A stretch of 64,000 nucleotides of DNA from a virus. A program made the position numbers and the translations under genes. Positions 1 through 64,000 of this stretch are shown here, piece after piece. Below the pieces are notes generated by a model. The model was not told the DNA's origin, did no database searches, and saw nothing but the letters and a program-made list of their open reading frames with translations. How positions within the stretch are numbered: the stretch's first letter is position 1; each line of letters starts with the position of its first letter. The stretch is from IMG/VR virus record IMGVR_UViG_3300042292_000421, positions 19,187 through 83,186 of that record. The stretch is one strand, 5' to 3'.

Positions 1-12
1 CATTGATAGATG

Positions 13-20
13 CATAAATA
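13..20 (+). promoter_or_regulatory. Late-promoter-like box CATAAATA
   Basis: An eight-base box close to the T4 late consensus TATAAATA lies 30 bases before the first + strand gene, which has an AGGA ribosome site. The motif recurs before many genes here, mostly as GATAAATA. Role is inferred from position and repetition. Confidence 0.4.
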
Positions 21-50
21 TAATTGAAGTATATAATTTAAGGATATTGA

Positions 51-440
51 ATGGACGACAATACTAGAAAAATTAAAGACCATACTGACGAGTTAGAAGT
101 GATCTATCGTCAGCGTAGATTATGGTTATATGCTAGTTCGTTAGTAGTAGTAGCAGTTATTGGTATGATTATTAGTTGGTTTTATCTTTCTAGTCTTGAT
201 AATAATTTAATTTGGTGGGGAATTATTTCGGTTAGTTTAATAGTTAGTATAAATTGGTGGTATTGGACAGTTAGTGCAATTGGTAAAATAGTCAGGGCTG
301 TGCATTCTGAATATCAAATATTAACTGAGATTACATCAGATCTTGACCAAATAAGGATTATTGTGAATTGTAAAGAAACAGCTGGCAACATATGCAACGA
401 TTGTCCAGCAGTAGATAGTTGTGCTGATATGAAGAAGTAG
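51..440 (+). CDS. Small two-helix membrane protein, unknown function
   Basis: A 129-residue protein whose function I do not recognise. The first ~25 residues are charged and helical, followed by two hydrophobic segments at about residues 27-47 and 53-72. The C-terminal half is soluble and ends with a cysteine cluster (C-x6-C-x2-C-x6-C around residues 107-125) that could bind a metal or form disulphides. A GGATATTG spacer gives a plausible ribosome site and a late-type box lies upstream. It precedes queD in the same direction with a 57-base gap, so the two may be co-transcribed. Real gene very likely; role unknown. Confidence 0.6.
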   Translation: MDDNTRKIKDHTDELEVIYRQRRLWLYASSLVVVAVIGMIISWFYLSSLDNNLIWWGIISVSLIVSINWWYWTVSAIGKIVRAVHSEYQILTEITSDLDQIRIIVNCKETAGNICNDCPAVDSCADMKK

Positions 441-497
441 GTTGACTTCTTGAAGCAATGATTATATAATATAGCTTTTTAATAGACAGGCAATTAT

Positions 498-1031
498 ATG
501 AAATGGGAAATAGATAAAGAGTTTCATTTTGAAATGGGACACAGAGTATGGGCACAAAAATTAAATCATGTTGAGTTAAGTATTTCAACTGACTGTGCCT
601 GCAAGCATTTACACGGACACAGCTATTCAATTAAAGTATTTTTAGGTTCTGATACTTTAGATCATTCAGAAATGGTTACAGACTTTAAGAATTTAAACTT
701 TATGAAACAATTTGTAGATGATGTGCTAGATCATAAGTTTATGATTGATATTAATGATCCAAACTTTAAGTTAATTACAGGTAACGAATGGAGGAATTCA
801 GAACACCCATTTGCAAACTTTACTAACTTAGGAACTTGCAACTGGGTCGGATTAACTGAAGGTGAGCAGTTACATTATAACAGTTTTGTACTAGTAGATT
901 TTGTACCAACTAGTGAAAACATCTGTAAGTATTTGTTTGAATATGCACAATCACGCATTGGTGATGTAGCAAAGGTTACTGCAGTTGAGCTGTGGGAAAC
1001 AAAGAAGAGCCATTGTAGATATACAGGATAA
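498..1031 (+). CDS. queD: QueD-like 6-carboxytetrahydropterin synthase
   Basis: A 177-residue member of the 6-pyruvoyl-tetrahydropterin synthase/QueD family. The family makes 6-carboxy-5,6,7,8-tetrahydropterin from dihydroneopterin triphosphate, an early step to preQ0 and 7-deazaguanine. Zinc ligands are visible as H15 and the HGH pair H39/H41, with the catalytic cysteine C35 four residues before, as in QueD. It is longer than the usual ~120-140 residues because of an insertion around residues 85-115. No QueC, QueE or FolE is present in this window, so either the host supplies them or they lie elsewhere in the genome. In phages this pathway often supplies modified guanines for DNA protection. 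A strong terminator follows. Confidence 0.88.
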   Translation: MKWEIDKEFHFEMGHRVWAQKLNHVELSISTDCACKHLHGHSYSIKVFLGSDTLDHSEMVTDFKNLNFMKQFVDDVLDHKFMIDINDPNFKLITGNEWRNSEHPFANFTNLGTCNWVGLTEGEQLHYNSFVLVDFVPTSENICKYLFEYAQSRIGDVAKVTAVELWETKKSHCRYTG

Positions 1032-1062
1032 TAAAAAAGGCAGCTTAGGCTGCCTTTTTTAT
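1032..1062. terminator. Bidirectional intrinsic terminator
   Basis: AAAAAAGGCAGC / GCTGCCTTTTTT hairpin with a short loop, T-run on both strands. It ends queD on the + strand and the 30-codon reading frame on the minus strand. Confidence 0.85.
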
Positions 1063-1065
1063 TGA

Positions 1066-1155
1066 TTACATAAATTCTTCTTTATACTGGTCAAACAGTT
1101 CAAACCCGGTTTTAGTTCTGTCAACATACTTGCAAGCAAAGCCAATTTTTTTCAC
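1066..1155 (-). CDS. Candidate 29-residue peptide (GTG start)
   Basis: A 29-residue frame starting at GTG, preceded by AGAGG at good spacing and followed directly by the terminator. It reads MKKIGFACKYVDRT at its start. That resembles the first residues of phage UV-endonuclease-like TIM-barrel proteins, so it could be a remnant of a larger gene rather than a functional peptide. Both readings are weak. Confidence 0.35.
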   Translation of the reverse strand: MKKIGFACKYVDRTKTGFELFDQYKEEFM

Positions 1156-1215
1156 AGTAGCACCTCTTAGTTATATAAAGCATTATAATATCATAGTTGT
1201 GCAAAGTTTGCAATG

Positions 1216-1560
1216 TTATACTTTGTCTTTCTTAGGACGACCTTTTTTCTTAGCTGGTGCAGGTTGCACAAATTGAACAATATTTGCAGGCTCAGCTTTA
1301 ACTGTAGGTTTCTTAGTTTTTTTAGCAGCCGGTTTAACACCCTTTGCAATTGCCGGAGTAACATTAATAATTTCAGCAGCAGGTTCGACTATTTTTAGTT
1401 TTTTTGGTTTAGTTGTTTTTGGTTTAGCCGGTATTACAGTAACTGGCTCAACTTCCTCTTCATCAGTATATGACGAATGTCCAAGGAACGGGCATTTTGA
1501 TGCGGCGTTAGTCTCCTCAGGACGATTTTTTCTAAATAATGATTTAATAAATTCAAACAT
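1216..1560 (-). CDS. Lys/Ala/Pro-rich basic-tail protein
   Basis: A 114-residue protein with a short hydrophobic/amphipathic N-terminus (FEFIKSLFRK) and a CPFLGH motif near residue 25. An acidic patch follows, then a long low-complexity Lys/Pro/Ala tail ending in KKKGRPKK, an AT-hook-like sequence. The tail suggests nucleic-acid or nucleoid binding; this is inference from composition. It has an exact T4-type late box (TATAAATA, 1577-1584 on the minus strand) and a strong AAGGAGAT ribosome site, so it is probably made late and could be a packaged or structural accessory protein. Confidence 0.6.
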   Translation of the reverse strand: MFEFIKSLFRKNRPEETNAASKCPFLGHSSYTDEEEVEPVTVIPAKPKTTKPKKLKIVEPAAEIINVTPAIAKGVKPAAKKTKKPTVKAEPANIVQFVQPAPAKKKGRPKKDKV

Positions 1561-1576
1561 AATATCTCCTTTTTCA

Positions 1577-1584
1577 TATTTATA
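1577..1584 (-). promoter_or_regulatory. Late promoter box TATAAATA
   Basis: Exact match to the T4 late promoter consensus TATAAATA on the minus strand, 16 bases before the start of the basic-tail protein, with an AAGGAGAT ribosome site in between. This is the best single late box in the window. Confidence 0.6.
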
Positions 1585-1867
1585 ATTTGGTTAGATTCTT
1601 AAGACTACTAACTGGCATATTCCAAACATTTCTAGTCTCAACTCCTTTTGACTGTGCAAACGCTTTTACATCACACATGTTACATACATGGTATACTTGA
1701 TTAGATAATCGTGCAGGCGCCATTGATCCTTTAGATCTATTAAATTCCAAACCGCAACAGTCGCATCTTAACATAATAATAGTTTTCTTTCGAATATATG
1801 TATGGTTAACTCCTAATTTGCTAGTACGAGTATATTCAGTAGTAATGTATTGAGTAGAGATAATCAT
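1580..1867 (-). CDS. Small zinc-finger-like protein
   Basis: Frame of up to 95 residues; a start at residue 32 (position 1774, MLRCDCCGLEF) is also possible and would give a 64-residue protein that begins just before the metal site. Two CxxC pairs (CDCC and CNMC, 30 residues apart) form a likely treble-clef or zinc-ribbon site. No good ribosome site is seen for either start. It overlaps the late box of the downstream gene. I do not recognise the family. Confidence 0.45.
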   Translation of the reverse strand: MIISTQYITTEYTRTSKLGVNHTYIRKKTIIMLRCDCCGLEFNRSKGSMAPARLSNQVYHVCNMCDVKAFAQSKGVETRNVWNMPVSSLKNLTKL

Positions 1868-1900
1868 ATTGTATTTACATTAAGATTATAAAATTTTTTT

Positions 1901-1908
1901 GATAAATA
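1901..1908 (+). promoter_or_regulatory. Late-promoter-like box GATAAATA
   Basis: GATAAATATCG lies 40 bases before the giant tail-fibre gene, with an AAGGGG ribosome site downstream. It matches the recurrent late motif of this genome. Confidence 0.5.
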
Positions 1909-1947
1909 TCGTAAAACAACATGTTCACATAAGGGGTGTAACTTAAT

Positions 1948-4900
1948 ATGACAAAACAGATAATCGACATTGGTGCTCAAGGAAACGACGGTACTGGCGA
2001 CAGTATACGCGACTCGTTTCGTAAAGTTAATGACAATTTTAATGAAATTTATAGTATCTTTAAAGGCGGTGAGGGTACTATTGGATTTAGTGATTTATCC
2101 GACGGGTGTGACTACGGTATTGGGCAAATTATTGTAGGTAGCAGCAGTGGCGGGTTAACTGCAAAATCATTTGTTGAAGGTGCAGGTATACGAATTGAAC
2201 AGAGAATTATTCAAGATTCTCCATCTGATCCAGGACTTGACGCAATTGTTATTTCATTAAGAAGTGATGCACAATTAGTTAATGAAGAGTTTCCAACATT
2301 AGGAGCTCCGTTAAATGCAGGGTTATTTACTATTGGTCGATTAGTATCGCCTAGTGATCAAGCTGTTAGAGATTTTAACTTAGTTCATGATGATCAAACG
2401 ACATTGGATCAACTACCAGTAACTGTTGGATTTGCTAATACAAATTATGTTAGGTTAACTGAAGATGGCATCGTAGGTATACCTGATGCAAACGGTATTA
2501 TTGTACCAGGACCAGTAAAAGCAAGAGACGAACCTACTTTGCCGCCTATTGGCAATCCTAATTATGATCCAACCCTAACTGGTAATTATTTGTCAAATGA
2601 AGTATTGCCGCGTGTTGATGCAGTATATCGCGGCGGAGATACAATGCGTGGCCCATTATACTTGCATGATCATCCTAACAATTTAGCTGGTACAATTGGT
2701 GCATCTAGTAAAGAAGATTTACAAGCAGCTACTGCATTCTATGTTGATAATAAAACATTTTCAAGTAATGTTAATTTGTATGTAGCGTCAAGTGGCGACG
2801 ATCTTCAGCTTAAAACACCTGCAGGGCGCGAAGGTAGATATTGGAACTATGCGTTTAGATCAATCGGTGCAGCACTGCTACACGCTGAGTCTTTAATCTC
2901 GTTAGCTAGCCAAGAGCCTGGACCATATAAACAACGTATATCATGGACGGATGGGCCGGATCAAACGTTTTCTACAATTCAAACAGTTGCACTAACAGGC
3001 GGAAATACTGTCAATAATGTAGAAAATAATAATAACAGTGCAGGAATGATTGCTGCATTTAACATATTGCAAGCAAACCGAGCGTTTATTCAAGCAGAAA
3101 CTATTGCATATATTAATAAAAAATATGTTAATAAATTTGAATATGATGATACTACTTTTAGAAAACAAATCTCGTCGTTAAAGCTTACTGCTACTGACCA
3201 CGACTCATCATTGCTAACTGCAATTGCAACTGACTTGTGGTTAGGCGCTAACGGAACTGAAAATGTAAACACTGAACATTTTGATATCACAGGTATTCCT
3301 GGTACAAATTTTAATTCACAGTGGGCTGCAATTTCGTATTTACATCGCAATAATACTAATGAAGGGTTGATTCAATGGTTGTCAACTATCGAATTTATTA
3401 AAAAACAGTTACTTGAATTATCGTATGCAACTACAGAGTTATCAGCATATATAATCCAGGTTATCAATTCGTTAGGATACGACTTAATATATAAATCAAA
3501 TTACCAAAGTATTCAGGCCGGTATTGCATTTTCTAACGCAGGAACTAATTTAAATGCTACTCAGTTAGAATCAATGTTAACAATTAATCCAATTAGCATT
3601 AAATCGGTAGCAGTTACTGCTGAATACATTACTTTAAAATTTGCAACTCAAATTTCTAATGTATTTCCTCCATATAGTCATATTTTAATTAACGGCACAT
3701 TTACTCCTGAAACAACTGGTGGAGATCCGTTTTCGTTAACATCTGTTGAAGATGATGTAATAATATCATATGAAGTGCAAGTTTCTTCTAATTACGAAAT
3801 TAAAATATTTAATAGTTCAGCATTAGCTTCTGATACTTATATCGTGTCTAATGGGTCGTTTGATCGTAAAAATTTAATTAATATGTTATTATTAAGACCT
3901 GATCTTAATAATACTGCAAAAGCATCATTTAGATCTAATGCAGCAATTATTAGTAAAATTGTAACTGATAGTGTATTACCTGCAGTAGTTATGCCAAAAG
4001 TATATGCTCCGGCAGCAATAAGCAGTTATGATACTGTTGGAAGATCGAGTGCAAAGGATTTGTTGTTAGCAAATATTCCATTTGTACAAGCTGAAATTAT
4101 TGCATTTTTAAGTGCAGAATATTCAGATGTTACTTATGACAGAGAGTTATGCATGCGAGATGTTAAGTATATTATTTGGAGTTTAGCATATGACTTAATG
4201 TATTCTGGTAATAGTCAATCAGTATATGTAGGTAGAAGATTTTGGGATATTAATATTAGCAATAATGTTTCAAATGTTAATCGTGCTGCATGTGCGGCTG
4301 CAATTGCACAGGTAGGTGAGTTAGCAGAAAAAATTGTTGAAAATGATTCAATTACTAAACAATACCAACAATCAGTTAGACAATATAGAAACGATACGTT
4401 AATAAATGGTATTAACGCAGTCAATTCAATACATACTAACATATTAACAATTAAAGATATATTAGAACGTAATACTACTCCGGCTATCCAGTTGCCAAAT
4501 TCTGCTGCTGGGACACCTGATTTAATAACATTTTTTACAGCATTAGAATTAGATAAATCTATATACACTGTTGGCACAAATTCAGATGTTACTACTACAG
4601 CATCATGGTATATGGATCACTTCTACCCAGTAATTAACGATCCTAATTATTTAGAAAGAATTAACGCGTTGTTTGTTGAAATTGACACAATAATTAAGTC
4701 AGGTGAACTTCCGACAGAGTTACCAAGATATCCAGATATTAATGTTGAAGTAAATTCATATGTAACTGGCGGCACTACACAACCGCTACCAAATGGCTGG
4801 ATTCGTAACGCACGTAATCGTTTAGATAATGCTGCTATTACTAGTATTATTAATGATGTTAACTCATATTTAGATATTGATGAAAGTATCACTGACGTAG

Positions 4901-7900
4901 ATGTTTTAGCTATATTAGCAGTTGATTTAAGGAAACTAATTATTTCAGTATGTTATGATATTACGTACGGCGGGACAGCAGCATCGGTTGCAGCTGCACA
5001 TCAAATGACAATAGTTAGCACGCCGGCTATTACAAAAACTGTTATTAGTAAAACTTCGTTATACGCTAGAACTATCGTTAACGGACATAGCGACGACGAT
5101 GATACTAATGCAACGTCAACCCTTATTGGTACAAAATTTACAGCTGCAGCTACTGCAATTGATAATGACTTATATATGGGTATCCCAGTTGATGACACTA
5201 TATTTACTGGTGGAACATACATTGATGCAATTAGTTTAAAGGTTATTATTAATAATAATGCCGAAGTAATTGAAAATACCTCTATTGATTATGTTAATAC
5301 TGCGTTTGGCGGTGGATTTAATTATGATGAATCGTTATGTTATCGCGATATTGGACTAATAGTTGATGCAGCCGCAATAGATATTATTACCGGTGGAAAC
5401 TGGCAATCAATAACTGCAGGTAAAAGTTTTTACAAAAACTCAAGCGCGAAATCAGTTGCAATTGGCACACATTATGTTCAATCTTTTGACGGTATTGCAT
5501 TTGCAAAAAACTTAGGTATAGAGGTATTAACAGGTTACACAGCAGTTCGATACCAACAAGCTGAAACTCAGCTTACTGCGTTTTCATCAACTGCAATACT
5601 ACCATCAAGTAGCATTGGAGTAGTTGGCAGCTATCTGTCTGAAATTTCAGATGAAGCTACTGCAATATTTACTGATAGTTTAGATAGTGTATTAGACATA
5701 ATCCGTTACGGTGTTAGTTTTGCAGCCACGCCGTCGCACGGTACTGCAATTTGGAATATTGATATTGACAACGGCGGTAAGGGTTATGTTGACCAAGGTG
5801 CTCCAAAAAGCAATGATATTTTTCCTGCTAAGATAATTGTCGGAGTTGGCCGGGTGTCAACTAATTTAACTGCATCAGGGGCGTATGCTAGCATTGTAAA
5901 ATACACACCTGAAATATCAACAGGTAAAGACAGAATACAAGTTCGATTAACTAAACCCGGTTTCTTTAAAGTAGGCGAAGAATTGGAATTTGGTGAAACA
6001 GTACGAGATTTAAATCTTTCAGTATTTATAGAAAGCGGAATATATTACGAAGACTTTCCGTTAAAAATTCCAGCAAACGTTTCAGTTCGCGGTGACGAGA
6101 TGCGTAGAACACTTATTCGTCCAATCGATAGAGAAAGTCAAAGCCCGTGGCGTAGAGTATTTTTCTATCGCGATGCAATTATTGATGCGTTAGAAGTAGG
6201 TCTTATTGATTATGCTTCAAATTCGGCACCGTTAGTCTCTTTAGGTATTACTGCTACGCTTGACGGTGTTAGTGGTAAAATTATTATCACGTTAAGTAAT
6301 AATTACCAAGCATTATTAAGTTGGGTAGGTAAAGTGTTTACTGATAATGTTATACCTGCTGGTGGCAATAAGAAAAGAGGAAAAGCAGTTATTGATTCAG
6401 TTAGTGGTAACACAATGAACTGTACGGTAATTTATCCGTTTGAAACTGCATTTACTAAACTAGCCGGCAACTGGTTCTTGTTTGACACTATTAACTACGG
6501 ACGTCATTATTTAACTAATCCATTAGATGTAACAAGTCCTGCTAAAAATAATAAAGAAATTGACGTATTCTTATGTAATGAAGGTAATCGTATTATTGGT
6601 GTAACGTTCCAAGGTCAAGGCGGCTTTGCAATGGTTCTAGATCCAGAAGGTAACATTAAAACTAAATCACCGTACATTCAAGAATGTTCTAGTTTTTCAC
6701 AAAGTAACAACTATAAACGATTTGCAGGTGGACAATATATTGACGGATTTGCAGGTCGCGTATACGGCACTATTAAAGAGATTACTGACTTAGGTCTTAC
6801 AATTAAAGTACAAGGTACAACTAGTGCAGTTGGTACATATGTAAGTGGCGGACGATTATCAACTACTATGGTTGTTAATAATATCGTTAACATTGTTGGA
6901 TTAAAACCAGGTGTTAAAATTACAGGTACTGGATTTGAAAGTAGACAATATGTTGTAAGTGTAACGTTACCAGTTGCGCCATCGACTAATGCTACAGTGG
7001 TATTAAGTGCAGTTGCAGATAGTACGCCGTCTGGTAAAATTGTGTTTGGTCAAAGCAGCGGACTTGATGTTAGACCTCCACAACCGCCATGTTCGTTTTA
7101 TGTTAGAGGAAAGCGTTATCAAATTGACGACATTGTTGAATTTAATGCTGCTACTCAAACAGTAACGTTAACGTTAGATACTACAACGCCGTATATGTAT
7201 AATCCAATATCAAACAATTTAGTGTACGATGAAGTAAAGGCACGACGCGATGCAGGGTATGTAATTGATGCAGTAGTTACTGATGCGATATTAGGTACTA
7301 ATTATCGTGCAATACATGCAGGTAGAGCATTCTTAAGACTATCTTCTAGTTTGTTAATTGGAGAGCTTCAAGGGTTAACTAAAGCAGGAATTGAGAAATC
7401 GATCGAATTAGCAAATGCTGAAATTCCCGGGTTAACTTTATCAAGTACACTTATAACAAGTATGTTAGTTAACGGTGTAAGTGCTACATTAGACTTTGTT
7501 TGGGCATCTAAAACACTAAATGAAAATAAAGCTCGTGATATTCTTCAAATTAATAAACCGTTTATTAAAGCTGAAATAACTGCGTATATTTCAGATAATT
7601 ATGTGTTAAGCACGTTGCCTAACTATAATAGACAAAAGAGTGAACGTGATGTTGGCTATTTAGTTGATGCAATTACATATGATATTTTCTATGGCGGTAA
7701 CAGCCAAACAGTTGATTATGCTACGTCGTTATTTTCTAAAAACAATTCAAATTTATATGAATCAGTATTGTTAGATGGAGATGTGCAATCAGTATGTCAA
7801 ACAGCATACATAAGATTACGTAATATTTTAACATCAATTGTTAAAGGTGTTGAAGTAACTCCAACCCGTGGCAATAAAGAAAATCAAATTCAAACATTAG

Positions 7901-10900
7901 CTGCTGATAGTACATTTGATTTAACCCTTACTACGCTAGTTAATATAGTAATTGATTATGTAAATTCAAATCCAAATGTAGCATCAACCTTACCTACAGT
8001 AGAATGGCCTACGTTGCCAAGTAATGTTAATACAACTGCATACACTGGGTTAGATATTACAGGTCCTACTGGGATTGCTAAACAAGTAACTGATTTTTTA
8101 AACAACGGTGCAGATTTAACAATTAATTTAGAAACCGGTGGTAATCGTTCAATGTTAGCAAATGACTTTGCAATGTTTAACGATTTAGGTTATGGTATAG
8201 TAGCATCTAACGGTGCATTTACTGAACAAGTGTGTACATTTACATATTATGCACATACCGGGTTCTGGGCAAATAACGGTAGTAATTTACGTGGTGTCGG
8301 GTGTTCAAACACATTTGGTAACTATGGTATGCGTGCTTCAGGGTTTGATGTTACTGAATTACCAGATAGTGCAAACTTAGCAAATCATATGTTGCAAACT
8401 GCAAAAGTTTATAAACAAGGTGAAACTATTAACGAGATGGTGCCTACTGCTACTACTCCTGCAGTTGCAGTATGGGTACATGCGTATGAGTATATTCCAA
8501 CTACCGGGTCGGGATTAGAAATTGACCATAGTGCAAACGGTGGTATTATTACTAACTATATTATTACATCAGTTGAGTATACTACTGTTCGGGTAAACAA
8601 CATAATTGTAATTAAACTTAATTTAAGTACATCAGGCGATAATAACACTGCAAGTTCAGGATTAGCAAAAGCGTTGTATGATGGACAAGTAGTATCAATT
8701 CGTGTATTAAAAAATGTTAAGTTTAATAACATTGATAACGTTAAACCAACTAGACCGTCTACTGCATTGCAATATAACGATAACTTAAATGATGTATATC
8801 GTATCGTTGCTTATAATTTAGCAGAATCAACCGGTGAGCTATTAGATCCAAATATTGCAATTTTACAAAGTGATAATTCATTTGCATATTACAATATTAT
8901 GATCGATCCTACTAATATCATCAACGGCGATCCGTCTAACACTATTACTGCAACTGTTGTATCAGGTAGTACATCAAGTACGACGATTGTCGTTAATAAC
9001 GTTGCAGCTGGTACTACCATTGCAGTAGGTCAAACAATTGTTGGTATTGGGTTTGCTGGACAAATAGTCCAATCTGTAGTTGCAAAAACAGGTGTAGATG
9101 CTGGTAAATTTGAGATTGTGTTAACAACAGTTGAACCATCATTAGAGGCAGCACCGTCGGTAACACCATCAGGCGAAGTTTCGTTTACAAATGCAACCCA
9201 AGGGTATAAAGTAAGTGATACTAAACTTGCAGTAATTCCAATTACACAAATTGCAGTAATAGATCAACTTAACAAACAAACCTATATTACAGCATGGAAT
9301 GGTAGAATACATCAAATTTTGCAATATGTACAACCAACTGCTGCAGTTAGTAGAACATGTACTAGCTATGTTGGTAATATACTAACAGTTAGTGGTACTG
9401 TAGGCACAATTAATATTTCTGATTATTTTGTAGTAAAAAATGGAACTACTATCACACTTACTGGGTATGTTGATAATGTAGTAATTAATAGCGAAGACCC
9501 GGCTATTGCAGTTGTAACAGTTAGAGATACAGTCGGTACTGCAATTAATAATTACTCAGTTACATTTGGATCTACACGTAACGGATATATTGAAATTTCA
9601 AGTGTTCCAATAACAAATAATAGTGCCGACGACTATACATTACCTGCAATGTCGTATCATAGTAAGGCATTGCAAGACGGCAGCGTAGTTGCTACAGTCG
9701 TAACGTTTGATGTTCCGTATAATAAAGATAATGTGTTACCAAAAGTTGACGGTTATCTTAATATTGCAGTTAACGATAACGCATTAAGTGACTATAACGG
9801 TTCTTATCAAGTTGTTGGTGTATTAGATCAAACTACGTTAACAATTAGTTCAACTAATGGATTTAAGGTTGGCATGGTTGTGACCTCGGCAGTAGAATCA
9901 ATTAGTGGCGTTGGTGCAATTATTCAAGAAGTTGATATTCCAAATCATACTATTACAGTTAGTCCGTCATGTTGGGTTCCTGCAGGATCTCAAATTAGAG
10001 CATCAACTGCGGCAAATGTTAAAACAATAACTGTTGTAAATGGCGGTCTTGGATATCCTGATGGTACGACAATTACAATCGATGGCGGAGGATATACAAA
10101 ACAAGCAAAAGCAGTATGTAAGATTGTTGATACTAAAATTGTTGAAATTAAAATTGTTTATCGTGGTTCTGGATATATTAATATTCCGGATTTAAATTTA
10201 CATCTTCCAGATGAACTTCAACCTATAACACCTGCTGATTTATCAGTTGAATTATCTACTCCGGTGTATGTAGATACAACTGCATCTGAAGGAGTATCTG
10301 TTAATAGAATAACTGTGTTATACCCAACTGATCCTGTAGAATCTGTTAATCCGGGAGCTGAAATTTTAGGTACTACATCTACAGTACTTACATCTCCGTT
10401 ACCAACTTCGTCAACTAACGCAACCGGATATTCAGTAACTTTCCAATTTAATGCAAGAGCTACAACACTAGCAGACAATTCATGGCTTAAAGTTGAAGGA
10501 AACATTAACGCATTATATAATGGATTTGTTCGTGTAATATCTGCAACAGCTACAAGTGCTACTGTATTTTATCCATATAATCCGGGTGTTTTTGATATAG
10601 TAGATCCTACGCTAATAACAGATACATTAGCATCTGGAACTAGTTCTAATTTAGGTATTAGTAAACCTTTTAGTCGTAGTTCGTCGTATACATTAAAAAT
10701 TGGACACCAATCTAATTCACTTGCACAAGTAACAACACGTATTAGTACATGTCGTGCAACTGGGCATGATTTCTGCGATATTGGAACAGGCGGATATAGT
10801 ACAACAAATATTCCATATTCAATTTACGGTGATCCTGCTTTACCTCGTAATGCATCACGCGAGACGTTGGACGAAGGCGTAGGTCGTTGTTTCTATGTTT

Positions 10901-13455
10901 CAACCAACCAAGACGGTATATTTAGAGTAGGGCGGTTTTTCTCAGTAGATCAAGGTACAGGAACAGTAACATTTAGTGCTAAGATTTCATTATCAAATAT
11001 TGAAGGTTTTGGATTTAGTCGAGGTGTTGTAGTAAATGAATTTTCATCAGACTCTTCATTAACTAACAACGCTGCTGACACGGTACCAGTACAAAGTGCA
11101 GTACGTGGATATATTGACAAACGATTAGGTTTAGACCACGGTGGTTCTGCAGTTCCATTCTCTACATGGATTGGACCAGGGTTTTTACCATTAAACGGAT
11201 CGCTTGTTATGTCTGGCGATTTATCAATGGGTAACAATGCAATTACTAATCTTAAAACACCAAGTTTAGAACCTGATATTGAATCAAAAGATGCTGCAAC
11301 TAAAGGGTATGTTGATAGATTAATTGCTAGTAACAATGCAATATCAGAATTAGGAGATGTATCAATAACATCTGCTACATTAGTTGATGCTCAATTACTA
11401 GTACAAAGAAACACTGGGTTACTTGGACCAAATAAATGGATTAACTCAACATTAACTGGCGATGTAACTATTGCGTATGTAGTAGTTGGTTCTACTGCTA
11501 CATTAACTTCAACTATTGGGGCTGCTAAAATTGTTAACAGTATGGTTAGTTTAACTGCTGAAATAGATCAAAGCAAGTTAAACTTAGTTAAAGCAGTGGC
11601 AAGAGCTGCATCAACTAATCTGCAATCTGATTTAGGTGTATCAACGTATAATAGTGCAGTGTTTAAATCTACTAATGGGTGGATTGATTTAGAAACCGGA
11701 ACATCTGCTAACGGTATTGATATTTCTAAAATAAAACATGTTGCTGCTAAGAAAATGTTAGGTAACTATACTAATGCAACCGGTGCAGTTACTGAAGTTT
11801 CAACAGGTGACATTGTACTTGATGGCGACGGTATTAAAAATGCAACATTTACATCAGTTGGTGTAATGACAGTTAAAACAGTAGTTAGCAGTAAGGCAAC
11901 TGCATATGAAGTAGTTCCGTATACACAAGTTGGCGGAGCATCTAGTATTGTTCAGACAGATACTAACGGTGTTATTAATGTTAAAGGTTTAAAAGTTGAT
12001 GGTTATACTATCATTGATACATATAATGTTGACGATACTAATCCAAACAGACAAGTTAAATTTACTACACCTGGCAACGTTGATTTTATAGTTGCATCGG
12101 GTGGCGCGGCATCATCTACTAATGTAGCAATTACAGGTACGTTAGATGTTACTGCAGCTACTAGTGTATTAAAATCTAAAACATTATCAACTGGTGATGC
12201 AACTATTGAAGGTACTATAACTGGAAAATGGGCACTATCAACAAACAGCCGAATTGACTTAACATTAGGTAGTTCAATAATGTCTGCAACAGGGATTACT
12301 GCAACTGCAACAAGACCAACAATACGTCCATCAGTTATGTTTGATTTTGCTAATAGTAAAACACTTGATCCTCGTATTACGTTTAGCAGAACAAGTATTG
12401 CAACATATTATAATTCAACCGGTTTATTAGTTGTTGCTGATCCAAATTGCGCAAGGTTTGATCACGATCCAATTACTAGAGAGTCAAAAGGGTTGTTACT
12501 TGAAGAAGCAAGAACAAATTATTTAACAAGATCTGAATCGTTCTCGTCATGGACATATCCGTTAATGACACGCGCAACATCAAATACTTTAACTCCGTAT
12601 GGTATAGGGTTTGCATATCAATTTACTGCCAATGCTGCTAATGCAGAATTAGTGTTTAACGATTCGGCAACGGGTAGTGGGTTTAAAACATTCTCAATAT
12701 GGATTAAACGAGTTACAGGAGTTGGCGCAATAAGTTATAAATTCTCAACTAGTATGAATTGGACAGTAATAGATGAATCAACATATGATATTTCATCGCT
12801 AGTTCGACTTAGCTTTACTGAATCTCCACCTACAAATAAAATAAGTTTACAGTTTGCATCTACTGATACTACTGTTGTATTATGGGGAGCGCAACTTGAA
12901 GATGGTAAATATATGACAAGTTATATTCCTACGCTAGCAACACTAGTGCTTCGAACTGTAGAAGATGTTAATGTAACTGGAACTAATTTTTCTAGTTGGT
13001 ATAGCAAGACACAAGGTACTATAGTGTTATCACATACTGCGTTAGGTATTAATGACGGATTTGCTGATTACGGCGGTGCTAGAATTCAAACTTCACCTGC
13101 AGTAACATCGTACATTGAAGTTGGATGTAATTCGGCTAGCGGAAGCATTGTATATAATTCGGTTTGTAAAACTAACACCTCAACTGTTCAGTTTGATTTT
13201 GCTGGTTATACAACGTCAACGTTAAACACAATTGTAACTCATGCAGTTAGTTATGGTTTAAATCCTGCAACATCTCCTGCAACATATACGTTTAATAATC
13301 AGCCAGCGGCTGTTGATGATAGCAATTTTGCAGCTCCAATTGATGTTAATATGTTAAAATTTGGTAATGGAGTCGGTACACAATACATTACAAAATTTAC
13401 ATATTACGCAAAACAATTAAGCGGTAATGAATTGTTAGTACTTACAATGCAATAA
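1948..13455 (+). CDS. Giant tail-fibre / host-recognition protein (3,835 aa)
   Basis: Very long late structural protein. The N-terminus (residues ~5-35) has the motif GNDGTGDSIRDSFRKVNDNF, typical of T4-like marine phage baseplate and fibre proteins. The middle contains at least four copies of an alpha-helical module with an RDVGYxVDAxxYDIxxGGNxQ-like core (for example near residues 735, 1130, 1770 and 1910). Between them are beta-rich repeats and regions of Asn/Thr/Val-rich strands. The C-terminal ~290 residues include the conserved LDPRITFSRTSIATYY and LLLEEARTNYL motifs, followed by a lectin-like (LamG/concanavalin) beta-sandwich found at tips of phage fibres. Function inferred: long fibre that binds the host surface. 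The strong start is after AAGGGGTGTAACTT. Confidence 0.85.
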   Translation: MTKQIIDIGAQGNDGTGDSIRDSFRKVNDNFNEIYSIFKGGEGTIGFSDLSDGCDYGIGQIIVGSSSGGLTAKSFVEGAGIRIEQRIIQDSPSDPGLDAIVISLRSDAQLVNEEFPTLGAPLNAGLFTIGRLVSPSDQAVRDFNLVHDDQTTLDQLPVTVGFANTNYVRLTEDGIVGIPDANGIIVPGPVKARDEPTLPPIGNPNYDPTLTGNYLSNEVLPRVDAVYRGGDTMRGPLYLHDHPNNLAGTIGASSKEDLQAATAFYVDNKTFSSNVNLYVASSGDDLQLKTPAGREGRYWNYAFRSIGAALLHAESLISLASQEPGPYKQRISWTDGPDQTFSTIQTVALTGGNTVNNVENNNNSAGMIAAFNILQANRAFIQAETIAYINKKYVNKFEYDDTTFRKQISSLKLTATDHDSSLLTAIATDLWLGANGTENVNTEHFDITGIPGTNFNSQWAAISYLHRNNTNEGLIQWLSTIEFIKKQLLELSYATTELSAYIIQVINSLGYDLIYKSNYQSIQAGIAFSNAGTNLNATQLESMLTINPISIKSVAVTAEYITLKFATQISNVFPPYSHILINGTFTPETTGGDPFSLTSVEDDVIISYEVQVSSNYEIKIFNSSALASDTYIVSNGSFDRKNLINMLLLRPDLNNTAKASFRSNAAIISKIVTDSVLPAVVMPKVYAPAAISSYDTVGRSSAKDLLLANIPFVQAEIIAFLSAEYSDVTYDRELCMRDVKYIIWSLAYDLMYSGNSQSVYVGRRFWDINISNNVSNVNRAACAAAIAQVGELAEKIVENDSITKQYQQSVRQYRNDTLINGINAVNSIHTNILTIKDILERNTTPAIQLPNSAAGTPDLITFFTALELDKSIYTVGTNSDVTTTASWYMDHFYPVINDPNYLERINALFVEIDTIIKSGELPTELPRYPDINVEVNSYVTGGTTQPLPNGWIRNARNRLDNAAITSIINDVNSYLDIDESITDVDVLAILAVDLRKLIISVCYDITYGGTAASVAAAHQMTIVSTPAITKTVISKTSLYARTIVNGHSDDDDTNATSTLIGTKFTAAATAIDNDLYMGIPVDDTIFTGGTYIDAISLKVIINNNAEVIENTSIDYVNTAFGGGFNYDESLCYRDIGLIVDAAAIDIITGGNWQSITAGKSFYKNSSAKSVAIGTHYVQSFDGIAFAKNLGIEVLTGYTAVRYQQAETQLTAFSSTAILPSSSIGVVGSYLSEISDEATAIFTDSLDSVLDIIRYGVSFAATPSHGTAIWNIDIDNGGKGYVDQGAPKSNDIFPAKIIVGVGRVSTNLTASGAYASIVKYTPEISTGKDRIQVRLTKPGFFKVGEELEFGETVRDLNLSVFIESGIYYEDFPLKIPANVSVRGDEMRRTLIRPIDRESQSPWRRVFFYRDAIIDALEVGLIDYASNSAPLVSLGITATLDGVSGKIIITLSNNYQALLSWVGKVFTDNVIPAGGNKKRGKAVIDSVSGNTMNCTVIYPFETAFTKLAGNWFLFDTINYGRHYLTNPLDVTSPAKNNKEIDVFLCNEGNRIIGVTFQGQGGFAMVLDPEGNIKTKSPYIQECSSFSQSNNYKRFAGGQYIDGFAGRVYGTIKEITDLGLTIKVQGTTSAVGTYVSGGRLSTTMVVNNIVNIVGLKPGVKITGTGFESRQYVVSVTLPVAPSTNATVVLSAVADSTPSGKIVFGQSSGLDVRPPQPPCSFYVRGKRYQIDDIVEFNAATQTVTLTLDTTTPYMYNPISNNLVYDEVKARRDAGYVIDAVVTDAILGTNYRAIHAGRAFLRLSSSLLIGELQGLTKAGIEKSIELANAEIPGLTLSSTLITSMLVNGVSATLDFVWASKTLNENKARDILQINKPFIKAEITAYISDNYVLSTLPNYNRQKSERDVGYLVDAITYDIFYGGNSQTVDYATSLFSKNNSNLYESVLLDGDVQSVCQTAYIRLRNILTSIVKGVEVTPTRGNKENQIQTLAADSTFDLTLTTLVNIVIDYVNSNPNVASTLPTVEWPTLPSNVNTTAYTGLDITGPTGIAKQVTDFLNNGADLTINLETGGNRSMLANDFAMFNDLGYGIVASNGAFTEQVCTFTYYAHTGFWANNGSNLRGVGCSNTFGNYGMRASGFDVTELPDSANLANHMLQTAKVYKQGETINEMVPTATTPAVAVWVHAYEYIPTTGSGLEIDHSANGGIITNYIITSVEYTTVRVNNIIVIKLNLSTSGDNNTASSGLAKALYDGQVVSIRVLKNVKFNNIDNVKPTRPSTALQYNDNLNDVYRIVAYNLAESTGELLDPNIAILQSDNSFAYYNIMIDPTNIINGDPSNTITATVVSGSTSSTTIVVNNVAAGTTIAVGQTIVGIGFAGQIVQSVVAKTGVDAGKFEIVLTTVEPSLEAAPSVTPSGEVSFTNATQGYKVSDTKLAVIPITQIAVIDQLNKQTYITAWNGRIHQILQYVQPTAAVSRTCTSYVGNILTVSGTVGTINISDYFVVKNGTTITLTGYVDNVVINSEDPAIAVVTVRDTVGTAINNYSVTFGSTRNGYIEISSVPITNNSADDYTLPAMSYHSKALQDGSVVATVVTFDVPYNKDNVLPKVDGYLNIAVNDNALSDYNGSYQVVGVLDQTTLTISSTNGFKVGMVVTSAVESISGVGAIIQEVDIPNHTITVSPSCWVPAGSQIRASTAANVKTITVVNGGLGYPDGTTITIDGGGYTKQAKAVCKIVDTKIVEIKIVYRGSGYINIPDLNLHLPDELQPITPADLSVELSTPVYVDTTASEGVSVNRITVLYPTDPVESVNPGAEILGTTSTVLTSPLPTSSTNATGYSVTFQFNARATTLADNSWLKVEGNINALYNGFVRVISATATSATVFYPYNPGVFDIVDPTLITDTLASGTSSNLGISKPFSRSSSYTLKIGHQSNSLAQVTTRISTCRATGHDFCDIGTGGYSTTNIPYSIYGDPALPRNASRETLDEGVGRCFYVSTNQDGIFRVGRFFSVDQGTGTVTFSAKISLSNIEGFGFSRGVVVNEFSSDSSLTNNAADTVPVQSAVRGYIDKRLGLDHGGSAVPFSTWIGPGFLPLNGSLVMSGDLSMGNNAITNLKTPSLEPDIESKDAATKGYVDRLIASNNAISELGDVSITSATLVDAQLLVQRNTGLLGPNKWINSTLTGDVTIAYVVVGSTATLTSTIGAAKIVNSMVSLTAEIDQSKLNLVKAVARAASTNLQSDLGVSTYNSAVFKSTNGWIDLETGTSANGIDISKIKHVAAKKMLGNYTNATGAVTEVSTGDIVLDGDGIKNATFTSVGVMTVKTVVSSKATAYEVVPYTQVGGASSIVQTDTNGVINVKGLKVDGYTIIDTYNVDDTNPNRQVKFTTPGNVDFIVASGGAASSTNVAITGTLDVTAATSVLKSKTLSTGDATIEGTITGKWALSTNSRIDLTLGSSIMSATGITATATRPTIRPSVMFDFANSKTLDPRITFSRTSIATYYNSTGLLVVADPNCARFDHDPITRESKGLLLEEARTNYLTRSESFSSWTYPLMTRATSNTLTPYGIGFAYQFTANAANAELVFNDSATGSGFKTFSIWIKRVTGVGAISYKFSTSMNWTVIDESTYDISSLVRLSFTESPPTNKISLQFASTDTTVVLWGAQLEDGKYMTSYIPTLATLVLRTVEDVNVTGTNFSSWYSKTQGTIVLSHTALGINDGFADYGGARIQTSPAVTSYIEVGCNSASGSIVYNSVCKTNTSTVQFDFAGYTTSTLNTIVTHAVSYGLNPATSPATYTFNNQPAAVDDSNFAAPIDVNMLKFGNGVGTQYITKFTYYAKQLSGNELLVLTMQ

Positions 13456-13510
13456 GGGAATAAATAATGAAACAAACATACAAAACTAAAACGTTAAAAG
13501 GGTTGCAACA

Positions 13511-14140
13511 ATGAGTAGTTTTATAGGAAATAGACCACATCAAGTACCAACTAATGCTGATTTAGGTCGATTAGCATATTTAGATTACATTAATTTAGCT
13601 GATGTCGGTGCAGTTGATACTACTGGTACTGGGAAGTTAGTTTTTGCAACTGCTCCTCTTTTTACAGATTCTATATCTGCATCAGTTGTTGGAAGCTTTG
13701 ATCTAATTAATACTACTGCAACTACTCTTAATATTGGTGGAGCTGCAACTATAGTTAACATCGGGTCGACAGCTGCTGGTAGTGTAGTAAATTGTAAACA
13801 TGATCTTACTGCGTTGCAGAATATTACTGCGTATAACAGTTCTGATAAAAGATTAAAAGAAAATATTACTCCAATTGCTAATCCAATTGAGAAACTACTT
13901 AAATTATCAGGAAATACCTTTAAGTGGACTGCAGAGTATTATGCAACCCAAAATCAATCATTAGTTAAATCAAACGATGTAGGTGTAATTGCTCAGGAAG
14001 TAATTGAAGTACTTCCTGAAGCAGTACACACACGAGATAACGGAATTTTAGCAGTTGATTACCAAAAGTTAATTCCGTTATTGATTGAATGCATAAAAGC
14101 ACAACAGGTTCAAATTGATGAGTTAAAAGGAATCAAATAA
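13511..14140 (+). CDS. Tail-fibre tip protein with S74 chaperone domain
   Basis: A 209-residue protein with a short beta-repeat fibre segment (about residues 15-105) and a C-terminal Peptidase_S74/endosialidase-type intramolecular chaperone. The signature SDKRLKENI begins near residue 112, followed by GVIAQEV and VDYQKLIPLL. The chaperone trimerises the fibre and then cleaves itself off, usually at the Ser of the SD dyad. Its stop overlaps the start of the next gene by one base (TAATG), so it is translated together with the adhesin gene. It may cap a fibre formed with the giant protein upstream. Confidence 0.85.
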   Translation: MSSFIGNRPHQVPTNADLGRLAYLDYINLADVGAVDTTGTGKLVFATAPLFTDSISASVVGSFDLINTTATTLNIGGAATIVNIGSTAAGSVVNCKHDLTALQNITAYNSSDKRLKENITPIANPIEKLLKLSGNTFKWTAEYYATQNQSLVKSNDVGVIAQEVIEVLPEAVHTRDNGILAVDYQKLIPLLIECIKAQQVQIDELKGIK

Positions 14141-17100
14141 TGACATTGCCATTAGAATACAATGCAATTTCAATGGGGCAAGTTCGCACAGAGTTAAATA
14201 AAGCATCCGGACCAATTTCGTTAAATGACGATGACGTTCGGATATTATTTCAAGTTTCTCGAACAAGTGGTACTATTATATCACTTCATAATGGTCATGG
14301 TAAATCTAACATCATGCCTCCTGTTGTTACAAAACCGCCGTTACTAGTTGATCCGTTAACAAACATAACTCAAACATCAGTTACAGTTACTTGGAAAGCA
14401 TATCAGAGTCTAGTAATTGACGGACAAGTTGATTATTACCGAGTTCAGGTATACAGCGTACCTGACAATGTACTAAGATGGGATTCAAGCGACTTACCAA
14501 GGTCAGCTACTACGGTTCCTGTAATTGATCTAGTAGCATCAGCAGTGCATTTAGTTACTAATTATCGTGTTGATGTTATGGCTAAGAATATTTCAGCAAC
14601 TAAGACGTCATCACTTGATTTATTAACATTAGAAAATATACCATTAAAACCGTCATTACCAGTTGCTACTGTAATAAGTAAAACTCAAATACAGGTAGGG
14701 TCTGCATCAACTTATGCAACTACTTATTACATCTATAAAGATGGTGCAAGTATCCCAATTACAACATCTTCAATGCCTTATACTGATACTGTTGGAGTGT
14801 ATACCTCGCACACTTATACAGTTAAAGGCAATAGCACAGGTGGCGATGGTCCGATGTCTGACACTAGTGTGTCTGTAAGATCGTTACCAGACGCGCCATT
14901 AGCGGTAGTATTTACTCCTTACTCATCTACTAACACTACACTTACTATCAATTGGACATTATCAACAAGTCCAGTAGTTAATTATTATAAATTAGTAGTT
15001 GTTAATTTTGGAACTACTAATGAAGTTTATAGAAAAAATGATGTTTCTAACACAACTACTTCTATTACAATTTCAACTAATTTAGCTGCTACTTCACAAT
15101 ATACCGCAACTTTAGAAACTGTAAACGAATCGTCTATATTCTATAACATACCAGTATCAATAGCAGAAGATGTGTGGACTAAAACAAATGCAGTTGCTGG
15201 TACACCAGTTGTAACTAAACTAACTGATCAAACACTTGGCCAATCACAATTACAAATAGTATGGAATTCAGTCATTGGCGCTACTAGTTATAAACTTGTT
15301 AGGACTAAAGTAATTAGTGGTGTTGCGCAAACTCCAGTTATTTTTACTGTTGCACTAACTGGCACACCTACACTAACATTTATTGACGGTGATCTAGCTA
15401 CATCGCCATCTGTGTTATCATCATATTCGTATTATAGATATAATGTTATTTCAGTAAATGCAGGCGGTGATTCGGCATTATCTACAATAAGTGCTGATGT
15501 GCGTACACTTCCTGGACCTCCAGTTGCAGTAACTGGACTAGTAGTAACATTACCAAATATTACAAATACTACTGCTATAGCTACATGGACAGACGATACC
15601 GGTCAAGTAAATTCGTATACTGCAATCTTAAAACAAGGTGTTACTACTATTGACACTAAAGCTAATATTGCACCGGGAACTCAAACTGTAACGTTTGGAT
15701 CACCTACTGCGTTAACACAGGATACTGCTTATAGCGTAACTGTAACTACATATAATGATAATACGCCACCGGCTACAACTGCTCCGGTGGCATTTAGGAC
15801 TAAACTAAATCAACCATCATCTGCACCATCAGTTGCACTTAATCCCGATACATTACTTGGAAAATCGCATCTTACAGTTACGTTTGCTGCAATATCAGGT
15901 GCGACAAGTTACAAGTTAGTTAGGTTTAGAATTTCCGATTCGGTTGAATATGTAATATCTCCAGTTGTTTATACTGGAACAACAACACTAACATGTGATG
16001 ATTCGGGATTAGGTTCATACGAACAATACAAGTATCAATTAATTGCAGTTAACGATGGCGGGGATTCTGTTAGATCTGGTTATAGTAATACAGTGAGAAC
16101 ATTGCCAGGACCAGCAGATGCATCAACATTAACTGTAACAATTGGTACTATTGCTGCTACAACAACTGCAGTATCATGGGCATGGAGTGGAAGTTCTGGA
16201 CAAGTTACAAGCTATGTAGTCATTCTTAGTGATGTTAATGGCGAAGTATATAGAACAGATAACGGAACTTCATTATCAGTAACATTAGGTCAAAGTCCAT
16301 TAGCTGCGTTAATTGTAAATCGTGCATATAGTGTAGTTATTAAGGTTGTTAATGAAAATACCGATACTAGTAAAGCATTTACTACAGCAAAAGGATTTGT
16401 AACAATTACTACCAAACCAAATGCTCCAACGGTTGACACTGCTGCTAGCACTACACAGTTAGTTGTTAACTGGACTACTAATAGCGCAACTACATATGAT
16501 TTAATACGGTATAACGTAACTACAAGTGCTGCTGGCGTATCGTTAACTAATAAAACTACTCCGTTTACAGATACTGGTCTTTTAGCATATAACGAATATC
16601 AATATACAGTAACTTCTAATAATAGTGCATCAACTCCGGTTGGAGTAACGTCAGATAGAAGTCCAACCGGAGTTCGAACATTACCAAACAATCCAGTAGC
16701 AGTAAGTGGAATAACTGTCACTAATAAAGTTGCAGGCGCAGCAGACACTACTGCAAAAGTTAATTGGACTAATACTGATTGGACGCTATCAAATGGCGTT
16801 GTAACAAAGTACGATGTGTCTGTTAAGTCTGGTGGCGGAATAGAATACGGAAACTCATCTGTATCAGGAACTGCTACATATTTAGATGTTACAGTTCCGT
16901 GTGGTGAGACCTTTACAATTGTTATAAAAACATATAACTCAGTGTCGCACGCAACAAGTACCGGAGTTAATCAATTTATATCCCCGCCAGTTAAACCAAG
17001 TGCACCGTATTTAGATACAGGAATAACACCAAACCCAACACAAACAAGGATTTCTTTGAAATGGACTGCTGTTTCTACTGCAACTTCTTATACATTAGCA

Positions 17101-20100
17101 CCGTTTAAGTCAGACGGTACTGCATTGCCTACTACTACTGGCATTGGTGCTACTATAGTTGATTGGACTGCAGTACAAAACACCTCATATTATTTTAAAA
17201 TTTCTGCAATCAATCCGGGTGGATCATCAGTAGTGTCTGACAATAGTTCACCTAATATATTAACGCTTGCAGACAAAGCAGGTGTGCCTGGTACTCCGAC
17301 AGTAACACCGTCAGGTACTGATAGACTTACAGTTTCATGGACTGCGCCAGTAGGCGGCACTGTTCCGGATTCGTATAAAGTAACACGCTATTTTAATGGA
17401 ACTCCAACTAGTTTAGGAACTCAGACATCTGGGTTTACTGATACTAATAGTGGTAATGGGTTAAGTGCTAATACATCATATTCTTACACTGTTCAGTCGC
17501 ACACAACGGGTGGTGATTCACTTGAATCAGCTGCTGGTTCAGGAACTACTTGGATGGTAGCACCTGGGGCAATAGTATGGGCAGCAACAACGTTTACTGG
17601 TGTAACAACAACAAGCACAACAATAAATTGGACGGCACCAACATCAGGCGGAGCAGTTACAAAATATGTAGCGCGAACAGCTGAAAGAGATATACATGGA
17701 GAACCTATTTTAATAGAATCAGGTGATTTAGCATCTAATGCTACGTCTTTTAAGTTTGACAATTTAAAAACGTGGTACGATCATGATTTTCGTGTAAAGG
17801 CATACAATACCAATCCAACTTCTACAGATTCTACAACAGTAAGTAACCATACATTACCTAGAGTACCTAATAAACCATCAAAACCAACTACATCTAGCGT
17901 ATTGTATAATAGTATTACGATTAGCTGTGATGTTTCATCACCCGACACTGCGCCACTAACATATGTTATGTATAGAAACGGTGTTGCAGCAGGTGATGCA
18001 ATTAAAAGTGGTACTGCTATTTCAACTAGTACTATAACGTATACAGATACTACCGTGTCAGAAAATACAGCATACGTGTATTATGTACAAACTCATAATG
18101 AAAATGATTTTAGTACTATGTCAGATGGTAGTGTGTCAGTTACTACTCCGTATGCTCCACCAGGAACTCCAGGTGCAATTACTATTTCGTTAGCAGCAAC
18201 TACGTCGTTTACTGCATCATGGTCTGCACCAACAACCGGAACAGCTACATCGTACAAAGTAACTGTAAAAGAATACGGTACTACAACTGCTGTATTTACA
18301 GCGTCGCCAACTAGTGCATCAGTAAGCGTTAATACCGGTCTTTCTGCTAATAAACGATACGTTGTAGAGGTATTTGCAAGCAATGGTGGCGGTGATAGTG
18401 CAACTGCAGCAACGTCGCCTGCAATCACGTTACCACCTAAAGTAACAATAGGTACAACAACTTCAGTATCGACTACAAGTTTAACAGTTAATTGGACTGC
18501 ACCAGCTGGATTAACTTTAGCATATTCTGTGTATAGAGGAGGATTAAGTGATTCTACTAATAAGCTTACTACGACTGGATCCGGAACGTCGTATCCTGAT
18601 ACAGGACCGTTAACTGCAGAAACACCGTATTACTATTATGTTAGAGCTGACAATACTACAGTAATCAACAGCGTAACGTATGGCGGGCTAGGTACACCAT
18701 CAGATGCAAGCACTGCAGCATATACATACCCGTCGGCGCCAAATGCTCCTACTATTGCGTTAACGTCAACTGCAAAAGCAGGCGACAGAAGTGTTACATT
18801 AACAATAACAGCAGGATCAGGCGGAGTAGCTGCTACGGCATTTTTATATAGTTATGGCACATCTGTGCCTACATCTGCAGGCACAGATGCAGGAACTTAT
18901 GCAAGTCCAAAGGCAGTTTCTGTTACGCTTGGTGCTGACAATACCAAATATTACTTTGTTGCAACTGCAAAGAGAACTGCAAATGGGTTAACATCAGCAG
19001 CATCAACTTTATCAAGTAGTGCTAATTATACAACACCGCCAGCTGCAGTTGGTCAAGTGTCGGTTACTTCAGTAACAGGCGCATTTGGTGTAAAACTTAC
19101 TGCTACGTGTACAGGTGCAACACATTTTTACTATAAGTCATGGAGTCCGAATATCTCAGCAGCATATGGCTCTCCTAAACTTACCCCACCTGATACATCT
19201 GGTATAGGAGTATGGTTACCAACTGATTATTACGTTACAAATACTACACAGTACATTGGGCTATACGACAATGGTAATGTAATGTTCCCAAACAGCGCAT
19301 ACTATGTATTAGCAGTTAATTTTATGCCAGACACAGGTCCTGCAACGACCGGTGGTTTAACTAATGTAGCATCATGGAGTCAAGTTGAATCAGCAGCTAT
19401 TAGTCTGGTAGCATCAACTGCTTCGGTTGTCTCTGCAAATCAAATAACGTCAGTAACCCAATCAGTAACCGTGCCGTGGGATGCAACTCAAGTAATCATT
19501 GCTGCATGCGGTGGTGGCGGTGCAGGTGGTGGTTCTGATGCTAATGCCGGTAACAAAGGAGCAGGTGCACCTAGAATAACCGCTACTTATAGTCTGCCAG
19601 CCGGAACAACATCGTTAAGTGTAGCACTTGGCGGGGGCGGTTTACCTGGAGACGGTGCAGTAAAGGCTAGTGGAGGCGGTGCAGGTGGTGGCGGTGTATA
19701 TGCAGGCGGTACCGGCGGTAACACAGGGCCAACTGGTACATCAGGCGGAGGCGGCGGTGGTGGTGGCGCTACTGTAGTTACTACGATCGGTGCAACATCG
19801 CGTAAACTTGTAATTGCAGGCGGGGGCGGTGGCGGTGGTGGCGGGTCAAATGGAAAAACTGGCGGAGCTGCGGCACCATATAACCTACCAGGTGTTGCGT
19901 ATATTAGCGCATCTACAGATTTAGCAGTTGGCGTAGCAGGCAACACGCCTGCTACTGGAATTGACGGTGGAGGTGGCGGTGGCGGTGGAGCACCTTATTG
20001 TACAACAACCCAATCTACGTTTACAGGTACAGGCGGTATCGCAGGTAAAGATAACGTTACAAGTGCTGGAGCTGGGGTATCCGGTGGATTGTTTGTTTCT

Positions 20101-20268
20101 TCAGATTATACCGGTGGGTTAACAATTACTGCAGCACCTTCTACAGTAGTTTCATCAACTTCTACTGATGCGCCAGGAACTGGTGGCAAAGGAGGATCCG
20201 GAACAGGTCAATCAACTTCGGCATATTACGGAACTGCAGGGAGCGCATCTATTACGTTTCTTAAGTAA
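14140..20268 (+). CDS. Fibronectin-III-repeat adhesin with glycine-rich tip
   Basis: A 2,042-residue late protein. The N-terminal ~55 residues (LEYNAISMGQVRTELN) match the attachment region of phage fibre proteins. From about residue 65 to 1,720 there are roughly seventeen fibronectin-type-III-like domains of ~95 residues, each with the T-S-x-x-V-x-W start and a Y-x-Y-x-V end. The last ~230 residues are extremely glycine-rich (runs of six or more Gly near residues 1,800, 1,855, 1,890 and 1,940). Such tips resemble the polyglycine adhesins of T-even phages, where receptor specificity lies in loops between the glycine runs. Role inferred: receptor-binding adhesin. Confidence 0.82.
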   Translation: MTLPLEYNAISMGQVRTELNKASGPISLNDDDVRILFQVSRTSGTIISLHNGHGKSNIMPPVVTKPPLLVDPLTNITQTSVTVTWKAYQSLVIDGQVDYYRVQVYSVPDNVLRWDSSDLPRSATTVPVIDLVASAVHLVTNYRVDVMAKNISATKTSSLDLLTLENIPLKPSLPVATVISKTQIQVGSASTYATTYYIYKDGASIPITTSSMPYTDTVGVYTSHTYTVKGNSTGGDGPMSDTSVSVRSLPDAPLAVVFTPYSSTNTTLTINWTLSTSPVVNYYKLVVVNFGTTNEVYRKNDVSNTTTSITISTNLAATSQYTATLETVNESSIFYNIPVSIAEDVWTKTNAVAGTPVVTKLTDQTLGQSQLQIVWNSVIGATSYKLVRTKVISGVAQTPVIFTVALTGTPTLTFIDGDLATSPSVLSSYSYYRYNVISVNAGGDSALSTISADVRTLPGPPVAVTGLVVTLPNITNTTAIATWTDDTGQVNSYTAILKQGVTTIDTKANIAPGTQTVTFGSPTALTQDTAYSVTVTTYNDNTPPATTAPVAFRTKLNQPSSAPSVALNPDTLLGKSHLTVTFAAISGATSYKLVRFRISDSVEYVISPVVYTGTTTLTCDDSGLGSYEQYKYQLIAVNDGGDSVRSGYSNTVRTLPGPADASTLTVTIGTIAATTTAVSWAWSGSSGQVTSYVVILSDVNGEVYRTDNGTSLSVTLGQSPLAALIVNRAYSVVIKVVNENTDTSKAFTTAKGFVTITTKPNAPTVDTAASTTQLVVNWTTNSATTYDLIRYNVTTSAAGVSLTNKTTPFTDTGLLAYNEYQYTVTSNNSASTPVGVTSDRSPTGVRTLPNNPVAVSGITVTNKVAGAADTTAKVNWTNTDWTLSNGVVTKYDVSVKSGGGIEYGNSSVSGTATYLDVTVPCGETFTIVIKTYNSVSHATSTGVNQFISPPVKPSAPYLDTGITPNPTQTRISLKWTAVSTATSYTLAPFKSDGTALPTTTGIGATIVDWTAVQNTSYYFKISAINPGGSSVVSDNSSPNILTLADKAGVPGTPTVTPSGTDRLTVSWTAPVGGTVPDSYKVTRYFNGTPTSLGTQTSGFTDTNSGNGLSANTSYSYTVQSHTTGGDSLESAAGSGTTWMVAPGAIVWAATTFTGVTTTSTTINWTAPTSGGAVTKYVARTAERDIHGEPILIESGDLASNATSFKFDNLKTWYDHDFRVKAYNTNPTSTDSTTVSNHTLPRVPNKPSKPTTSSVLYNSITISCDVSSPDTAPLTYVMYRNGVAAGDAIKSGTAISTSTITYTDTTVSENTAYVYYVQTHNENDFSTMSDGSVSVTTPYAPPGTPGAITISLAATTSFTASWSAPTTGTATSYKVTVKEYGTTTAVFTASPTSASVSVNTGLSANKRYVVEVFASNGGGDSATAATSPAITLPPKVTIGTTTSVSTTSLTVNWTAPAGLTLAYSVYRGGLSDSTNKLTTTGSGTSYPDTGPLTAETPYYYYVRADNTTVINSVTYGGLGTPSDASTAAYTYPSAPNAPTIALTSTAKAGDRSVTLTITAGSGGVAATAFLYSYGTSVPTSAGTDAGTYASPKAVSVTLGADNTKYYFVATAKRTANGLTSAASTLSSSANYTTPPAAVGQVSVTSVTGAFGVKLTATCTGATHFYYKSWSPNISAAYGSPKLTPPDTSGIGVWLPTDYYVTNTTQYIGLYDNGNVMFPNSAYYVLAVNFMPDTGPATTGGLTNVASWSQVESAAISLVASTASVVSANQITSVTQSVTVPWDATQVIIAACGGGGAGGGSDANAGNKGAGAPRITATYSLPAGTTSLSVALGGGGLPGDGAVKASGGGAGGGGVYAGGTGGNTGPTGTSGGGGGGGGATVVTTIGATSRKLVIAGGGGGGGGGSNGKTGGAAAPYNLPGVAYISASTDLAVGVAGNTPATGIDGGGGGGGGAPYCTTTQSTFTGTGGIAGKDNVTSAGAGVSGGLFVSSDYTGGLTITAAPSTVVSSTSTDAPGTGGKGGSGTGQSTSAYYGTAGSASITFLK

Positions 20269-20308
20269 CCTATTACAGTTTTCTTATTAGATTAAATGTA
20301 TGTTAACG

Positions 20309-20342
20309 CCTATAACGGTAAATAATACTTTACCGTTATAGG
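20309..20342 (+). promoter_or_regulatory. RBS-masking hairpin before glycosyltransferase gene
   Basis: A perfect 14-base-pair hairpin with a six-base loop; its 3' strand ends in TAGG and contains the only plausible Shine-Dalgarno (AGGA), eight bases before the ATG at 20350. Folding would hide the ribosome site, so translation is probably conditional. No T-run follows, so it is not a terminator. Confidence 0.6.
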
Positions 20343-20349
20343 ATAACAT

Positions 20350-21258
20350 ATGAGTCGTTCAATTTTTGTAAGTATAGTGTCGTATAGAGATCCGTTATTG
20401 GATACTACTATTGAATCATTATTATCAATGCAATCTAACAATAATAAACTAACAATTTCAGTATTTGATCAATCAACTATTGATTGTAAATATAAAGATC
20501 ATCCATCTGTAATTTATAAACAAATGCCTCCAGAATATTCTAACGGTGTTGGATGGGCAAGGCATATTAATTCTTTAAATATAAACGATGAAGATTTTTA
20601 TTATCAAATTGATTCTCATTCAGTATTTGATAAAAATTGGGATGAATATTTGCTTGAAGAGTTTTTTAATGCAGCAACGTTTTATAACACTCACAAAATT
20701 ACATTGTCAAATGCATGTAAAGTTTTTACAATTGATAAAAACGGTAATGTGTTTAAAGAACAAGAAGACGGTATGGGGTATCTTACAGTTAAATTTCTTA
20801 AAAATCTTGGATTTGATTCAAATAAATTGCCAACACCACATGGTAAGTTTGGACCAAAACCAACTACACAAGTTGTCAAAGCACGTCATTTAAACGGTGG
20901 AAATTTCTTTACTCACACTGATTTTATTCGACATGTTGGGTTATGCCCATTTATGTATTTGTTTGGTGAAGAACATCATACTACATTAAATGCGTTCTTA
21001 AATGGATATAAATTGTTACATCATACTGCTGTACACATTTACCATTTAAGAGACACACATAATTACATTTCTAAGATACGAGTTGACCCTGTTATATCTC
21101 AAGATCGTATTGATGAGTTGCAAAATAGATCAATGAGCTATTGGTTATCATTTTTATCAAGTATTCCTGAAGAACAGCTAACAGAATTTTTTAATTATAC
21201 CGGTGTTGATTATATCAATCTTCAATTAGCTGAATCTGCAAAAACTACAATAGATTAA
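20350..21258 (+). CDS. GlcNAc-type glycosyltransferase (GT-A fold)
   Basis: A 302-residue enzyme of the Glycosyltransferase (GlcNAc) family. It starts with FVSIVSYRD, the family's nucleotide-binding strand. WARHIN and YYQIDSHSVF follow; the latter holds the metal-binding D-x-H (DSH, near residue 90). HxxGEEHHT (near residue 203) and a conserved HxxYHLRD-like segment lie toward the end. It lies directly after the fibre adhesin and ends tail-to-tail with the next gene (4-base overlap). Inference: it could glycosylate phage fibres, host surface glycans or hydroxylated DNA bases; the sequence does not decide between these. Confidence 0.8.
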   Translation: MSRSIFVSIVSYRDPLLDTTIESLLSMQSNNNKLTISVFDQSTIDCKYKDHPSVIYKQMPPEYSNGVGWARHINSLNINDEDFYYQIDSHSVFDKNWDEYLLEEFFNAATFYNTHKITLSNACKVFTIDKNGNVFKEQEDGMGYLTVKFLKNLGFDSNKLPTPHGKFGPKPTTQVVKARHLNGGNFFTHTDFIRHVGLCPFMYLFGEEHHTTLNAFLNGYKLLHHTAVHIYHLRDTHNYISKIRVDPVISQDRIDELQNRSMSYWLSFLSSIPEEQLTEFFNYTGVDYINLQLAESAKTTID

Positions 21259-22460
21259 GCAATTTTTAATAAAATAGTATCTTCATTAATTCGACCGGAC
21301 ATTTTAGTATCGGTTGAATTAATATCATCTAAAAACTTTCGTAACATTAGTTTATTTGCAGACTTAAACTCTTTAAGTGTTTCTTCTGGCTTGCGTATAG
21401 TTTTTTGAACACTCTTATGTTCATCATATCCTAAAATAGCAGCACCTTTTACAGTTAACGGTCCTGTTATTTCATCAGCTACAAATTTACCAAGTTTTCT
21501 ATTCTTAGTGTTGTATACCCATAACTCTTTAGCACCAATAATATCTGTAGGATTAATAGAAACAAGTTTTAATGGTTCAAATATTTTTAGATATTTTAAT
21601 TTTTCAACTAGCTTATCTTTTGGTACTGCTTTCTTAGTACGTGGTGCTTTGTTAACTTTACTTTCTTCAATTAACATAGTACACGCAGATTCAACTTCTT
21701 TATAAAATGCAATTAAATTTTTAATTTCTCTTTTACTTCTATGTTTATAAGCTTCTTGTAACTGTTCGTATGCATCGTGCTTTTCTTCATCATCAGGTTT
21801 GCCAGCTGCAAGCTCTTCTAATTCCAACAAATTACGCGAGTACATATCTTTAATAATACGTGCATGTGCTGCTTTTGCTTCCTTAGCTTTAAGCGCATTT
21901 ATTACTTTAATAGCTTTAGGATCAAACGTAGCTGCATTAGTAATCCATTGGTCTACAGCGTCTTCAATAACTTCTGTCATACCAATTGCAGCTTCTTTTA
22001 CGCGAGCTTGTATATTAATAACTGCAGCTGGCTTTTTAACTTCACCTTCTTCATCCGGTTCAATGTCTACTTCACCTGCTTCAACTGTAGCAGCAATGGC
22101 ATCTCTTAACCAAGCAGCCGCATCTCTTCCGTTATTAAAAGTGTCATGAACAGCTGGCATACCTCTGATAAGACAAGAAGCAATAGAACCCATAGTAGTA
22201 CTTGTGCGCCAATCTTTAGTAGCTTTATAAGTGTTAATATATTCTGTGTTACAGCCATTTAGTGTCATCCATTTAACAACTGCAGGTTTTAAATCTTTTA
22301 CGCTAAACTGCAGGTTATAGTATTGCATAGCGTTATGCCATTTTTTTCTATATTCAGTAGGCGTCCAATCTTCCCAGTTGTCCCAAACAGGACTGCTATC
22401 CTTTTTAGCATTTTCACGTATTGTAACTGAAGTTACTTTTGTTTTTTTCTTAAGTGCCAT
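21255..22460 (-). CDS. Conserved phage protein, unknown (401 aa)
   Basis: A soluble, mainly helical protein without a recognised domain. Residues ~15-60 are aromatic and conserved-looking (WDNWEDWTPTEYRKKW). Residues ~130-280 are Ala/Lys/Glu-rich, probably a long coiled segment. The last ~110 residues form a beta-rich domain (KLVSINPTDIIGAKELWVYN). Similar two-part proteins of unknown role occur in T4-like cyanophage and pelagiphage genomes, as far as I recall. It is cotranscribed with the 22468-23268 gene upstream (7-base gap). Confidence 0.6.
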   Translation of the reverse strand: MALKKKTKVTSVTIRENAKKDSSPVWDNWEDWTPTEYRKKWHNAMQYYNLQFSVKDLKPAVVKWMTLNGCNTEYINTYKATKDWRTSTTMGSIASCLIRGMPAVHDTFNNGRDAAAWLRDAIAATVEAGEVDIEPDEEGEVKKPAAVINIQARVKEAAIGMTEVIEDAVDQWITNAATFDPKAIKVINALKAKEAKAAHARIIKDMYSRNLLELEELAAGKPDDEEKHDAYEQLQEAYKHRSKREIKNLIAFYKEVESACTMLIEESKVNKAPRTKKAVPKDKLVEKLKYLKIFEPLKLVSINPTDIIGAKELWVYNTKNRKLGKFVADEITGPLTVKGAAILGYDEHKSVQKTIRKPEETLKEFKSANKLMLRKFLDDINSTDTKMSGRINEDTILLKIA

Positions 22461-22467
22461 ATTATTC

Positions 22468-23268
22468 CTATGTCCACATGTGATGTCTAACTTTAATGAG
22501 TCTAATCATCATATCTTCGTCTTCTTGTTCTTGTGCTACTTCGATAGCATTACTAAGCAGTAATAATTTTAATGATTTTTCTTCTTCCTCTTTAGTACGG
22601 TTATTGTTAAACATAGTACCATACTTTTCTTCTTCGTAATTGTAAAAATCACCAAGTCCTGATTCGTCTATTGGATCTTTACGTTTAGGATATTCTTCAG
22701 TCCACCATAAGTACAGTGTTTTCATTTCAATTGCAGCAAGTGCTTGCGGAGATAGATCGTAATGTGTTTTATCTTTATTTTCGTAAACTAACTCTGATGC
22801 CCAATCTAAGTAATCTAAACCGGCTTGTTTACTACGCCATGATCTCCAATGAAAGTTTGGAACATTGTACTTTTCGTATTGTGCTTTATCATCCCAACGA
22901 ATAAAACTCCAAGCAAGTTCAACTTCAACAAAGTCAACTAGTTCATTAAACATACAAGGTAAAAATCTATAACCAACATCACACCAGTCACCTGGTTTAA
23001 TGTCTTTAGTATGTGCAGTTAACCCGTGTGTACGACTAACCCATCTGTTTTCAACATAATATTTAATATTGTAAAAAGTATCTGATGGAAACATAACAAT
23101 ATCTTGAAGTTTATCAAGTAGTTCTTCTGCAATCCAAAAGCGAAGTGGGTGGGTAGCCTTTGCAAGTTTTTGAATAGAGACCCACCCTTCACTAGACTCA
23201 TATTCTGGATATTTTGTACCACGGATCCAATCCGCAAAATCACCGCATGACCAATAGTTACTTCTCAT
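22468..23268 (-). CDS. Conserved phage protein, unknown (266 aa)
   Basis: A 266-residue, Trp- and Tyr-rich soluble protein starting SNYWSCGDFADWIRG. Repeated WR/W-x-W segments and an acidic Glu-rich C-terminal helix (KEEEEKSLKLL) are visible. I do not recognise a catalytic signature. It sits in a run of tightly packed minus-strand genes between the MazG-like gene and the 401-residue protein, so it belongs to the same early/middle operon. Confidence 0.6.
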   Translation of the reverse strand: MRSNYWSCGDFADWIRGTKYPEYESSEGWVSIQKLAKATHPLRFWIAEELLDKLQDIVMFPSDTFYNIKYYVENRWVSRTHGLTAHTKDIKPGDWCDVGYRFLPCMFNELVDFVEVELAWSFIRWDDKAQYEKYNVPNFHWRSWRSKQAGLDYLDWASELVYENKDKTHYDLSPQALAAIEMKTLYLWWTEEYPKRKDPIDESGLGDFYNYEEEKYGTMFNNNRTKEEEEKSLKLLLLSNAIEVAQEQEDEDMMIRLIKVRHHMWT

Positions 23269-23272
23269 TTGT

Positions 23273-23644
23273 TTATCCTCTTGTTAAAAATGGTGTTAGT
23301 TCAGGAGCGGAATATGTAGCTGGTTTTAGAACCTTGCCATCTTCCCTTTTAATAACTTTACCAGTCGCTGGATCTACTTTAGACATATTTGATCTAATTA
23401 CTTCATTCCATGCACCTTCGGCATCTGCACCTAATGAATGTAACGCGCCCACAACTACAACTAAAATATCAATCAATGCATCAAGTTGTTCAACTTTATC
23501 ATCTTGATCAACTGCGTCCTGTAGTTCTTGTACTTCTTCTTTGATTAAGTCTAAGTACATATTATATTGTGATTCGTTGTAATTGTCAACTGTTTGATCA
23601 CCGGCAATCATAAATGTTTTTTGATCTGTAAATACGTTTGTCAT
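23273..23644 (-). CDS. MazG-like nucleotide pyrophosphohydrolase
   Basis: A 123-residue all-alpha NTP pyrophosphatase. The metal-binding signature EEVxEL (residues ~39-44) and the second helix D-x-L-V-V (DALIDILVVVVG, residues ~56-67) are present. The C-terminal extension KVDPATGKVIKREDGKVLKP is typical of phage versions. These enzymes hydrolyse (d)NTPs or the alarmone ppGpp; marine phage MazG proteins often act on dGTP/dCTP. It lies four bases upstream of the next gene, so it is translationally coupled. Confidence 0.8.
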   Translation of the reverse strand: MTNVFTDQKTFMIAGDQTVDNYNESQYNMYLDLIKEEVQELQDAVDQDDKVEQLDALIDILVVVVGALHSLGADAEGAWNEVIRSNMSKVDPATGKVIKREDGKVLKPATYSAPELTPFLTRG

Positions 23645-23657
23645 TGTTTTCCTTTTA

Positions 23658-23855
23658 TTAGTTGTTTCTAGTGTTGTCTGAAAATGCCCAGCCTAAGCAA
23701 ATAATCCATATTACTACAGACCAGCCGGCTAAGAAGTTAAAAATAAAAATTGGCATAAAGTTATTATGTCCGCGTTCGCTTGCTATTAGTGTTGGAGCAA
23801 AGTATATAAAAAATGTCAACATTGCTGCAAACACAATTATGATATCAATCATCAT
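23658..23855 (-). CDS. imm: Superinfection immunity (Imm-like) membrane protein
   Basis: A 65-residue protein with two membrane helices separated by a short loop. The pattern YFAPTLIASERGHNNF, then FNFLAGWSVVIWI and WAFSD, matches the superinfection-immunity family that includes T4 Imm. Imm sits in the inner membrane and blocks DNA entry of related phages after the first infection. Its start overlaps the end of a 32-residue frame upstream, consistent with an early operon. Confidence 0.8.
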   Translation of the reverse strand: MMIDIIIVFAAMLTFFIYFAPTLIASERGHNNFMPIFIFNFLAGWSVVIWIICLGWAFSDNTRNN

Positions 23856-23943
23856 CTTCCGGTTCCATTGCTGAGTATATTAACGCGCATTCTTCTAACA
23901 TTTTAAATTCTCTTTGCATACTTGTCAATTCTTCTTCATTCAT
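23845..23943 (-). CDS. Short acidic peptide (32 aa) between zinc ribbon and imm
   Basis: Starts MNEEELTSMQREFKMLEE and ends MEPEDDD. Its start overlaps the stop of the zinc-ribbon gene by eight bases and its end overlaps the imm start, an arrangement typical of coupled phage genes. The composition predicts one amphipathic helix. Function unknown. Confidence 0.5.
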   Translation of the reverse strand: MNEEELTSMQREFKMLEECALIYSAMEPEDDD

Positions 23944-24130
23944 TTTTAATGTCTTTAGTTAGGGTTGGTGTAACACATCCAACTGGTTTAGGTCGGACGT
24001 ATGGTTCTTTTATAAACTCTACGTGGCAATCCACGCATATAAACATATCCCTAGATACTATTATTAGCATCCCAGCGCCGCAACGCGGACACTGGTTTCC
24101 TGTTACTGCGTCGTATGACTGTGTGGTCAT
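23936..24130 (-). CDS. Zinc-ribbon protein
   Basis: A 64-residue protein with CPRCGAG (residues ~14-20) and CVDCH (residues ~32-36), a standard four-cysteine zinc ribbon with a strand between. A proline-rich tail (EPYVRPKPVG) follows. Such ribbons bind DNA, RNA or polymerase. Its start overlaps the DNA ligase stop by four bases (ATGA), so it is coupled to the ligase gene. Confidence 0.6.
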   Translation of the reverse strand: MTTQSYDAVTGNQCPRCGAGMLIIVSRDMFICVDCHVEFIKEPYVRPKPVGCVTPTLTKDIKNE

Positions 24131-25485
24131 TTAGTCTTTCCCATTGCACTATCAAACTGATCCTGAACTCTTTCTAATGAATCAGCTTCTGTTTTGTCTT
24201 TACGGAATTCTACAAATCTTGGTAAAAACAAACTGTAATATTGATTGCTTGATGTTGGCGGCATAATGTTGTTGGATCTAACTGTTACAATTGTTCCATA
24301 TAATTCATCTTTGCGATTAAAGATGTCTTTACGTAAATCATCTGTAAATCCTGACACGTTAACTACTAACTTGCTATCTGATGATTGACATGTAATAGAT
24401 CCAAACAATGCAGCATTCTTACCATTACCTTCTGTAAATGCTACAATTTCTAAATCAACATCTACTTCAAGTTTAAGTTTAACTTGATCTTTGCTTGTAC
24501 CGTCACGCCATTTAGCATCTGGACGTTTAATAATAGTACCTTCAAGTCCTTGTTCTACTAACTCAAGATAATGTTTAAATGCTTCTTCCCATGAAAACAC
24601 TAATTTTGTTTCAATCATTTGTACATGTTGATAATCAGTTACTGCTTGCGATGCAACTTGATTTTTTAATGGATGGTATCTATCAGCATATTCTACAGTG
24701 CCTTTACCTTTTGGTACAGCAGTTGATAATGGAATTTGATCCCATATTAAAAATAAAGGTTCTTCATTTTCAGCAAACGAACCGCCATCTGCTATACTGT
24801 TTAAGATACCATTGCCTATTTCACGTGGCAAAATAACACCATCACGCTTTACAACAAGTTCACCATGTGTTTGGGTATTACAATGCATTTTACGTTGCAT
24901 GTAATCAATGATGTTTTTAAACGGTTCTAATGGCATTGGGTTACCACTTCTGCTTAATAACTCAATAGACAAGTCTTCATAGAAGTTAGCATTGATATAC
25001 ATGCCATCTGCTTTTAACTGTGAATACACACCTTTAGACCATGGCCAAGTATCAAGTTTAACATGTTTAGGTAATGAGCAACGTTGATATGGAAACTCTG
25101 GAATTAATCCTTTCCATACTTTATTTACTGTAGCTGCTTGTACACCGCAACGTAAGTCTTTATTTATAACTTTGATAACAACTTGTGCATCACGTTCTGT
25201 TACAGATTCTAAAATATTTTTAAGATGATCAATGCCTGCGTAACCTGTGTAAGTACGATCAGCCAATGCGTGTAAGTGTACAATAGCTTCGTCAAGAAGC
25301 ATTGTAGGTGTTCCTGTATTAGGAGTATAATCAGGAATTTTTTTGATGTTAAAAGGAAGTAATTTATTAGTGGCACAAAAGCACACATCTTTCAATAATT
25401 CATTAGTGCTATTGTTTTTAAGAATGTCAATTTTGCTGTTAGTTTTAGGTTCGTTTGCTAACTGTTCTAAAATTGCGGAAATCAT
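24127..25485 (-). CDS. ATP-dependent DNA ligase (T4 gp30-like)
   Basis: A 452-residue ATP-dependent DNA ligase. The adenylated lysine lies in KADGM (K158). Other nucleotidyltransferase motifs follow in order: SRSGNP, HGELVV, EGTIIKRPDAKW (motif IV) and DQVKLKLE (motif V). The N-terminal ~130 residues are the alpha-helical domain of T4-type ligases and the C-terminal ~120 the OB domain. It seals nicks in replication, recombination and repair. Starts after TTAGGAG with its own TTGACA/TATAAT promoter. Length is close to T4 gp30 (487). Confidence 0.9.
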   Translation of the reverse strand: MISAILEQLANEPKTNSKIDILKNNSTNELLKDVCFCATNKLLPFNIKKIPDYTPNTGTPTMLLDEAIVHLHALADRTYTGYAGIDHLKNILESVTERDAQVVIKVINKDLRCGVQAATVNKVWKGLIPEFPYQRCSLPKHVKLDTWPWSKGVYSQLKADGMYINANFYEDLSIELLSRSGNPMPLEPFKNIIDYMQRKMHCNTQTHGELVVKRDGVILPREIGNGILNSIADGGSFAENEEPLFLIWDQIPLSTAVPKGKGTVEYADRYHPLKNQVASQAVTDYQHVQMIETKLVFSWEEAFKHYLELVEQGLEGTIIKRPDAKWRDGTSKDQVKLKLEVDVDLEIVAFTEGNGKNAALFGSITCQSSDSKLVVNVSGFTDDLRKDIFNRKDELYGTIVTVRSNNIMPPTSSNQYYSLFLPRFVEFRKDKTEADSLERVQDQFDSAMGKTK

Positions 25486-25516
25486 GTGTTAACTCCTAAG
25501 TAGTAATAAAAATAAT

Positions 25517-25545
25517 ATTATACAGCAATAAACAATTAATGTCAA
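25517..25545 (-). promoter_or_regulatory. Sigma-70-type promoter of the ligase operon
   Basis: TTGACA, 17-base spacer, TATAAT, 30 bases before the ligase start. Confidence 0.8.
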
Positions 25546-25549
25546 CTAA

Positions 25550-25642
25550 TTATTCGTCGCAATCAAATAAAACCATTAATGTTATAATTGTAAAAATTAT
25601 TGCAACCATTACTGCTCCAAATTCGTCTGCTATGTTAACCAT
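25550..25642 (-). CDS. Single-span membrane peptide (30 aa)
   Basis: Strong ribosome site (GGGGAGGAAAGT) then MVNIADEFGAVMV, one hydrophobic helix of about 20 residues and an acidic end (FDCDE). It lies just upstream of the ligase promoter. Small membrane peptides like this are common in T4-like early regions. Function unknown. Confidence 0.5.
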   Translation of the reverse strand: MVNIADEFGAVMVAIIFTIITLMVLFDCDE

Positions 25643-25736
25643 ACTTTCCTCCCCTCAAAGTAGTATGTATAATAAATAAAGGTGTAGTTCGCGGATTGCC
25701 GTCCCAACTACTTTAATACTTTCAAGGAGTATCAAC

Positions 25737-26621
25737 ATGAATATTTATCAACCGTACACGTACCTAATTAAATTCCTCCCAACAAATCAAATCTATTATG
25801 GGGTTCGTTATGCTAAAAATTGTCACCCGTCTGATTTATTTGTTACTTATTTTACTTCATCAAATGAGATATGTAACTTATTACAAACATACGGTGTTGA
25901 AAACTTTAAATGTTATATAAGAAAAACATTTAAAACATCAGAACAAGCAAGATTGTGGGAAAGTAAAGTTTTAAAACGTATAAACGCTGCTCAACATCCA
26001 AAATTCATTAACAAATGCAATGGAAGTGCGCCATCGTCTGAAAAAGAAATACGTGATATTATTTTAAAAACATTTATATTAAAATATGGTGTAGACAATC
26101 CGTCAAAACACCCAGAGACTATTCAAAAAATAATCAATTATTGGAATAATTTATCAGAAACCGATAAAAATAAAATTAATAACAAACGAAGTAGCACCTG
26201 TTTAACACGATATAACACATCTAATGTAATGAAAATACCTAGTGTTAAAGAAAAAGCAAAACAAACAAATATTGAAAAATATGGTGTTGTCTATGCAGGT
26301 ATGCAGACTGTAACTTGTCCATGGTGTAATAAAACTGGAGGTAAAACAGGTTTTGATGTTTTTCATTTTAATTATTGCAAGGATAATCCAAATAGAATAG
26401 TACGAATTCAAAAAATCTATACATGTAATTATTGCAACTTTCAAAGTAAAAACAAATCAAATATGGATAGGTACCACTTTGAAAGTTGCAAATCTTCACC
26501 AACATACAAACAAAAACCTGTTATAAATTATATATGCCCACATTGCAATTTTTTAGGCACTGGTAAAAATAATATGACAAGATATCATTTTGATAATTGT
26601 AAAAGCAGAAAGGGGACCTAG
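25737..26621 (+). CDS. GIY-YIG homing endonuclease-like protein with zinc fingers
   Basis: A 294-residue protein. The N-terminal ~90 residues fit a GIY-YIG nuclease (TYLIKFLPTNQIYYGVRY, then a conserved ARLWESKVLKR helix carrying the catalytic Glu). The middle holds helical DNA-binding repeats (LKYGVDNPSKHPETIQK, YNTSNVMKIPSVKEK). The C-terminal third carries three C-x2-C...H-x4-C fingers. It points toward pmoC exon 2 and ends inside the palindrome just past the pmoC stop. That makes it a candidate mobility partner of the pmoC intron, although it lies outside it. The leader forms a GTAGTT/AACTAC hairpin. Confidence 0.72.
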   Translation: MNIYQPYTYLIKFLPTNQIYYGVRYAKNCHPSDLFVTYFTSSNEICNLLQTYGVENFKCYIRKTFKTSEQARLWESKVLKRINAAQHPKFINKCNGSAPSSEKEIRDIILKTFILKYGVDNPSKHPETIQKIINYWNNLSETDKNKINNKRSSTCLTRYNTSNVMKIPSVKEKAKQTNIEKYGVVYAGMQTVTCPWCNKTGGKTGFDVFHFNYCKDNPNRIVRIQKIYTCNYCNFQSKNKSNMDRYHFESCKSSPTYKQKPVINYICPHCNFLGTGKNNMTRYHFDNCKSRKGT

Positions 26622-26632
26622 GTCCCCTTTCT
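26607..26632. terminator. Palindrome shared by two convergent genes
   Basis: A perfect 26-base palindrome (AGAAAGGGGACC and its complement). It contains the stop of the endonuclease gene on the + strand and lies seven bases past the pmoC stop on the minus strand. Probable bidirectional terminator, although the T-run is short. Confidence 0.6.
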
Positions 26633-26638
26633 AATCAA

Positions 26639-27649
26639 TTAAGCTAAATCGCTTTTCAACAATTTAGATATTGCTTGTACTTCGATATTTACTACACCTA
26701 ATACACCAAGTGCAGCCCATCCAAAAAATACAACATTATGTTCATATAAGGTCGTTACTCTTATACCGCTTGTTAAGCTGCTTATAGTTTCCTATAAGAT
26801 CGGACTATATCTTTATCCATTTCTGGATACTACCCATTTCCACTTACTTAAGTGTACTCCCTTTCGGGATAGTCTCTGAACCTTAAACTTATTACTAAGT
26901 TTCTTGGCTGCTGATTGTCCTTTCGGATGTCCCAGCAATTAAAGTAGTTTTCATTATATTATTACTAATATAAGGAGCCTGTATTATTTTGACCCGTAAT
27001 GTAAAGGGGCTACGAATAACTCCTCCATGAACCAGAAAGTATGTCCCCATTCGTTTAAGCCAACGTTTGGAAGAATCATGAAAGGTCCAATTACTGATAC
27101 TAAGTATTGTAATGGCAAACCTTTTTGGTAGGTAGGCAAGCGTGTTTTAGCATATAAGAATGCAGAAACGCCTGTGATGATGTAAATAGGATAACTTAGA
27201 TAAAACTCAATAACATGACTTGGTGTAAAGTCAGTGTCACGAACGATTGTTTGATGCCATGTACCATCTTGTTCTGTAAAGTATGAAGCACCGTAATAAA
27301 TTGCGATACCATACATTACTAACCAAATCCAGTGTGTAAAGTGACGACGTAATTCTTCGCGTGGTGTAATTGACATTACTTTGCGATCGCGTGATTTCCA
27401 AATATAACCCCATAATACAGAAGCAGTTAATACTTCAAGTACCATTTCAATATATAGGAAGTTCATCCAATATGTTTCAAACTCTGGTGCAAATGAGTCT
27501 AAACCAGCAGACCATCCATAAACACCTTCATACCAACGAACCCACCCGTAAAACACTATATATAGTGCTGCACCTGCGAGCATAGCTGGTTTGTTCAAAA
27601 GTGAAGCTTCTTTAGCTTCTGCTTTTACCGTTTCAATTGTAGCTGACAT
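26639..27649 (-). CDS. pmoC: Particulate methane monooxygenase subunit C, split by a group I intron
   Basis: Exon 1 is 27649-26992 and exon 2 is 26733-26639. Joined they encode 250 residues, the normal PmoC length. PmoC is an inner-membrane subunit of copper methane monooxygenase. Metal ligands of both sites are intact: D128, H132 and H145, and N199, H203 and H217. The sequence is close to gammaproteobacterial methanotroph PmoC (WVRWYEGVYGWSAGLDSF). Without splicing, translation ends at HYGSK and loses the last membrane helix; splicing restores HYGFVFFGWAALG. Start chosen at 27649, after AGGAGAATTTTT; an upstream frame start at 27667 lacks a ribosome site. pmoA and pmoB are absent, so the product would join the host complex. 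Confidence 0.93.
26734..26991 (-). ncRNA. Group I self-splicing intron in pmoC (258 nt)
   Basis: All four core elements are in order on the minus strand: P (AATTGCTGGGA, 26940-26930), Q (AATCAGCAGCC, 26916-26906), R (GTTCAGAGACTA, 26881-26870) and S (AAGATATAGTCC, 26813-26802). R and S form P7. The 5' exon ends in U (GGGU), pairing through U.G with the guide GGCUC; the first 3' exon bases UUGUAUU pair with guide AAUACAG (P10); the intron ends in G. Splicing at these points restores the conserved PmoC frame exactly. No open reading frame lies inside. The site is right after codon 219, next to the last copper ligand. Confidence 0.92.
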
Positions 27650-27682
27650 AAAAATTCTCCTAAGCAAGGGAAAATAAAAAAC

Positions 27683-27706
27683 GAAGTCTAACGCCCGTTA
27701 AACTTC
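27683..27706 (-). promoter_or_regulatory. Attenuator-like hairpin in pmoC leader
   Basis: An 11-base-pair stem (one G.U) with a two-base loop, followed on the minus strand by GTTTTTTATTTT. It looks like an intrinsic terminator, yet it lies between the pmoC promoter and the pmoC start. A second perfect hairpin (27729-27753) lies upstream in the same leader. Together they could be a conditional terminator. Confidence 0.6.
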
Positions 27707-27767
27707 AACTCGAGTTAAGTGTATTTATAATAACTGAGTAGTTTACTCAGTTATTAATTTAGTCTAT

Positions 27768-27795
27768 ATTATACACGGTCTAGCGCATAAGTCAA
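27768..27795 (-). promoter_or_regulatory. pmoC promoter
   Basis: TTGACT, 16-base spacer, TATAAT. The transcript would have a ~115-base structured leader before pmoC. Confidence 0.75.
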
Positions 27796-27804
27796 GAACT
27801 ATTT

Positions 27805-27978
27805 TTATCTTTCTTTATGATGTTCTAAAGGAAGATGATGTCCTGGATGTTTGTAGTGTCGCTCGTAGTAGTGATCAAAGTTACCATCACGTAAATACTC
27901 ACGATGTACAGGCTGTTCGACACAGCCTGTAGTTAAATATGCCGCTAAAAATATACTAGCGACGAGTAATAATTTCAT
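27805..27978 (-). CDS. Small lipoprotein
   Basis: A 57-residue protein overlapping the end of clpP by 23 bases. It starts [15 protein letters not shown] and has the lipobox LTTGC, so it should be lipidated at the cysteine and exported. The mature part is short, His/Tyr-rich ([19 protein letters not shown]) and could bind metal. A start four codons earlier is possible. Perhaps an o-spanin-like or surface protein, but nothing in the sequence proves that. Confidence 0.55.
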
Positions 27979-28543
27979 CAATAAGTCCATATTCCAAAGC
28001 CTCTGTAGCGGACATAAAGCAATCGCGCTCCATGTCGGCAGCAAACTGTTCAAACGTTTTGCCTTTACTGTTGTGATCAACGTAAATCTGTGTTAGAGAT
28101 TTTTTCATCTTTAAGATTTCTTCAACTTGAATTAACATGTCAGTGGCTTGACCACGTGCGCCTCCGCTGGGCTGGTGGATCATATGTCTTGCATTTGGTA
28201 GCATTTTACGTTTACCTGGAGCACCTGCTGTTGCTAACAATGAACCCATACTGCATGCTTGACCCATTACTATAGTTGCAACATCTGGTTTAATAAATTG
28301 CATAGTATCATAAATTGCAAGTCCTGCTGTTACAACGCCGCCTGGGCTGTTAATAAAGAAACTAATATCTTCGTTGCCTTGACTTTCTAAAAAAAGCAAC
28401 TGAGCAACAATAATACTTGCAGAATGCTCGTTAACATCTGAATCAAGCATAAGAATCCGATCTTTGAGCAATCTACTATAAATGTCATATGAACGTTCAC
28501 CTTTTGCTTCTGACTCTACAACCATTGGGATTAAAGCTGGCAT
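27956..28543 (-). CDS. clpP: ATP-dependent Clp protease proteolytic subunit
   Basis: A 195-residue ClpP. The catalytic triad is visible: S98 (GQACSMGS), H123 ([11 protein letters not shown]) and D174 (ERDCFMS). The handle region and the C-terminal YGLIDEI are normal, and the length is that of bacterial ClpP without a long propeptide. ClpP forms a tetradecamer that degrades substrates delivered by ClpX or ClpA. The phage also encodes ClpS and a tmRNA in this window, so substrate choice for proteolysis may be redirected. Preceded by a TTGACA/TATAAT promoter and GGAGATAC. Confidence 0.93.
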
Positions 28544-28576
28544 ATATGTATCTCCTTGTTAAGTAATAAAAATATA

Positions 28577-28605
28577 ATTATACAGTAAATGTTACAGTTT
28601 GTCAA
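28577..28605 (-). promoter_or_regulatory. Promoter of the clpP operon
   Basis: TTGACA, 17-base spacer, TATAAT, 35 bases before clpP. Confidence 0.8.
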
Positions 28606-28607
28606 TA

Positions 28608-28841
28608 CTAACGTTTAGCGTTGACAACCGTAATATCTGGACCATTACTAACAAAACTTAGTTGTCCCATATAGCCTTCAAATTGATGTCCATTCCAGTC
28701 AAGATGCAATTTAATGTTTTTTTCAATTACAACATTAAGATGTTTCTTTTCTTTAAAAGATTCAACAGAAACTACCATTTTTTTGCCGTTATCTTCACAG
28801 ATAATCTCGCAAGTATCATCTACATATTCACGTCTTTGCAT
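28608..28841 (-). CDS. Small beta-rich protein, unknown (77 aa)
   Basis: A 77-residue soluble protein with alternating hydrophobic strands (MVVSVESF, LNVVIEKNIKLHLDW, YMGQLSFV). I do not recognise the family. It follows the Fis-like gene with a 7-base gap, so it shares that operon. Confidence 0.5.
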   Translation of the reverse strand: MQRREYVDDTCEIICEDNGKKMVVSVESFKEKKHLNVVIEKNIKLHLDWNGHQFEGYMGQLSFVSNGPDITVVNAKR

Positions 28842-28848
28842 TAGTCAC

Positions 28849-29187
28849 CTATATGTCAATATTAAGTTCGGCTACTTTTTTAGTAATTGTGTTACGACCG
28901 TAACCTAAAATTGTAGCAGTTTCTTGTCGTTTGTTGCAGTTAAACTCAAGTGCAGTTTTAATTAATACATGTTCAGCTTCTGCACCAATGTTCTTAATTT
29001 CTTCATCTTTTTCAACTAGCATTCTAATAAGTTCAGTACGTAACATATCTTTCCATGTTTTATTAGACGCGTTAATAATTGCTTGGTAATCATGAACTTG
29101 CCCGTCAAGTTCTTTAATCTTGTCTTCTAACATTTGAATATGATTATCAATTTGGGTAAGTGTTAGATTTCGTGTATCTATAGTCAT
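28849..29187 (-). CDS. Fis/NtrC-type helix-turn-helix regulator
   Basis: A 112-residue protein. The N-terminal ~60 residues form a coiled coil (MLEDKIKELDGQVHD). The C-terminal ~45 match the Fis/NtrC HTH: E-H-V-L-I-K-T-A-L, then KRQETATILGYGRNTITKKV. This is the same order as the E. coli Fis DNA-binding end, where the GxNRxTLRKKL helix contacts DNA. Fis-type proteins bend DNA and regulate promoters. A phage copy with an N-terminal dimerising coil is a candidate for switching transcription classes; inferred. Confidence 0.75.
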   Translation of the reverse strand: MTIDTRNLTLTQIDNHIQMLEDKIKELDGQVHDYQAIINASNKTWKDMLRTELIRMLVEKDEEIKNIGAEAEHVLIKTALEFNCNKRQETATILGYGRNTITKKVAELNIDI

Positions 29188-29194
29188 AGTATCC

Positions 29195-29971
29195 TCATAT
29201 AGTGATGTATTTTAATTGAAATCCGTCATGCATTTCTTCAAACGGATATCCTCTAGAGTTATTTAACAACACACAATCGTGTACTACTGGTGTTTTAGGA
29301 TTGTGCTGATGACCAAAAATAGCGTAATCAAACATATTTAAAAATTGATCTAAATTAGAGCCAAATAATCCATTCATACGTTCATCATCTTTATAATGAT
29401 CTGCAGTAGTTTGTTTTGATGGTGAATGGTGTGTAACGAGTATAACATTATCATAACCTATCTTATCAACTTGTGTAGCCCATTTAACAAAATGTTTATG
29501 ACGTTCTAAGATATCAGCAGGTTGAATTAGTTTTCCGTTATTACGAATTACTCGATAATCGTTAATCATGTTTGGAGCAAATAACAACGTAAATGGATCT
29601 TCATTATTATAATCAGTCCATAATGTACCGCCAATAAACAAGTGGTTGTCTATTTCAAGGTACTCACCGTCTAAGATGTGTAAGTTAGGATAAGGCAATA
29701 ATTCTTTAAGATCATCTAACGCTTTGTTAATGTCCGATCCGTAATATTCATGATTTCCCATAACCATAATAACATGCTTAAAAGCAGCAGTAACATTATC
29801 GAAAAAATCGATAGTAGGAACGTTACCACTGTTAGTACCCATTGATTGAGATTTAAGGTGTTTAACATTTAAAATATCCCCTGCAAGGATTAAGACATCT
29901 CCCGGTTCAATGTCTTTAAGATGCAGCTCTTCAAATTCAAAGTGCAAATCTGATGCATACGCAATTTTCAT
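29195..29971 (-). CDS. Calcineurin-like metallophosphoesterase
   Basis: A 258-residue phosphoesterase with the family motifs in order: SDLHFEF (D8, H10), GDIL (near residue 31), GNHEYY (near residue 97), THHSP (near residue 182) and GHQHNP (near residue 221). Substrate is unknown; phage relatives act on cyclic nucleotides, phosphoproteins or nucleic-acid ends. It lies between infA and the Fis-like gene in one operon, and a second phosphoesterase (30592-31122) is in the same run. Confidence 0.8.
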   Translation of the reverse strand: MKIAYASDLHFEFEELHLKDIEPGDVLILAGDILNVKHLKSQSMGTNSGNVPTIDFFDNVTAAFKHVIMVMGNHEYYGSDINKALDDLKELLPYPNLHILDGEYLEIDNHLFIGGTLWTDYNNEDPFTLLFAPNMINDYRVIRNNGKLIQPADILERHKHFVKWATQVDKIGYDNVILVTHHSPSKQTTADHYKDDERMNGLFGSNLDQFLNMFDYAIFGHQHNPKTPVVHDCVLLNNSRGYPFEEMHDGFQLKYITI

Positions 29972-29979
29972 AACCCTCC

Positions 29980-30198
29980 TTACAATCTATATGTTACACG
30001 ACCTTTGTTCAAATCATAACCGGAAACTTCAATTTTAACCCTGTCGCCTTGTATAACTCTAATCTTGTGTCGTTTAAGTTTACCGCTGGTATAACACACT
30101 AAAATATGTTCGCTGTTATCAACTTTAACTCTAAACATATTACCCGGCAGCACTTCTTCTACTTTTCCCTGAAATTCTATTAAATCTTCTTTACTCAT
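29980..30198 (-). CDS. infA: Translation initiation factor IF-1
   Basis: A 72-residue IF-1 of standard length. The S1-like OB fold is complete, with EFQGKVEEVLPGNMFRVKV, the SGKLKRHKIRV region and a GDRVKIE strand. The start at 30198 is set by AGGAGAAAC; the longer frame upstream has no ribosome site. IF-1 binds the ribosomal A site and promotes initiation complex formation. A phage-encoded IF-1 is unusual; it could favour phage mRNAs, including the leaderless late ones proposed here (inference). Confidence 0.9.
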   Translation of the reverse strand: MSKEDLIEFQGKVEEVLPGNMFRVKVDNSEHILVCYTSGKLKRHKIRVIQGDRVKIEVSGYDLNKGRVTYRL

Positions 30199-30205
30199 GT
30201 TTCTC

Positions 30206-30535
30206 CTAGTATTTGTGAAAACTGCCTTGGAAGCAATGACGTAATTCATGTCCTAGTGTCCAAAAGTCAGTAGTAAGCGGTGTAATTATAAGACAAGTAT
30301 GGCCTAAAAAGTTTGTATCCCAGAATGAACAGCCGTCAATTGCAATTTTGTATACTGGAAGGCCACGTCGCTTACTTTCTGTATTACATGTATCTAATAC
30401 GTTAGCAACTTGTATCCATTTAACAGATGTGCTATTGGTAAAGTTAGCTTTGCCGCTAAATTTATCATAGGGTGTTTCGGCTGCAGATGCAATAACTGAT
30501 GTTGCTAATAACGATGCAAAAAATACATGTTTCAT
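30206..30535 (-). CDS. Secreted protein with HEXXH metallopeptidase-like motif
   Basis: A 109-residue protein with a clear signal peptide (MKHVFFASLLATSVIASAA, cleavage after ASAA/E). Near the C-terminus it has GHELRHC, an HEXXH zinc-peptidase motif, preceded by a Thr-rich strand. There are three further cysteines (TCNT, GCSFW, HTCLI), so disulphides are likely in the periplasm. It is very short for a peptidase; a third zinc ligand is not obvious. Function inferred only. Confidence 0.55.
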   Translation of the reverse strand: MKHVFFASLLATSVIASAAETPYDKFSGKANFTNSTSVKWIQVANVLDTCNTESKRRGLPVYKIAIDGCSFWDTNFLGHTCLIITPLTTDFWTLGHELRHCFQGSFHKY

Positions 30536-30566
30536 AGTATGTCCCGTGCGTTGCAAATAAAGTAAT

Positions 30567-30595
30567 ATTATAGTACATTTTATGTGCTACGTCAA
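30567..30595 (-). promoter_or_regulatory. Promoter upstream of the infA operon
   Basis: TTGACG, 17-base spacer, TATAAT. Would drive the secreted protein, infA, the phosphoesterase and the Fis-like gene. Confidence 0.75.
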
Positions 30596-31122
30596 GCAGT
30601 ATTTAGTCTTTTAACTTGTGCAAGCATATCATTTAGTAATACTGGTCTAAAGTCATGATGTTCTACACACACGTTAACATACCTAGTATCAGGCACATCT
30701 CCATTCATTACAACATTGGAATGTAAATGACCATGTAATTGCCCACTCCATCTACTCATTTCACACGGGTGAATTGGAATATGACTTAGTAAAACATTTT
30801 GTTGAACATGATATGCTCTAATGTCTCTAAAATATGGAGTATACTCATTAAGTCTAAAGATATCATGGTTACCTTTAATAAGTACCATATCTTTACAGTG
30901 TAATCTTGCTAGTGTAGGTAGTGCTCTACGATTGATTGCAACATCACCTAAAATGTACAGTTTATCATTAGGTTTAACAGTTTCGTTAAACCTTTTAACG
31001 AGTTCTTCATCCATTTCCTCGTAAGTATCCCATGGACGCACTTTAGTACCGTCTGGTCTTAAAAAATTACAAATACCTACATGTCCAAAATGCGGATCTG
31101 AAATCACATACACATCTGCCAT
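30592..31122 (-). CDS. Calcineurin-like metallophosphoesterase (phage type)
   Basis: A 176-residue phosphoesterase with SDPHFGH, GDVAINR, KGNHD, LSHIPIH and GQLHGHLHSN, all metal-binding motifs of the family. The compact form with HFGHxxIxxF near the N-terminus is common in phages and is sometimes annotated as a phosphodiesterase. It is adjacent to a P-loop kinase, so the pair might form an end-healing or nucleotide-processing module with the RNA ligase elsewhere in the window; that link is inference. Confidence 0.8.
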   Translation of the reverse strand: MADVYVISDPHFGHVGICNFLRPDGTKVRPWDTYEEMDEELVKRFNETVKPNDKLYILGDVAINRRALPTLARLHCKDMVLIKGNHDIFRLNEYTPYFRDIRAYHVQQNVLLSHIPIHPCEMSRWSGQLHGHLHSNVVMNGDVPDTRYVNVCVEHHDFRPVLLNDMLAQVKRLNTA

Positions 31123-31130
31123 TTACTCTC

Positions 31131-31592
31131 CTATACATGCCAAATTTCATCAAAGCCTTCTTCTTCAGTTGGCATTTGAAATATACTAGTCATAGATGCC
31201 ATAACTGCATCAGATATGGTTTTACCTGGACGACTTGCTAATCGTCTTGCAAGTTCAGCCGAGTCTGGTGTTGCAAATACAACAGCAATCTTTTTATAAC
31301 ATGGAAACAATTTTAACTTACCTGCACGAGATTTAACTGTTAAATTAGTTTGATCCCATATTGCATCTGTCTCTGCTACATTTGTAGTGATTGCTCGTTT
31401 GGTTAAAAGTTGAGTTGCAGTTTTAATATACTCATTAAAAACTTCATTGTATGTTTTTCCAACTGAAGCTGCATACTCGTCAATAAACTTGTCCGAGCTA
31501 AGATGCACACAATTCTTAGCCCATAATTGTTGTTCAACCCATGTTGACTTACCTGAGCTAGGGACTCCTACTAACATATATAGTGTACTCAT
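31131..31592 (-). CDS. P-loop kinase (polynucleotide-kinase-like)
   Basis: A 153-residue AAA-type kinase with the Walker A motif GVPSSGKST at residues ~8-16, LSSDKFIDEYA after the second strand, the WDQTN motif (residues ~107-111), a Walker-B-like strand and a lid with RRLASRPGK. The order and length resemble the 5'-kinase domain of T4 polynucleotide kinase. The start at 31592 overlaps the preceding stop (ATGA), the usual coupled arrangement. Substrate (RNA 5' end or small molecule) is not decided by sequence. Confidence 0.75.
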   Translation of the reverse strand: MSTLYMLVGVPSSGKSTWVEQQLWAKNCVHLSSDKFIDEYAASVGKTYNEVFNEYIKTATQLLTKRAITTNVAETDAIWDQTNLTVKSRAGKLKLFPCYKKIAVVFATPDSAELARRLASRPGKTISDAVMASMTSIFQMPTEEEGFDEIWHV

Positions 31593-32017
31593 TGTTTGTT
31601 TAGTTCCCATGCTTCTGCATATAAGTATTGAGATTTTGGTGCTTTTCCGTGTATTGATTTAATAATGTTTCCACTATCGCTAACTACAAAATACATTGGA
31701 TCACTGTTTCCGCCTATTTGGCCAGTACATGTATTCTTATCAAACGTAAACGGAGATACTCCTACTGCTTCTTGTACCGCCGGAGCACCTGATCCAGTAG
31801 CTGCATAAAACTCTTTTACTACAGTTAAATTATTACCGGAGAATATAACTGATACTACGTGGTATTCAATATAACTAATCACTGATACATTATTAATAAA
31901 CGATTGTTCAGTATATTGACCTGAACCTGAAAACTTACCAGTTAACGTTGCTGGACAAACTGCGTTAGCAGATAATGTAGTTAAACCAAGTGTTGCTGCT
32001 AAAAGTAAACGTTTCAT
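31589..32017 (-). CDS. Secreted protein, unknown (142 aa)
   Basis: A 142-residue protein with a signal peptide (MKRLLLAATLGLTTLSANA, cleavage before VCPA). The mature part is beta-rich with two cysteines (VCPA and NTCTGQIGG), probably joined. It is likely periplasmic or outer-membrane associated. I do not recognise the fold. It is the first gene after its promoter and is coupled to the kinase by an ATGA overlap. Confidence 0.6.
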   Translation of the reverse strand: MKRLLLAATLGLTTLSANAVCPATLTGKFSGSGQYTEQSFINNVSVISYIEYHVVSVIFSGNNLTVVKEFYAATGSGAPAVQEAVGVSPFTFDKNTCTGQIGGNSDPMYFVVSDSGNIIKSIHGKAPKSQYLYAEAWELNKQ

Positions 32018-32050
32018 GTAAGCTCCTGTGTAGTTAAAAAGTATGTGTAT

Positions 32051-32079
32051 ATTATATTATTGTACAATGCAATTGTCAA
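32051..32079 (-). promoter_or_regulatory. Promoter for secreted protein-kinase operon
   Basis: TTGACA, 17-base spacer, TATAAT. It overlaps on the other strand the AATAAATA box of the HNH-like gene, so the two genes are divergently expressed from overlapping signals. Confidence 0.75.
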
Positions 32080-32090
32080 TAAATATTTAC

Positions 32091-32399
32091 ATGAAACCAC
32101 GAGATTTAAACATCATACTTAATCGATTAAGACAATCTGCTAAAAAACGCGGACTTGATTTTAATTTAACTACTTTAGATTTAGACGAAATTGGAATTCC
32201 AATCTCATGTCCTATTTTAGGAATACCATTAAAGTGGCATAATGGAAAAGCTGAAGATGATTCTTATTCTATTGATAGAATAGATTCAACCAGAGGATAT
32301 GTAAAAGATAATATACAGTTTATGTCTATGAAAGCAAATCGCGCCAAAAACAACTTAACTAGCGCAGAGCTAAAGTTACTTAGTACATACTATAAGTAA
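32091..32399 (+). CDS. HNH-like homing endonuclease (short)
   Basis: A 102-residue protein starting KPRDLNIILNRLRQ. The central CPILGIPLKW and the SIDRIDSTRGYVKDNIQFMS segment match small phage HNH-type nucleases, in which the D-R-I-D and N-x-Q region forms the active site. The C-terminal ANRAKNNLTSAEL is typical. The start at 32091 has no Shine-Dalgarno; AATAAATA lies eight bases upstream, so the mRNA may be leaderless. A terminator follows. It stands alone, convergent to the Ro60 gene. Confidence 0.65.
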   Translation: MKPRDLNIILNRLRQSAKKRGLDFNLTTLDLDEIGIPISCPILGIPLKWHNGKAEDDSYSIDRIDSTRGYVKDNIQFMSMKANRAKNNLTSAELKLLSTYYK

Positions 32400-32435
32400 C
32401 GTGTAAACTTGCGTGTAACAAGCAAATACGCATAA

Positions 32436-32462
32436 AAAAGCACGTAGGTTATACGTGCTTTT
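32436..32462. terminator. Bidirectional terminator
   Basis: AAAAGCACGTA / TACGTGCTTTT hairpin with A- and T-runs. It ends the HNH-like gene and, on the other strand, the TROVE gene transcript. Confidence 0.8.
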
Positions 32463-32465
32463 AAT

Positions 32466-32586
32466 TAAAAGTGTAGTTGTTCTTTTGTGTCAGGTACAAC
32501 TACTAAACCCCGTGAGAGCAGCCCATTCCAGTCATTTCGCTTCAGCCGAGGCAGAGTACTTAAAGTAAGTGCTGGATCTGCAGTAG
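32466..32586 (-). ncRNA. Structured 3' region after the TROVE gene
   Basis: About 120 non-coding bases between the TROVE stop and the terminator. On the minus strand it ends in a GTAGTTGT/ACAACTAC hairpin and contains several short GC-rich paired segments unlike the AT-rich surroundings. A Ro-bound RNA (Y RNA) would fit the neighbourhood, but I see no defining motif. A structured 3' UTR is equally possible. Confidence 0.35.
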
Positions 32587-32589
32587 AAT

Positions 32590-34002
32590 TTATCCTATAT
32601 CATATCTAGGATTCATAATTGTTTGTAACATAATTGCTTGTGGAGTAAAGTCATCCATATCAGCTGCAAGTACACTTGTCATAATACTTGGACTAAATCC
32701 ACTTACTAATGCTGCACCTTTTGCATTGTACTTAACTGGCACATTGTCATGTGAGTTTAAGTTCCAAAACACAACTTGTGGTACTGTATATCCTGCATCT
32801 TCATACTTACGACAAATCATTTTTATTGCAGAATCATCATGTGTTACACAAGCATCAAATTGCATGTCAGATAATATTAAAAGTATCTTTGGCATTTCTT
32901 CAACAGGTACATTACCTTCAACTGCAACATCTAAAATCTTAGCAAATGCTGCATGTAAGTTAGTGCCCATTTGCCAATCACTTCTAGACATTTGCGCATA
33001 CTTCTCAACTACATTACCTTTTAGTGTAACTAACTCTGGTTTAGAGCTAAATGTTAAGAATGTATCTTTAAACTTACCAGCATTTTTATCTGCTAAGTAA
33101 ATACCTAATGATAATGCAACATCCATACAAGTAACAGTTTTGCTTTTACCTGCAGAACAACCCATGGATCCTGATACGTCAACTAATGGTAGAATACTTG
33201 CATCACCAACATAGTTAGGTAACGCGTCCCATTGTGCAATAATGTGTTGTTTTTCAAGTAGTGATGGTTGAGACCAACCACTTAAACCCTTAACGATTTC
33301 ATATGGATAGATCGCACCTGCATTAACTTTAACAGTTGGATCATCACCTTTAACTAATTTAGCAATGTATTCAGCATACTTGTCAGTGTGACGAGCAAAT
33401 GCTTTTTTGTAGCGTGAAGATGCTACAGATGGAACATGACTAAAGTTAATAGTGTCCCATTGGTTAGCACACATTTGTGTTTCAACTACTTTAGTAAGTG
33501 AAACAAGTGTTTTGCGATAACGTTTAGGAGACCACCCTAAGTAATTGCGTAACTGTACCGCAGTATCTCCTTTACGTGGAATCCATTTAGCAGCAAGTCC
33601 ATTTTGCGCTTCTAATGCATCTTTAATTAACGCAAATGCATAGTCCTTTAAGTTTTGTGTTTTGAACACAAGTAAGTCATCGTAGCGTCCAAGTTCAGGA
33701 ACTTTAGCTGCAAGTTTTTTAGCAGCATCTGGATCTGAGTTTTCAAGATACAATAAAATATCTCTAAACAACTGGCGTTCGCCTGCACCACCACGTACAT
33801 CGCGTACCCAAGCTGCAATACGTAATGCAAGATCTTTATCTTCTACATAAGCAGCAACGAACTCAGGTGTAATGTTTTTCCCACGTGATGCACCTATCTT
33901 AAAAAACAAATCAACTACCGCAGATGAAGTTGATTTACGTGCTTTCATACCGTTAGTAGTACGATCTTCTTGATTTGCAATTGCTTCGATAAATGTACTC
34001 AT
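32590..34002 (-). CDS. rsr: TROVE-domain Ro60 RNA-binding protein
   Basis: A 470-residue Ro60/Rsr orthologue. The N-terminal ~260 residues are the HEAT-like TROVE ring (AAWVRDVRGGAGERQLF, SRYKKAFARH). The C-terminal part is a von Willebrand A domain with the MIDAS motif DVSGS (residues 275-279), T-x-x-MDVALSLG and LSDMQFD. Ro60 is a ring that binds misfolded RNA ends in its hole and Y RNAs on its outside; bacterial Rsr works with PNPase and RNase in RNA decay and rRNA maturation. Clamp-type RNA elements are clustered nearby (34344-38984). It has its own TTGACA/TATAAT promoter. Confidence 0.92.
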   Translation of the reverse strand: MSTFIEAIANQEDRTTNGMKARKSTSSAVVDLFFKIGASRGKNITPEFVAAYVEDKDLALRIAAWVRDVRGGAGERQLFRDILLYLENSDPDAAKKLAAKVPELGRYDDLLVFKTQNLKDYAFALIKDALEAQNGLAAKWIPRKGDTAVQLRNYLGWSPKRYRKTLVSLTKVVETQMCANQWDTINFSHVPSVASSRYKKAFARHTDKYAEYIAKLVKGDDPTVKVNAGAIYPYEIVKGLSGWSQPSLLEKQHIIAQWDALPNYVGDASILPLVDVSGSMGCSAGKSKTVTCMDVALSLGIYLADKNAGKFKDTFLTFSSKPELVTLKGNVVEKYAQMSRSDWQMGTNLHAAFAKILDVAVEGNVPVEEMPKILLILSDMQFDACVTHDDSAIKMICRKYEDAGYTVPQVVFWNLNSHDNVPVKYNAKGAALVSGFSPSIMTSVLAADMDDFTPQAIMLQTIMNPRYDIG

Positions 34003-34065
34003 GTGTGTTCTCCTCAGTTTATATTAAATTATGTGCTGTTAATAAACTTATTGTTTATGCTGTGT

Positions 34066-34093
34066 ATTATACACTATTAAAATTGTTTGTCAA
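34066..34093 (-). promoter_or_regulatory. Promoter of the TROVE/Ro60 gene
   Basis: TTGACA, 16-base spacer, TATAAT, about 64 bases before the start. Confidence 0.8.
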
Positions 34094-34107
34094 CTATTTT
34101 TTAGAGA

Positions 34108-34134
34108 ATAAAAAACCGCGTGTTAAGCGGTTTA
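34108..34134 (-). terminator. Terminator after acidic small protein
   Basis: AAACCGC / GCGGTTTTTT hairpin on the minus strand with a T-run, directly after the stop of the 58-residue gene. Confidence 0.75.
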
Positions 34135-34308
34135 TTCTTCTTCGTCTTCAAACTCAAATTCCCAACCTTCTGGCATGTTACTTCCTATGCGATTGGCTTC
34201 ATTAAGTGTAATCTCTCCATCTACTAATTTTTGATGAGTAGTTGCAAAAATTTCTGCAAGTGTATCTGGTTCAAGTGTAAAAAATACATCGTCGTCTTCA
34301 TTAGACAT
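34132..34308 (-). CDS. Acidic small protein (58 aa)
   Basis: Starts MSNEDDDVFFTLEPDTLAE and ends FEFEDEEE. It has a clear GAGGTATATT ribosome site and a terminator directly after the stop. The sequence predicts one or two helices and is strongly acidic, as in small phage inhibitors or DNA mimics. Function unknown. Confidence 0.6.
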   Translation of the reverse strand: MSNEDDDVFFTLEPDTLAEIFATTHQKLVDGEITLNEANRIGSNMPEGWEFEFEDEEE

Positions 34309-34343
34309 AATATACCTCTATAAGTTGTTAGTGGAAGAATGCA

Positions 34344-34479
34344 GGATAGTTTGGGCGTTTAGTTGTTTATTTTACAGTCGAGCATTGCCCCTCGACTGAT
34401 GCTTGCACAATGACTGCTAGTGCAAGCTAGCAATGGAGCTAGTTATTAAACTAGCAAATTCTGTTTGCTGAACCTATCC
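34344..34479 (-). ncRNA. Clamp-type structured RNA element V2
   Basis: Closed by a GGATAG/CTATCC clamp; GTTCAGCAA follows the 5' strand, related to the conserved box of the family. The cargo has three strong hairpins (stems of 7-8 base pairs: GCTAGTT, GCTTGCAC, CAGTCGAG) and no tRNA-like part. It lies upstream of the Ro60 gene. The second pairing (UAACA/UGUUA) seen in other members is missing here. Confidence 0.5.
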
Positions 34480-34489
34480 TATTTTTAAC

Positions 34490-34586
34490 GGTATAGTAGT
34501 TCTTACTTTTTTTATACTAGGTAAAGAGTCCTAGGATTGTCTGTGAAACCACAGACCAGCCATAGTTGTGTTGCAGTATCTATACC
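34490..34586 (-). ncRNA. Clamp-type structured RNA element V1
   Basis: Closed by a GGTATAG/CTATACC clamp, followed by ATACTGCAA (family box). Cargo includes the hairpin GTCTGTG/CACAGAC and a CTAGG/CCTAG stem with an anticodon-arm-like loop. The element directly follows the ppiC gene and precedes V2 with only ten bases between. Confidence 0.5.
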
Positions 34587-34593
34587 AAAATTG

Positions 34594-34863
34594 TTAGCCA
34601 GTACGTTGAATAACGTGCCAACCAAATTGTGTTTGAACTGGTTCGCTGTAGTTACCAATTTCTAAATTAAATGCAGCATCTTCAAATGGTTTAACCATTT
34701 GGCCACGACCAAACGGTCCTAGGTCACCTTGTTGTTGTCCGCTTGGACATTTGCTTTCAGTAATTGCTACTGCACCAAAGTCTTTACCTTCGATAACTTC
34801 TTGGTAAATGCGTCTTGCTTGTTCTTCTGTTTCTACTAAAATATGTCTTGCTCTAATTGTCAT
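34594..34863 (-). CDS. Parvulin-type peptidyl-prolyl isomerase
   Basis: An 89-residue single parvulin domain (PpiC type). Typical landmarks are RARHILVETEEQA at the start, the SKCPSGQQQGDLGPFGRGQM core, PFEDAAFNLEIG and the C-terminal TQFGWHVIQ. It has no signal peptide, so it acts in the cytoplasm, catalysing proline cis-trans isomerisation. It is one of several folding or proteolysis genes here and could assist assembly of the very large fibres (inference). Close to E. coli PpiC in length (93). Confidence 0.88.
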   Translation of the reverse strand: MTIRARHILVETEEQARRIYQEVIEGKDFGAVAITESKCPSGQQQGDLGPFGRGQMVKPFEDAAFNLEIGNYSEPVQTQFGWHVIQRTG

Positions 34864-34864
34864 G

Positions 34865-35257
34865 TTAATCCTCTTTGTATTGATTGTTAAAAGTTGAATT
34901 TACTGGTATTTTTGATCTATTGTCTATTCTATAAGCATACATATGGCATTCTGATGGAACTTGATATATCCACCAATTTGGAATAGCATTATAACTAGTA
35001 CTAGGACGTTGTTTAGAAGGAGAACCATCTAGTTCAAATAGTATTTCAATTGATGTAGTAGATCTCATGTGTTGATATGCAGCATGAGGAATAACAAAGT
35101 AAAATTTCTTACCTGTTATTGTTTCAGTTACTATTACACGCAATCCATCTATTTTACCTTTAAAATGTTTAATTGGCGCACTATGCTGAGTTTTACTTCT
35201 ATGAGTACGTGTTCTTACTTCTTTTAACGTACTGTTATCAGTGATAGTTAGTTTCAT
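34865..35257 (-). CDS. Unknown protein (130 aa)
   Basis: Start at position 35257 (MKLTITDNSTLKEVRT) chosen because a longer frame would run into the tRNA-Gly gene; ATAGGC gives a weak ribosome site. The protein is basic at the N-terminus (R-T-H-R-S-K) and beta-rich (LRVIVTETITGKKFYFVIP), with an aromatic segment NWWIYQVP. Family not recognised. One base separates it from the ppiC gene. Confidence 0.55.
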   Translation of the reverse strand: MKLTITDNSTLKEVRTRTHRSKTQHSAPIKHFKGKIDGLRVIVTETITGKKFYFVIPHAAYQHMRSTTSIEILFELDGSPSKQRPSTSYNAIPNWWIYQVPSECHMYAYRIDNRSKIPVNSTFNNQYKED

Positions 35258-35282
35258 GTTATGCCTATATGTAATTGTTAAT

Positions 35283-35356
35283 TGGAGCGGGATACGAGAC
35301 TCGAACTCGTTTGGATAGCTTGGAAGGCTATTGCACAACCCATATGCCAATCCCGC
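35283..35356 (-). tRNA. tRNA-Gly (UCC)
   Basis: Full cloverleaf on the minus strand: acceptor GCGGGAT/ATCCCGC, anticodon stem ATAGC/GCTAT with loop CTTCCAA, T arm ACGAG-TTCGAGT-CTCGT. The CCA end is encoded. Anticodon TCC. Confidence 0.93.
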
Positions 35357-35372
35357 ATATGATTAAATAACT

Positions 35373-35424
35373 GGATGCATTTTAAGTTTCATAAAAAGAA
35401 AGTTTAAAGTTGCAGTTAGCATCC
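35373..35424 (-). ncRNA. Clamp-type RNA element b2
   Basis: GGATGC/GCATCC clamp, box TAACTGCAA and 3' flank AGTTA. The box TAACTG is exactly complementary to CAGTTA, whereas most members have TAACAG with CTGTTA: a compensatory change supporting the second pairing. Small AT-rich cargo. Confidence 0.55.
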
Positions 35425-35452
35425 AAAACTGTTGTATGCAAATACTATAACT

Positions 35453-35499
35453 GAATGCATTAAATTCACCATTGAAAGTAATAATTGCTGTTAGCATTC
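35453..35499 (-). ncRNA. Clamp-type RNA element b1
   Basis: GAATGC/GCATTC clamp, box TAACAGCAA, 3' flank AGTTATAG, left flank AGTTTTT. Cargo of 26 AT-rich bases. Lies between tRNA-Pro and element b2. Confidence 0.55.
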
Positions 35500-35526
35500 A
35501 AAAACTATAGTATTCGCGTACTATGT

Positions 35527-35603
35527 TGGTCGGGATAACACGATTTGAACATGCGACCTGACCGCCCCAAACGGCCCGCTCTACCAAACTGAGCTACATC
35601 CCG
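35527..35603 (-). tRNA. tRNA-Pro (UGG)
   Basis: Acceptor CGGGATG/TATCCCG, anticodon stem GGCCG/CGGTC with loop TTTGGGG, encoded CCA. Anticodon TGG. Confidence 0.9.
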
Positions 35604-35639
35604 GTAATTTGTTTAAACTGTTGTTTAACTAATGCGTGT

Positions 35640-35667
35640 ATTATACATTGTTTTATGTATTTGTCAA
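35640..35667 (-). promoter_or_regulatory. Promoter within the tRNA cluster
   Basis: TTGACA, 16-base spacer, TATAAT, between tRNA-Thr and tRNA-Pro; would drive tRNA-Pro, elements b1/b2 and tRNA-Gly. Confidence 0.8.
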
Positions 35668-35691
35668 CTACTAATTAAATTATTTGTTGTT

Positions 35692-35776
35692 TGGAGCCAG
35701 GTAGGAGACTCGAACTCCTGATGGGTTTCCCCGACGGATTACAAATCCGTTGCAATGGCCACTATGCGAACCTGGC
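35692..35776 (-). tRNA. tRNA with UGU anticodon (Thr) and long variable arm
   Basis: Acceptor GCCAGGT/ACCTGGC, anticodon stem ACGGA/TCCGT with loop TTTGTAA (anticodon TGT, Thr), T arm AGGAG-TTCGAGT-CTCCT, encoded CCA with U73. The variable region has 14 bases with a small stem (GGG/CCC), as in class II tRNAs (Ser, Leu, Tyr), which is abnormal for tRNA-Thr. Confidence 0.85.
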
Positions 35777-35783
35777 AAATATA

Positions 35784-35824
35784 ACTATTACTAAAACACT
35801 TGATATTTAGTGCTTTAGTAATAG
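35784..35824 (-). terminator. Long hairpin after the GTPase-centre-like RNA
   Basis: A stem of about 16 base pairs (CTATTACTAAAGCACT and complement, one mismatch/G.U) without a strong T-run. It separates the rRNA-like RNA from tRNA-Thr and may be a processing site rather than a terminator. Confidence 0.4.
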
Positions 35825-35827
35825 CTA

Positions 35828-36189
35828 TCATTTAAAAATGACAACTACTACACTTTCGTTGATGGAGAAAGTTTTCTGTTGTTTAGTGGTGTGCTGTTAC
35901 GCCAAAGACCTGTCTGCGACATCCTAATTAACTCTCGGACATGTTAAGTTTAACTATTAGGAAAAACATCCTTAACATTAGGGTGTACCTCCCTCATCCG
36001 TTTAATATAGCAATCACTTTAGACTCGTAACAGCCATTAAGGCATATTGCCGGACTCTATATTAACGCAGTTACATACGCTCACAGGTTGCTTTCGCACT
36101 GCCGTAAGTTTAAGTATCACTTTAGCAAAGTTTGCGGGTCACTCTTTAAATGATGGCTGCTTCTAAGCCGACATCCCAATAAACTTGTT
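35828..36189 (-). ncRNA. Large structured RNA with a 23S rRNA GTPase-centre hairpin
   Basis: About 360 non-coding bases between tRNA-Asn and tRNA-Thr. Positions 36176-36143 match the helix 43/44 segment of bacterial 23S rRNA (the L11- and thiostrepton-binding loop) at 33 of 34 bases by my comparison with the E. coli sequence, including the GGCTTAGAAGCAGCC hairpin and ATTTAAAGA. The rest does not match rRNA that I recognise; it contains GCGAAAGC (a GNRA tetraloop) and paired segments such as ATGTTAAG/CTTAACAT. The second half of the L11 domain (helix 44) is not evident. It could be a decoy for L11 or for translation GTPases, or part of an ornate RNA. Confidence 0.7.
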
Positions 36190-36264
36190 TGGCTCCAAGG
36201 GAGGGATTCGAACCCCCGACCTGCGGATTAACAATCCGAAGCACTACCGCTGTGCTACCTTGGA
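36190..36264 (-). tRNA. tRNA-Asn (GUU)
   Basis: Acceptor TCCAAGG/CCTTGGA, anticodon loop TTGTTAA in a CGGAT/ATCCG-type stem, T arm with GGTTCGAATCC, encoded CCA. The 3' end of the upstream endonuclease frame overlaps its first 21 bases. Confidence 0.93.
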
Positions 36265-36768
36265 ATAACATATTTTCTCAAATACTTCAATTGCGTTAGC
36301 TTTACTAACCCATTCTCCGCATTCTTTTGTTATATCTGGATGAGATAACAATTTTTTCTCAGTAAGTGAGCGATCTAATACAAACTCGTATTTAACAATT
36401 TTAAATTGTCGGTACGGATCATACGTCTGATATGTATCTAATCTTGATTGAAGCTCTATTGTCATCCCAATTTTATAATGATGTAAGAATTGAGGATTTT
36501 CAATTATATATACTAAACCGGATTTTAATTGATTAAATTTAGCATTTCTTTCAAAATTTAATTTTAATAATGTTAGTCCGGCTAACTTTCTAGCATATCT
36601 AGTATTTGTTTTAGTTTTTAACCCTTTACCTAATTTTCCAAATAAGTTGGAATACATTAACATATATTCTGTTAAATGAGATTCTTCTATTTGAAAAATA
36701 CCATCGATTGGTATAACACTTTTGTGTATTAGATGGTTCAACACCGCTCTTTCAAAATCATGTATCAT
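36244..36768 (-). CDS. GIY-YIG (T5orf172-type) endonuclease in the tRNA cluster
   Basis: A 174-residue protein. The C-terminal half has GLVYIIENPQFLHHYKIGMT, the GIY-YIG variant of the T5orf172/MUG113 family, followed by RLDTYQTYDP and a helix with the catalytic Glu. The N-terminal half is a helical DNA-binding region. The stop codon lies inside tRNA-Asn (last residues VAQR are the tRNA 5' end), as if the gene had inserted next to the tRNA and adopted its sequence as its 3' end. Likely a mobile homing endonuclease. Confidence 0.7.
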   Translation of the reverse strand: MIHDFERAVLNHLIHKSVIPIDGIFQIEESHLTEYMLMYSNLFGKLGKGLKTKTNTRYARKLAGLTLLKLNFERNAKFNQLKSGLVYIIENPQFLHHYKIGMTIELQSRLDTYQTYDPYRQFKIVKYEFVLDRSLTEKKLLSHPDITKECGEWVSKANAIEVFEKICYSKVAQR

Positions 36769-36786
36769 CTTACCTCGGATAATATT

Positions 36787-36861
36787 TGGCGTCGCTACGG
36801 GGAATTGAACCCCGGTTGCAAGGATGAAAACCTTGTGTCCTAACCACTAGACGATAGCGAC
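36787..36861 (-). tRNA. tRNA-Glu (UUC)
   Basis: Acceptor GTCGCTA/TAGCGAC, anticodon loop TTTTCAT (TTC), T arm CGGGG-TTCAATT-CCCCG, encoded CCA. Confidence 0.93.
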
Positions 36862-36870
36862 ATTTATATT

Positions 36871-36944
36871 TGGCAGTCCCTATAGGGTTCGAACCTGTAC
36901 TAGCAGAATCAAAATCTGCGGTGCTACCGTTACACTAAAGGACA
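36871..36944 (-). tRNA. tRNA-Gln (UUG)
   Basis: Anticodon stem GCAGA/TCTGC with loop TTTTGAT (TTG), discriminator G and encoded CCA. The first pair of the acceptor is weak (U1/U72), as usual for tRNA-Gln, and the T stem has one mismatch. Confidence 0.88.
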
Positions 36945-36952
36945 CTTATAAT

Positions 36953-37036
36953 TGGTGGAGATCCCTGGATTCGAACCAGGTGCCCAGAGGGCATGGATTT
37001 ACAGTCCACTGCAGTCGCCAATGCCGCTCGACCTCC
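36953..37036 (-). tRNA. tRNA-Tyr (GUA)
   Basis: Acceptor GGAGGTC/GATCTCC, anticodon loop CTGTAAA (GTA), long variable arm, T arm with GGTTCGAATCC, encoded CCA. Confidence 0.92.
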
Positions 37037-37048
37037 GACGTTCTTTAT

Positions 37049-37282
37049 TTATACAAGTTCTGCATGATTAGTTGTAGTTGTGACTAAATCTAACACACCT
37101 ATTTTTTTAGCACGATTTTCTAAAAGTACAATTCTGTTACGAATTTTATTTTTATCACGTCCACGACCTGCTTTTTCAAGTGCTGTCTTAGCTTGAGCTA
37201 AGTTTAGCAATTTAAGTCTAGGTCTGCCATTACGTGTTACTTTTGGATCTGCAGTTCTATTTGCTTTACTGATGTTCGCCAT
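37049..37282 (-). CDS. Basic protein, unknown (77 aa)
   Basis: A 77-residue, Lys/Arg-rich helical protein (ISKANRTADPKVTRNGRPRLK, KAGRGRDKNKIRNRI). It overlaps the upstream gene by 17 bases. The positive charge suggests nucleic-acid binding. It directly precedes tRNA-Tyr on the same strand, so the tRNAs may be processed from a joint transcript. Confidence 0.55.
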   Translation of the reverse strand: MANISKANRTADPKVTRNGRPRLKLLNLAQAKTALEKAGRGRDKNKIRNRIVLLENRAKKIGVLDLVTTTTNHAELV

Positions 37283-37448
37283 CTTGTGTTCCTTTATCTA
37301 AATTTTCGTTATTAGCATGACTGCCGTGTGAGTTTGAAATGATTTCTGTTTTGGGTTCTTCTTTCTTACCAAAAATCTTATCCCAGTTATCATCAAACTG
37401 AGATTTGCTAACGCTTAATGGTCTTGCTCTACTACCTTTACCGGCCAT
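37266..37448 (-). CDS. Conserved small phage protein (60 aa)
   Basis: Starts MAGKGSRARPLSVSKSQFDD then NWDKIFGKK; this N-terminus (MAGKGSRPRP...FxxNWDxIFGKK) recurs in many phages and is of unknown function. The tail is polar. A good AAAGGAGAT ribosome site lies upstream, within the 3' arm of a long inverted repeat (37462-37574). Confidence 0.6.
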   Translation of the reverse strand: MAGKGSRARPLSVSKSQFDDNWDKIFGKKEEPKTEIISNSHGSHANNENLDKGTQDGEHQ

Positions 37449-37461
37449 ATTAATCTCCTTT

Positions 37462-37574
37462 TGTTATATTAAAATGTACTACATCACGGAATCGAACCGT
37501 ATACTAAAGGGCGACTCTAGCAGTGCTCCACACTTACGTTGATATCAGACGCTGTAGTACATTTTAATATAACA
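37462..37574 (-). ncRNA. tRNA-like RNA (C) inside a 22-bp inverted repeat
   Basis: Perfect inverted repeat (TGTTATATTAAAATGTACTACA and complement) enclosing ~69 bases. Inside is a T-arm-like segment ACGGTTCGATTCCGT at the expected place before the 3' strand. The D and anticodon parts are not canonical (no GG in the D loop; a bulged CTGCTAG stem), so a functional tRNA is doubtful. A tRNA-like module on an extended acceptor stem is the best description. Confidence 0.5.
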
Positions 37575-37583
37575 ACTTTAACA

Positions 37584-37665
37584 GAATAGCTTGCTCACCA
37601 TTGAGCATTATCGCTAAGATAGCAATAATGGAATCGAACCATTAAATAATTTGCTGTTACTATTC
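37584..37665 (-). ncRNA. Clamp-type RNA element B with permuted tRNA-like cargo
   Basis: GAATAG/CTATTC clamp, box TAACAGCAA, 3' flank TGTTAAAG. In the cargo the T arm (AATGG-TTCGATT-CCATT) comes first, then acceptor 3' strand ATTGCTA, a 3-base linker, acceptor 5' strand TAGCGAT and a D arm (GCTC-AATGGT-GAGC). That is tRNA order circularly permuted at the anticodon loop, with the acceptor stem capped and no CCA. Fits a YrlA-type Y RNA module, or a permuted tRNA gene. Confidence 0.6.
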
Positions 37666-37672
37666 TAAAATC

Positions 37673-37963
37673 TTATTCTTCTTTATTTGAAGAATAAAAC
37701 TTGTTGCTGCCGTCAACTACTCGTTCTATATGTTTAAACCAACCCTTTGTACTATCACCACGCCCTTTAACACGTTGACCGCATTCTGCGCACTTATGAT
37801 AAAAAACAGTATACTCGTTTCCGTTAGCTTTTGGTATAGTTTCATATTCACCAATTGTAAACTTATCAACACACTGATTAAATGTGCATCTAACTTCCAT
37901 AGTAGTTGGATCAATAAAACTAATATCTGATTTTCTTTTAGTTAATTTAGATAATTTGGTCAT
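37673..37963 (-). CDS. Putative zinc-binding small protein (96 aa)
   Basis: Residues ~26-31 (CTFNQC) and ~60-63 (CAEC) give a CxxxxC...CxxC site, with FYHK and GQRVKGRGDSTKGW around it; probable zinc-stabilised fold. Basic N-terminus. It is flanked on both sides by clamp-type RNA elements A and B, with the element A 3' flank only ~20 bases before its start. Confidence 0.55.
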   Translation of the reverse strand: MTKLSKLTKRKSDISFIDPTTMEVRCTFNQCVDKFTIGEYETIPKANGNEYTVFYHKCAECGQRVKGRGDSTKGWFKHIERVVDGSNKFYSSNKEE

Positions 37964-37984
37964 ATGTTTATTTGTTGTTAAACA

Positions 37985-38041
37985 GGATAGAATTTACTTG
38001 CCAGATTAAGAGTCCGATGTAAATTGTTGCTGTTACTATCC
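37985..38041 (-). ncRNA. Clamp-type RNA element A with anticodon-arm-like cargo
   Basis: GGATAG/CTATCC clamp, box TAACAGCAA, 3' flank TGTTTAA. Cargo: AATTTAC/GTAAATT stem enclosing CGGA-CTCTTAA-TCTG, which has the shape of an anticodon arm (CUU, Lys) on its own. Located between two small genes. Confidence 0.55.
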
Positions 38042-38049
38042 TAAAACTG

Positions 38050-38262
38050 TTAAATCCAAACCAATCTTGCTAATGTAGCTTGCTTTGGATCTTTAAATTG
38101 AAATATTATTGTAGTAGTATCTTCTCTTCGTTGACAATGATATTTGTAATCAACTTCGTGTACTAAGCTGCGGTCCTTGCACCATTTTGATATTTCAAAT
38201 GCTCTTTTTACATCCCCTGTAAATGTAGCAAATCCTTCTGCATGTGCGTAATCTGTATTCAT
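38050..38262 (-). CDS. Small protein, unknown (70 aa)
   Basis: A 70-residue protein starting NTDYAHAEGFATFTGD, with TTTIIFQFKDPKQATLARLVWI at the end. That C-terminal strand-helix pattern resembles the tandem small proteins at 45778-46883 (F-x-F-x-x-x-x-D...F-x-L-x-W), so it may be a distant paralogue. The ribosome site GAGGTAACT follows directly after RNA element U4: the leader of this gene contains four RNA elements. Confidence 0.55.
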   Translation of the reverse strand: MNTDYAHAEGFATFTGDVKRAFEISKWCKDRSLVHEVDYKYHCQRREDTTTIIFQFKDPKQATLARLVWI

Positions 38263-38283
38263 AGTTACCTCATGTGTTTATCA

Positions 38284-38404
38284 GAATGCATTTTATTTAC
38301 CAGTGCGTCTACTCTTTCGCCAAATGCAATATTGCATTGTAGGACTTGCACCTACACGTCCTAAGGACACCAGTTTCCATTAAATTATGATGCGGTTAAC
38401 ATTC
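38284..38404 (-). ncRNA. Clamp-type RNA element U4 with permuted class II tRNA-like cargo
   Basis: GAATG/CATTC clamp, box TTAACCGCA. Cargo order: anticodon 3' strand, variable arm (GTCC-TTA-GGAC), T arm (GTAGG-TGCAAGT-CCTAC), acceptor ATGCAAT, then ATTGCAT, D arm (GGCGAAAGAGTAGACGC) and anticodon 5' strand ACTGG. The two acceptor strands form a continuous palindrome. The loop would read ATGGAAA (GGA, Ser) if the ends were joined. Permuted class II tRNA or Y-RNA-like module. Confidence 0.62.
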
Positions 38405-38410
38405 TAAAAC

Positions 38411-38653
38411 TTATTAAAAAGAACCCCGTAAAGTTTTGGTTTCATCGAGCTGATGCGGTCAACGTTTTACAGACGCCCTTTACTAGTTCCGCCAACATGA
38501 CTACCATAGTAACTAGAATCAAAGCACTGTAATTGCCTGAAACTCTCACTCATTACAACTCGCAGTCTATAACTACCCACTGTGCCCCTTCCGGAGAACA
38601 CGTTGTGCCTGCTTTCGCAAAAGTTTTTTCAGTAGTTGGGTTCTTTTTAATAA
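38411..38653 (-). ncRNA. Large structured RNA U3 with 16-bp clamp (243 nt)
   Basis: Ends form a perfect 16-base-pair stem (TTATTAAAAAGAACCC and complement). The interior is GC-richer than the surroundings and has several hairpins, including TTTTGCGAAAGCA with a GAAA tetraloop and CTCCGGAAGGGG. It is not tmRNA, RNase P or SRP RNA by motif. It lies in the leader transcript from the 38813-38841 promoter. Confidence 0.55.
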
Positions 38654-38664
38654 ACTTTTTAACA

Positions 38665-38737
38665 GGTTCCACATAGTGTTACAAATATGTACGGAACATC
38701 TTTTCCGCACTTCTGCAAAGTACTGCTGTAGGAAACC
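38665..38737 (-). ncRNA. Clamp-type RNA element U2
   Basis: GGTTTC/GGAACC clamp, box CTACAGCAG, 3' flank TGTTAAAA. Two hairpins in the cargo (GCACTT-type and CGGAAAAGATGTTCCG). No tRNA feature. Confidence 0.5.
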
Positions 38738-38754
38738 TAAAAAACTATTTAACA

Positions 38755-38805
38755 GAATGTATTTTAGTCATATTCAAAAATGATTTTAAGTTGCTGTTAA
38801 CATTC
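38755..38805 (-). ncRNA. Clamp-type RNA element U1
   Basis: GAATGT/ACATTC clamp, box TAACAGCAA, 3' flank TGTTAAA, left flank AGTTTTA which begins at the predicted transcription start. Thirty AT-rich cargo bases with a small TCAT/ATGA hairpin. Confidence 0.5.
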
Positions 38806-38812
38806 TAAAACT

Positions 38813-38841
38813 ATTGTACTACGTAACTAACTGCTTGTCAA
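38813..38841 (-). promoter_or_regulatory. Promoter of the RNA-element array
   Basis: TTGACA, 17-base spacer, TACAAT. The predicted start falls on the left flank of element U1, so U1-U4 are the first ~500 bases of the transcript. Confidence 0.78.
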
Positions 38842-38874
38842 CACTTTTTTTTAATTTTTTAAGGAGTTTTAACA

Positions 38875-38984
38875 GGTTTCACAATTTTGATCAATTACTC
38901 TACCAACTGAGCTAATGTTACAAGTAACATGCAGGAATCGAACCTGCGACACACTGAGATATTAAATTGTTGCTGTAGGAAACC
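38875..38984 (-). ncRNA. Clamp-type RNA element P with permuted tRNA-like cargo
   Basis: GGTTTC/GAAACC clamp, box CTACAGCAA, 3' flank TGTTAAAA. Cargo order: anticodon 3' strand TCAGT, five-base variable loop, T arm GCAGG-TTCGATT-CCTGC, acceptor ATGTTAC, two-base linker, acceptor GTAACAT, D arm GCTC-AGTTGGTA-GAGT, anticodon 5' strand ATTGA. A complete elbow in permuted order with no CCA. It directly follows the groES stop. Best fit: YrlA-like Y RNA; alternative: permuted tRNA gene. Confidence 0.68.
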
Positions 38985-38997
38985 TATTTTCTTTTTG

Positions 38998-39303
38998 CTA
39001 ATCTCTTAGGATAGCTAATACTTCATCTTCACGCATAATGATAACTTCATCATCATGTAATTTAATAGGCTCTCCAGCGTGCTTTCCGTATAACACTTTA
39101 TCGCCAATTGCAACTTTTATTTCTCGGAACTGACCATTATCCATATGTTTCCCTGTTCCTATTGCTAGTACTGTTCCAATTACAGATTTCTCTTTTGAAA
39201 CAGGTGCAATTAAAATACCACCCTGTGTTACGCTTTCTGCAGGATCTTGTCTTACAACAATACGATCATGCAAAGGAATTACGTTTTCTTGTGTTACTGC
39301 CAT
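38998..39303 (-). CDS. groES: Co-chaperonin GroES
   Basis: A 101-residue GroES/Cpn10. It has IPLHDRIVVRQDP at the N-terminus, the mobile loop region (SVTQGGILIAPVSKEKS), GTVLAIGTGK, VGDKVLYGKHAG-like strand (IGDKVLYGKHAGEPIK) and the C-terminal VIMREDEVLAIL. Length and motifs resemble bacterial GroES rather than T4 gp31. It would cap host GroEL and may help fold the phage capsid protein. Own promoter; a permuted tRNA-like RNA lies in its 3' end. Confidence 0.93.
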   Translation of the reverse strand: MAVTQENVIPLHDRIVVRQDPAESVTQGGILIAPVSKEKSVIGTVLAIGTGKHMDNGQFREIKVAIGDKVLYGKHAGEPIKLHDDEVIIMREDEVLAILRD

Positions 39304-39334
39304 GTTGTGTACCTTTGTTGTTTAGTATGTGCAT

Positions 39335-39362
39335 ATTATACACTAATAAAATTGTTTGTCAA
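39335..39362 (-). promoter_or_regulatory. groES promoter
   Basis: TTGACA, 16-base spacer, TATAAT followed by ATGCACA, a start region shared with several other promoters in the window. Confidence 0.82.
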
Positions 39363-39370
39363 GTGTTTTT

Positions 39371-39523
39371 TTATTCTTTTGGATATAACATTTCACCAAT
39401 AAGTAAACAGCTAAATGATAATACTAAATATTCAATAGGTGACAACAGGTATCCACTATCATGTATATACATTAATAAAGTTACATAAAACAATATACCT
39501 GCTGCTAACCCTTTATTGATCAT
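39371..39523 (-). CDS. Two-span membrane peptide (50 aa)
   Basis: Starts MINKGLAAGILFYVTLLMYI and continues with a second hydrophobic segment (YLVLSFSCLLIGEML). Its start overlaps the stop of the 36-residue frame upstream (ATGA). Last of a chain of four overlapping small membrane genes. Function unknown. Confidence 0.5.
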   Translation of the reverse strand: MINKGLAAGILFYVTLLMYIHDSGYLLSPIEYLVLSFSCLLIGEMLYPKE

Positions 39524-39630
39524 TTCTTTAACTCATCCAGTCTTTGTATCTCCTTGAAAGCTGCAACTGTTTTAGTAATTGCAATTCCAAATAAAGTTCC
39601 TACTGCTAAAGCTATCGGTACTAGTGGCAT
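39520..39630 (-). CDS. Single-span membrane peptide (36 aa)
   Basis: Starts MPLVPIALAVGTLFGIAI, then a charged helix (KEIQRLDELKK). Overlaps its neighbours by one and four bases. GGAG ribosome site. Function unknown. Confidence 0.5.
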   Translation of the reverse strand: MPLVPIALAVGTLFGIAITKTVAAFKEIQRLDELKK

Positions 39631-39863
39631 TATTTTTCTCCTTTTAGTAAATTATATAGTATTTCAAATGGATAATATATTCCAAATGCTATAATTAAAA
39701 GAAGTGATAGTGGCCAACAAAAGAATCCTATCACAATAAAGTAGTTGCGAAACGGACTTTGTTTAACAAATGGTGCATTTGATAAAATTGTAGCACACCC
39801 GGCCCCTAGTATTAGATAAGAAATACTTAGCATTCCTATCATAATTGCATCCATTGCTACCAT
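39630..39863 (-). CDS. Two-span membrane protein (77 aa)
   Basis: Two hydrophobic segments (residues ~8-28 and ~42-65) with a short cytoplasmic end LYNLLKGEK. Part of the chain of overlapping small membrane genes downstream of the RNA ligase. Function unknown. Confidence 0.5.
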   Translation of the reverse strand: MVAMDAIMIGMLSISYLILGAGCATILSNAPFVKQSPFRNYFIVIGFFCWPLSLLLIIAFGIYYPFEILYNLLKGEK

Positions 39864-39866
39864 TAC

Positions 39867-40016
39867 TTAACATCTCCACATTACTACTGGCCAAAAGACC
39901 ATGCGGTGTGTCCATGACACTAAACTTCCAGCATCATCACTGTTATCAAATGACAACGTTGCAAAAAGTGCACCTGCTATGTAGTACGCTATTGCTATCA
40001 TTATTAAAAATTCCAT
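39867..40016 (-). CDS. Small membrane protein (49 aa)
   Basis: Starts MEFLIMIAIAYYIAGALFA; a second hydrophobic segment FWPVVMW follows a polar loop. Start overlaps the RNA ligase stop by one base (TAATG). Translated with the ligase. Function unknown. Confidence 0.5.
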   Translation of the reverse strand: MEFLIMIAIAYYIAGALFATLSFDNSDDAGSLVSWTHRMVFWPVVMWRC

Positions 40017-41116
40017 TACATCTCCTCCTGTGCTAAAAACCATGTACGTGCTACATATTTAACTCTTGTTATTACATCTTTGATTTCTAGATGGCTAGCA
40101 ACAAGTGTATCAGTTTCTTCTTTAACAACATCATCTGCAATCCATTTTAAGAATACAGGAGTGCTTTTAGGTTCAATACTAATGTTGTGTACTTTTAAGT
40201 ATTCTAAACCTTGAGTAAGTCTAGATTCAGTAACTACTGTATCAGCAAACTCGTTAATGGAGTTAACTTTTTCTACATCAACACTTGCTAGTGTTTTAAC
40301 TTTAGATGAACTGTGTTTTTCACCTTTAACTTTAAACATAAAGCGTGATTGTTCGTAACCCGGAGTAACACATTGCCACACAATTCCCTCGCCAACCCCT
40401 TCTGCACCAAGTTGTTTAGCAATTGGACATTCTTGTTCTACTGCAATAGTAAGATCAGCAAGAATGTTCTGTGCAACTTCGGGTTCATTAAAGTTGATAT
40501 CCATTGTGTATGTTTTGAAATCGTATTTAGTGTATAAGTTATCTGGCCAAACTTCACCGTTAAACCCTACAATCTCTTTAGCGTATGCAACAGTTTCTGC
40601 AATTTGATCTTTTGTAAAGTAAATGCGAGTTTGTTCGCCTTCGTTATCAACAGGACCTTCCCATGCAACAATGCCAAAGATAATAAACATTTTAGGAACA
40701 TTACTAATGCCTACACCTTTTTGAATGCCTTGACCACACCATTCGCCAAAGATAGAATAATGTGTAATAGTAAACTTAGCTAATGTATCTTGTGCTGCAG
40801 TTAATAGATCAGTAAACACACCGTTATTTGCTTGTGTGTACTTTGCCCAACCGTAGTTGTCATCATCTATTGTTAAAATGCGTTCACGTGATTGAGCCCA
40901 AAACCCAGTTGGTTTGCTGGCAATAGAAGTAACACTAGCATTAGTACCGTGTGACTTAACTGAACCTTCAAACGTTAAAGTTGGAATAGGTGCATATGGA
41001 TCAAAAGTTGGTTCACCATTGTCATCTAACCCTTTAAAGGTAGCACGACTTTTAACTTCTCTAACTACTTGTCTAAACTGATTAATGCTGGGCCATGATT
41101 TGTGTACTTGTTGCAT
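40016..41116 (-). CDS. RNA ligase (Rnl2-like)
   Basis: A 366-residue ATP-dependent RNA ligase. The nucleotidyl lysine is in VKSHGTNAS (K54), with SRERIL, the IFGEWCGQGI motif (motif III region), GEGIVWQC (motif IV) and FKVKGEKH (motif V) in order. About 110 extra C-terminal residues form a helical domain. Rnl2-type enzymes seal nicks in duplex RNA; T4 uses RNA ligases to repair cleaved tRNAs. Here it might also act on the RNA elements at 34.3-39 kb (inference). Promoter at 41149-41177. Confidence 0.87.
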   Translation of the reverse strand: MQQVHKSWPSINQFRQVVREVKSRATFKGLDDNGEPTFDPYAPIPTLTFEGSVKSHGTNASVTSIASKPTGFWAQSRERILTIDDDNYGWAKYTQANNGVFTDLLTAAQDTLAKFTITHYSIFGEWCGQGIQKGVGISNVPKMFIIFGIVAWEGPVDNEGEQTRIYFTKDQIAETVAYAKEIVGFNGEVWPDNLYTKYDFKTYTMDINFNEPEVAQNILADLTIAVEQECPIAKQLGAEGVGEGIVWQCVTPGYEQSRFMFKVKGEKHSSSKVKTLASVDVEKVNSINEFADTVVTESRLTQGLEYLKVHNISIEPKSTPVFLKWIADDVVKEETDTLVASHLEIKDVITRVKYVARTWFLAQEEM

Positions 41117-41148
41117 AGTGTACTCCTGTGTTAATTAAGTAAAAATAT

Positions 41149-41177
41149 ATTATATAATAAGTGTAAGCACTTGTCAA
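41149..41177 (-). promoter_or_regulatory. RNA ligase promoter
   Basis: TTGACA, 17-base spacer, TATAAT, overlapping the end of the feoA-like gene. Confidence 0.8.
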
Positions 41178-41395
41178 ACTTTATTAACAAGTAATTGTGC
41201 CGCATCACTTTTTCTTAGTGTTAATGAAAACCCACGTAGTTTAATTTCAATTGGATCTCCTAATGGAGCAACTCTAACTACTTGTACTTGTGTGTTACGA
41301 GTAAGGCCCATGGCTAATAATTGTTTACGAGATTTATTACCGTCATAGCCGGTAATAATACCAACTTCGTTTACCTTTAAGAGATCTAGTGTCAT
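41174..41395 (-). CDS. feoA: FeoA-like SH3-domain protein
   Basis: A 73-residue protein matching FeoA: GIITGYDGNKSRKQLLAMGL at the start (the family's LxxMGL turn), then VVRVAPLGDPIEIKLRGFSLTLRKSDA. FeoA is a cytoplasmic SH3-like accessory of the FeoB iron transporter. There is no FeoB here, so it could modulate the host transporter, or serve as a stand-alone SH3 domain as in metal regulators. Its start overlaps the preceding stop. Confidence 0.82.
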   Translation of the reverse strand: MTLDLLKVNEVGIITGYDGNKSRKQLLAMGLTRNTQVQVVRVAPLGDPIEIKLRGFSLTLRKSDAAQLLVNKV

Positions 41396-42039
41396 TAGTG
41401 TAATTGTGAAATACGTGTTTCGTTAATGTTAATATGTTCTAGATTGTCAAAGTATCCAGTCCATGGCAGATAGCTAAAGTTAATAGATTGGCCATCTGAA
41501 GTATGTAAATACATTTTAATTTTCCCATGGGAGGTACCTTCATCTGGAATAAACTCATAAGTAACATTGTGCGGCTGATTAACTTCGCTAATAAGTTTTT
41601 CAGCTTGGTACTTAGTTATGCGCCATGCAGATACAATTTTATCATAATATTCCGAAGCTTCTAAAAACGATTCTAGTTCAGCTGCTGATTTATAATCTTT
41701 AAATACAGCAATTGGTTCAGCTGAACCGAAATGTGCTCTTCCAAATGAATTTCCAGTGGACCACTCAACCCATACTACAATCACGTCATCGCCTGCTCTA
41801 ACATCTAATGTTGTAACGATGTCCGGCATATGATCAGTAAGTTTTACAGTAGATAACATGTTTATATAAGATTCACTCCACTCACCAAATTCTTCTTCAG
41901 ACTGATAATGGTTAGTACAAGTTCTGTTAATCTCAATACTTAAACCAATATTAACTGGTTTGTCTTCAATTTTATGAATATCATAATCATCTAATGATGG
42001 ATCAATATATTCTTCATGTTCGCCTGTGTACGCTGTCAT
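41395..42039 (-). CDS. Unknown acidic protein (214 aa)
   Basis: Start at 42039 overlaps the upstream stop (ATGA). Starts MTAYTGEHEEYIDPSLDDYD and contains a beta-rich central part (DVIVVWVEWSTGNSFGRAHFG) with SAEPIAVFKDYKSAAELESF. This pattern of an interaction-type strand set followed by a helix is seen in some phage proteins of unknown role. No catalytic motif recognised. Confidence 0.5.
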   Translation of the reverse strand: MTAYTGEHEEYIDPSLDDYDIHKIEDKPVNIGLSIEINRTCTNHYQSEEEFGEWSESYINMLSTVKLTDHMPDIVTTLDVRAGDDVIVVWVEWSTGNSFGRAHFGSAEPIAVFKDYKSAAELESFLEASEYYDKIVSAWRITKYQAEKLISEVNQPHNVTYEFIPDEGTSHGKIKMYLHTSDGQSINFSYLPWTGYFDNLEHININETRISQLH

Positions 42040-42257
42040 ACTTGTCTCTCTATAAAATTGTGTTGTGGTATTGAAAACCAATCTGTGCCGCAATAGCATG
42101 TTGGGTTTGTAATTTGTCCTTGTGTTGGTATTGGCTGTCCTGGCATATAATCAAATGCGTCAGCGTACATAGTGTTCTTAAATATATCTCTATTAGTAAT
42201 TGCAACTAAATGATTATTAGAGCAAAATATAAAAGTACTACGAGGAACTTTAAGCAT
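42036..42257 (-). CDS. Unknown small protein (73 aa)
   Basis: Start at 42257 (MLKVPRSTFIFCSNNH) overlaps the end of the 55-residue gene by eight bases. It has a CYCGTDWF motif near the C-terminus with an earlier cysteine. Function unknown. Confidence 0.45.
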   Translation of the reverse strand: MLKVPRSTFIFCSNNHLVAITNRDIFKNTMYADAFDYMPGQPIPTQGQITNPTCYCGTDWFSIPQHNFIERQV

Positions 42258-42417
42258 AAAAAGATTCAGGGGAATCAACTTCCCCTTCATTGTCCTCTAA
42301 GTAAAAATCATATAAGTCATATTCTAACTCTGGAATATGTTCTTTCTTAGGTTGATGTGCTCCTCCTTTACCTAATATAGGTGCTGGGTTATGACCACGT
42401 ATGTAATGCGCTTTCAT
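42250..42417 (-). CDS. Unknown small acidic protein (55 aa)
   Basis: Starts MKAHYIRGHNPAPILGKGG and ends with an acidic region (YDLYDFYLEDNEGEVDS). First gene after the 42449-42477 promoter. Function unknown. Confidence 0.5.
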   Translation of the reverse strand: MKAHYIRGHNPAPILGKGGAHQPKKEHIPELEYDLYDFYLEDNEGEVDSPESFYA

Positions 42418-42448
42418 AATAACTCCTTGTGTAATAATGTTTTTGCTT

Positions 42449-42477
42449 ATTATATAATGTACTTATAATAAAGTCAA
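42449..42477 (-). promoter_or_regulatory. Promoter upstream of the feoA/RNA-ligase run
   Basis: TTGACT, 17-base spacer, TATAAT. Confidence 0.75.
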
Positions 42478-42620
42478 TACTAAAAGGACTAAAGTCCTAA
42501 AACATTCAAAGTTCATATTCGTTACACTCATATTCACTTATCATGTTTTTATTTTTATTTCTTTTAATTATTTAATAATTATGAATGCTTTTTATATTCA
42601 TGTAGATTCTTTGTGTCAAT

Positions 42621-42990
42621 ATGATACTAGTTTCCTAGTATCATAAGAAAGGTTTTCATGTGAGTTCCTCTTAGCCTTTTTTAGATAGCAGGTGTTTTTA
42701 TTTTGATCCCGATGTTTGGCTCTACGCTTACCAGTACCTGCCGCGACTTTTAAGAATACCTCGTATCATTGTATTCATACATCGTTTAGAATCATTTTGC
42801 AACCATATACAATTAAACAAACGCTAGCAACCAGTGGGTTCTCGTTTAGGCATCCAATAAAGGGTAGTGTTTAAAGGCCTGACTATAGCAATCAGAACTA
42901 GCTACCATCACACATCAGAATGGATTCACTAACGGTATTACAATTGGCCCGTCAACCTTAAGCTATAATTTCAACTAGTATACACTCACT
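42621..42990 (-). ncRNA. Candidate large structured RNA (non-coding, ~370 nt)
   Basis: No reading frame of note covers 42480-43037. On the minus strand the stretch is GC-richer than its surroundings and has short complementary segments (for example GGCAGGTACTGG and AACACCTGC parts). It ends in a perfect 10-base-pair hairpin with a GAAA tetraloop (42644-42621). It resembles in style the other two large RNAs (35828-36189 and 38411-38653). I could not assign a family and see no clear promoter. Confidence 0.4.
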
Positions 42991-43022
42991 GTTTTCAAAA
43001 GTCATCTTTCATTTTACCAAAC

Positions 43023-43030
43023 GATAAATA
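43023..43030 (+). promoter_or_regulatory. Late-type box, probably giving a leaderless mRNA
   Basis: GATAAATA ends seven bases before the ATG at 43038. If the transcription start is at the usual distance for a T4 late promoter, the mRNA starts at or next to the ATG. No Shine-Dalgarno is present. Confidence 0.55.
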
Positions 43031-43037
43031 TATTACT

Positions 43038-43427
43038 ATGAAAATACATGAATTATTAGAAAACCACCATGGCTCGTTAGCACGGGATAACGGTGATGTA
43101 ATCACAATCGGTGATGCAAGAATTGATATCGATACTAAAGCACAGTTTTCACCAAGACCACAATCTGTTATTGAATTCTTAGTTCCTAAAGAATTACGCG
43201 GACAAGGAATTGGAACACAGTTACTAACAAAAGCTGTAGCAAAGTATCCAATGTTAGGTGGACAAGTAAGCTCTATAGCATCGTTAAAAGTATTTTGGAA
43301 TTTAGGGTTTAGAAATCCAGGAATGCCAGAAGCATCGTTTCAAGATCATGTTGATAGAATGAATGAATACAGTTCAGTGTTTATGGCACGTACTGACGAA
43401 CACGGAGTTCCATATGAAAATACATGA
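43038..43427 (+). CDS. GNAT acetyltransferase-like protein with capsid-targeting-like N-terminus
   Basis: A 129-residue protein. The N-terminus MKIHELLEN resembles the T4 capsid-targeting peptide (MKTYQEFIAEA) that is cut by the prohead protease after an LxE-like site. After it, residues ~48-70 have VPKELRGQGIGTQLLTKAV, the acetyl-CoA-binding motif A of GNAT enzymes, and FWNLGFR is a typical motif B. It lacks parts of the usual GNAT fold, so activity is not certain. Inference: a head-packaged enzyme injected with the DNA. Overlaps the next gene by 14 bases. Confidence 0.65.
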   Translation: MKIHELLENHHGSLARDNGDVITIGDARIDIDTKAQFSPRPQSVIEFLVPKELRGQGIGTQLLTKAVAKYPMLGGQVSSIASLKVFWNLGFRNPGMPEASFQDHVDRMNEYSSVFMARTDEHGVPYENT

Positions 43428-43818
43428 AATAATCTCTGAAGAAATTAAAACAAGACTTGATGCCAAATGCTGGAAAGGCAAACATAAAGAAGGTACTAAA
43501 GTAAAAGGTGGTACTAGAGTTAACAACTGTGTGCCAAATGAATCAGTAGATGAAACAGCAGCATGGCAGAAGAAATCAGGAAAGAACAAAAACGGTGGAT
43601 TGAATGCTAAAGGTGTTGCTAGTTATCGTAAAGAACATCCTGGAAGTAAATTACAAACTGCAGTAACTACTAAACCAAGTAAACTTAAACCTGGAAGTAA
43701 AGATGCAAAACGCCGTAAGAGTTTTTGTGCAAGAATGGGCGGTATGGAAGGTCCTATGAAAGACGAAAAAGGTAAACCAACTAGAAAAGCATTAGCATTG
43801 AGAAAATGGAATTGCTAA
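43414..43818 (+). CDS. Head-associated-type protein with DUF6321-like C-terminus
   Basis: A 134-residue basic protein. It starts MKIHEIISEE (capsid-targeting-like). It then has a Cys-containing segment DAKCWKGKHKEGTKVKGG. The C-terminal ~75 residues (KNGGLNAKGVASYR, FCARMGGMEGP, TRKALALRKWNC) match a domain common in T4-like marine phages, often attached to structural proteins. The start at 43414 was chosen over 43363 because it restores the shared N-terminus. Role unknown; late and probably in the virion. Confidence 0.65.
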   Translation: MKIHEIISEEIKTRLDAKCWKGKHKEGTKVKGGTRVNNCVPNESVDETAAWQKKSGKNKNGGLNAKGVASYRKEHPGSKLQTAVTTKPSKLKPGSKDAKRRKSFCARMGGMEGPMKDEKGKPTRKALALRKWNC

Positions 43819-43826
43819 GTTAAATT

Positions 43827-44435
43827 ATGAAAATACAAGAAATTATAAACGAGGCTCACAATCGTGGTGATATGAAGTCGGTGCTAACTGCAAGAGGATA
43901 TAAGTTGTTAGGAACTGGATATTATGCAACTGTTTGGCAAGCACCAAATGGAACAATTTTAAAAGTGTTTTCTGCAAGTGAAGAACAAGATTATCATGAT
44001 AAAACTTGGTTAGCACCTAATTATAAACAGTATCCTGACGATCTAAAAGATTTTTTAATGTTCTATCATTATGTTAAGCAACATCCGAGTCCGTATCTTC
44101 CAAAATTTGGAAAACTTAAACGTGTAACAGTTGATAATCGTGAATATGTTATTGTAACAACTGAACCATTATCAGCAACTAGTACTAATCCAAAAACTGA
44201 AGATGCGTTTAGGTCTATAATAGTTAATGGCGGAGCTACTACATGGGAAGGGATAATTGAGGATAATCCAAGAGATGTTGACATATTAAATAAGTATGGT
44301 CCAAGGACATTTATGCCAGTTGCATTATTAGCCGCACATCTTAGTAGTATAAGTCCAACTTGGGATTTCTCAGATCATTTATCTAGAAATATAATGTTTC
44401 GTGGTGATATTCCAATAATTAATGATCCATGGTAA
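43827..44435 (+). CDS. Protein-kinase-like fold with capsid-targeting-like N-terminus
   Basis: A 202-residue protein starting MKIQEIINEA, very like the T4 internal-protein leader. The rest shows kinase-fold landmarks: a glycine loop (LGTGYYATVW, residues ~27-36), ILKVF with the ATP-binding Lys, a hinge-like VIVTTEPL, the catalytic loop WDFSDHLSRNIM (Asp and Asn in D-x4-N) and the metal Asp in INDPW. The form is close to small phage kinases and aminoglycoside-kinase-like folds. Inference: a packaged, injected kinase. Terminator follows at 44449. Confidence 0.65.
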   Translation: MKIQEIINEAHNRGDMKSVLTARGYKLLGTGYYATVWQAPNGTILKVFSASEEQDYHDKTWLAPNYKQYPDDLKDFLMFYHYVKQHPSPYLPKFGKLKRVTVDNREYVIVTTEPLSATSTNPKTEDAFRSIIVNGGATTWEGIIEDNPRDVDILNKYGPRTFMPVALLAAHLSSISPTWDFSDHLSRNIMFRGDIPIINDPW

Positions 44436-44448
44436 AGAGTCAATAAAA

Positions 44449-44468
44449 AAGCTGCCCTAGGGCAGCTT
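44449..44468. terminator. Bidirectional terminator (kinase gene / tmRNA)
   Basis: AAGCTGCCCT / AGGGCAGCTT perfect palindrome; a run of six T on the minus strand makes it a strong terminator for tmRNA and it also ends the + strand kinase-like gene. Confidence 0.85.
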
Positions 44469-44469
44469 A

Positions 44470-44860
44470 GTTGTATTTTGGTTAATAAGGCATACATGCC
44501 CCAGAGCGGTAGTTTCTTAAGCTACCATGTCAGCTGCTTCCAAAGAGAAGTCAACTGTCATATACTCGAATTTAGATGCTTTTGCGTCTATAAGTTTTGC
44601 GCTGTTTAGGACAGTCACCTCACCTGTTGCCGTCTCCATTATCTCACCAAGTCGAATCCAATTCATCCCCATTATAAAACACACTATCACTTCCCATTTG
44701 AGGGGCAGGAAGTCTACGGCTGTTGCCCCACTCCGATACCTCTAATGTGTTTTATGGTGGAGATGTGGGGTTTCGAACCCCAGTGTTTGATGCCGTCACT
44801 TTGAAGGAATTACAACAATAATAAACACACTAAAATATTTAATGTGCTTATTATTGTTAA
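44470..44860 (-). ncRNA. ssrA: tmRNA, circularly permuted (two-piece)
   Basis: The acceptor piece comes first (T arm with GGGTTCGAAACCC, then CATCTCC and ACCA at 44765-44755). It is followed by an intervening hairpin (TAAAACACA.../TGTGTTTTA, removed on maturation) and the coding piece starting GGGGATGAATTGGATTCGAC at 44670. GGGGATG pairs with CATCTCC. The best tag frame (44600-44517) starts GCAAAACTT, encodes 27 residues and ends ...EAADMVA before TAA. That is long and unlike the usual ALAA end, but still hydrophobic-small at its terminus. tmRNA rescues stalled ribosomes and tags products for ClpXP. Permuted tmRNAs are typical of alphaproteobacteria and some other groups. Confidence 0.88.
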
Positions 44861-44869
44861 CTTGTGCAT

Positions 44870-44897
44870 ATTATAACATAAAAATAATATTTGTCAA
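44870..44897 (-). promoter_or_regulatory. tmRNA promoter
   Basis: TTGACA, 16-base spacer, TATAAT followed by ATGCACA. Confidence 0.82.
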
Positions 44898-44905
44898 GTG
44901 TTAAT

Positions 44906-44913
44906 GATAAATA
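44906..44913 (+). promoter_or_regulatory. Late-type box GATAAATA before an inserted endonuclease
   Basis: GATAAATA, then a leader with a GTAGTT/AACTAC hairpin (44919-44948) and AAGGAACAACA before the ATG at 44980. The same hairpin stem occurs before the endonuclease at 25737. Confidence 0.5.
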
Positions 44914-44979
44914 AAAATGTAGTTCACGATGCGCTAACATCTAACTACTCTAAACATTTTTAACTTTTAAGGAACAACA

Positions 44980-45777
44980 ATGTCCAGCAACATTATTTAT
45001 ACCAAACCAATCTGCGCCTGTATTATTTGTAAAAAAGAATTTTCTATTTACGGAATTCATACACATTTTGAACGTGCGCACGGAACACCTGAACAAAAAC
45101 AAAAATATCCATCTGGTAATCATGGAAGATATAATGATGAATCATATCTTCAAAAAATAAAAACCCCTCGGCATGTAATTACTGATACATGTAAACAGTG
45201 TGGTAACACATTTACTTATGAAAAATTAGTGTCTAATACATATAAGAAAGGTTGTAGTAAATCCTGCATAACAAGTTTAAATAATAAAGCAAGAATTAAC
45301 AATGGGTTTGTGCAACCTAAACATTCTTCCGAAGCAAGAAAACAAGCCTCAGAACGATCAAAAGCATTATGGCAAAATTCTGAATACGCTAAAAAAGTAA
45401 TGTCGCAATCAAAACGATTTACATCAAAAAATGAAGTCTTAATAAGAGATCATTTTATAAACACTCATCCAGAAGATGAATGGACATTTGGCGGCGGCTT
45501 AAAACATAATGGAGAAACAATTGTACGTGATTTATTTTCTAAAAAATTAAAGATATGTTTTGAATATGACGGCATATGGCATTTTAAAGAAGTGCATGGC
45601 CAACTTGCTCGTAAGCAGTTAAAGGATAAGTTATTAGAGGAATGGTGTATTGAAAATAAATATTCTCTAATAAGACTTGATGAAAATAAGTTCAACAGTA
45701 GTTCAATTGCTGAACTAACTAAAATATTTTATTCATTAGATAAACCTACAATTTTAAAAATTGGTGATAGGTACTAA
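44980..45777 (+). CDS. EDxHD/Vsr-like homing endonuclease with zinc fingers
   Basis: A 265-residue protein. N-terminal CIICKKEF...HTHFERAH and CKQCGNTF...KGCSKSC are zinc-finger DNA-binding modules. Residues ~110-140 (SSEARKQASERSKALWQNSEYAKKV) are a NUMOD-like helix. The C-terminal part has ICFEYDGIWHFKE, the E-x-D-G-x-x-H signature of the EDxHD (Vsr-like) nuclease family, with a basic helix after it. Such genes invade phage genomes next to other genes. It lies between tmRNA and a set of small early genes, with late-type expression. Confidence 0.7.
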   Translation: MSSNIIYTKPICACIICKKEFSIYGIHTHFERAHGTPEQKQKYPSGNHGRYNDESYLQKIKTPRHVITDTCKQCGNTFTYEKLVSNTYKKGCSKSCITSLNNKARINNGFVQPKHSSEARKQASERSKALWQNSEYAKKVMSQSKRFTSKNEVLIRDHFINTHPEDEWTFGGGLKHNGETIVRDLFSKKLKICFEYDGIWHFKEVHGQLARKQLKDKLLEEWCIENKYSLIRLDENKFNSSSIAELTKIFYSLDKPTILKIGDRY

Positions 45778-45984
45778 TTACTCCCATCTTAACACAAACC
45801 ATGCATGATTAGATTTAACTTGGAATACATGTACGCCAGTACTACAATAATGTAATAAGAATTCTTTACATTTATTCCTTAACATCCAAGTTAACACTTC
45901 ATTGTAATCATCAAATGTATTACACCTGTATACAGGATAGTTATTCCAACCTGGGTAAGATGTTCTTGTTACTTGTTTCTTCAT
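45778..45984 (-). CDS. Tandem small protein 1 (68 aa)
   Basis: Ends VHVFQVKSNHAWFVLRWE. Residues ~25-45 form a helix (DDYNEVLTWMLRN). It shares the C-terminal strand-helix pattern with its three neighbours, suggesting tandem duplication and divergence. Function unknown. Confidence 0.5.
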   Translation of the reverse strand: MKKQVTRTSYPGWNNYPVYRCNTFDDYNEVLTWMLRNKCKEFLLHYCSTGVHVFQVKSNHAWFVLRWE

Positions 45985-45994
45985 GTTACCTCAG

Positions 45995-46201
45995 TTAAAT
46001 GCTTAATAAGAACCAGGATAAATCTTTTTCAGATTCAAATGTTATGTGACCAAAACCTACATCCATGTTAAGATCACCTTTAAACTTATCTTTAACAAAA
46101 TTTTTTGTTCTAGGTACTGATGTAACATTTTCAGGTAAGTAAACCTTATCGTGTGTTGCAATATATTGCCATTGTTTAAATGTTAGTTTATGTACTATCA
46201 A
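45995..46201 (-). CDS. Tandem small protein 2 (68 aa, TTG start)
   Basis: TTG start at 46201 chosen because GGGGGAG lies five bases before it and it overlaps the upstream stop. Begins with IVHKLTFKQW and ends ITFESEKDLSWFLLSI, the shared strand-helix pattern. Function unknown. Confidence 0.45.
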   Translation of the reverse strand: MIVHKLTFKQWQYIATHDKVYLPENVTSVPRTKNFVKDKFKGDLNMDVGFGHITFESEKDLSWFLLSI

Positions 46202-46422
46202 AATATCTCCCCCGCCCAAAGCAAAGTAAATACAAAGTAATCATCTTTATCCATATACCAATAACCAGATTGGTCACGACTTGTTTCATTGGTTATAACA
46301 AACTTTGCTGATGTGTAGCCTTGCTGTCTCATAAATTCGTCACACAGTATTTCATTATCATCATCTCTGCTCCATAATTCATAAAACTCAGGATAATTAT
46401 CGTATAAATCTTTTATCTTCAT
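46198..46422 (-). CDS. Tandem small protein 3 (74 aa)
   Basis: Starts MKIKDLYDNYPEFYELW; central GYTSAKFVITNETSRDQSGY; ends YFVFTLLWAGEIF. Same architecture as neighbours: helix, strands, C-terminal F-x-L-x-W motif. Function unknown. Confidence 0.5.
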   Translation of the reverse strand: MKIKDLYDNYPEFYELWSRDDDNEILCDEFMRQQGYTSAKFVITNETSRDQSGYWYMDKDDYFVFTLLWAGEIF

Positions 46423-46611
46423 TTAACCCCACTTCAACACAAACCAGTTACGATCTTTCTCTTCTTTAAATTGAATAGTGTAATATAGCATAAACCATCT
46501 GCTGTTACTTGTTAATCCAGCAGATGGTCCAAACGTTTCAGTACACCATTCGTTAACTTCTACCTTACTTACACTGTGAGGCAGCCGTGCAGCATACCGT
46601 AACCCGCTCAT
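46423..46611 (-). CDS. Tandem small protein 4 (62 aa)
   Basis: Ends YYTIQFKEEKDRNWFVLKWG, the clearest copy of the repeated C-terminal motif. VNEWCTETFGPSAGL in the middle resembles the DEFMRQQ and WIDKVYG regions of its neighbours. One base overlap with the upstream gene. Function unknown. Confidence 0.5.
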   Translation of the reverse strand: MSGLRYAARLPHSVSKVEVNEWCTETFGPSAGLTSNSRWFMLYYTIQFKEEKDRNWFVLKWG

Positions 46612-46883
46612 TACGAAACAGTAAGATACTTAATCTGGAACATCATAAATCGTTTTTCGTCACTAACATCATAGTTCATAGTGTAGTAACCATCGTCATT
46701 TTTTAACATGACAACCCCGTACACTTTATCAATCCAATCTTGGAATGGCATTTGGGTAACTGCTTCGGATGCTAAAAACTCTTCTCTTGAATTACGTAAC
46801 GCATTGCGATAACGATCACGGTGTTCAGTAGTTAGTTCTTCTTTTTTAGTTACAACTGGTTCTTGTTCAAGTAATAAAGACAT
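46611..46883 (-). CDS. Tandem small protein 5 (90 aa)
   Basis: The longest of the group, with an N-terminal charged extension (KKEELTTEHRDRYRNALRN). The last part (GYYTMNYDVSDEKRFMMFQI) repeats the family pattern. First gene after the structured leader at 46918-47012. Function unknown. Confidence 0.5.
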   Translation of the reverse strand: MSLLLEQEPVVTKKEELTTEHRDRYRNALRNSREEFLASEAVTQMPFQDWIDKVYGVVMLKNDDGYYTMNYDVSDEKRFMMFQIKYLTVS

Positions 46884-46917
46884 ATAGTTCTCCTATAAAA
46901 TTAAAAAAATAAAAATA

Positions 46918-47012
46918 GCAACACACTAATGAATAATGTATTAAGCTACAGATATGTAGCGGTTTGGTTTTCAATCCTGAGCAAATGTTATACAATGCTT
47001 TAAGTGTGTTGC
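46918..47012 (-). promoter_or_regulatory. Structured leader clamp before the tandem small genes
   Basis: GCAACACAC/GTGTGTTGC clamp around AATGTAT-like and CTACATATCTGTAG hairpins. It starts just after the 47024-47051 promoter, so it is the 5' leader. Possible stabiliser or riboswitch-like element; no family recognised. Confidence 0.45.
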
Positions 47013-47023
47013 GTATGTTGTAT

Positions 47024-47051
47024 ATTATAGCAGTATTTTAAATAATGTCAA
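47024..47051 (-). promoter_or_regulatory. Promoter of the tandem small-gene operon
   Basis: TTGACA, 16-base spacer, TATAAT. Confidence 0.8.
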
Positions 47052-47102
47052 ACTTTATTAAACCTGTATTTAAATAAATACAATATACAGAGGAGTGCAA
47101 GG

Positions 47103-47384
47103 ATGCATGAAGTATTTAAACTTATAGGTGAGTTAGGCTTTCCTATCGCAGTAGCATTTGCTGGTGGGTATTTCGTATACCTAACCATTAAGCTATTGTT
47201 AGGTGGAGTGTTAGGAAGTATCAAAGGAATGGCTGGAATCATTGTAGCATTAGATAACCGCGTTAAGACAATGAATCATGACGTCATCCGCATCGACACG
47301 ATTGTATCAAATGCATTAGGGTTAAAACCAGATGTAGAACGTATATCGCGTGCTGATGGGAAAAATGATGCTCGCAGGGACTAA
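47103..47384 (+). CDS. Membrane-anchored small protein, holin-like (93 aa)
   Basis: One membrane segment (residues ~10-35, LGFPIAVAFAGGYFVYLTIK) followed by a helix with VALDNRVKTMNHDVIRID. It is a paralogue of the 47580 gene: the two share GFPI, a glycine-rich membrane segment and the LDxRxxxxxxDxIRxxxxV helix. Similar membrane-plus-coil proteins in phages are annotated as holin or tail-associated proteins. Function not proven. Confidence 0.55.
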   Translation: MHEVFKLIGELGFPIAVAFAGGYFVYLTIKLLLGGVLGSIKGMAGIIVALDNRVKTMNHDVIRIDTIVSNALGLKPDVERISRADGKNDARRD

Positions 47385-47395
47385 AAGGAATTAGT

Positions 47396-47593
47396 ATGCA
47401 TTATTTAGATTATGTGTGGCAACTGTTTGAGTTTGGAATGATCTTAGATGAAGAGATTGATCTTGATAGTTTAGGATGGGAAGATGGTTCTTATTTTAGA
47501 TTAGACCGTACAACTGATGGTAGTCGTCCAGTTTTAAGAAAAGTTAAAGTAATTAAAAAATATACCCCGGGGGAAGAGAATGGATCCGAGTGA
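47396..47593 (+). CDS. Small protein between the membrane paralogues (65 aa)
   Basis: Starts MHYLDYVWQLFEFGMILDEE; acidic, then a basic tail (RKVKVIKKYTPG). Overlaps the next gene by 14 bases; AGGAATTAGT ribosome site. Function unknown. Confidence 0.5.
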   Translation: MHYLDYVWQLFEFGMILDEEIDLDSLGWEDGSYFRLDRTTDGSRPVLRKVKVIKKYTPGEENGSE

Positions 47594-47969
47594 ATTAGCT
47601 GGAGTTGTAAATAAGTACGGTTTTCCTATTGTTATGGCAGTCGGAATGGGACTAATTATAAAATACGTGTGGGAATGGGCAACTAAAGAAGTTAAGCCGG
47701 TTATTAGTGACGCTAACACTGTACTAATTGCACTCATTGATCGTATTCGTATGTTAGATAATGATTTAATCAGATTAACTCAAAAGGTAAATACCGTATT
47801 ACATTTACGTGGTAAAATTATTGAAAGTGATCGTGTACTTGAACAAGTTAAAGTAGAGCGTGAAGCATCTAAACAATTTGACAAAGCTGTTCGTATGGAC
47901 GATCCTAAACCGCCAAAGAAGAAAGCAAAATCTGAAGACGATAATACTGCAGCAGCTGGAGAAAGTTAA
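47580..47969 (+). CDS. Membrane-anchored coiled-coil protein, holin-like (129 aa)
   Basis: One membrane helix at residues ~14-32 (GFPIVMAVGMGLIIKYVWEW), then a long coiled coil (IALIDRIRMLDNDLIRLTQKV) and a charged, low-complexity tail (PKPPKKKAKSEDD). Larger paralogue of the 47103 gene. Located in the late + strand run. Function unknown; a holin or a membrane-tethered structural protein are both possible. Confidence 0.55.
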   Translation: MDPSELAGVVNKYGFPIVMAVGMGLIIKYVWEWATKEVKPVISDANTVLIALIDRIRMLDNDLIRLTQKVNTVLHLRGKIIESDRVLEQVKVEREASKQFDKAVRMDDPKPPKKKAKSEDDNTAAAGES

Positions 47970-47971
47970 GA

Positions 47972-48214
47972 ATGAGAATAAGAGAGCTATTAGAAAGTAT
48001 TGAATTAGATGAAACTAAAATACCAACTAGTAAAGAATTAAGAAAAGCGTTACTAAAAAAAGGTTATACTTCACATGAAGGCGGAGAACATGAGAAGTTT
48101 TATGCACCTGATAATTCGCATCATATTGCAATACCTCGTGGGTCAAAACCATTAAGTATTGGCCTTGCAAGGTCTGTTATGAAAAAAGCTGGACTTACTG
48201 ACGCTGATTTTTAA
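47972..48214 (+). CDS. HicA-like mRNA-interferase with capsid-targeting-like N-terminus
   Basis: An 80-residue protein starting MRIRELLESIE, then a HicA-like dsRBD fold: SKELRKALLKKGY, GGEHEKFYAP (the catalytic His; GSH in classical HicA), HHIAIPRGSKPLSIG and LARSVMKKAGL. HicA toxins cut mRNA. There is no HicB antitoxin next to it. With the leader, the simplest inference is a toxin-fold protein packaged into the head and injected. The His substitution context is slightly degenerate, so activity is uncertain. Confidence 0.68.
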   Translation: MRIRELLESIELDETKIPTSKELRKALLKKGYTSHEGGEHEKFYAPDNSHHIAIPRGSKPLSIGLARSVMKKAGLTDADF

Positions 48215-48811
48215 TTATTTCTCTGTGGCGATAAACTCGTTATTGTGAAATCTGCGCTTGTGTTGCCCAATAGTGTTTATAGTAACTTCTTTACTGCAGA
48301 TTTCACATGTTACACGCTGTCTCGGTACGCTCTTAGGCTTACGCATTTTTTGTTTAGTCTCATCACTATGATGACATCCTGCAAAAGTACCAGGTTTCCC
48401 AAATCTAGGATTTAATTTACCAGGTTGTGATCCTTTTCCTTTTCTATTAGCACTCATTAATGCTCTTGCTTCTTCAGTATGGGTTTTATTAAACATGCCG
48501 TTCTTTTCTCCTGATGTGTCACAACCGCAATTTCCTTCGCCACCTAGTGACATATTATATTCTGGTTTAAGCTTTTCGATCCAAAACGTTTCAACAAGTC
48601 CTAATTCATTTAAATCGTTAGCATTTGTTTCTTCTAACAATTCTATTTTGAAGTTTTCTTCTCCGTATTTACGTATAGCTTTATGCAGTATCCAGGGTTT
48701 ATTCCTACGGGCATCTGCTTTATGCCCTGAAAATCTAACTTCTAATGTTTTTGAAGTCATACCCACATATCTTTTTTCGTTAATTAAATTAGTTATAATG
48801 TAAATCCTCAT
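48215..48811 (-). CDS. GIY-YIG homing endonuclease with NUMOD3 repeats
   Basis: A 198-residue protein. RIYIITNLINEKRYVGMT is the GIY-YIG core, with RFSGHKADAR and the VETFWIEKL helix holding the catalytic Glu. NUMOD3-type repeats (GMFNKTHTEEARALMSA, NPRFGKPGTF) and a C-terminal CEICSKEV...HKRRFH zinc finger follow. The start at 48811 sits five bases after a GATAAATA box without a Shine-Dalgarno. It lies just after the cyclase gene (8-base gap), a typical homing insertion. Confidence 0.78.
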   Translation of the reverse strand: MRIYIITNLINEKRYVGMTSKTLEVRFSGHKADARRNKPWILHKAIRKYGEENFKIELLEETNANDLNELGLVETFWIEKLKPEYNMSLGGEGNCGCDTSGEKNGMFNKTHTEEARALMSANRKGKGSQPGKLNPRFGKPGTFAGCHHSDETKQKMRKPKSVPRQRVTCEICSKEVTINTIGQHKRRFHNNEFIATEK

Positions 48812-48816
48812 ACATC

Positions 48817-48824
48817 TATTTATC
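48817..48824 (-). promoter_or_regulatory. Late-type box before GIY-YIG endonuclease
   Basis: GATAAATA on the minus strand, five bases before the start at 48811; no Shine-Dalgarno, so a leaderless mRNA is likely. Confidence 0.5.
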
Positions 48825-48830
48825 AAACCT

Positions 48831-50879
48831 TTATTTTGAGGTTGCTATAAAGACCCCATTCCAATCTTTAGGCAACTCTTGAGTTTTTTGGAATTCACAC
48901 CTTTCAATCCACATATCGTAGTAATTTGCCATTTTCCCATCAAACTTATCTTTAAGCTGATTACATATTTTAATGGCAGAATCAAATTGTTGTGCTCTAT
49001 ATAACTCATGCATTTTATTGTGAGATTCTTTAGCAGTAACATATTCAGGTACAACGTCATCTAACACAGTATAAATTCCAACTCCGACACTTTTACCTTT
49101 AACAGCTAAATCATCAATCTTTAGGAAGAAAAATTCGTTATCACAATAACGTACAGTATTTTCTCCAACTAACAGCACACAACCGTATTCTTTACATTTA
49201 CTTTCTATACGAGCAGTTGTTGAAACAGCATCTCCTAACACATCGTAACTATGTCGTTCTGTTGACCCCATTTCTCCAATATATCCTAATCCGGTATTAA
49301 TACCAGCTCCCATCTTTACACCTGGACGTCCTGCAGCTTCAAGGAGTTTACTATATTCTTTAACAGCTTTAACCATTTTGAGTCCTGTTGCTACTGCAGT
49401 TGATGGATGACTAGGATCATCAATTGGAGCATTGTGAATATGCATAGATGCATCTCCGATATATTTAATAACCATACCATTAGCTTCTAAAATTGGCTTC
49501 GTAATAGAATCCATATAACCGTTCATTACTTTAGTTAAACCGCCAACATCGTCTCCAAATGACTCACCTAATGGAGTAAATCCACGCAAATCCGAAAAGC
49601 AAATACTTATTTCCTTTTTAACACCACGTTTAATTAGTTCTGGATCTTTTTGTAGCATTTCGACTACTTCTTTAGAGCAGTAACCTGCAAATTGTTTTTT
49701 GATAGCTAGTTTTTGTGTTAGTTCAGAAACAAACTTAACAGTATAAGCATGAGCATACACAAAGCCAAATCCAGCCACAACAAACGTTGCATCCAGTAAA
49801 ATGCTATAATTGGTGAAAACATAGCTAGCAGCATAAGGAATGCCGCCGATAAACATAATAATAGGAATAAAGCCATAACGCCATCTCGTTAAAAATATAG
49901 AACCAATAGCTAGTGCAATAAATGCTAATAGTTCTGCCCCATCTGCGTAGTCCGGTCTAACAATGTTAGTACCAGATACTAGTGTATCTAATACAGCACT
50001 TTGAAGTTCATGAGGAAACCGTTCCCCTGTAGCTGTTGCCACTGGGTTGTTGAGTCCTCTTGCGGTAAGACCAACAATAATGATTCGTCCCTCAAAGGAG
50101 TCTGGAAGACTAGTGATTGAATAGCTTGCGGGCTTATGTGACCAGTCAATCCAAATTCTACTGAACGGGTCGGTTGCAATTTTTCCAAACTTAGGAATTC
50201 TGACAGCTTCGACTCCAAACTCTGAGATTTTAACTTGGAAACTTGGGTCTCCACTTGCGACTCGTAAAGTGTCAAGTCCAAGTGACGGGTATAACTTTCC
50301 TTTTGATGATACAACCATTGGCATTCTTCGTACAACGCCATCGAGTTCTGGGAAAGTGTTAACAATACCAGCACCTGCAGTAACATCGTTAAGTTGTTTA
50401 GTATTTGCTTGTATGTTTTCATAATTTACAGTAAATGGTTGATCTTCATTTCCTATTACACTAACACCTGGGCGAAATGCAATAGTATCTAATTTTACAG
50501 GTTCGTTAGTTGCGGTCTGCGGTAGTACAACAGGAGAAATTGAAATAACGTTAGCTAAGTCTGCATCTCTTTTAAATCTATCTGCATCTGGCATAAAGAT
50601 ATTAAACACTACTAATCCTGCACCTCTAGCATATAAGTCTTCAATTATCTGTGCGTATATGTCGCGAGAGAACGGAAATTGCCCATACTTCTCTAATGCA
50701 GCATCATCTATGTTTACCGTAGTAACAGATGAGTCTTGTATTGGTTTACTTGTAATTAATGTATCAAAGTATCTTAGTCGCATACTTTCTACAAATGACG
50801 GATCTGCTATACGTACACCCGCTACTAACATAACTGTTAGTAGCGCAGTCCAGGGGTTTAATAATATTTTTTTAATCAT
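48831..50879 (-). CDS. CHASE2-domain adenylate cyclase (membrane receptor type)
   Basis: A 682-residue class III cyclase. Order: one membrane helix (residues ~8-25), an extracytoplasmic CHASE2 sensor (~45-300), three helices (~313-385) and a cyclase domain (~420-600). Metal residues D430 (FSDLRGFT) and D476 (KYIGD) are present, as are the adenine-specifying K472 and D546. The transition-state Arg (R557) is kept, but the usual Asn of VNxAxR is Ser (S553), which may lower activity. It would make cAMP in response to a periplasmic signal. It lies next to the glycosyltransferase gene, with its start overlapping that gene's stop (ATGA), and near the curli cluster. Confidence 0.85.
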   Translation of the reverse strand: MIKKILLNPWTALLTVMLVAGVRIADPSFVESMRLRYFDTLITSKPIQDSSVTTVNIDDAALEKYGQFPFSRDIYAQIIEDLYARGAGLVVFNIFMPDADRFKRDADLANVISISPVVLPQTATNEPVKLDTIAFRPGVSVIGNEDQPFTVNYENIQANTKQLNDVTAGAGIVNTFPELDGVVRRMPMVVSSKGKLYPSLGLDTLRVASGDPSFQVKISEFGVEAVRIPKFGKIATDPFSRIWIDWSHKPASYSITSLPDSFEGRIIIVGLTARGLNNPVATATGERFPHELQSAVLDTLVSGTNIVRPDYADGAELLAFIALAIGSIFLTRWRYGFIPIIMFIGGIPYAASYVFTNYSILLDATFVVAGFGFVYAHAYTVKFVSELTQKLAIKKQFAGYCSKEVVEMLQKDPELIKRGVKKEISICFSDLRGFTPLGESFGDDVGGLTKVMNGYMDSITKPILEANGMVIKYIGDASMHIHNAPIDDPSHPSTAVATGLKMVKAVKEYSKLLEAAGRPGVKMGAGINTGLGYIGEMGSTERHSYDVLGDAVSTTARIESKCKEYGCVLLVGENTVRYCDNEFFFLKIDDLAVKGKSVGVGIYTVLDDVVPEYVTAKESHNKMHELYRAQQFDSAIKICNQLKDKFDGKMANYYDMWIERCEFQKTQELPKDWNGVFIATSK

Positions 50880-51880
50880 TTTATTTTTGGCACCAAGTTG
50901 TCTTTAAATATTTCCCAACAATTTTCCCAAGTCCATCTAAATGAACTTATATATACACGGTGTCTATCAAGTTTTAAACATTCTTCAATTGCTGTTTCTA
51001 AGTTAGTATCCATAATACCATTACGACCTTGTTCTATAATATCAATAGGACCTGGCACTGGATATGCAGCAACTGGACAACCTAACGACATTGCTTCAAT
51101 TATTACAATACCAAACGTATCAGCTGCACTTGGAAAAACAAATACATCAGCATTAACATAATAATCAGCTAACTCCGATCCTGACTTGTATCCTACAAAT
51201 TCTACTAATGGATATTTCTTTTCTAATCGTTTACGATAAGGACCATCTCCTACAATTTGCACATGATACTTTTCGTTTTTAGATAATACACATAGATCAT
51301 CTAATGATTTTTCTTTAGACACTCTGCCTACATATAGCAAAACAGTTTTGTCTGAATCTGCTTTGTGTGCAGTTGGTTGTAGTAATTCTCTATCAACACC
51401 GCGTGTCCATGGTATGACATTTGGTCTAAACTTATGTTCTTTAAGTTCTTCAACCATTGTTTGTGTAGTAGTTAATACTACAGTTGAATCTTTATGAAAC
51501 CAACGCACGTATGCGTATGTAATCCATTTTGGTATTCCGTATATTTTTTTAATAAACTCGGGAAACTTTGTATGATAGGATGTATTATAGTTAAACTTAC
51601 GGTTGCGACAATATCCACGAGCTGCCAGCCCGATTGGACCTTCTGTGCAAATATGAATATAATCTGGATTGATCCTGTCAATCATTTTTCTAATACCAGA
51701 TGTACGGCTAAGTTTTACTTCTGGATATTTTGGAGCATCTATATAACGGAAATGACTAGGGTTTATAATTTCTATTTCATATCCGTTTAATTCTGCTTGT
51801 TTTTTTATATTAGTGAACGTAGTCACTACGCCGTTAACTTGATCAAACAAGTTGTCGGAAACTATTAAAATTTTTTTCAT
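50876..51880 (-). CDS. GT4 glycosyltransferase (Agt/SQD2-like, lipid)
   Basis: A 334-residue GT-B enzyme. The N-terminal domain has NGVVTTFTNI and HICTEGPIG; the C-terminal domain has YVGRVSKEKSLDD and the nucleotide-sugar motif FPSAADTFGIVIIEAMSLG (E-x7-E). It belongs to the GT4 group of diacylglycerol-type glycosyltransferases. The PlcP-like phosphoesterase gene lies upstream, separated only by a GIY-YIG insertion. In bacteria, neighbouring plcP and agt replace phospholipids by glycolipids under phosphate limitation. That pairing is the reason for the call; substrate is inferred. Confidence 0.75.
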   Translation of the reverse strand: MKKILIVSDNLFDQVNGVVTTFTNIKKQAELNGYEIEIINPSHFRYIDAPKYPEVKLSRTSGIRKMIDRINPDYIHICTEGPIGLAARGYCRNRKFNYNTSYHTKFPEFIKKIYGIPKWITYAYVRWFHKDSTVVLTTTQTMVEELKEHKFRPNVIPWTRGVDRELLQPTAHKADSDKTVLLYVGRVSKEKSLDDLCVLSKNEKYHVQIVGDGPYRKRLEKKYPLVEFVGYKSGSELADYYVNADVFVFPSAADTFGIVIIEAMSLGCPVAAYPVPGPIDIIEQGRNGIMDTNLETAIEECLKLDRHRVYISSFRWTWENCWEIFKDNLVPKIK

Positions 51881-52479
51881 TTGATTACCTTACAATTTTC
51901 AAAGTGCCAACGTTTCATAGAACTGTTTACTCCTGTTGTGTTGCAATGCGGGCAAGAGATATGTTGTCTATTTTGTTGAGAAGCAGACATTTTAGCTCTA
52001 GTTTCTATTGAGTGCGGTTTACCTGTATTATGTGCAGGTTTACCTGTTTTAATGCCTTTATTCCAAGCAGGCTTAGTTGCTTTGATTCCTTTATTTGGAC
52101 CAGGTTTACCTTTCTTTGAATCACGTATTTTAGATTTAGTTTCTTCTGTACACGGTTTTCCTTGAACTGCTCCACTAATACCGTTTTCAGGTATTAAGTT
52201 AGCCCACTCTTTAGATTCTACTATATTATTTTCTTTTGAAAAGGTTAATGCAAATTCAGTTAACATAGTTTTATTTGTATATGGATCTGAAACCCAAATA
52301 GTTTCTACAAATTCCTTTCCGTGTGCAGTAATATGATTTTTCCAATGTTTTCCTGATCCTAAATATCTTTTAGGATCTTGAGAAGTAGTTTTGCCGAAAT
52401 ATTTTAAACCTGTTACTGAATGTTGTTTGATATACAGATAAGTTGGTTTTATATCTATATAAATAATTGTGCTGGGCAT
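51877..52479 (-). CDS. GIY-YIG-type homing endonuclease with NUMOD3 repeats
   Basis: A 200-residue protein. TYLYIKQHSVTGLKYFGKTT is a GIY-YIG variant, RYLGSGKHWKNHI follows, and NUMOD3-like repeats (GKPGPNKGIKATKPAWNKGI) and a C-terminal CPHCNTTG...HFENC finger are present. The start at 52479 is set by TAAGGAGACACTA. It splits the PlcP-Agt pair and overlaps the glycosyltransferase start by four bases (ATGA), so it was inserted with translation coupling kept. Confidence 0.75.
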   Translation of the reverse strand: MPSTIIYIDIKPTYLYIKQHSVTGLKYFGKTTSQDPKRYLGSGKHWKNHITAHGKEFVETIWVSDPYTNKTMLTEFALTFSKENNIVESKEWANLIPENGISGAVQGKPCTEETKSKIRDSKKGKPGPNKGIKATKPAWNKGIKTGKPAHNTGKPHSIETRAKMSASQQNRQHISCPHCNTTGVNSSMKRWHFENCKVIK

Positions 52480-52567
52480 TAGTGTCTCCTTAGATAACAT
52501 ATATAATGTTTAGTGCTAGTGGATGATAGTGCATCGCGACTAGCTTTTTTTATTTAGTAAATTGTTA

Positions 52568-52723
52568 TTATGATTTTGTACACTCGGCAGTAACTTTAAA
52601 CCAATCAAATTTTACTGTATATGTTAGTGATGATGCTACATGCACACACTCTTGTTCTGTAGGAAAAAACAATTTCATTCTTCCAGGCACGTCTGTTGGA
52701 TCGTGTATATTAACTACTAGCAT
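52568..52723 (-). CDS. Small protein after plcP (51 aa)
   Basis: Starts MLVVNIHDPTDVPGRMKLFF within the end of the plcP-like gene (14-base overlap) and ends FDWFKVTAECTKS. Predicted as an alpha/beta strand set with two cysteines. Function unknown. The 90 bases after its stop carry no gene. Confidence 0.45.
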   Translation of the reverse strand: MLVVNIHDPTDVPGRMKLFFPTEQECVHVASSLTYTVKFDWFKVTAECTKS

Positions 52724-53495
52724 TATCAATGTCCACATTACTTTTCACCTCCGTCCAGTATATAATTTCCCATTCACCTGTGTGGTGTTCAACTAATGCT
52801 GACATAGATTCAACCCAGTCACCATCATTCATTAGTATAATGCTGTTAATCTCTTTAATAAGTGGTGTATGTGTATGTCCACATATTACACCGTCATAGT
52901 TTCTTTTTTTACAGTAGTCAGTTAAGTTAATCTCAAACTGAAAGATAAAATCTACAGCCGTCTTAACTTTATGTTTTAGGTATTTACTTAAACTCCAGTA
53001 TCCAAACCCTAACTTGTGACGCACCCAATTAAAATGATTATTAAGTCCTAAAATAAAGTCGTATCCTTTATCACCTAAAAATCCTAACCATGGTGCTAAT
53101 CTAGTTATACCGTCAAACAAGTCGCCGTGTGTAACTAAGTAACGCTTTCCATCTACGCCAATATGATCACACTGATTAACAATAGATATCTTTCCAAATG
53201 ATATTCCTAATCGTAGCATAGGTCTTAAAAATTCATCATGATTACCTGCTATGTAGATAACTTGAGTGTGTTGTCTTGAAATTTTTAAAAATCTACGTAT
53301 GATATCAGTATGGCTTTGTTTCCATCTTAGTTTATTTTGCTGAACTTTCCAACCATCTATAATGTCACCTACTAAGTATAGTGTTTCGCAAGTGTTATGT
53401 TTAAGGAAGTCGTTAAGTTGTTCTGCTTTACAATCTCGAGTACCTAAGTGTATATCCGAGATAAAGATTGATTTATAAGTTTTAAGTTTTTTCAT
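52710..53495 (-). CDS. plcP: PlcP/LpxH-like metallophosphoesterase
   Basis: A 261-residue phosphoesterase of the UDP-2,3-diacylglucosamine-hydrolase-like family. Motifs in order: SDIHLGTRDC, LVGDIIDGW, YIAGNHDEF, VTHGDLFDG and ICGHTHTP; hydrophobic helices in residues ~135-195 fit binding of a lipid substrate at the membrane. Members next to an Agt-type glycosyltransferase are known as PlcP, which cleaves phosphatidylglycerol or phosphatidylethanolamine to diacylglycerol. LpxH itself (lipid A synthesis) is the alternative; neighbour Agt argues for PlcP. Confidence 0.8.
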   Translation of the reverse strand: MKKLKTYKSIFISDIHLGTRDCKAEQLNDFLKHNTCETLYLVGDIIDGWKVQQNKLRWKQSHTDIIRRFLKISRQHTQVIYIAGNHDEFLRPMLRLGISFGKISIVNQCDHIGVDGKRYLVTHGDLFDGITRLAPWLGFLGDKGYDFILGLNNHFNWVRHKLGFGYWSLSKYLKHKVKTAVDFIFQFEINLTDYCKKRNYDGVICGHTHTPLIKEINSIILMNDGDWVESMSALVEHHTGEWEIIYWTEVKSNVDIDNASS

Positions 53496-53496
53496 A

Positions 53497-53814
53497 TTAT
53501 TTTTGATGACTCTCTAATGCAGAAATACGCCATTCTAAAACTTTAACTGAACTTTTATTTTCTGCAGAACGTTCAATGTTTTCAGTTTGCAAGGTTAATA
53601 AATCTTGACGTAGTTTTTCACGAGCTAGATCTAATATGTTATTCATTTCGTGTAATGCATCAGCAGTAACTATAGTTTGATTTTTTGCCTCTAACATAGT
53701 AATGCGTTCATTAGCACTAGACAATGAGTTAATTAAATACACTATACACGAGAATAAGATTGGTATTAGTGCAAACATTATCTTTTCAATAAGTGCGCCT
53801 CTTGAAGTTTCCAT
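53497..53814 (-). CDS. Membrane-anchored coiled-coil protein (105 aa)
   Basis: An N-terminal membrane helix (residues ~12-30, IMFALIPILFSCIVYLI) then a long heptad coil to the end. The size and shape resemble phage holin-accessory or spanin-like proteins. One base separates it from the plcP-like gene. Function unknown. Confidence 0.5.
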   Translation of the reverse strand: METSRGALIEKIMFALIPILFSCIVYLINSLSSANERITMLEAKNQTIVTADALHEMNNILDLAREKLRQDLLTLQTENIERSAENKSSVKVLEWRISALESHQK

Positions 53815-53862
53815 ATTAATTCCTTATTTACATTTTAATTTCCTAATAGCCTTAACTAAAAG

Positions 53863-55020
53863 TTATTGCCCTTGTTGTACTTGAATTGGTGCGCATCCTC
53901 CTACTGTAGCACAATTAAAGTTTATTGAGTAATACTGTTGAGTAGCACCACTCTGTTGTAGACTCAAGTCTACTGGTTGTCCTGATAAGGTAATATCAGT
54001 CATATGATTTGCTGCACCTTGTTGTAATATATCAACATGTTTATTACCACCAGATAATTCAATATTAGCATAATAATTTCCACTACCCTTTTGTTGTAAA
54101 ATTAAACTGTTGTTATTATCAGTTATATTTATAAAAGCACCTTTACTAAACCCGGCAGTATATGTATCTTGATCTATACTAAGCAAATTAGAATTGCCAT
54201 TTACTGTTAAGTCAATAAAGTTTACTTGTAAGTTATTGGCTGCAGTTTGATTAATAGTAGTAGTGTTAGACGAGCCATTACTGCTGTAATTTACATAATT
54301 GTTGTTAGTACCTTTTTGATCAATTGTAATCTTGTTATTGTTTCCTAACTGATCTATATATACTTGATTGTCAGTAGTTGATCTAGATGTAAAAGCCGTT
54401 ACTTTTGCAGTATTAGCAGGAGCGGCATTAAATGAAGATCCACTGCCACCGCAGCAATATACACTTGGAAACGTAGTCCATGGTAACGTACTTCCTAAGT
54501 CAATGCTAGTAGTAGGATCATTTTGATCGTACAAGAATGTTATTTCTGCAATTTGCATAGAGTTAGCAGCACCTGCGTCTTTAACAATTGGAAACGTTAT
54601 ATTATAATACACGTATGCTTCTGTATTGTTAATAGGGTATACTGGACTAACTGCAAGTCTATTATTAGGTAATGCAATAAGTTGAGAAGTTATTAACGTC
54701 CAACCTCCTGATGTATCATTACTTCCAAATAAACTAAAACTAGCAGGATCTCGTTCTGGAGAATCATTTGCTGTAGTAAATTGTACTTGACTAATAACTT
54801 TACCTTGTGACAGTTTAAGCATAACACCTGCACTAAGTTTATCAAAGTTAAGATACTTAGTTCCGGGATTACCGTCAAACGCATTACTAAAGAACTCACC
54901 ACCTGGACTATTCATACTTGATGGAATATATCCTAACATTAATGGTCTAAGTGGTACATAGTTAGGAACTGCATCTACATTTGAATACCATAACAACAAT
55001 ATGAAAAATAAAATTCTCAT
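53863..55020 (-). CDS. Secreted curlin-repeat protein with discoidin-like domain
   Basis: A 385-residue protein. Signal peptide (MRILFFILLLWYSNVDA). Residues ~30-180 look like a discoidin/F5-8-type beta-sandwich (GGEFFSNAFDGNPGTKYLNF, LIALPNN). From ~215 to 380 there are curlin-like repeats with N-x-x-x-I-x-Q-x-G-x-x-N spacing (VYIDQLGNNNKITIDQKGTN). That suggests a sugar-binding head fused to an amyloid-forming stalk. Likely exported through the CsgG-like pore encoded nearby; overlaps the FecR gene by four bases. Confidence 0.72.
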   Translation of the reverse strand: MRILFFILLLWYSNVDAVPNYVPLRPLMLGYIPSSMNSPGGEFFSNAFDGNPGTKYLNFDKLSAGVMLKLSQGKVISQVQFTTANDSPERDPASFSLFGSNDTSGGWTLITSQLIALPNNRLAVSPVYPINNTEAYVYYNITFPIVKDAGAANSMQIAEITFLYDQNDPTTSIDLGSTLPWTTFPSVYCCGGSGSSFNAAPANTAKVTAFTSRSTTDNQVYIDQLGNNNKITIDQKGTNNNYVNYSSNGSSNTTTINQTAANNLQVNFIDLTVNGNSNLLSIDQDTYTAGFSKGAFINITDNNNSLILQQKGSGNYYANIELSGGNKHVDILQQGAANHMTDITLSGQPVDLSLQQSGATQQYYSINFNCATVGGCAPIQVQQGQ

Positions 55021-56102
55021 CGTCTTAACACTCCGGTAGTTTGTGTAATACTTATTGTATTACCGCCACTGCTGTCGCCTATCATTGTAGATGCAGTAGT
55101 ATCATTTTGAATAATAGATATAGCAGTATTAGAAGTATACCCTTGTGTTTTAATTTCAGCATAGTGTTCATCTGGGGTTATACGATATGCAGTACCTTTA
55201 CCTTTTTGTGTACCGTCTGCATTAGGTTGTTCCCACATTACACATACATGCGATGTCGGGTCGCAAGGTGCAATAGATTGTATAGTTTCTGCAATCTGTT
55301 CTATTCTAGCAGCAATAGTTTCTTGAGTTTTAGCTACTTGATTTGCTAATCGTCTAGTTGCTTCTTTTTCTAAATCTTCTTGTTCTTCATCTTTCTTTGT
55401 TCTAGCTGCTTGTTTAATTGCGTTAACAATTTCTTTTGGCGCAGAAATGATTAAGTTATTATTGATTTTAGATTCTACCAAACTAATAACTTCCGGAGCA
55501 GTTGGCATTGCAGTTCTACTACTAACATAAGTTGCATGAAACGCTTGATCTAAAGTAACTTCCCCTGCATCATTTGTAACTACAATTTTACCTACTTTAC
55601 AAATATTCTCTTGTAGTTCATATTGCTTAACATCTTTCTCATCTTTGCAACTTGGAAGTAGTACAATAAGAGATTGGCCAGTTTCATCTACTGTCATAGT
55701 AAAGTCAGTACCTCGTACTGCAATTGTAGCAGTGGGAGTTTGAATACCTACTTGCTGTGGATTAGCTTTTGCTATTTGCCCACTTGCATATCTAACAGTA
55801 CCTAATCCAACTTTTAATGCAAGTTTACCTGCATCTGATTGTTTTGGATCGTATACAAAGTCATCTATTACTAATCTACTATTCTCTGTAATTTTAACTT
55901 TTGTTTCATCTTTAAATAGAATGTTACTAACACACCCGCCGGTAATGTACGCATCCATACTTTCTATAGATGCGCCTTTATCACCTGCAAGTTTTTCTTT
56001 GTTACGTTCAATGCTGCATGCAGTGCCTTTAGCGTCTGAAACTGCACCAATTCCTGCATAAGCATTATTAACAACTAATAATAAAAAAACTAAGAACCAC
56101 AT
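55017..56102 (-). CDS. Secreted FecR-domain protein with curlin-like C-terminus
   Basis: A 361-residue protein with a signal peptide (MWFLVFLLLVVNNAYA). Residues ~40-170 form a FecR domain (ITGGCVSNILFKDETKVKI, RYASGQIAKANPQQVGIQTP, ATIAVRGTDFTM), usually a periplasmic ligand- or matrix-binding fold. A helical coil follows (~230-285). The last ~45 residues contain curlin-like spacing (NTAISIIQNDTTAS, NTISITQTTG). FecR domains are often found with CHASE2 cyclases; one is encoded 4 kb away. Role inferred: link between fibre and sensor. Confidence 0.75.
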   Translation of the reverse strand: MWFLVFLLLVVNNAYAGIGAVSDAKGTACSIERNKEKLAGDKGASIESMDAYITGGCVSNILFKDETKVKITENSRLVIDDFVYDPKQSDAGKLALKVGLGTVRYASGQIAKANPQQVGIQTPTATIAVRGTDFTMTVDETGQSLIVLLPSCKDEKDVKQYELQENICKVGKIVVTNDAGEVTLDQAFHATYVSSRTAMPTAPEVISLVESKINNNLIISAPKEIVNAIKQAARTKKDEEQEDLEKEATRRLANQVAKTQETIAARIEQIAETIQSIAPCDPTSHVCVMWEQPNADGTQKGKGTAYRITPDEHYAEIKTQGYTSNTAISIIQNDTTASTMIGDSSGGNTISITQTTGVLRR

Positions 56103-56103
56103 A

Positions 56104-56871
56104 TTACCTCGAAACGGCTGTATTTGAATTTACAATACTGCTTGAATTAGTTGACCTTACAGTAATTGTATTATGATCTCCAATTGTACTAATATCTATC
56201 ATAGAATCGTTAGTACCTTGCTGCTGTGTTACAACAGAGTTGTAACTCCCAGTAAAATCTTGTACTAGATGATGCCCGATACCGCCATCGTCTTGTTCGT
56301 TAATGAAACTGTTAAACCCGCCACTTACTGTTGTATCTACTACACCGTTAGTGCTATTTAATCGTGTTGTAACTTCATTGTTACTGCCATTAATATCAAT
56401 TGTACTATGTATGCTACCTTTAGTTAAACTTTGTATAACATAGTTTAAATCACCAGTAATTGTTTCAGTAACAACATTAGCAATTACTGGAGTACCAAGT
56501 CCAATGTTAAGTAACGTTTGATTTTGATTACCTTTAATGATACTAGAATATATATTATTTGCTCCGCTAATATTATATTGTGCCCAGTTAGTATCTCCAG
56601 TATGCGACAATGTTACTTGGTTAGAATTACCCGTAATAGTCGCATAATTTGATGAGCTTGCAGCAGCTGGTACAAAAGCTGTAATAGTGTTACTGGAACT
56701 ATATAACAAAGGATTGTTAAGAGTTGTACCACCAACGTTATTAGCTCCGCCAATCTGATCAATAACGATTGTATTTGCATTTCCGACTTGTTCGATGTAG
56801 ACATTGTTTACTCCTGTACTTGCTGCAAACACTGGACTACTTATTAGTAGTAGTATTAGAAGTTGTTTCAT
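56104..56871 (-). CDS. Curlin (CsgA/CsgB-like) repeat protein
   Basis: A 255-residue secreted protein with signal peptide MKQLLILLLISSPVFA. It contains many curlin repeats with the core N-x-x-x-I-x-Q-x-G-x-x-N, the best being NNVYIEQVGNANTIVIDQIG. More degenerate copies (NYATITGNSNQVTLSHTGD) fill the rest. Curlin repeats stack into amyloid fibres. It is longer than E. coli CsgA (151) and the repeats are less regular. Its start overlaps the end of the CsgG gene by 35 bases. Confidence 0.85.
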   Translation of the reverse strand: MKQLLILLLISSPVFAASTGVNNVYIEQVGNANTIVIDQIGGANNVGGTTLNNPLLYSSSNTITAFVPAAASSSNYATITGNSNQVTLSHTGDTNWAQYNISGANNIYSSIIKGNQNQTLLNIGLGTPVIANVVTETITGDLNYVIQSLTKGSIHSTIDINGSNNEVTTRLNSTNGVVDTTVSGGFNSFINEQDDGGIGHHLVQDFTGSYNSVVTQQQGTNDSMIDISTIGDHNTITVRSTNSSSIVNSNTAVSR

Positions 56872-57691
56872 TTGTTAGCTCCTTAGGTGCTTCTTTAAAA
56901 GCCCAATGGCCTCTTTTTGCACCTTCTTTTATAGTTTCGATCACCGCAGCTTGAATTGCTTTGTTAGTTGCTTTGTTTATGCTTTCGTTAATACTTCCGC
57001 CAATTTCAGTTTCTAATGCTTTAGTATCTGATGAGAACATTTTTAGTACACCAACTTTATCCATATAACTTAGTACAGTTTTAGTTACTACAACTGATGT
57101 TAGAATTTCACCAGATGTTACTGACACTATACGCACGCTCACTGTTACTGTATCGCTTTGATATTGTGTTTCGCCACCTATGCCAAATATCCTTACACCT
57201 GCTCCGCCTGTAATTGTATTTGAATCGTAGCCAACTACTGCGCCTTCTGCAATAATTCCGGCAAACGTCATAGCAGGTAAATTAGTTGCATCTTTGCCTT
57301 GAAACTGTTCGCGTGTTTGGCGAATCATTTGACGCTCTTTAACTAGGTTGTCTAAGCCAACTCGCTCTAGTACTACAAACCAACGACTATCGCCGACTTC
57401 TTTTAATGACTTGATTAAATAGTTTTCAGCACCTTGTGTAATTGCAGAACTTAAACTAGCAATGTTTGGCACTGATTTGCGTTGTCCAGTTTTATCCGTA
57501 AAACCGTACACTGCAATTGGAATAGGGCCACTTTGTGGCGGAGCTAAGTAATTTTCTTCTTTTTTCAAATAAGGAGTGTTGTCAACGATTGGATCGTCAA
57601 ACTGTTCACCTGTTATAAGTTTTTCAATTGAACTACTTGCTGCACATCCTTGTAGTAACATGATTCCTAATATTATGAGTAATTTTTTCAT
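56837..57691 (-). CDS. csgG: Curli secretion pore CsgG
   Basis: A 284-residue lipoprotein of the CsgG/HfaB family. LLQGC lipobox at residue ~16, then IPIAVYGFTDKTGQRK, RWFVVLERVGLDNLVKERQ, GAVVGYDSNTITGGAGVRIFG and TVTVSVRIVSVTSGEIL, the beta-barrel strand-forming region. CsgG forms a nonameric pore in the outer membrane that secretes curli subunits. Length close to E. coli CsgG (277). It has the ribosome site GAGATAAACA and follows csgF. Confidence 0.92.
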   Translation of the reverse strand: MKKLLIILGIMLLQGCAASSSIEKLITGEQFDDPIVDNTPYLKKEENYLAPPQSGPIPIAVYGFTDKTGQRKSVPNIASLSSAITQGAENYLIKSLKEVGDSRWFVVLERVGLDNLVKERQMIRQTREQFQGKDATNLPAMTFAGIIAEGAVVGYDSNTITGGAGVRIFGIGGETQYQSDTVTVSVRIVSVTSGEILTSVVVTKTVLSYMDKVGVLKMFSSDTKALETEIGGSINESINKATNKAIQAAVIETIKEGAKRGHWAFKEAPKELTNETTSNTTTNK

Positions 57692-57699
57692 TGTTTATC

Positions 57700-58176
57700 T
57701 CAAAAATAGAATGCGCCAGCTGGCACCTTCATTGTTGTTGTTTGACTTGGATTACTATTACTTGTAATATTGATAATAATTAGGCCATTGTCTGTACCTG
57801 CTCCTAATCCCCAAGTAACCGTGTTTCCGCCTAAGTCTGGAATATTTCCACAAGTTGCACCTGGGGTAGTACATGTAGACCCTTCGGCAAACATGCTATC
57901 AGTAAGTTGTTTTGCTAGTTGTGAATAGATCCTTGATTCTAAGTTTGCTAAGAATTTAGCCGCCGGCGTATTGGCTGCTGCTGATGCTGCTTTAGCTGCT
58001 AATGAATCTGCAAGTGATTTGTTTTTTTCAACGCCTTGCTGTTCTAACTGTTGGATAGTTAGAATGTGATTGCTATACCCAATTCCGCTAAATGCTGGAC
58101 TATTAAATGAGTGTTGGAGTTCAGCAGAAAATGCTGATGATGATACTAGTAGTAATAATACTAAGATTTTGTTCAC
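57700..58176 (-). CDS. csgF: Curli assembly factor CsgF
   Basis: A 158-residue secreted protein with signal peptide MNKILVLLLLVSSSAFSAE. The N-terminus of the mature part has LQHSFNSPAFSG, the CsgF segment that inserts into the CsgG channel, followed by a helical neck (ADSLAAKAASAAAN) and a beta-rich head. CsgF forms a second constriction in the CsgG pore and couples secretion to nucleation. First gene of the operon; ribosome site GGAGAGAGAAG. Confidence 0.9.
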   Translation of the reverse strand: MNKILVLLLLVSSSAFSAELQHSFNSPAFSGIGYSNHILTIQQLEQQGVEKNKSLADSLAAKAASAAANTPAAKFLANLESRIYSQLAKQLTDSMFAEGSTCTTPGATCGNIPDLGGNTVTWGLGAGTDNGLIIINITSNSNPSQTTTMKVPAGAFYF

Positions 58177-58248
58177 TTCTCTCTCCTTGATAAAGTTACT
58201 AACGTATTTACCTACAAAAAGAGTAAAAATAAAGCCAGCAGAAATAAT

Positions 58249-58256
58249 GATAAATA
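58249..58256 (+). promoter_or_regulatory. Late-type box GATAAATA
   Basis: GATAAATATAG, then AAGGATACAAA before the ATG at 58280; divergent from the csgF gene. Confidence 0.5.
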
Positions 58257-58279
58257 TAGAATATGATTAAGGATACAAA

Positions 58280-59071
58280 ATGAGAATTTCTGAATTACTT
58301 GAAAATGATAGACAATTAGGACTTCCGTTTCAAGATGAACCTACAGATTTACAACCAAGAGTAAAACAAAAACGTGTTAAAAAAGACTACGGTCAGACAC
58401 CTGAAAGACCAGAATTACGATTTAGTTTAGAAGATCATCCAGAATTAAAAGCTGCAGCTCAAGCTGTTAAAGCTGGAAAGATGTCTAGAGCAGAATATAC
58501 AGCATTAGTAAAAAAATATAAACCAGTAAGACCGTATGATTATGTTCCTACACCTGCAAGTGAAAAAGATATGAATCGCGGGTTAGATGCTGATAAACGT
58601 CATAAGATTAATTCACATATTGCAGACGGTGATGTAGTGCAATTACGATTAGACATCCCTGCGTATAATCATAAAAATGTTTGGGTTCCAACTATTCACA
58701 ATAAGTCCGGAACTCCTATTTCTCATAGAGGAGCAGCAGTCATTAATAATGTAACCATTAAGTTACCGCAAAAAGGTTCAATGAACATTGCAACAGGCGA
58801 AACTACTAAAGTTCCAATTGCTACTCTAAAAGGTTTTTGGGAAGAAGTATCGCCTGAAGATGCAAAGACAGAAGCAATGGCTGCGTTACATGATAAGAAT
58901 TGGGCTCAGGTAGGTATGGATCCTAAACGACATGCATTCTTCTATGATAGAAAAACTGAAAGACCTATTATTGGTGGATCACGTGCTGTACAAGTAGGAC
59001 CGTTAGTGTTAATTAAAGATCCTATCTATGACGATGATGGTGAATATATTTACGAACGAAATAAAAGATAA
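58280..59071 (+). CDS. Putative packaged protein with LPD-type C-terminal domain
   Basis: A 263-residue protein starting MRISELLEND, the same leader type as the genes at 43038-47972. Residues ~20-90 are basic and disordered-looking. The C-terminal ~60 residues (GMDPKRHAFFYDRKTERPI, SRAVQVGPLVLIKDP) match the large-polyvalent-protein-associated domain that occurs in phage and plasmid proteins thought to be injected into hosts. This supports the packaged-protein idea. Late box and ribosome site are both present. Confidence 0.65.
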   Translation: MRISELLENDRQLGLPFQDEPTDLQPRVKQKRVKKDYGQTPERPELRFSLEDHPELKAAAQAVKAGKMSRAEYTALVKKYKPVRPYDYVPTPASEKDMNRGLDADKRHKINSHIADGDVVQLRLDIPAYNHKNVWVPTIHNKSGTPISHRGAAVINNVTIKLPQKGSMNIATGETTKVPIATLKGFWEEVSPEDAKTEAMAALHDKNWAQVGMDPKRHAFFYDRKTERPIIGGSRAVQVGPLVLIKDPIYDDDGEYIYERNKR

Positions 59072-59074
59072 ATA
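59067..59074 (+). promoter_or_regulatory. Late-type box GATAAATA before structured leader
   Basis: GATAAATAAC overlapping the end of the 58280 gene; the following structured leader would start about ten bases downstream. Confidence 0.45.
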
Positions 59075-59082
59075 ACTTTAAC

Positions 59083-59183
59083 AACTTAGGACCGTCACAT
59101 TTATGTGCCTAAGGCGTCAAGGTTGCCCTACCTGACAGTTTGAGATTCGCTACCTCTTACAACTGTGAACAGGGCTTTTTTTT
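59083..59183 (+). promoter_or_regulatory. Structured leader with terminator-like hairpin (riboswitch candidate)
   Basis: First hairpin CTTAGG/CCTAAG with an inner CACAT/ATGTG, then a long stem GCCCT...CAGTT / AACTG...AGGGC followed by eight T. The second is an intrinsic-terminator shape, placed directly before the ribosome site (GGAG) of the ParB-like gene. Leader plus terminator is the layout of an attenuator or riboswitch. I recognise no known aptamer. Confidence 0.5.
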
Positions 59184-59193
59184 GGAGATTGCT

Positions 59194-59544
59194 ATGCGAA
59201 TATTTGAAGTAACTGCCCACATGTCAACTGATCCGGACAACTATGGTACTAGTATTAATAGTTGGAATGCAAAAGAACGACATAAAGTTAAAGAAATTCC
59301 GATGTCACAATTAATAACATTTGAACATCCTAACAAAATGAAAGATCCTACAAGTAAGCAAAATATGATGAAAATTGCAAAAGCATATCATATGGGAGAA
59401 AAGATACCACCTATCATGGTAAAAAAACATGAAGATAAGTATATGGTATTAGATGGGCATCACAGATACTTTGCTGCAAGACTTGCAGGAATAAGAGCTA
59501 TCCCTGCAATTGTTATACCTGATGATAAAATAACTATTGATTAA
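59194..59544 (+). CDS. ParB/Srx-like domain protein with leader-type N-terminus
   Basis: A 116-residue protein starting MRIFEVTAH. The rest has a ParB/sulfiredoxin-like fold: IPPIMVKKHEDKYMVLDGHHRYFAARLAGI holds the conserved D-G-x-H-R motif, which binds nucleotides (CTP in ParB) or supports nuclease activity. The start at 59194 follows GGAGATTGCT. It overlaps the stop of the convergent HNH gene by four bases. May be another packaged protein, though its N-terminus is a poorer match. Confidence 0.65.
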   Translation: MRIFEVTAHMSTDPDNYGTSINSWNAKERHKVKEIPMSQLITFEHPNKMKDPTSKQNMMKIAKAYHMGEKIPPIMVKKHEDKYMVLDGHHRYFAARLAGIRAIPAIVIPDDKITID

Positions 59545-60317
59545 TATTTAATACCTAATGTTTTTCTACCTGGTGTTAAATAGTCTTTTTCAGTAATTGT
59601 TTTATGTGTATGACAACATTTACATAGTGTTTGTAAATTTTCTTTTTTATTATTTCTAGCATTACCGTCTATATGGTCTACATCAAGTTGTGCAATCATA
59701 GTGATAGTAGATGTACATACATAACCTAACCGGTTATCTATATTTTCACAATAAGTTTTTCTATATTTTCTATATGGATGTTTTGAATTTGCGTAATCAA
59801 CATAATTACTATATCCGTTATCTAATGCAAGTTGATGTTTTAATGCATCATTATAACCTTTATAATTACTATACCCGTTATCTAATGCAAGTTGTAAGTT
59901 TAAATGATCTCTATATGCTCTATATGTTTTAAAACCATTTTCTTTTGCATTTTGTAGATTTAAATGATCTGCGTATGCTTTATATGATGAAAACCCATTT
60001 TCTTTTGCATTTTGTAGATTTAACTGAGTTGTGTATGATTTATGTGATGAAAACCCGTTTTCTTTTGCAATACGATCATTGTTTTCTTTTATTGAATTAC
60101 AACCTGCATTTTGAGCACACCGCACTGCATATTTCACACCATTCTTCTGTTCAAGATGTTTATGTTTGCAAGGTGTACACATTGATTGAAAACTATAAGT
60201 TCCGTCTTTTTTCTTTTTACCAATAGTGCGCTCTTTAACATTGCATACTGGGCAAATTGGACGTGGACCGATGTTTAATTTAGCTAATTTATTTACTCTG
60301 ATGTTTAATTTTGTCAT
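59541..60317 (-). CDS. HNH endonuclease with five ~20-residue repeats
   Basis: A 258-residue protein. Zinc pairs CPVCN and CTPCKHKH near the start, then five tandem repeats of ~20 residues with the pattern A-x-E/D-N-G-F/Y-x-x-Y-x-x-Y-x-x-x-L (residues ~80-180), then an HNH site: QLDVDHIDGNARNNKKENLQ and LCKCCHTHKT. The repeats probably read DNA as a helical array. Repeat number is likely to vary between relatives. Homing-type mobile gene. Confidence 0.72.
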   Translation of the reverse strand: MTKLNIRVNKLAKLNIGPRPICPVCNVKERTIGKKKKDGTYSFQSMCTPCKHKHLEQKNGVKYAVRCAQNAGCNSIKENNDRIAKENGFSSHKSYTTQLNLQNAKENGFSSYKAYADHLNLQNAKENGFKTYRAYRDHLNLQLALDNGYSNYKGYNDALKHQLALDNGYSNYVDYANSKHPYRKYRKTYCENIDNRLGYVCTSTITMIAQLDVDHIDGNARNNKKENLQTLCKCCHTHKTITEKDYLTPGRKTLGIKY

Positions 60318-60353
60318 ATTATGTTTTGTGTGATTTAAGGTTAATGTTATAAT

Positions 60354-60863
60354 TTAAGATCGACTTTTGTTTAATCTAGGTAATGTGCCTGTATGTGTTT
60401 TAATAAAATCTAAATACTGTTTTTCTAAATCTTTGTGTATAGTTGCATTAGTAGTGTAAGGGTTACCCCAAATTGTAAAGGGTGATGATAGGTAGTTACA
60501 TTTTTTAGCCCAAAACGAGTAGCTGTTAAGTTTTTTATGCATCGATTCAAACAACTGCTCTCTAATAGATTCATCAGTACCATCTCCGTTAATGTATCGT
60601 CCTATTCGACATTTGCTACCGGACAACGGTTGTTGGTCCCACCAAAATTCAACTTTTTGAATACCTAATGGATTACCAGTTTCCCCAACTTTTATAATTT
60701 CATTATCTTCTACAATAAAGTATACCCATGATCGATGAGTATCATACATAACTTGATAATTTATATTTTCATAATACCAATGATTATGATTATCTAATTT
60801 TAGTGTTATATCGCAAACTTTTTGAAAACCGTCAATTTTATAATTGTTAATGTTTAATGGCAT
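60354..60863 (-). CDS. GIY-YIG-like endonuclease (169 aa)
   Basis: A 169-residue protein with SWVYFIVEDNEIIKVGETGN, a GIY-YIG variant near residue 45, and SKCRIGRYING, then EQLFESMHKKLNS with a likely catalytic Glu. No zinc finger. It has its own TTGACA/TACAAT promoter, unlike the other endonucleases, which use late-type boxes. Could be a homing enzyme or a diverged host-attack nuclease. Confidence 0.55.
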   Translation of the reverse strand: MPLNINNYKIDGFQKVCDITLKLDNHNHWYYENINYQVMYDTHRSWVYFIVEDNEIIKVGETGNPLGIQKVEFWWDQQPLSGSKCRIGRYINGDGTDESIREQLFESMHKKLNSYSFWAKKCNYLSSPFTIWGNPYTTNATIHKDLEKQYLDFIKTHTGTLPRLNKSRS

Positions 60864-60921
60864 AGTATGTTGTAGTAAGTTACGTTTAAGATTATTCTAT
60901 ACATTTATAAAGTATGTGTAT

Positions 60922-60950
60922 ATTGTATAGGTTTTATGTCATCCTGTCAA
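60922..60950 (-). promoter_or_regulatory. Promoter of the GIY-YIG-like gene
   Basis: TTGACA, 17-base spacer, TACAAT, directly after the RimK-like gene stop. Confidence 0.75.
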
Positions 60951-61832
60951 TTACTCTGATAATCTTTTAACAATGTAATTAACTATGTCGCTCGCTATGT
61001 CAGTATTGCAATAATGGTCAAACCCGCTAAATCCTGGATTTGAATTTGCTTCGCAAACTCTAAAACCTCTTTTATCAAATAACAGATCAATACCGGCAAT
61101 TTCTAATCCTAATGCTTTTGCAGTAGCTAGTGATATGTCTTCTATTTCTTTAGATACAGGGAATAACTCGCCAGTGCCACCTATTGTAATATTTGCTCGA
61201 AAATCGTCAGGCGGTGCAGTGCGCTTCATTGCACCTAACACTTTATCACCAACTACAAATACTCGTAAATCTTCACCAGGACGATCATTAATGTATTCTT
61301 GCACTAATAATTTTTTATCATTATCTAAGTTTTTAAGAAATTCAATTAGTTTTTTATATTCGTCTTCAGAATGGCATAAGTACACACCTTCACCAAAACT
61401 ACCAACTAACACTTTAATTACGCAAGGGAATCCTATCTGTGTTGCGATTAAGTTATTAGTAATTGGAAAGTGTACTAGCATTGTAGTAGGAACAGCTATG
61501 TTAGCATGTGACAGTATTTGACTAGTGTGGAATTTGTTTTGTACGATATTAATGCTATTGCTAGAATTAACGCATGGAATACTGTGTAATTCAAAATATC
61601 TAATTACAGCTAATTCGACAGACGTAATACCAGCACCCAATCGTACTAATACTAAATCCGGCATGGGGAAATCTTCCCCATCGTATCTAATTGGTTGATT
61701 TATAACGATATCAAAGTTGTTAAATTGACGGACTGACACTTCAATGCCGTTAGCTATAAAATTAGCCAACAGTTTAGAAGTTTCATAGTCAATAGTAGTT
61801 TGTTTTGTGAGAATTATAACTGAATGTTTCAT
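60951..61832 (-). CDS. RimK-like ATP-grasp ligase
   Basis: A 293-residue ATP-grasp enzyme. KHSVIILTKQTTIDYETSKL is the N-terminal Rossmann-like part; GFPCVIKVLVGSFGEGVYL is the ATP loop, LLVQEYINDRPGEDLRVFVVG the central motif and FRVCEANSNPGFSGF the metal-binding C-terminal motif (E-x-N-x-N-P-G). RimK adds glutamates to ribosomal protein S6; relatives modify other amino-acid tails. The phage enzyme could modify the ribosome or a phage protein. The start lies beside a 30-base palindrome with late boxes, so it may be leaderless. Confidence 0.82.
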   Translation of the reverse strand: MKHSVIILTKQTTIDYETSKLLANFIANGIEVSVRQFNNFDIVINQPIRYDGEDFPMPDLVLVRLGAGITSVELAVIRYFELHSIPCVNSSNSINIVQNKFHTSQILSHANIAVPTTMLVHFPITNNLIATQIGFPCVIKVLVGSFGEGVYLCHSEDEYKKLIEFLKNLDNDKKLLVQEYINDRPGEDLRVFVVGDKVLGAMKRTAPPDDFRANITIGGTGELFPVSKEIEDISLATAKALGLEIAGIDLLFDKRGFRVCEANSNPGFSGFDHYCNTDIASDIVNYIVKRLSE

Positions 61833-61860
61833 AGTGTATTTATCTAGATAAATACACTAT
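61831..61860. promoter_or_regulatory. Palindromic late-type element with two GATAAATA boxes
   Basis: A perfect 30-base palindrome containing GATAAATA on both strands. The minus copy ends about five bases before the RimK-like start (leaderless). The + copy points toward the end of the bilin reductase gene. It could also act as an operator or a small hairpin. Confidence 0.5.
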
Positions 61861-61867
61861 TTTACAT

Positions 61868-62545
61868 TTAAATTTCAGGAAATAAGCATTGATGAATAAA
61901 GATGTTAACTTCTTCTTCGTTTAATCCTAATGCAGCCATAACTTTAGGAGTGTGAGGATTTAACTTTTGATTTTGTGCGTAGTAGTTTTGTTCTTCTACA
62001 GTGCTTTTAACAGTGTTATTTGTGTTTGCAACGCATGATAAGTAGTGTTTACTAGTGCATGTTACTGTATTAATAATTTGTGCTATTTCTTCGCTAGATT
62101 GAACGTTGCTTGCAGCTATCATAGACGGGGAAAAAATACGAACAGCCCAATCAGGTAATGTTCGTAATTTATTCCATTGTAACTCATCAACGTTGGTCGC
62201 AAACCATTTAATCATTGGATGATTAATATCGCCTGCAGGGCTATAATCATGGAAACAACCTGTAATTTTATTACGACCTGCTACTATATCAAATCCAAAT
62301 ATTGGTGCAGGATTATTAGTATGTGGAAATATACAGCAGTGTAACATCCATAATCCACGAGTATCACGCTCGTCAATAATATCTATATGCGCTCTGCGAT
62401 ATAACTTGCTTTCCCATACTCTATGTATCCAACCTTTATGAGAAAATTGATCGTGACTTGATTCAACAACAATTGTTCCAGTTTCGTTAAATTGATCTTC
62501 AAGCATGAGTTGAAGATCAATTAATTGATTCCAAAGTACTGTCAT
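61868..62545 (-). CDS. Ferredoxin-dependent bilin reductase (PcyA/PcyX-like)
   Basis: A 225-residue FDBR. WMLHCCIFPHTNNPAPIFGF and DIVAGRNKITGCFHDYSPAG are hallmarks of the PcyA/PcyX group. H69 and D86 match PcyA H88 and D105; a Glu equivalent to PcyA E76 does not align clearly. PcyA makes phycocyanobilin; marine phage PcyX makes phycoerythrobilin, and the missing Glu would fit the latter. It reduces biliverdin with electrons from reduced ferredoxin. It overlaps the heme-oxygenase gene by four bases. In a non-photosynthetic host the bilin might serve a phytochrome or a heme/iron role. Confidence 0.9.
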   Translation of the reverse strand: MTVLWNQLIDLQLMLEDQFNETGTIVVESSHDQFSHKGWIHRVWESKLYRRAHIDIIDERDTRGLWMLHCCIFPHTNNPAPIFGFDIVAGRNKITGCFHDYSPAGDINHPMIKWFATNVDELQWNKLRTLPDWAVRIFSPSMIAASNVQSSEEIAQIINTVTCTSKHYLSCVANTNNTVKSTVEEQNYYAQNQKLNPHTPKVMAALGLNEEEVNIFIHQCLFPEI

Positions 62546-63069
62546 GCTAACTCTTCAAATAACTGAGTGGCAAATTTAAAACAGACTAATGCCTCGTCTG
62601 CCAATGAATCGTCCAATTTAGCACGAATGGCAGTTTTAAGCGCATCGGCATTATCAAATTTATAACAGGATCCGGATCCTGGAATTCTTTTTGCAATCAT
62701 TTGACCACCGTATAGATCTCCCATGTGTCTAACATACATGTGTGCTAGTAGTTTATCTGGATTGTTAGAAATATTGTTAATATGTTCTTTATATAAAACT
62801 GTAGCAGTTGCAAGTGGTGGCACTTCTTGATCATCTGGCCATAATTCTTTAAAATCTTCAAGCAATTTTGCAGCACGTTGTATACCTGGTAAGTCATTTA
62901 ATAACCCTATTACTAGTGCATGACTTTCTAAAATTTCATATGCAGTATACTGATTATACAAGTAGATTGCATATTCTTCATTAGTAAGGTTACCAGAAAA
63001 GATTTTTTTAACAAACGGTTGTGTTTCAGCTAGTCTATGTGCTTCAGCGGTTAATTCTTTCAAACTCAT
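62542..63069 (-). CDS. ho1: Heme oxygenase
   Basis: A 175-residue heme oxygenase. The proximal heme ligand is H11 (LTAEAHRLAE); the distal helix motif is RHMGDLYGGQMIAKRIPGSG. It opens heme to biliverdin IX-alpha, CO and iron, the substrate of the adjacent bilin reductase. Shorter than host HemO (about 200-240 residues), typical for phage copies. Overlaps by four bases on both sides (clpS and bilin reductase). Confidence 0.93.
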   Translation of the reverse strand: MSLKELTAEAHRLAETQPFVKKIFSGNLTNEEYAIYLYNQYTAYEILESHALVIGLLNDLPGIQRAAKLLEDFKELWPDDQEVPPLATATVLYKEHINNISNNPDKLLAHMYVRHMGDLYGGQMIAKRIPGSGSCYKFDNADALKTAIRAKLDDSLADEALVCFKFATQLFEELA

Positions 63070-63374
63070 ACGTCTTCCTCCATTTTAATTTGTAGTGGGT
63101 AACCTGCAGCTCTTGCAAGTGATGTTGATTCTACTGCTTTAATTTCTGCAATTTCAAAATTGTACACTCCTGCAATAGCAGAACCAGTTTCGTGAATTTG
63201 CATAGTAATGTTACCTGCAGAATTTGGATCGTGTTTAAAAACATCCATTAGTAATGTTACTACAAAATCAACAGGGGTTACGTCATCGTTAATTAGAATA
63301 ACTTTCCAACGTTTTGGTTCAGGCACGCGAACGCGCACTTTCTCATCTACTGCAATATCTGTGTTGTCTGACAT
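63066..63374 (-). CDS. clpS: ClpS adaptor
   Basis: A 102-residue ClpS. WKVILINDDVTPVDFVVTLLMDVF is the N-degron-binding signature (N-D-D-x-T), with MQIHETGSAIAGVY and the LARAAGYPLQIKMEE end. ClpS hands substrates with destabilising N-terminal residues to ClpA for degradation by ClpP. With the phage ClpP and the tmRNA this gives three ways to redirect host proteolysis. It overlaps the heme oxygenase gene by four bases. Confidence 0.92.
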   Translation of the reverse strand: MSDNTDIAVDEKVRVRVPEPKRWKVILINDDVTPVDFVVTLLMDVFKHDPNSAGNITMQIHETGSAIAGVYNFEIAEIKAVESTSLARAAGYPLQIKMEEDV

Positions 63375-63382
63375 GATAGTCC

Positions 63383-63832
63383 TTATTTAATTTGAATTTG
63401 ACGGGGTTGCAGCGCAGCTGGCATTAATCGTTCGATACCAATAGTAAGCATCCCATCTTCTACTTTAGCATCTTTAACTTCCATATACTCTGCAAGTGTA
63501 AAGGTTTGTTCAAAATCTCGTAATGCTAATCCACGATGTAAGAATTCTTTTCTTTCGTGTAGATCAGGATTATATTTTGTATTAGCACGTTTTTTACCTG
63601 TTACAACAAGTAAATCTTGATTAACTTCAACGTTAATATCGTGTTTAGTAAATCCAGCGACTGCTACTTCTATTTCGTAGTAAGTATCGTTGTATTTTAC
63701 AATGTTATGTGGTGGATAATTATTAGCCGCAGTTGCTGCTAATACGTTTGAAAATAGAGTATCAAACCCTATTAATGCTTTATTTAATACTGCTAACTCT
63801 GCAGTGCTTATTGTTAGTTTTGGTTGTGACAT
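63383..63832 (-). CDS. hsp20: Small heat-shock protein Hsp20
   Basis: A 149-residue Hsp20/IbpA-type chaperone. VKYNDTYYEIEVAVAGFTKHDINVEVNQDLLVVTGKK is the alpha-crystallin start and GLALRDFEQTFTLAEYMEVKDAKVEDGMLTIGIERLMP its end, with the C-terminal I-x-I motif (IQIK). It holds unfolded proteins. First gene of the hsp20-clpS-ho-FDBR operon, with AAGGAGAT as ribosome site. Such genes are common in T4-like cyanophages. Confidence 0.92.
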   Translation of the reverse strand: MSQPKLTISTAELAVLNKALIGFDTLFSNVLAATAANNYPPHNIVKYNDTYYEIEVAVAGFTKHDINVEVNQDLLVVTGKKRANTKYNPDLHERKEFLHRGLALRDFEQTFTLAEYMEVKDAKVEDGMLTIGIERLMPAALQPRQIQIK

Positions 63833-63892
63833 AAAAAATCTCCTTATTGTAAGCGAGGACTATTTAAACCCTTACGGCGTTTATTTGCGTAT

Positions 63893-63921
63893 ATAATAAC
63901 ATAGCTGTTAACAAATGTCAA
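63893..63921 (-). promoter_or_regulatory. Promoter of the hsp20-bilin operon
   Basis: TTGACA, 17-base spacer, TATTAT. The -35 lies in the loop of a perfect 11-base-pair hairpin (63899-63930) that also could terminate the gene beyond; terminator and promoter overlap. Confidence 0.7.
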
Positions 63922-63942
63922 CAGCTATGTTTAAATTTAGTG

Positions 63943-64000
63943 TTATGCTTTTGGTTCTGCTACTGTAGTTTCTTCAACAGTTTCTTCAACAGTTTCTTCA
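63943..64000 (-). CDS. C-terminal end of a gene that runs off the window
   Basis: The last 18 residues are readable (EETVEETVEETTVAEPKA), an acidic Glu/Thr/Val repeat tail ending at TAA. The gene continues beyond the window, so product unknown. Confidence 0.55.
   Translation of the reverse strand, partial: EETVEETVEETTVAEPKA

Follow-up and report, generated by a model that had tools for sequence, protein, structure and literature searches.

Group I introns in viral pmoC genes and their probable mobility with an adjacent homing-endonuclease-like gene

Viral pmoC is the best-known phage link to methane oxidation. The window analyzed here, a stretch of 64,000 nucleotides (bases 19187–83186 of the lake virus record IMGVR_UViG_3300042292_000421, which totals 83,186 bases), carries a pmoC gene on its minus strand (27649..26639) that, when read without splicing, ends after 221 codons at ...LHYGSK*. 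Is this gene truncated, or is it interrupted by an element that is removed from the transcript? The first-pass annotation of this DNA had placed the locus at 26639–27649, which is exact, and had held that the stop at HYGSK does not truncate the coding sequence. Taken as a whole, the evidence makes it highly probable that the gene houses an ORF-less phage group I intron that would remove itself and would spread by collaborative homing with the adjacent nuclease.

The 5′-exon (26992..27649, minus strand) comprises codons 1–219 and the first base of codon 220, ends in ...CATTACGGGT, and matches the Pfam family AmoC. The 258-nt intron (26734..26991, minus strand) begins with CAAAATAATACAGGCTC, has ...GAACATAATG as its last bases, and lacks a substantial ORF, and the 3′-exon (26639..26733, minus strand; FVFFGWAALGVLGVVNIEVQAISKLLKSDLA) provides the remainder of codon 220 through codon 250 and the stop codon. 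In silico excision of 26991..26734 joins ...CAT TAC GGG T to TT GTA TTT... and restores HYG|FVFFGW and a PmoC of 250 residues, in agreement with the motif and length annotated at first. The spliced protein matches AmoC at 2.3e-121, aligns over its full length (residues 1–250) with chain 6cxh_C, a PmoC of solved structure, and contains both of the metal sites annotated earlier, with D128, H132, and H145 at the CuC and N199, H203, and H217 at the CuD ligand positions. Residue numbers in Methylococcus capsulatus are higher by 28, as taken from the 1yew_C alignment row, so that these residues correspond to the CuC ligands Asp156/His160/His173 (PMC7674155) and the CuD ligands Asn227/His231/His245 (PMC12576850). 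The intron site is located directly 3′ of the codon for H217, the last CuD ligand.

The group I core that the first-pass annotation had recognized from the letters alone in the 258-nt segment was recovered by the Infernal search it had proposed: over the whole window, Rfam RF00028 (Intron_gpI) matches 26781–27001 on the minus strand across the full model with 87.8 bits (E 4.7e-21), above the gathering score of 50 bits. The predicted fold of the intron is also more stable than those of 200 dinucleotide-shuffled sequences (z -4.05). The boundaries were also placed correctly, with a 5′-exon ending in U and an intron ending in G, and they are consistent with the pairing of an internal guide sequence (AATACAG+GCTC, 26975..26985, minus strand) with both exons: GCUC pairs with GGGU of the 5′-exon to form P1, with a U-G pair at the splice site, and AATACAG forms the seven pairs of P10 with TTGTATT of the 3′-exon. 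The combined P1 and P10 score of this site is equalled at 5 of the 242 U-ending positions of pmoC. Furthermore, the guanosine-binding helix P7, which is helix 7 of the structure shared with the other pmoC introns described below, consists of a 5′-strand GACTA (26870..26874, minus strand) and a 3′-strand TAGTC (26803..26807, minus strand) and forms a pseudoknot with P3; its sequence is GACTA/TAGTC in 10 introns and GACCA/TGGTC in one, every cell being paired. Two hairpins, helices 8 and 9 of that structure, are predicted between the 5′-strand of P7 and the 3′-strand of P3, i.e., at the P7.1 and P7.2 positions by which subgroup IA is recognized, and both sides are changed at all eight of their pairs. 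The pmoC introns resemble RF00028 and the phage introns of subgroup IA in their full-length match, conserved core with P7, and P7.1/P7.2-position hairpins, although they are short (249–258 nt) and ORF-less.

In scope, the first-pass annotation was right to report an intron in pmoC and too narrow in other respects, since the nuclease-like ORF at 25737–26621 belongs to the same system and since the intron has many counterparts. A PmoC scan over viral contigs kept 80 loci, which together with the window give 81 records, and group I introns were found in the pmoC of 10 of these (nine scanned records and the window), amounting to 11 distinct introns at seven insertion sites. The sites are distributed as follows: S1, near codon 45, in L040; S2, ahead of the H203 codon, in L043; S3, at codon 205, in L011, L012, L019, and L021; S4 and S7, each in L042 and L043; S5, in L024 and L043; and S6, in the window and L010. 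The refuting conditions set by the first-pass annotation did not overturn its claim, in that Infernal gives a hit, L010 has the same intron, and other phages have related introns at other sites. The pmoC of L042 contains two introns and that of L043 (L043:1540-2612) four within about 1.1 kb, separated by exons of 13, 23, and 30 nt, and their in silico excision yields a PmoC of 259 residues. Conversely, pmoC is devoid of introns in L002–L009 and L013. When the viral scan was repeated with the portion of the L043 PmoC that precedes the introns, a query that penalizes late-interrupted genes less, no further interrupted pmoC appeared among the matches listed.

All introns follow a U-ending 5′-exon and all end in G except intron 1 of L043, which has an apparent terminal A. 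When the 11 introns are aligned, 98.4% of the cells of a 62-pair shared structure that includes P7 are paired, with both sides altered at 48 of the 62 pairs; none of 500 shuffles scores as high, a slid alignment is paired at 32–43%, and RNAalifold provides covariation support for the structure. Scoring of P1 and P10 is discriminating for the window intron and for the S4 and S7 introns and weak for L024, introns 1 and 3 of L043, L011, L019, and L040 (24 to 95 of 242 positions equal), for which the sites were assigned from frame, Infernal, and covariation.

These data bear on the alternative that the intron is degenerate and pmoC is dying, so that the transcript stays unspliced and encodes a truncated PmoC of 221 residues without the last helix. 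An in-frame stop almost directly behind the 5′-exon would agree with such decay, as would intron 1 of L043, whose apparent lack of a terminal G suggests that some members may be decaying. Against this, the core is kept in 11 of 11 introns by compensatory change, and the 3′-exon past the stop remains in frame: between the window and L013, dS is 1.13 and dN is 0.055, and the 3′-exons of L011, L019, and L024 behave similarly, with the coding frame kept beyond their stops. A dN so far below dS, which is unexpected for a segment that is never translated, indicates that the window 3′-exon is under purifying selection and favors splicing over the dead-gene alternative, which we regard as very improbable. 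The intact covarying core and the conserved 3′-exon indicate that the intron is probably self-splicing. One published observation would count against complete splicing if phage LR_6 carries such an intron, namely that the C terminus of its fragmented pmoC is much less expressed (Chen et al., 2020), which complete splicing would not predict.

All records are metagenome contigs, and an unrelated intron could in principle have been fused to pmoC during assembly. By contrast, L010 is identical to the window over 13 kb, the codon-205 intron was recovered from four different metagenomes (records L011, L012, L019, and L021), and P1 and P10 are complementary to pmoC exons; the chance of such a chimera is thus negligible.

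The second component of the locus is a free-standing homing-endonuclease-like ORF (25737..26621, plus strand) that is convergent with pmoC, lies outside the intron, and is separated from the pmoC stop by 17 nt. It comprises a SegE/GIY-YIG-like N-terminus, DUF7487, and a zinc finger. DUF7487 exceeds its cut-off, whereas SegE_GIY-YIG scores 20.7 bits, under the Pfam cut-off of 25, and the ORF is accordingly named only homing-endonuclease-like; PHROG homing endonuclease 314 (5.4e-12) gives it a clearer name than Pfam. The last codons of the ORF (RKGT*) lie in a palindrome, AAAGGGGACCTAGGTCCCCTTT (window:26605-26636), which resembles a terminator common to both convergent genes, and several pmoC-adjacent nuclease-like ORFs have similar RKGT, KKGT, or RKGA endings.

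Whether this ORF is connected with the intron was judged from its distribution. The sister phage L013, which is 84–87% identical around the locus, has neither the intron nor the ORF, and when lineages are defined by clustering at 97%, six of the seven with an intron and four of the 39 without one have a nuclease-like ORF directly beside pmoC (Fisher P 1.4e-4). In L040, where the intron lies near the 5′ end of pmoC, the ORF is likewise on the 5′ side. The alternative that the intron is real and the ORF unrelated, being just one of numerous nuclease genes in these phages, with the intron having spread by general recombination or reverse splicing, draws on several further nuclease-like genes in the window, on the four intron-free lineages with an ORF beside pmoC (L015, L037, L041, and L061), and on L024, in which an intron is present and no such ORF was found beside pmoC. 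This alternative is rather unlikely in view of the association, of the matching 5′ position in L040, and of a pair of phages that differ by the whole intron–exon–ORF tract.

These phages, L019 and L006, share 99.2% identity across 6.6 kb on the upstream side and 98.9% across 4.7 kb on the downstream side, and L019 differs from L006 by the intron, the 3′-exon, and the nuclease ORF. The L019 3′-exon is closer to those of the window (92% identity) and L011 (91%) than to that of L006 (88%), and dS between L019 and L006 rises from 0.02 before the insertion point to 0.80 after it. The L011 and L019 introns share 95% core identity, whereas the 5′ part of pmoC has diverged between L011 and L006 (dS 1.05) and that of L019 is nearly identical to that of L006. 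The similar introns, the diverged 5′ parts, and the dS jump in L019 together make it most likely that the intron was transferred between diverged phages in a single tract with the exon and the nuclease gene. This comparison concerns the codon-205 site; the site of the window itself was compared only with L013, at 84–87% identity. Joint movement of such tracts has precedent in collaborative homing (PMC6083498; PMC3984707), and, by analogy with cyanophage psbA and F-CphI, the dS jump at the L019 insertion point is a signature of this process.

Accordingly worded as a model, collaborative homing would operate here as follows. An ORF-less group I intron, which interrupts codon 220 of the phage pmoC behind its first base, would remove itself from the transcript, most likely by two guanosine-initiated transesterifications, and splicing would restore PmoC to its full length, including both copper sites and the last membrane helix. 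The nuclease, by its presumed specificity, probably cleaves pmoC in co-infecting phages whose alleles lack the intron. Repair off the intron-bearing genome would then copy the intron, the intervening exon, and the nuclease gene together, and the intron would protect its own genome from the nuclease. The intron may also be of benefit to the phage.

With respect to origin, none of the best 80 of 387 bacterial pmoC matches is interrupted, a ranking by E-value in which interrupted genes could be hidden, and no group I intron was found in 45 of those bacterial genomes (about 32 candidates scored per genome). The introns therefore appear to be confined to phages, the hosts seemingly being without them. 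Against other phage introns, the window intron gave many matches, all of them over parts only, with 70–77% identity among the 20 matches listed, so its source was not traced. Core identity within a site is high even across different phages (S3, 95%; S4, 87%; S7, 81%), with the exception of S5, at which L024 and intron 3 of L043 share 69%. Recent spread inside one genome is not favored, because introns at the same site are the most alike, S5 excepted. Support is poor at most forks of the intron tree.

Additional group I matches were observed outside pmoC. A fifth intron in the record of L043 (L097:1501-1705, G042:C1:8670-8874; 85.1 bits) lies, by eye, two codons past the start of another gene (MGRPLKVQKYSPG...) and has a nuclease-like ORF upstream. 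In the 259-kb record of L040, a match of 77.4 bits (L093:1501-1694, G039:C1:90180-90373) lies, by eye, within a tRNA-Leu-like gene, which ARAGORN does not call. A weak match (L094:1501-1803, G023:C1:47777-48079; 36.3 bits, below the cut-off) is located near the stop of a DnaK-like ORF (...KVAVFDLGG) at a contig end.

The closest known system is the psbA intron of cyanophage S-PM2 with F-CphI (PMC6083498, PMC5931967), in which a host-derived metabolic phage gene likewise contains a group I intron, a free-standing nuclease gene is adjacent, and related phages have intron-free alleles. The systems differ in that the gene here is pmoC of presumed methanotroph phages, the adjacent nucleases are GIY-YIG/SegE/NUMOD3-like whereas F-CphI is EndoVII-like, and pmoC, for which splicing and cleavage are predicted, has seven insertion sites and up to four introns per gene. 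Several group I introns within one phage gene have been described, with three in a Twort gene according to a later paper (Landthaler and Shub, 1999, cited in PMC11878797) and two or three in the DNA polymerase and terminase genes of Bastillevirinae (PMC11878797). By contrast, L043 has four in about 1.1 kb with exons of only 13, 23, and 30 nt, and the gene affected, pmoC, serves auxiliary metabolism instead of core replication or virion formation. Phage pmoC split into two pieces was previously reported as "fragmented" in TP6_1, BML_3, BML_4, and LR_6 (Chen et al., 2020; PMC7674155), where it is read as gene fragmentation and the word intron is absent. Introns may explain these genes, and L040 may be related to one of the four phages. 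The claim that no intron in a phage pmoC had been described held in the literature searched, mostly without subscription papers: neither pmoC nor methane monooxygenase was found together with group I intron, and pmoC, intron, and phage co-occur in one paper only, on tRNA introns. A tblastn search of 50,697 annotated phage records found no pmoC, so that set offers no annotated precedent. The type of element is thus familiar, whereas its location is apparently undescribed and its density unusual.

A broader reading, which we offer tentatively, is that phage pmoC acts as a hot spot for introns in which rival trans-acting nucleases serve competition among methanotroph phages. On this somewhat doubtful view, the target sites would number seven or more, with six clustered in some 25 codons near the CuD ligands; possibly, most sites have been colonized by their own intron lineage; and splicing could conceivably tune the dose of PmoC during infection, by analogy with psbA and light. 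Splicing of the pmoC genes, if it occurs, would mean that fragmented or truncated copies are functional in at least some cases and that gene callers undercount full-length viral PmoC. It would also place pmoC beside cyanophage psbA as a second auxiliary metabolic gene in which a group I intron is paired with a nuclease that likely acts in trans. Sister phages with and without the intron constitute natural test material, and L043, with four introns and a 13-nt exon, would be a demanding test for multi-intron ribozyme splicing.

Other features of the window were also observed. Further nuclease-like genes (GIY-YIG, NUMOD3, HNH, T5orf172) lie on the minus strand at 48215–48826, 51877–52500, 59541–60317, and 36244–36768. 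A tmRNA gene (window:44426-44847, minus strand) matches permuted and betaproteobacterial tmRNA models, and L024 has a partial tmRNA at its record edge. On the same strand, a protein with CHASE2 and an adenylate/guanylate cyclase domain is encoded at window:48831-50879, and a heme oxygenase (PF01126) adjoins a ferredoxin-dependent bilin reductase (PF05996) at window:61868-63069. Finally, a curli-like cluster (window:53863-58176, minus strand) encodes CsgG (1.1e-47), CsgF (3.5e-6), and a FecR-domain protein, together with repeat proteins that are curlin-like by eye.

Follow-up and report, generated by a model that had tools for sequence, protein, structure and literature searches.

Why would a phage carry a HicA toxin gene that lacks a HicB partner and opens with a short extension lying outside the toxin fold? 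The gene in question is found in a 64,000-nt stretch of viral DNA (the window), part of an 83-kb IMG/VR record (IMGVR_UViG_3300042292_000421). The ORF starts with an ATG at 47972 and its TAA stop ends at 48214 (Table 1); the reverse strand of the locus contains no ORF. Its product, MRIRELLESIELDETKIPTSKELRKALLKKGYTSHEGGEHEKFYAPDNSHHIAIPRGSKPLSIGLARSVMKKAGLTDADF in full, has a complete HicA domain behind an N-terminal extension of 17 residues. The protein matches Pfam PF07927 (E 4.6e-9, 36.7 bits against a cut-off of 27), as do all six members of an alignment of its homologues (A1), and PHROG 353, annotated “toxin” (E 6e-12); an NCBIfam search gave no match. The relatives retrieved from a phage collection are all distant and all from Streptococcus phages (E about 0.01), and a scan of genome contigs with narrow patterns found no close bacterial HicA. 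The phage protein is a member of the HicA family.

Table 1. Features of the hicA locus and of other leader-bearing genes in the window.
Feature	Position	Strand	Basis or remarks
GNAT-like protein, leader MKIHELLEN	43038..43427	+	
DUF6321 / PHROG 727 protein, leader MKIHEIISEE	43414..43818	+	
Kinase-like protein (weak match), 202 aa, leader MKIQEIINEA	43827..44435	+	
p93 (PHROG 18771), first gene of the conserved operon before hicA	47103..47384	+	
p65, operon gene	47396..47593	+	In many relatives without hicA
p129, p93 paralogue, last conserved gene before the variable hicA slot	47580..47969	+	
Possible hicA ribosome-binding site (GGAG) within the end of p129	47958..47961	+	Sequence; ~9 nt before the ATG
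hicA-like ORF with N-terminal capsid-targeting-like leader	47972..48214	+	80 aa; profile and fold matches
HicA leader and linker, codons 1-17 (MRIRELLESIELDETKI)	47972..48022	+	Outside the fold; common leader motif
Candidate gp21-type cleavage after E8 (LLE/S)	codon 47993-47995	+	L/I-X-E rule
Candidate gp21-type cleavage after E14 (LDE/T)	codon 48011-48013	+	L/I-X-E rule
HicA domain, residues 21-75	48032..48196	+	PF07927, profile positions 2-58 of 58
G38-E39-H40, Gly-x-His of the HicA active site	48083..48091	+	Alignment to 6g26/4c26 and 1whz
263-aa protein of unknown fold, leader MRISELLEN	58280..59071	+	

The predicted structure agrees with this assignment. The AlphaFold2 model adopts an alpha-beta-beta-beta-alpha, dsRBD-like fold (mean pLDDT 80; 83-91 for residues 21-80), and its top PDB matches in Foldseek are HicA proteins (probability 1.00); the solved HicA structures come from Thermus, Burkholderia, Streptococcus, Yersinia and E. 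coli, with VIA Z values of 9.2 (1whz), 8.5 (6g26), 7.7 (5yrz), 7.6 (4p78) and 7.4 (6hpb). Annotated as a hypothetical protein, 1whz is taken as a HicA because of its sequence match. The structural alignments cover about residues 14-80; therefore, the first 13-17 residues are extra, and residues 1-16 are not part of the HicA fold. H40 is aligned to the His that was replaced by Ala in Burkholderia pseudomallei HicA (6g26/4c26), with G38 two residues before it; these two correspond to the catalytic His of HicA toxins and to the Gly on which toxicity depends (PMC11594946). A second conserved region differs, reading IPRG in the phage protein versus VPFH in 1whz and VPHP in BpsHicA. The first-pass annotation had described a HicA-like protein with a dsRBD fold and a catalytic-type His, and each of these descriptions is borne out by the profile matches, the model and the alignment of H40.

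Is this protein maintained, and as what? Eight close viral contigs have a hicA homologue, and two further pairs (L020/L022 and L167/L168) have one with 76-78% identity; L020 and L167 each lie within 372-kb contigs. Between divergent pairs, the core has a dN/dS of about 0.16-0.4 (Nei-Gojobori over 63 codons, a rough estimate), and therefore the protein is maintained by purifying selection. G38 and H40 are invariant across seven phage sequences. The Gly-x-His is intact, and RNase activity, judged by what the HicA family does, is probable. Might the protein instead have become a packaged but catalytically inert nucleic-acid-binding component, for example one that binds DNA or RNA in the head? HicA is built on a binding fold, and the internal proteins of phage T4 are basic and DNA-associated (PMC3012670), but the invariance of Gly38 and His40 and the selection on the core make this very unlikely.

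Where, then, is the antitoxin? The gene closes an operon with the order p93-p65-p129-hicA. The three genes before it are present in many relatives that lack hicA (p65 and p129 in dozens), which rules each of them out as a dedicated antitoxin. A convergent CHASE2 gene follows hicA, directly in two relatives (L008 and L020) and behind a GIY-YIG gene in the window. An unannotated antitoxin gene next to hicA is ruled out by this convergent neighbor together with the conservation of p65 and p129 in the absence of hicA. The HicB profiles PF15919 and PF05534 have no match in the 83-kb record or in a sister jumbo phage of 372 kb (G004); in a second 372-kb contig (L167), PF05534, the only HicB profile searched there, likewise has none. 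No hicB adjoins hicA, so the locus does not form a type II HicAB pair, and the first-pass claim that the toxin comes without HicB stands. An antitoxin that is diverged or unrelated may still be encoded, and the lack of an antitoxin alone is no proof that the toxin is delivered by the virion. The phage protein resembles type II HicA toxins (PF07927; YpHicA3, BpsHicA, EcHicA) in its complete domain, fold and Gly-x-His; it differs from them in having no HicB, in its 17-residue extension and in its setting, an accessory slot in a lytic-type jumbo phage. Mycobacterium phage Adephagia also encodes a HicA, as gp90/gp91 HicAB (PMC11594946), but this phage is temperate, carries the antitoxin, and no leader has been described for its toxin.

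The slot itself is variable. Between p129 and CHASE2, five contigs (L023, L039, L040, L048 and L068) have nothing, and two (L049 and L051) encode a different protein that also bears a leader, MKVKEILEG... (MKVKEILEGLTPKN...). Across a large group of jumbo phages (L019-L096), this junction is hypervariable: as assigned by eye, it is empty or holds hicA, desaturase-like, radical-SAM-like, D-Ala-D-Ala-peptidase-like or secreted proteins. The GIY-YIG homing endonuclease behind hicA (48215-48826, minus strand) has GIY-YIG counterparts at the same place in L004, L005, L021 and L167; two different enzymes of this type (203 and 229 aa) share the spot, and L008 and L020 have neither.

What is the extension for? 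It opens MRIRELLES... and contains two L/I-x-E motifs, LLE/S and LDE/T (a slash marks the candidate cleavage point; variants have A or G behind it). Similar N-termini recur in other genes, with the consensus M[KR]IxE[LI][LI]xE and an L/I-x-E at residues 6-8 or 7-9 in all strict leaders. In a simple ORF set of G004, the pattern M[KR][ILVFM]x[ED][ILFVM][ILMFV]x?E opens 11 of the 562 genes, including the hicA homologue (MRVSEILEG), a count that is partly circular in that the pattern was drawn from leaders in the window and 5 of the 11 are orthologues of window or L008 genes. The controls, which this circularity does not affect, gave no match among 1,369 internal Met positions and a mean of 0.02 for shuffled N-termini. 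A leader profile trained without HicA reaches a maximum of 8.0 over 1,391 internal sites; the three HicA leaders score 16.9, 16.8 and 20.6. The G004 controls and this profile reject a chance match. A secretion signal is argued against by the first ten positions, which are charged throughout and lack a long hydrophobic run.

The proteins behind the leader are unrelated: in G004, they comprise HicA, a GNAT-like protein (a weak Pfam match), a DUF6321 protein, two zincin-like (HELVH) and three kinase-like proteins (both labels assigned by eye and from weak matches) and others that match nothing. Elsewhere, contig L064 has a leader (MKLRELMED) on a 5'-nucleotidase, and two other genomes, G007 and G009, have looser versions such as MRAxEFIxEA. 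Two further G004 genes come close to the leader profile, those with stops at 95890 (MKIREIITPA) and 292257 (MLISELLESI); they may encode additional head-delivered proteins.

That leader and cargo can part company is apparent at the locus of the kinase-like gene at 43827. In L008 (248-1441) and L020, the equivalent position encodes a 397-aa zincin-like protein with the leader MKIQEIISEA. When the window is aligned to L008, 196 of 199 aligned bases agree upstream of the gene and 27 of 30 in its first 10 codons; similarity then falls to chance level and resumes downstream over about 333 bases. With flanks and leader shared and cargo divergent, the switch point is therefore the end of the leader, codon 10.

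In an alternative explanation, HicA is not packaged at all: an orphan toxin would break down transcripts of the host or the phage at a fixed time, its extension having been recombined from a neighboring gene with no role in targeting. The location of hicA in an accessory slot that is empty in some relatives fits this idea, as does the greater number of amino-acid changes in the leader than in the core in distant comparisons; however, the E8 and L12-x-E14 sites are kept in all variants while the flanking residues change, and the profile trained on other leaders fits all three HicA variants. A1 shows no variation in the active site or in either L/I-x-E motif, and neither does L167/L168, whose leader has D in place of E11 yet keeps L12-D13-E14. 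An unpackaged orphan is accordingly judged unlikely, and packaging the better reading of the leader.

Packaging is known from T4, in which ipII and ipIII begin MKTYQEFIAE/A (T4 record). For head entry, IPIII needs no more than its first 10 residues, and the gp21 protease cuts after L/I-X-E (PMC9026906). The T4 internal proteins carry diverse cargo and have only the CTS in common (PMC3012670); they are injected into the host (PMC9391042). The T4 proteins IPI, IPII, IPIII and Alt share with the phage leader genes a leader of ~10 residues with a positively charged residue 2, an acidic residue and two large aliphatic or aromatic residues, a terminal L/I-x-E site and diverse cargo, the sister phage being T4-like and encoding a gp21 protease. 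The differences are in spacing and in cargo: the phage leader, M[KR]IxE[LI][LI], is one residue shorter than MKTYQEFIAE, and the T4 spacing E-[FIL]-[IL]-x-E places the Glu at position 9 whereas HicA has E8, a point against packaging, although six sister leaders have it too; no HicA or other toxin of a toxin-antitoxin system is among the T4 cargos that the cited literature describes.

Do these phages have the protease? A gp21 (PF03420) is encoded in G004 and eight other relatives, and the gp21-bearing 372-kb sister contig also carries the homologous hicA. No gp21 was found in the window's own 83-kb record, a result counted against packaging. In the major capsid protein of G004, YLME/SPTAG stands where T4 has FLTE/A and Methylophilales phage Melnitz has FLSE/AAPT; with LME/S at the T4 cleavage position, the L/I-X-E rule therefore seems valid there, and both HicA sites agree with it. 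The T4 late promoter TATAAATA is no more frequent in the window than expected by chance and is absent upstream of the hicA operon. The packaging leader proposed in the first-pass annotation thus finds support in the genome-wide enrichment, the L/I-x-E site, the gp21 of the sister phage and the leader-preserving cargo swap. We infer, with good support, that HicA is likely to be packaged in the virion.

The wider relationships are also T4-like. The window's CHASE2-cyclase has its relatives in Melnitz and in Pelagibacter phage HTVC008M; both phages are T4-like and assigned to Kyanoviridae in their records. A search with p93 matched hundreds of viral contigs of up to 372 kb. Melnitz and HTVC008M, although close by other genes, lack the strict leader, which speaks against the packaging reading; Melnitz has a looser one, MKKFSEIIEA. 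In the window, a curlin-like repeat protein (53863-55020) and the CHASE2-cyclase (48831-50879) are encoded on the minus strand; Melnitz and HTVC008M likewise have both, and also CsgF and CsgG. A tmRNA with a long tag, AKASKFEYMTVDFSLEAADMVA, is predicted in the window (44426-44847, minus strand) and in G004 (L121:4996-5417), and one is annotated in the Melnitz record. In E. coli, both mRNA and tmRNA are reported targets of HicA; a link between the phage tmRNA and HicA is possible, as a guess.

How could an antitoxin-free RNase serve the phage? We consider it somewhat likely that HicA is a T4-type internal head protein with a HicA-type RNase as its cargo, injected to cleave RNA in the next host. 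The leader would direct HicA into the prohead core late in infection; a gp21-like prohead protease would cut after L/I-x-E (at E8 or E14), so that the head contains a mature HicA of 66-72 residues; this product would be ejected with the phage DNA into the next host; and there, free of antitoxin, it would cleave RNA in the first minutes of infection, with host mRNA or other translation RNAs as the simplest targets. The first four steps (late synthesis, head entry, cleavage and ejection) would follow the T4 precedent, and RNA cleavage that of the HicA family. Action on host RNA after injection is plausible, with the case about evenly balanced; the target RNA and the benefit, be it host shut-off or early counter-defense, are guesses. 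Against the mechanism speaks the harm that an antitoxin-free toxin should do, late in infection, to the cell that makes it; the first-pass argument that no antitoxin is required before injection does not explain how that cell would tolerate the toxin. The producer may be spared if the toxin is sequestered in proheads, if the uncut form has little activity or if synthesis comes late. No report of a virion-delivered HicA was found in the literature on HicA and jumbo phages or on CTS and toxins, with subscription journals little covered.

Counter-defense could also be the whole purpose of injection. Here, HicA would act not on bulk mRNA but against a host HicAB or an RNA-based defense, by occupying HicB or removing a defense RNA. 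T4 offers parallels, as its internal proteins of known function are anti-defense: IPI acts against GmrSD, and IPIII is needed on strain ECOR17 (PMC3012670, PMC9391042). The HicA residues that contact HicB include the active site (PMC11594946), and the phage protein keeps them; a decoy, however, would not need an intact, conserved active site, and this version of events seems fairly unlikely. Returning to HicA as an injected RNase, a broader and more tentative proposal is that aquatic T4-like jumbo phages possess a general head-delivery system, in which a single leader serves cargos swapped by recombination behind the cleavage site, and HicA would be a pre-loaded RNase weapon that acts before any phage gene is expressed.

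If this is correct, the phage has made the toxin of a toxin-antitoxin system into an effector delivered by the virion, with the phage head doing the job of secretion systems, and antitoxin-less toxins in phages would have a function-based reason to exist. By means of the leader, a simple sequence tag, the injected proteins of uncultivated jumbo phages could be recognized from genomes alone, making the identity of these proteins directly testable.

Follow-up and report, generated by a model that had tools for sequence, protein, structure and literature searches.

Linkage of a hemO-pcyX cassette to dnaK, hsp20 and clpS in large freshwater phages

Heme oxygenases (HO) convert heme to biliverdin, iron and CO, and ferredoxin-dependent bilin reductases (FDBRs) reduce biliverdin to a phycobilin with electrons from ferredoxin. 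The closest described system is the marine hemO-pcyX cassette, known from 5owg and from Pelagibacter phage Mosig EXVC030M, in which HO lies directly before a PcyX-type FDBR with overlapping gene ends, as in the locus analysed here. The Mosig and 5owg FDBRs belong to the same clade as the FDBR of this locus and likewise carry Asp55, His69 and Asp86, but the Mosig proteins are only 40-43% identical to ours and their cassette has no adjoining dnaK, hsp20 or clpS; neither ClpS nor Hsp70 was found in the whole Mosig genome. The freshwater methanotroph phage CB_2 also carries HO and an FDBR, arranged as vhemO-vpcyA with valaS, but its FDBR lacks the Asp55 present in our enzyme and makes phycocyanobilin, and it has an AlaS that is missing from our partial record; Clp and Hsp20 are unmentioned in that study (PMC11480375). 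Cassettes of hemO with pcyX or pcyA in non-cyanobacterial phages, including CB_2, have therefore already been published (PMC11480375), and the novelty that the original prediction attached to a non-cyanobacterial bilin cassette had to be given up. Cyanophage PcyA (P-SSM4, P-TIM40) and PebS (P-SSM2) share the FDBR fold and family, but they form a separate clade, PcyA has Glu in place of Asp55, and their genes do not stand beside clpS.

The remaining genes are known from other phages. The pmoC-phages of Chen et al. 2020 (PMC7674155) are large freshwater phages in which hsp20 is common, as in the phage analysed here, but the main text of that paper mentions no heme oxygenase, bilin reductase, ClpS or DnaK. 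DnaK is known from other large phages such as the Moraphages (PMC12619734), large aquatic phages with DnaK, DnaJ and Hsp20, which resemble our phage in having Hsp70 and Hsp20 but belong to another lineage with Bacteroidota hosts, and for which heme, bilin and ClpS genes are unmentioned. Pelagimyophages and the methylophage Melnitz have csgF/csgG, tmRNA and hsp20 in common with our phage, while the passages searched in their descriptions contain no bilin/ClpS/DnaK operon (PMC7029224, PMC9004378). In the literature searched, which left out preprints and most subscription papers, we found no dnaK-hsp20-clpS-hemO-pcyX operon, no paper with both a bilin reductase and ClpS, and nothing relevant linking heme oxygenase to DnaK or, in phages, to ClpS; that large freshwater phages almost always have hemO-pcyX linked to dnaK, hsp20 and clpS appears to be new. 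The purpose of phage heme-degrading and bilin genes in non-photosynthetic hosts has been called enigmatic (PMC11480375), and their conserved association with clpS, hsp20 and dnaK, apparently with translational coupling, offers a genomic hint of the process that they serve, as it is seen in some 50 phage clusters that have diverged from one another. We tentatively propose, with a probability of roughly 0.38, that chaperones, ClpS, HO and PcyX act jointly as a stress and heme-turnover/salvage operon of the virocell.

Layout of the operon

The window (the whole stretch of 64,000 nt that was analysed) makes up the right-hand part of an IMG/VR record of 83,186 bases, and both stop inside dnaK. Hsp20, ClpS, HO and FDBR genes were found on its minus strand where the original prediction had placed them, with Pfam scores far exceeding the cut-offs for all four. 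The features referred to below are as follows.

63943-64000, minus strand: 3' end of a dnaK gene of the phage, comprising its final 18 codons and the stop codon, with the remainder lying beyond the contig
63893-63931, minus strand: putative sigma-70 promoter, TTGACA-17-TATTAT (11/12 consensus matches)
63898-63931, minus strand: 15-bp hairpin/palindrome overlapping the putative promoter (fold z-score -4.86)
63383-63832, minus strand: hsp20, small heat-shock protein, 149 aa (PF00011, E 1.4e-15)
63066-63374, minus strand: clpS, Clp protease adaptor, 102 aa (PF02617, E 4e-26)
62542-63069, minus strand: heme oxygenase (HO), 175 aa (PF01126, E 2e-22)
61868-62545, minus strand: pcyX-type ferredoxin-dependent bilin reductase (FDBR), 225 aa (PF05996, Fe_bilin_red, E 3e-14)
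27956-28543, minus strand: clpP-type protease, elsewhere in the phage (PF00574, E 7e-76)
26642-27649, minus strand: pmoC in two exons (27649-26993, 26740-26642), outside the operon and a host indicator (AmoC PF04896, E 2e-111)

The genes had been described as overlapping, which is correct for the ClpS/HO and HO/FDBR junctions (each a 4-bp ATGA overlap) and incorrect for Hsp20/ClpS, where a gap of 8 bp with a Shine-Dalgarno-like AAGGA was found. Upstream of hsp20, comparison with contig L003, which is 99.88% identical to window positions 55871-64000 and extends beyond the window end, identified the final 58 bp as the 3' end of dnaK. In L003 this gene is complete (653 aa, HSP70 E 1e-257) and ends 110 bp upstream of hsp20; a full-length HSP70 with ATPase motifs is thus established on L003, the window holding the 3' end only, and the motifs are kept in the DnaKs of related loci. 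The operon is longer than four genes, with dnaK as a further member, and dnaK-hsp20-clpS-hemO-pcyX are presumably co-transcribed. The hairpin and the promoter-like site between dnaK and hsp20 are kept in the five nearest relatives (L003, L171, L175, L172 and L176), with a compensated hairpin arm change in L172, but this region as a whole has no more promoter-like matches than chance would give, and the site at 63893-63931 is only suggestive.

Recent capture of dnaK from a methanotroph host was considered and rejected, as the phage DnaKs form a clade of their own (with Methylococcales as the only outgroup), their identity being 64% to Methylococcales vs. mostly 71-82% among themselves. In a 372-kb relative (L350; G078:261300-265200), dnaK lies in two HSP70 pieces approximately 1.1 kb apart, and no group I intron was called at this split.

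Recurrence of the gene set among viral loci

Related loci were collected by scans of the viral collection seeded with the FDBR, ClpS and a ClpS profile (best 80 at most per scan), which gave 168 loci that are not independent, some contigs being present in more than one set. Among the matches listed, the order hsp20-clpS-hemO-FDBR was found in 155 of these 168 loci (the exceptions being mostly contig ends), and dnaK lies upstream in 151 of the 160 loci having both hsp20 and clpS. The grouping of bilin genes with proteostasis genes, as originally predicted, is therefore a recurrent one. The operon genes are under purifying selection (dN/dS approximately 0.1-0.2 against relative L005, at 68-90% protein identity), which together with the repeated order excludes chance as its origin. 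After clustering at 80% ClpS identity, the full set was present in 48 of 52 clusters among the matches listed, although ClpS identity across the clusters falls as low as 36%. Of 77 loci (again among the matches listed), 59 have a ClpS/HO overlap of precisely 4 bp, a predominance that we take as a sign of translational coupling, whereas in a few loci ClpS and HO are 273-286 nt apart.

Additional genes were observed between HO and FDBR in some relatives, namely a tryptophan-halogenase-like gene in L331 (4835-6328), a similar sequence in L339 (4814-6310), and an S-adenosylhomocysteine hydrolase gene in L272 (4844-6130); L029 holds a tryptophan-halogenase-like remnant.

In the best 80 marine loci, obtained with the Mosig FDBR as seed, FDBR was present in all and HO in 74, and no Hsp20, ClpS or DnaK was found within the flanks of these pelagiphage-type loci. 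As these loci have neither the chaperones nor ClpS nearby and the Mosig genome has no ClpS, the HO-PcyX pair does not need dnaK, hsp20 and clpS. This bears on a rival explanation, nearly as probable as salvage, in which hemO-pcyX hitchhikes in the well-expressed dnaK-hsp20-clpS slot of one large-phage lineage, is kept there by descent, and confers a separate bilin benefit. The operon could indeed be conserved because its carriers descend from a common ancestor in a single phage lineage, which counts against salvage, and the chaperone-free marine relatives, the genes interrupting HO/FDBR in L331, L339 and L272, and the widened ClpS-HO gap in a few loci all agree with hitchhiking. It is opposed by the persistence of the full set in nearly all ClpS clusters despite their divergence, and by the predominance of the coupled 4-bp ClpS/HO junction.

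Enzymes, predicted bilin and host

The enzyme identities of the operon are firm, and the window FDBR is an enzyme of the PcyX clade. The score of its Fe_bilin_red domain, 53.6 bits, exceeds the cut-off of 31, PcyX_EBK42635 is the solved structure closest to it (5owg, E 1e-56; PcyA E 2e-11), and the best fold matches of its AlphaFold model (pLDDT 90) are 5owg, in first place, and PcyA. In a maximum-likelihood tree, the PcyX clade (62 sequences, SH-aLRT/UFBoot 98.4/98) contains the window FDBR, 45 operon FDBRs, 14 marine FDBRs, 5owg and Mosig, and the window enzyme stands apart from cyanophage PcyA, PebS and the FDBRs of Methylococcales. This phylogeny had been set beforehand as the refuting test of the original prediction, and it joined the enzyme to PcyX instead of cyanophage PcyA/PebS. 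Two other assignments were tried and rejected: PcyA, because the enzyme has Asp where PcyA has Glu76 and falls outside the PcyA group, and PebS, because it has Asn at the aligned Asp206 position and is distant from PebS in the tree.

Asp55 of the window FDBR aligns with Asp55 of 5owg and Mosig, while His69 and Asp86 (the equivalents of PcyA His88/Asp105) are invariant in all non-redundant phage relatives. Phycocyanobilin production by the CB_2 enzyme has been tied to its lack of Asp55 (PMC11480375), and the presence of this residue here leads us to predict phycoerythrobilin as the product. The FDBRs of L172 (4827-5504) and L176 (4864-5541) carry D55N and F85C, differ at another eight or nine sites that are otherwise nearly invariant, and share approximately 60-63% identity with the window FDBR (ClpS and RimK 79-90%); this sister lineage may make a different bilin.

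The HO is short (175 aa) and of HO-1 type, with the proximal His11 and GDLxGGQ conserved and an all-helical HO fold in its predicted structure (pLDDT 95.5, TM 0.81-0.87 to solved heme oxygenases). Judged by sequence, the catalytic residues of both HO and FDBR are intact, and the related CB_2 heme oxygenase is active, converting heme to biliverdin (PMC11480375). No Fer2 ferredoxin was found in 29 related phage records; a phage-encoded ferredoxin driving HO and FDBR was accordingly rejected, and both enzymes need host donors. In ClpS, the N-degron pocket residues N29, D30 and H61 are invariant in 54 sequences, and at the position taken as the gatekeeper Met the window has Val, whereas 45 of the 54 have Met. 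Hsp20 has a C-terminal I-Q-I motif.

The pmoC gene noted in the original prediction was confirmed, and the best matches of its product are Methylococcales PmoC with 92-94% identity, which makes the proposed methanotroph host, more precisely a gammaproteobacterial one, likely; PmoC similarity is the kind of host evidence used by Chen et al. 2020 (PMC7674155). A cyanobacterial host, in which the operon would serve phycobilisomes as in cyanophages (the phages classically associated with HO, PcyA and PebS), is extremely improbable and was rejected on the basis of this PmoC identity, the position of the FDBR in the PcyX clade, and the lack of any Photo_RC/photosystem gene (psbA) in 23 related phage records; the virus was rightly called a non-cyanobacterial phage. 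A PcyX with Asp55 thus occurs in a phage that probably infects methanotrophs, and there a light-harvesting pigment cannot be the reason for it. Among the 42 other records with the operon, many of them fragments, pmoC was found in a single one, and a strict association of the operon with methanotroph hosts is therefore improbable.

A group I intron (RF00028, 26781-27001, minus strand, 87.8 bits) splits the window pmoC near its 3' end, and a homing-endonuclease-like gene at 25737-26621 adjoins it. A second pmoC phage (record G029, L049; L349:1026-1245, minus strand) has a group I intron elsewhere in the gene, near codon 42. Introns are unmentioned in the main text of Chen et al. 2020 (PMC7674155).

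Among 35 Methylococcales genomes, many of them incomplete MAGs, PHY domains were found in six, FDBRs in three and heme oxygenases in eight, and all of these were absent from the five genomes whose PmoC is most similar to that of the phage. As 27 of the 35 are without a PF01126 heme oxygenase, the phage would bring a pathway that most candidate hosts lack. The same survey bears on whether the bilin is a chromophore for a photoreceptor or another bilin-binding protein of host or phage. This fits the six PHY-bearing genomes and the ability of PcyA from phage CB_2 to supply a phytochrome (PMC11480375), but 29 of the 35 genomes, among them the five closest in PmoC, have no PHY, and in five of the six that do, a host HO already adjoins the PHY gene. 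Moreover, the predicted product would form non-switching adducts; phycoerythrobilin is not known to photoswitch in phytochromes. The photoreceptor reading is disfavoured and given very little probability, and with it the earlier suggestion that the bilin feeds a host phytochrome, in view of the phycoerythrobilin predicted from Asp55 and the scarcity of PHY. Iron recovery and heme removal, the two other roles suggested at the outset, were retained as candidates.

Proposed function and neighbouring genes

In the stress and heme-turnover/salvage operon that we favour, DnaK and Hsp20 would refold or hold proteins during the production burst, while phage ClpS would load N-degron or damaged host proteins, haemoproteins included, onto host ClpA with either host ClpP or the phage ClpP. 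The heme freed by this turnover would be opened by the phage HO to biliverdin, Fe2+ and CO, and PcyX, supplied by host ferredoxin, would convert biliverdin to phycoerythrobilin, pulling the reaction forward and clearing a reactive product. The gain would lie in recovered iron and less free-heme damage, and not in a light-harvesting pigment. A setting of stress and protein turnover is favoured by the tight linkage of ClpS and the chaperones, together with the occurrence of ClpP-family proteases in 24 of the 29 related records searched, which makes the phage ClpP a possible partner of ClpS. The substrates of ClpS and the heme/iron purpose are among the parts that we infer. In Mosig, an isolated pelagiphage, the HO-FDBR pair has ferrochelatase and several 2OG-Fe(II) oxygenases as neighbours; this context is one of iron and heme, contains no chaperones, and counts for the heme/iron reading.

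AlaS makes heme precursors, and its occurrence in 10 of 24 related records fits poorly with pure heme removal; a role in heme supply is as conceivable as one in removal. AlaS was rejected as an operon member, being absent from the window's own partial 83-kb record (G000) and without a match within the fetched flanks. It also enters a distinctly unlikely explanation, in which phage ClpS would direct host HemA (glutamyl-tRNA reductase, GluTR) to Clp proteolysis and HO/PcyX, with AlaS in some phages, would reset the heme pool and spare Glu-tRNA. A link between ClpS/Clp and GluTR is established in plant chloroplasts (literature), a Glu-tRNA-sparing role has been proposed for phage AlaS (PMC11480375), and the AlaS-bearing relatives fit; the partial window record without AlaS does not, and HemA as a substrate is conjecture for every phage ClpS.

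A stronger version of the salvage reading, in which the operon would be a unit of large freshwater phages for dismantling haemoproteins, the chaperones and a phage-tuned ClpS feeding haemoproteins such as cytochromes to Clp and the coupled HO-PcyX mining the heme iron, is unlikely; if true, it would make proteolytic recycling of heme a strategy of viruses at large. We consider it equally doubtful as the chromophore that phage chaperones, ClpS and bilin/CO blunt host defence without heme salvage. Heat-shock proteins of other large aquatic phages have been proposed as counter-defence (PMC12619734), but none of the genes linked to the operon is specific to defence, and two dedicated heme enzymes would be left unexplained.

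Downstream of the operon, a 30-nt palindrome, ATAGTGTATTTATCTAGATAAATACACTAT, lies at 61833-61867 between FDBR and a gene for a RimK-like ATP-grasp ligase (60951-61832, minus strand), which is 39% identical to cyanophage ribosomal-S6-modifying homologues and follows FDBR only in the nearest relatives of the window. Further downstream, as in most related loci, are genes for csgF, csgG and a curlin-repeat protein (53863-58176), curli-type phage genes being known from pelagimyophages and Melnitz (PMC7029224, PMC9004378). A phage tmRNA at 44426-44869 (minus strand) matches the beta and permuted Rfam models.
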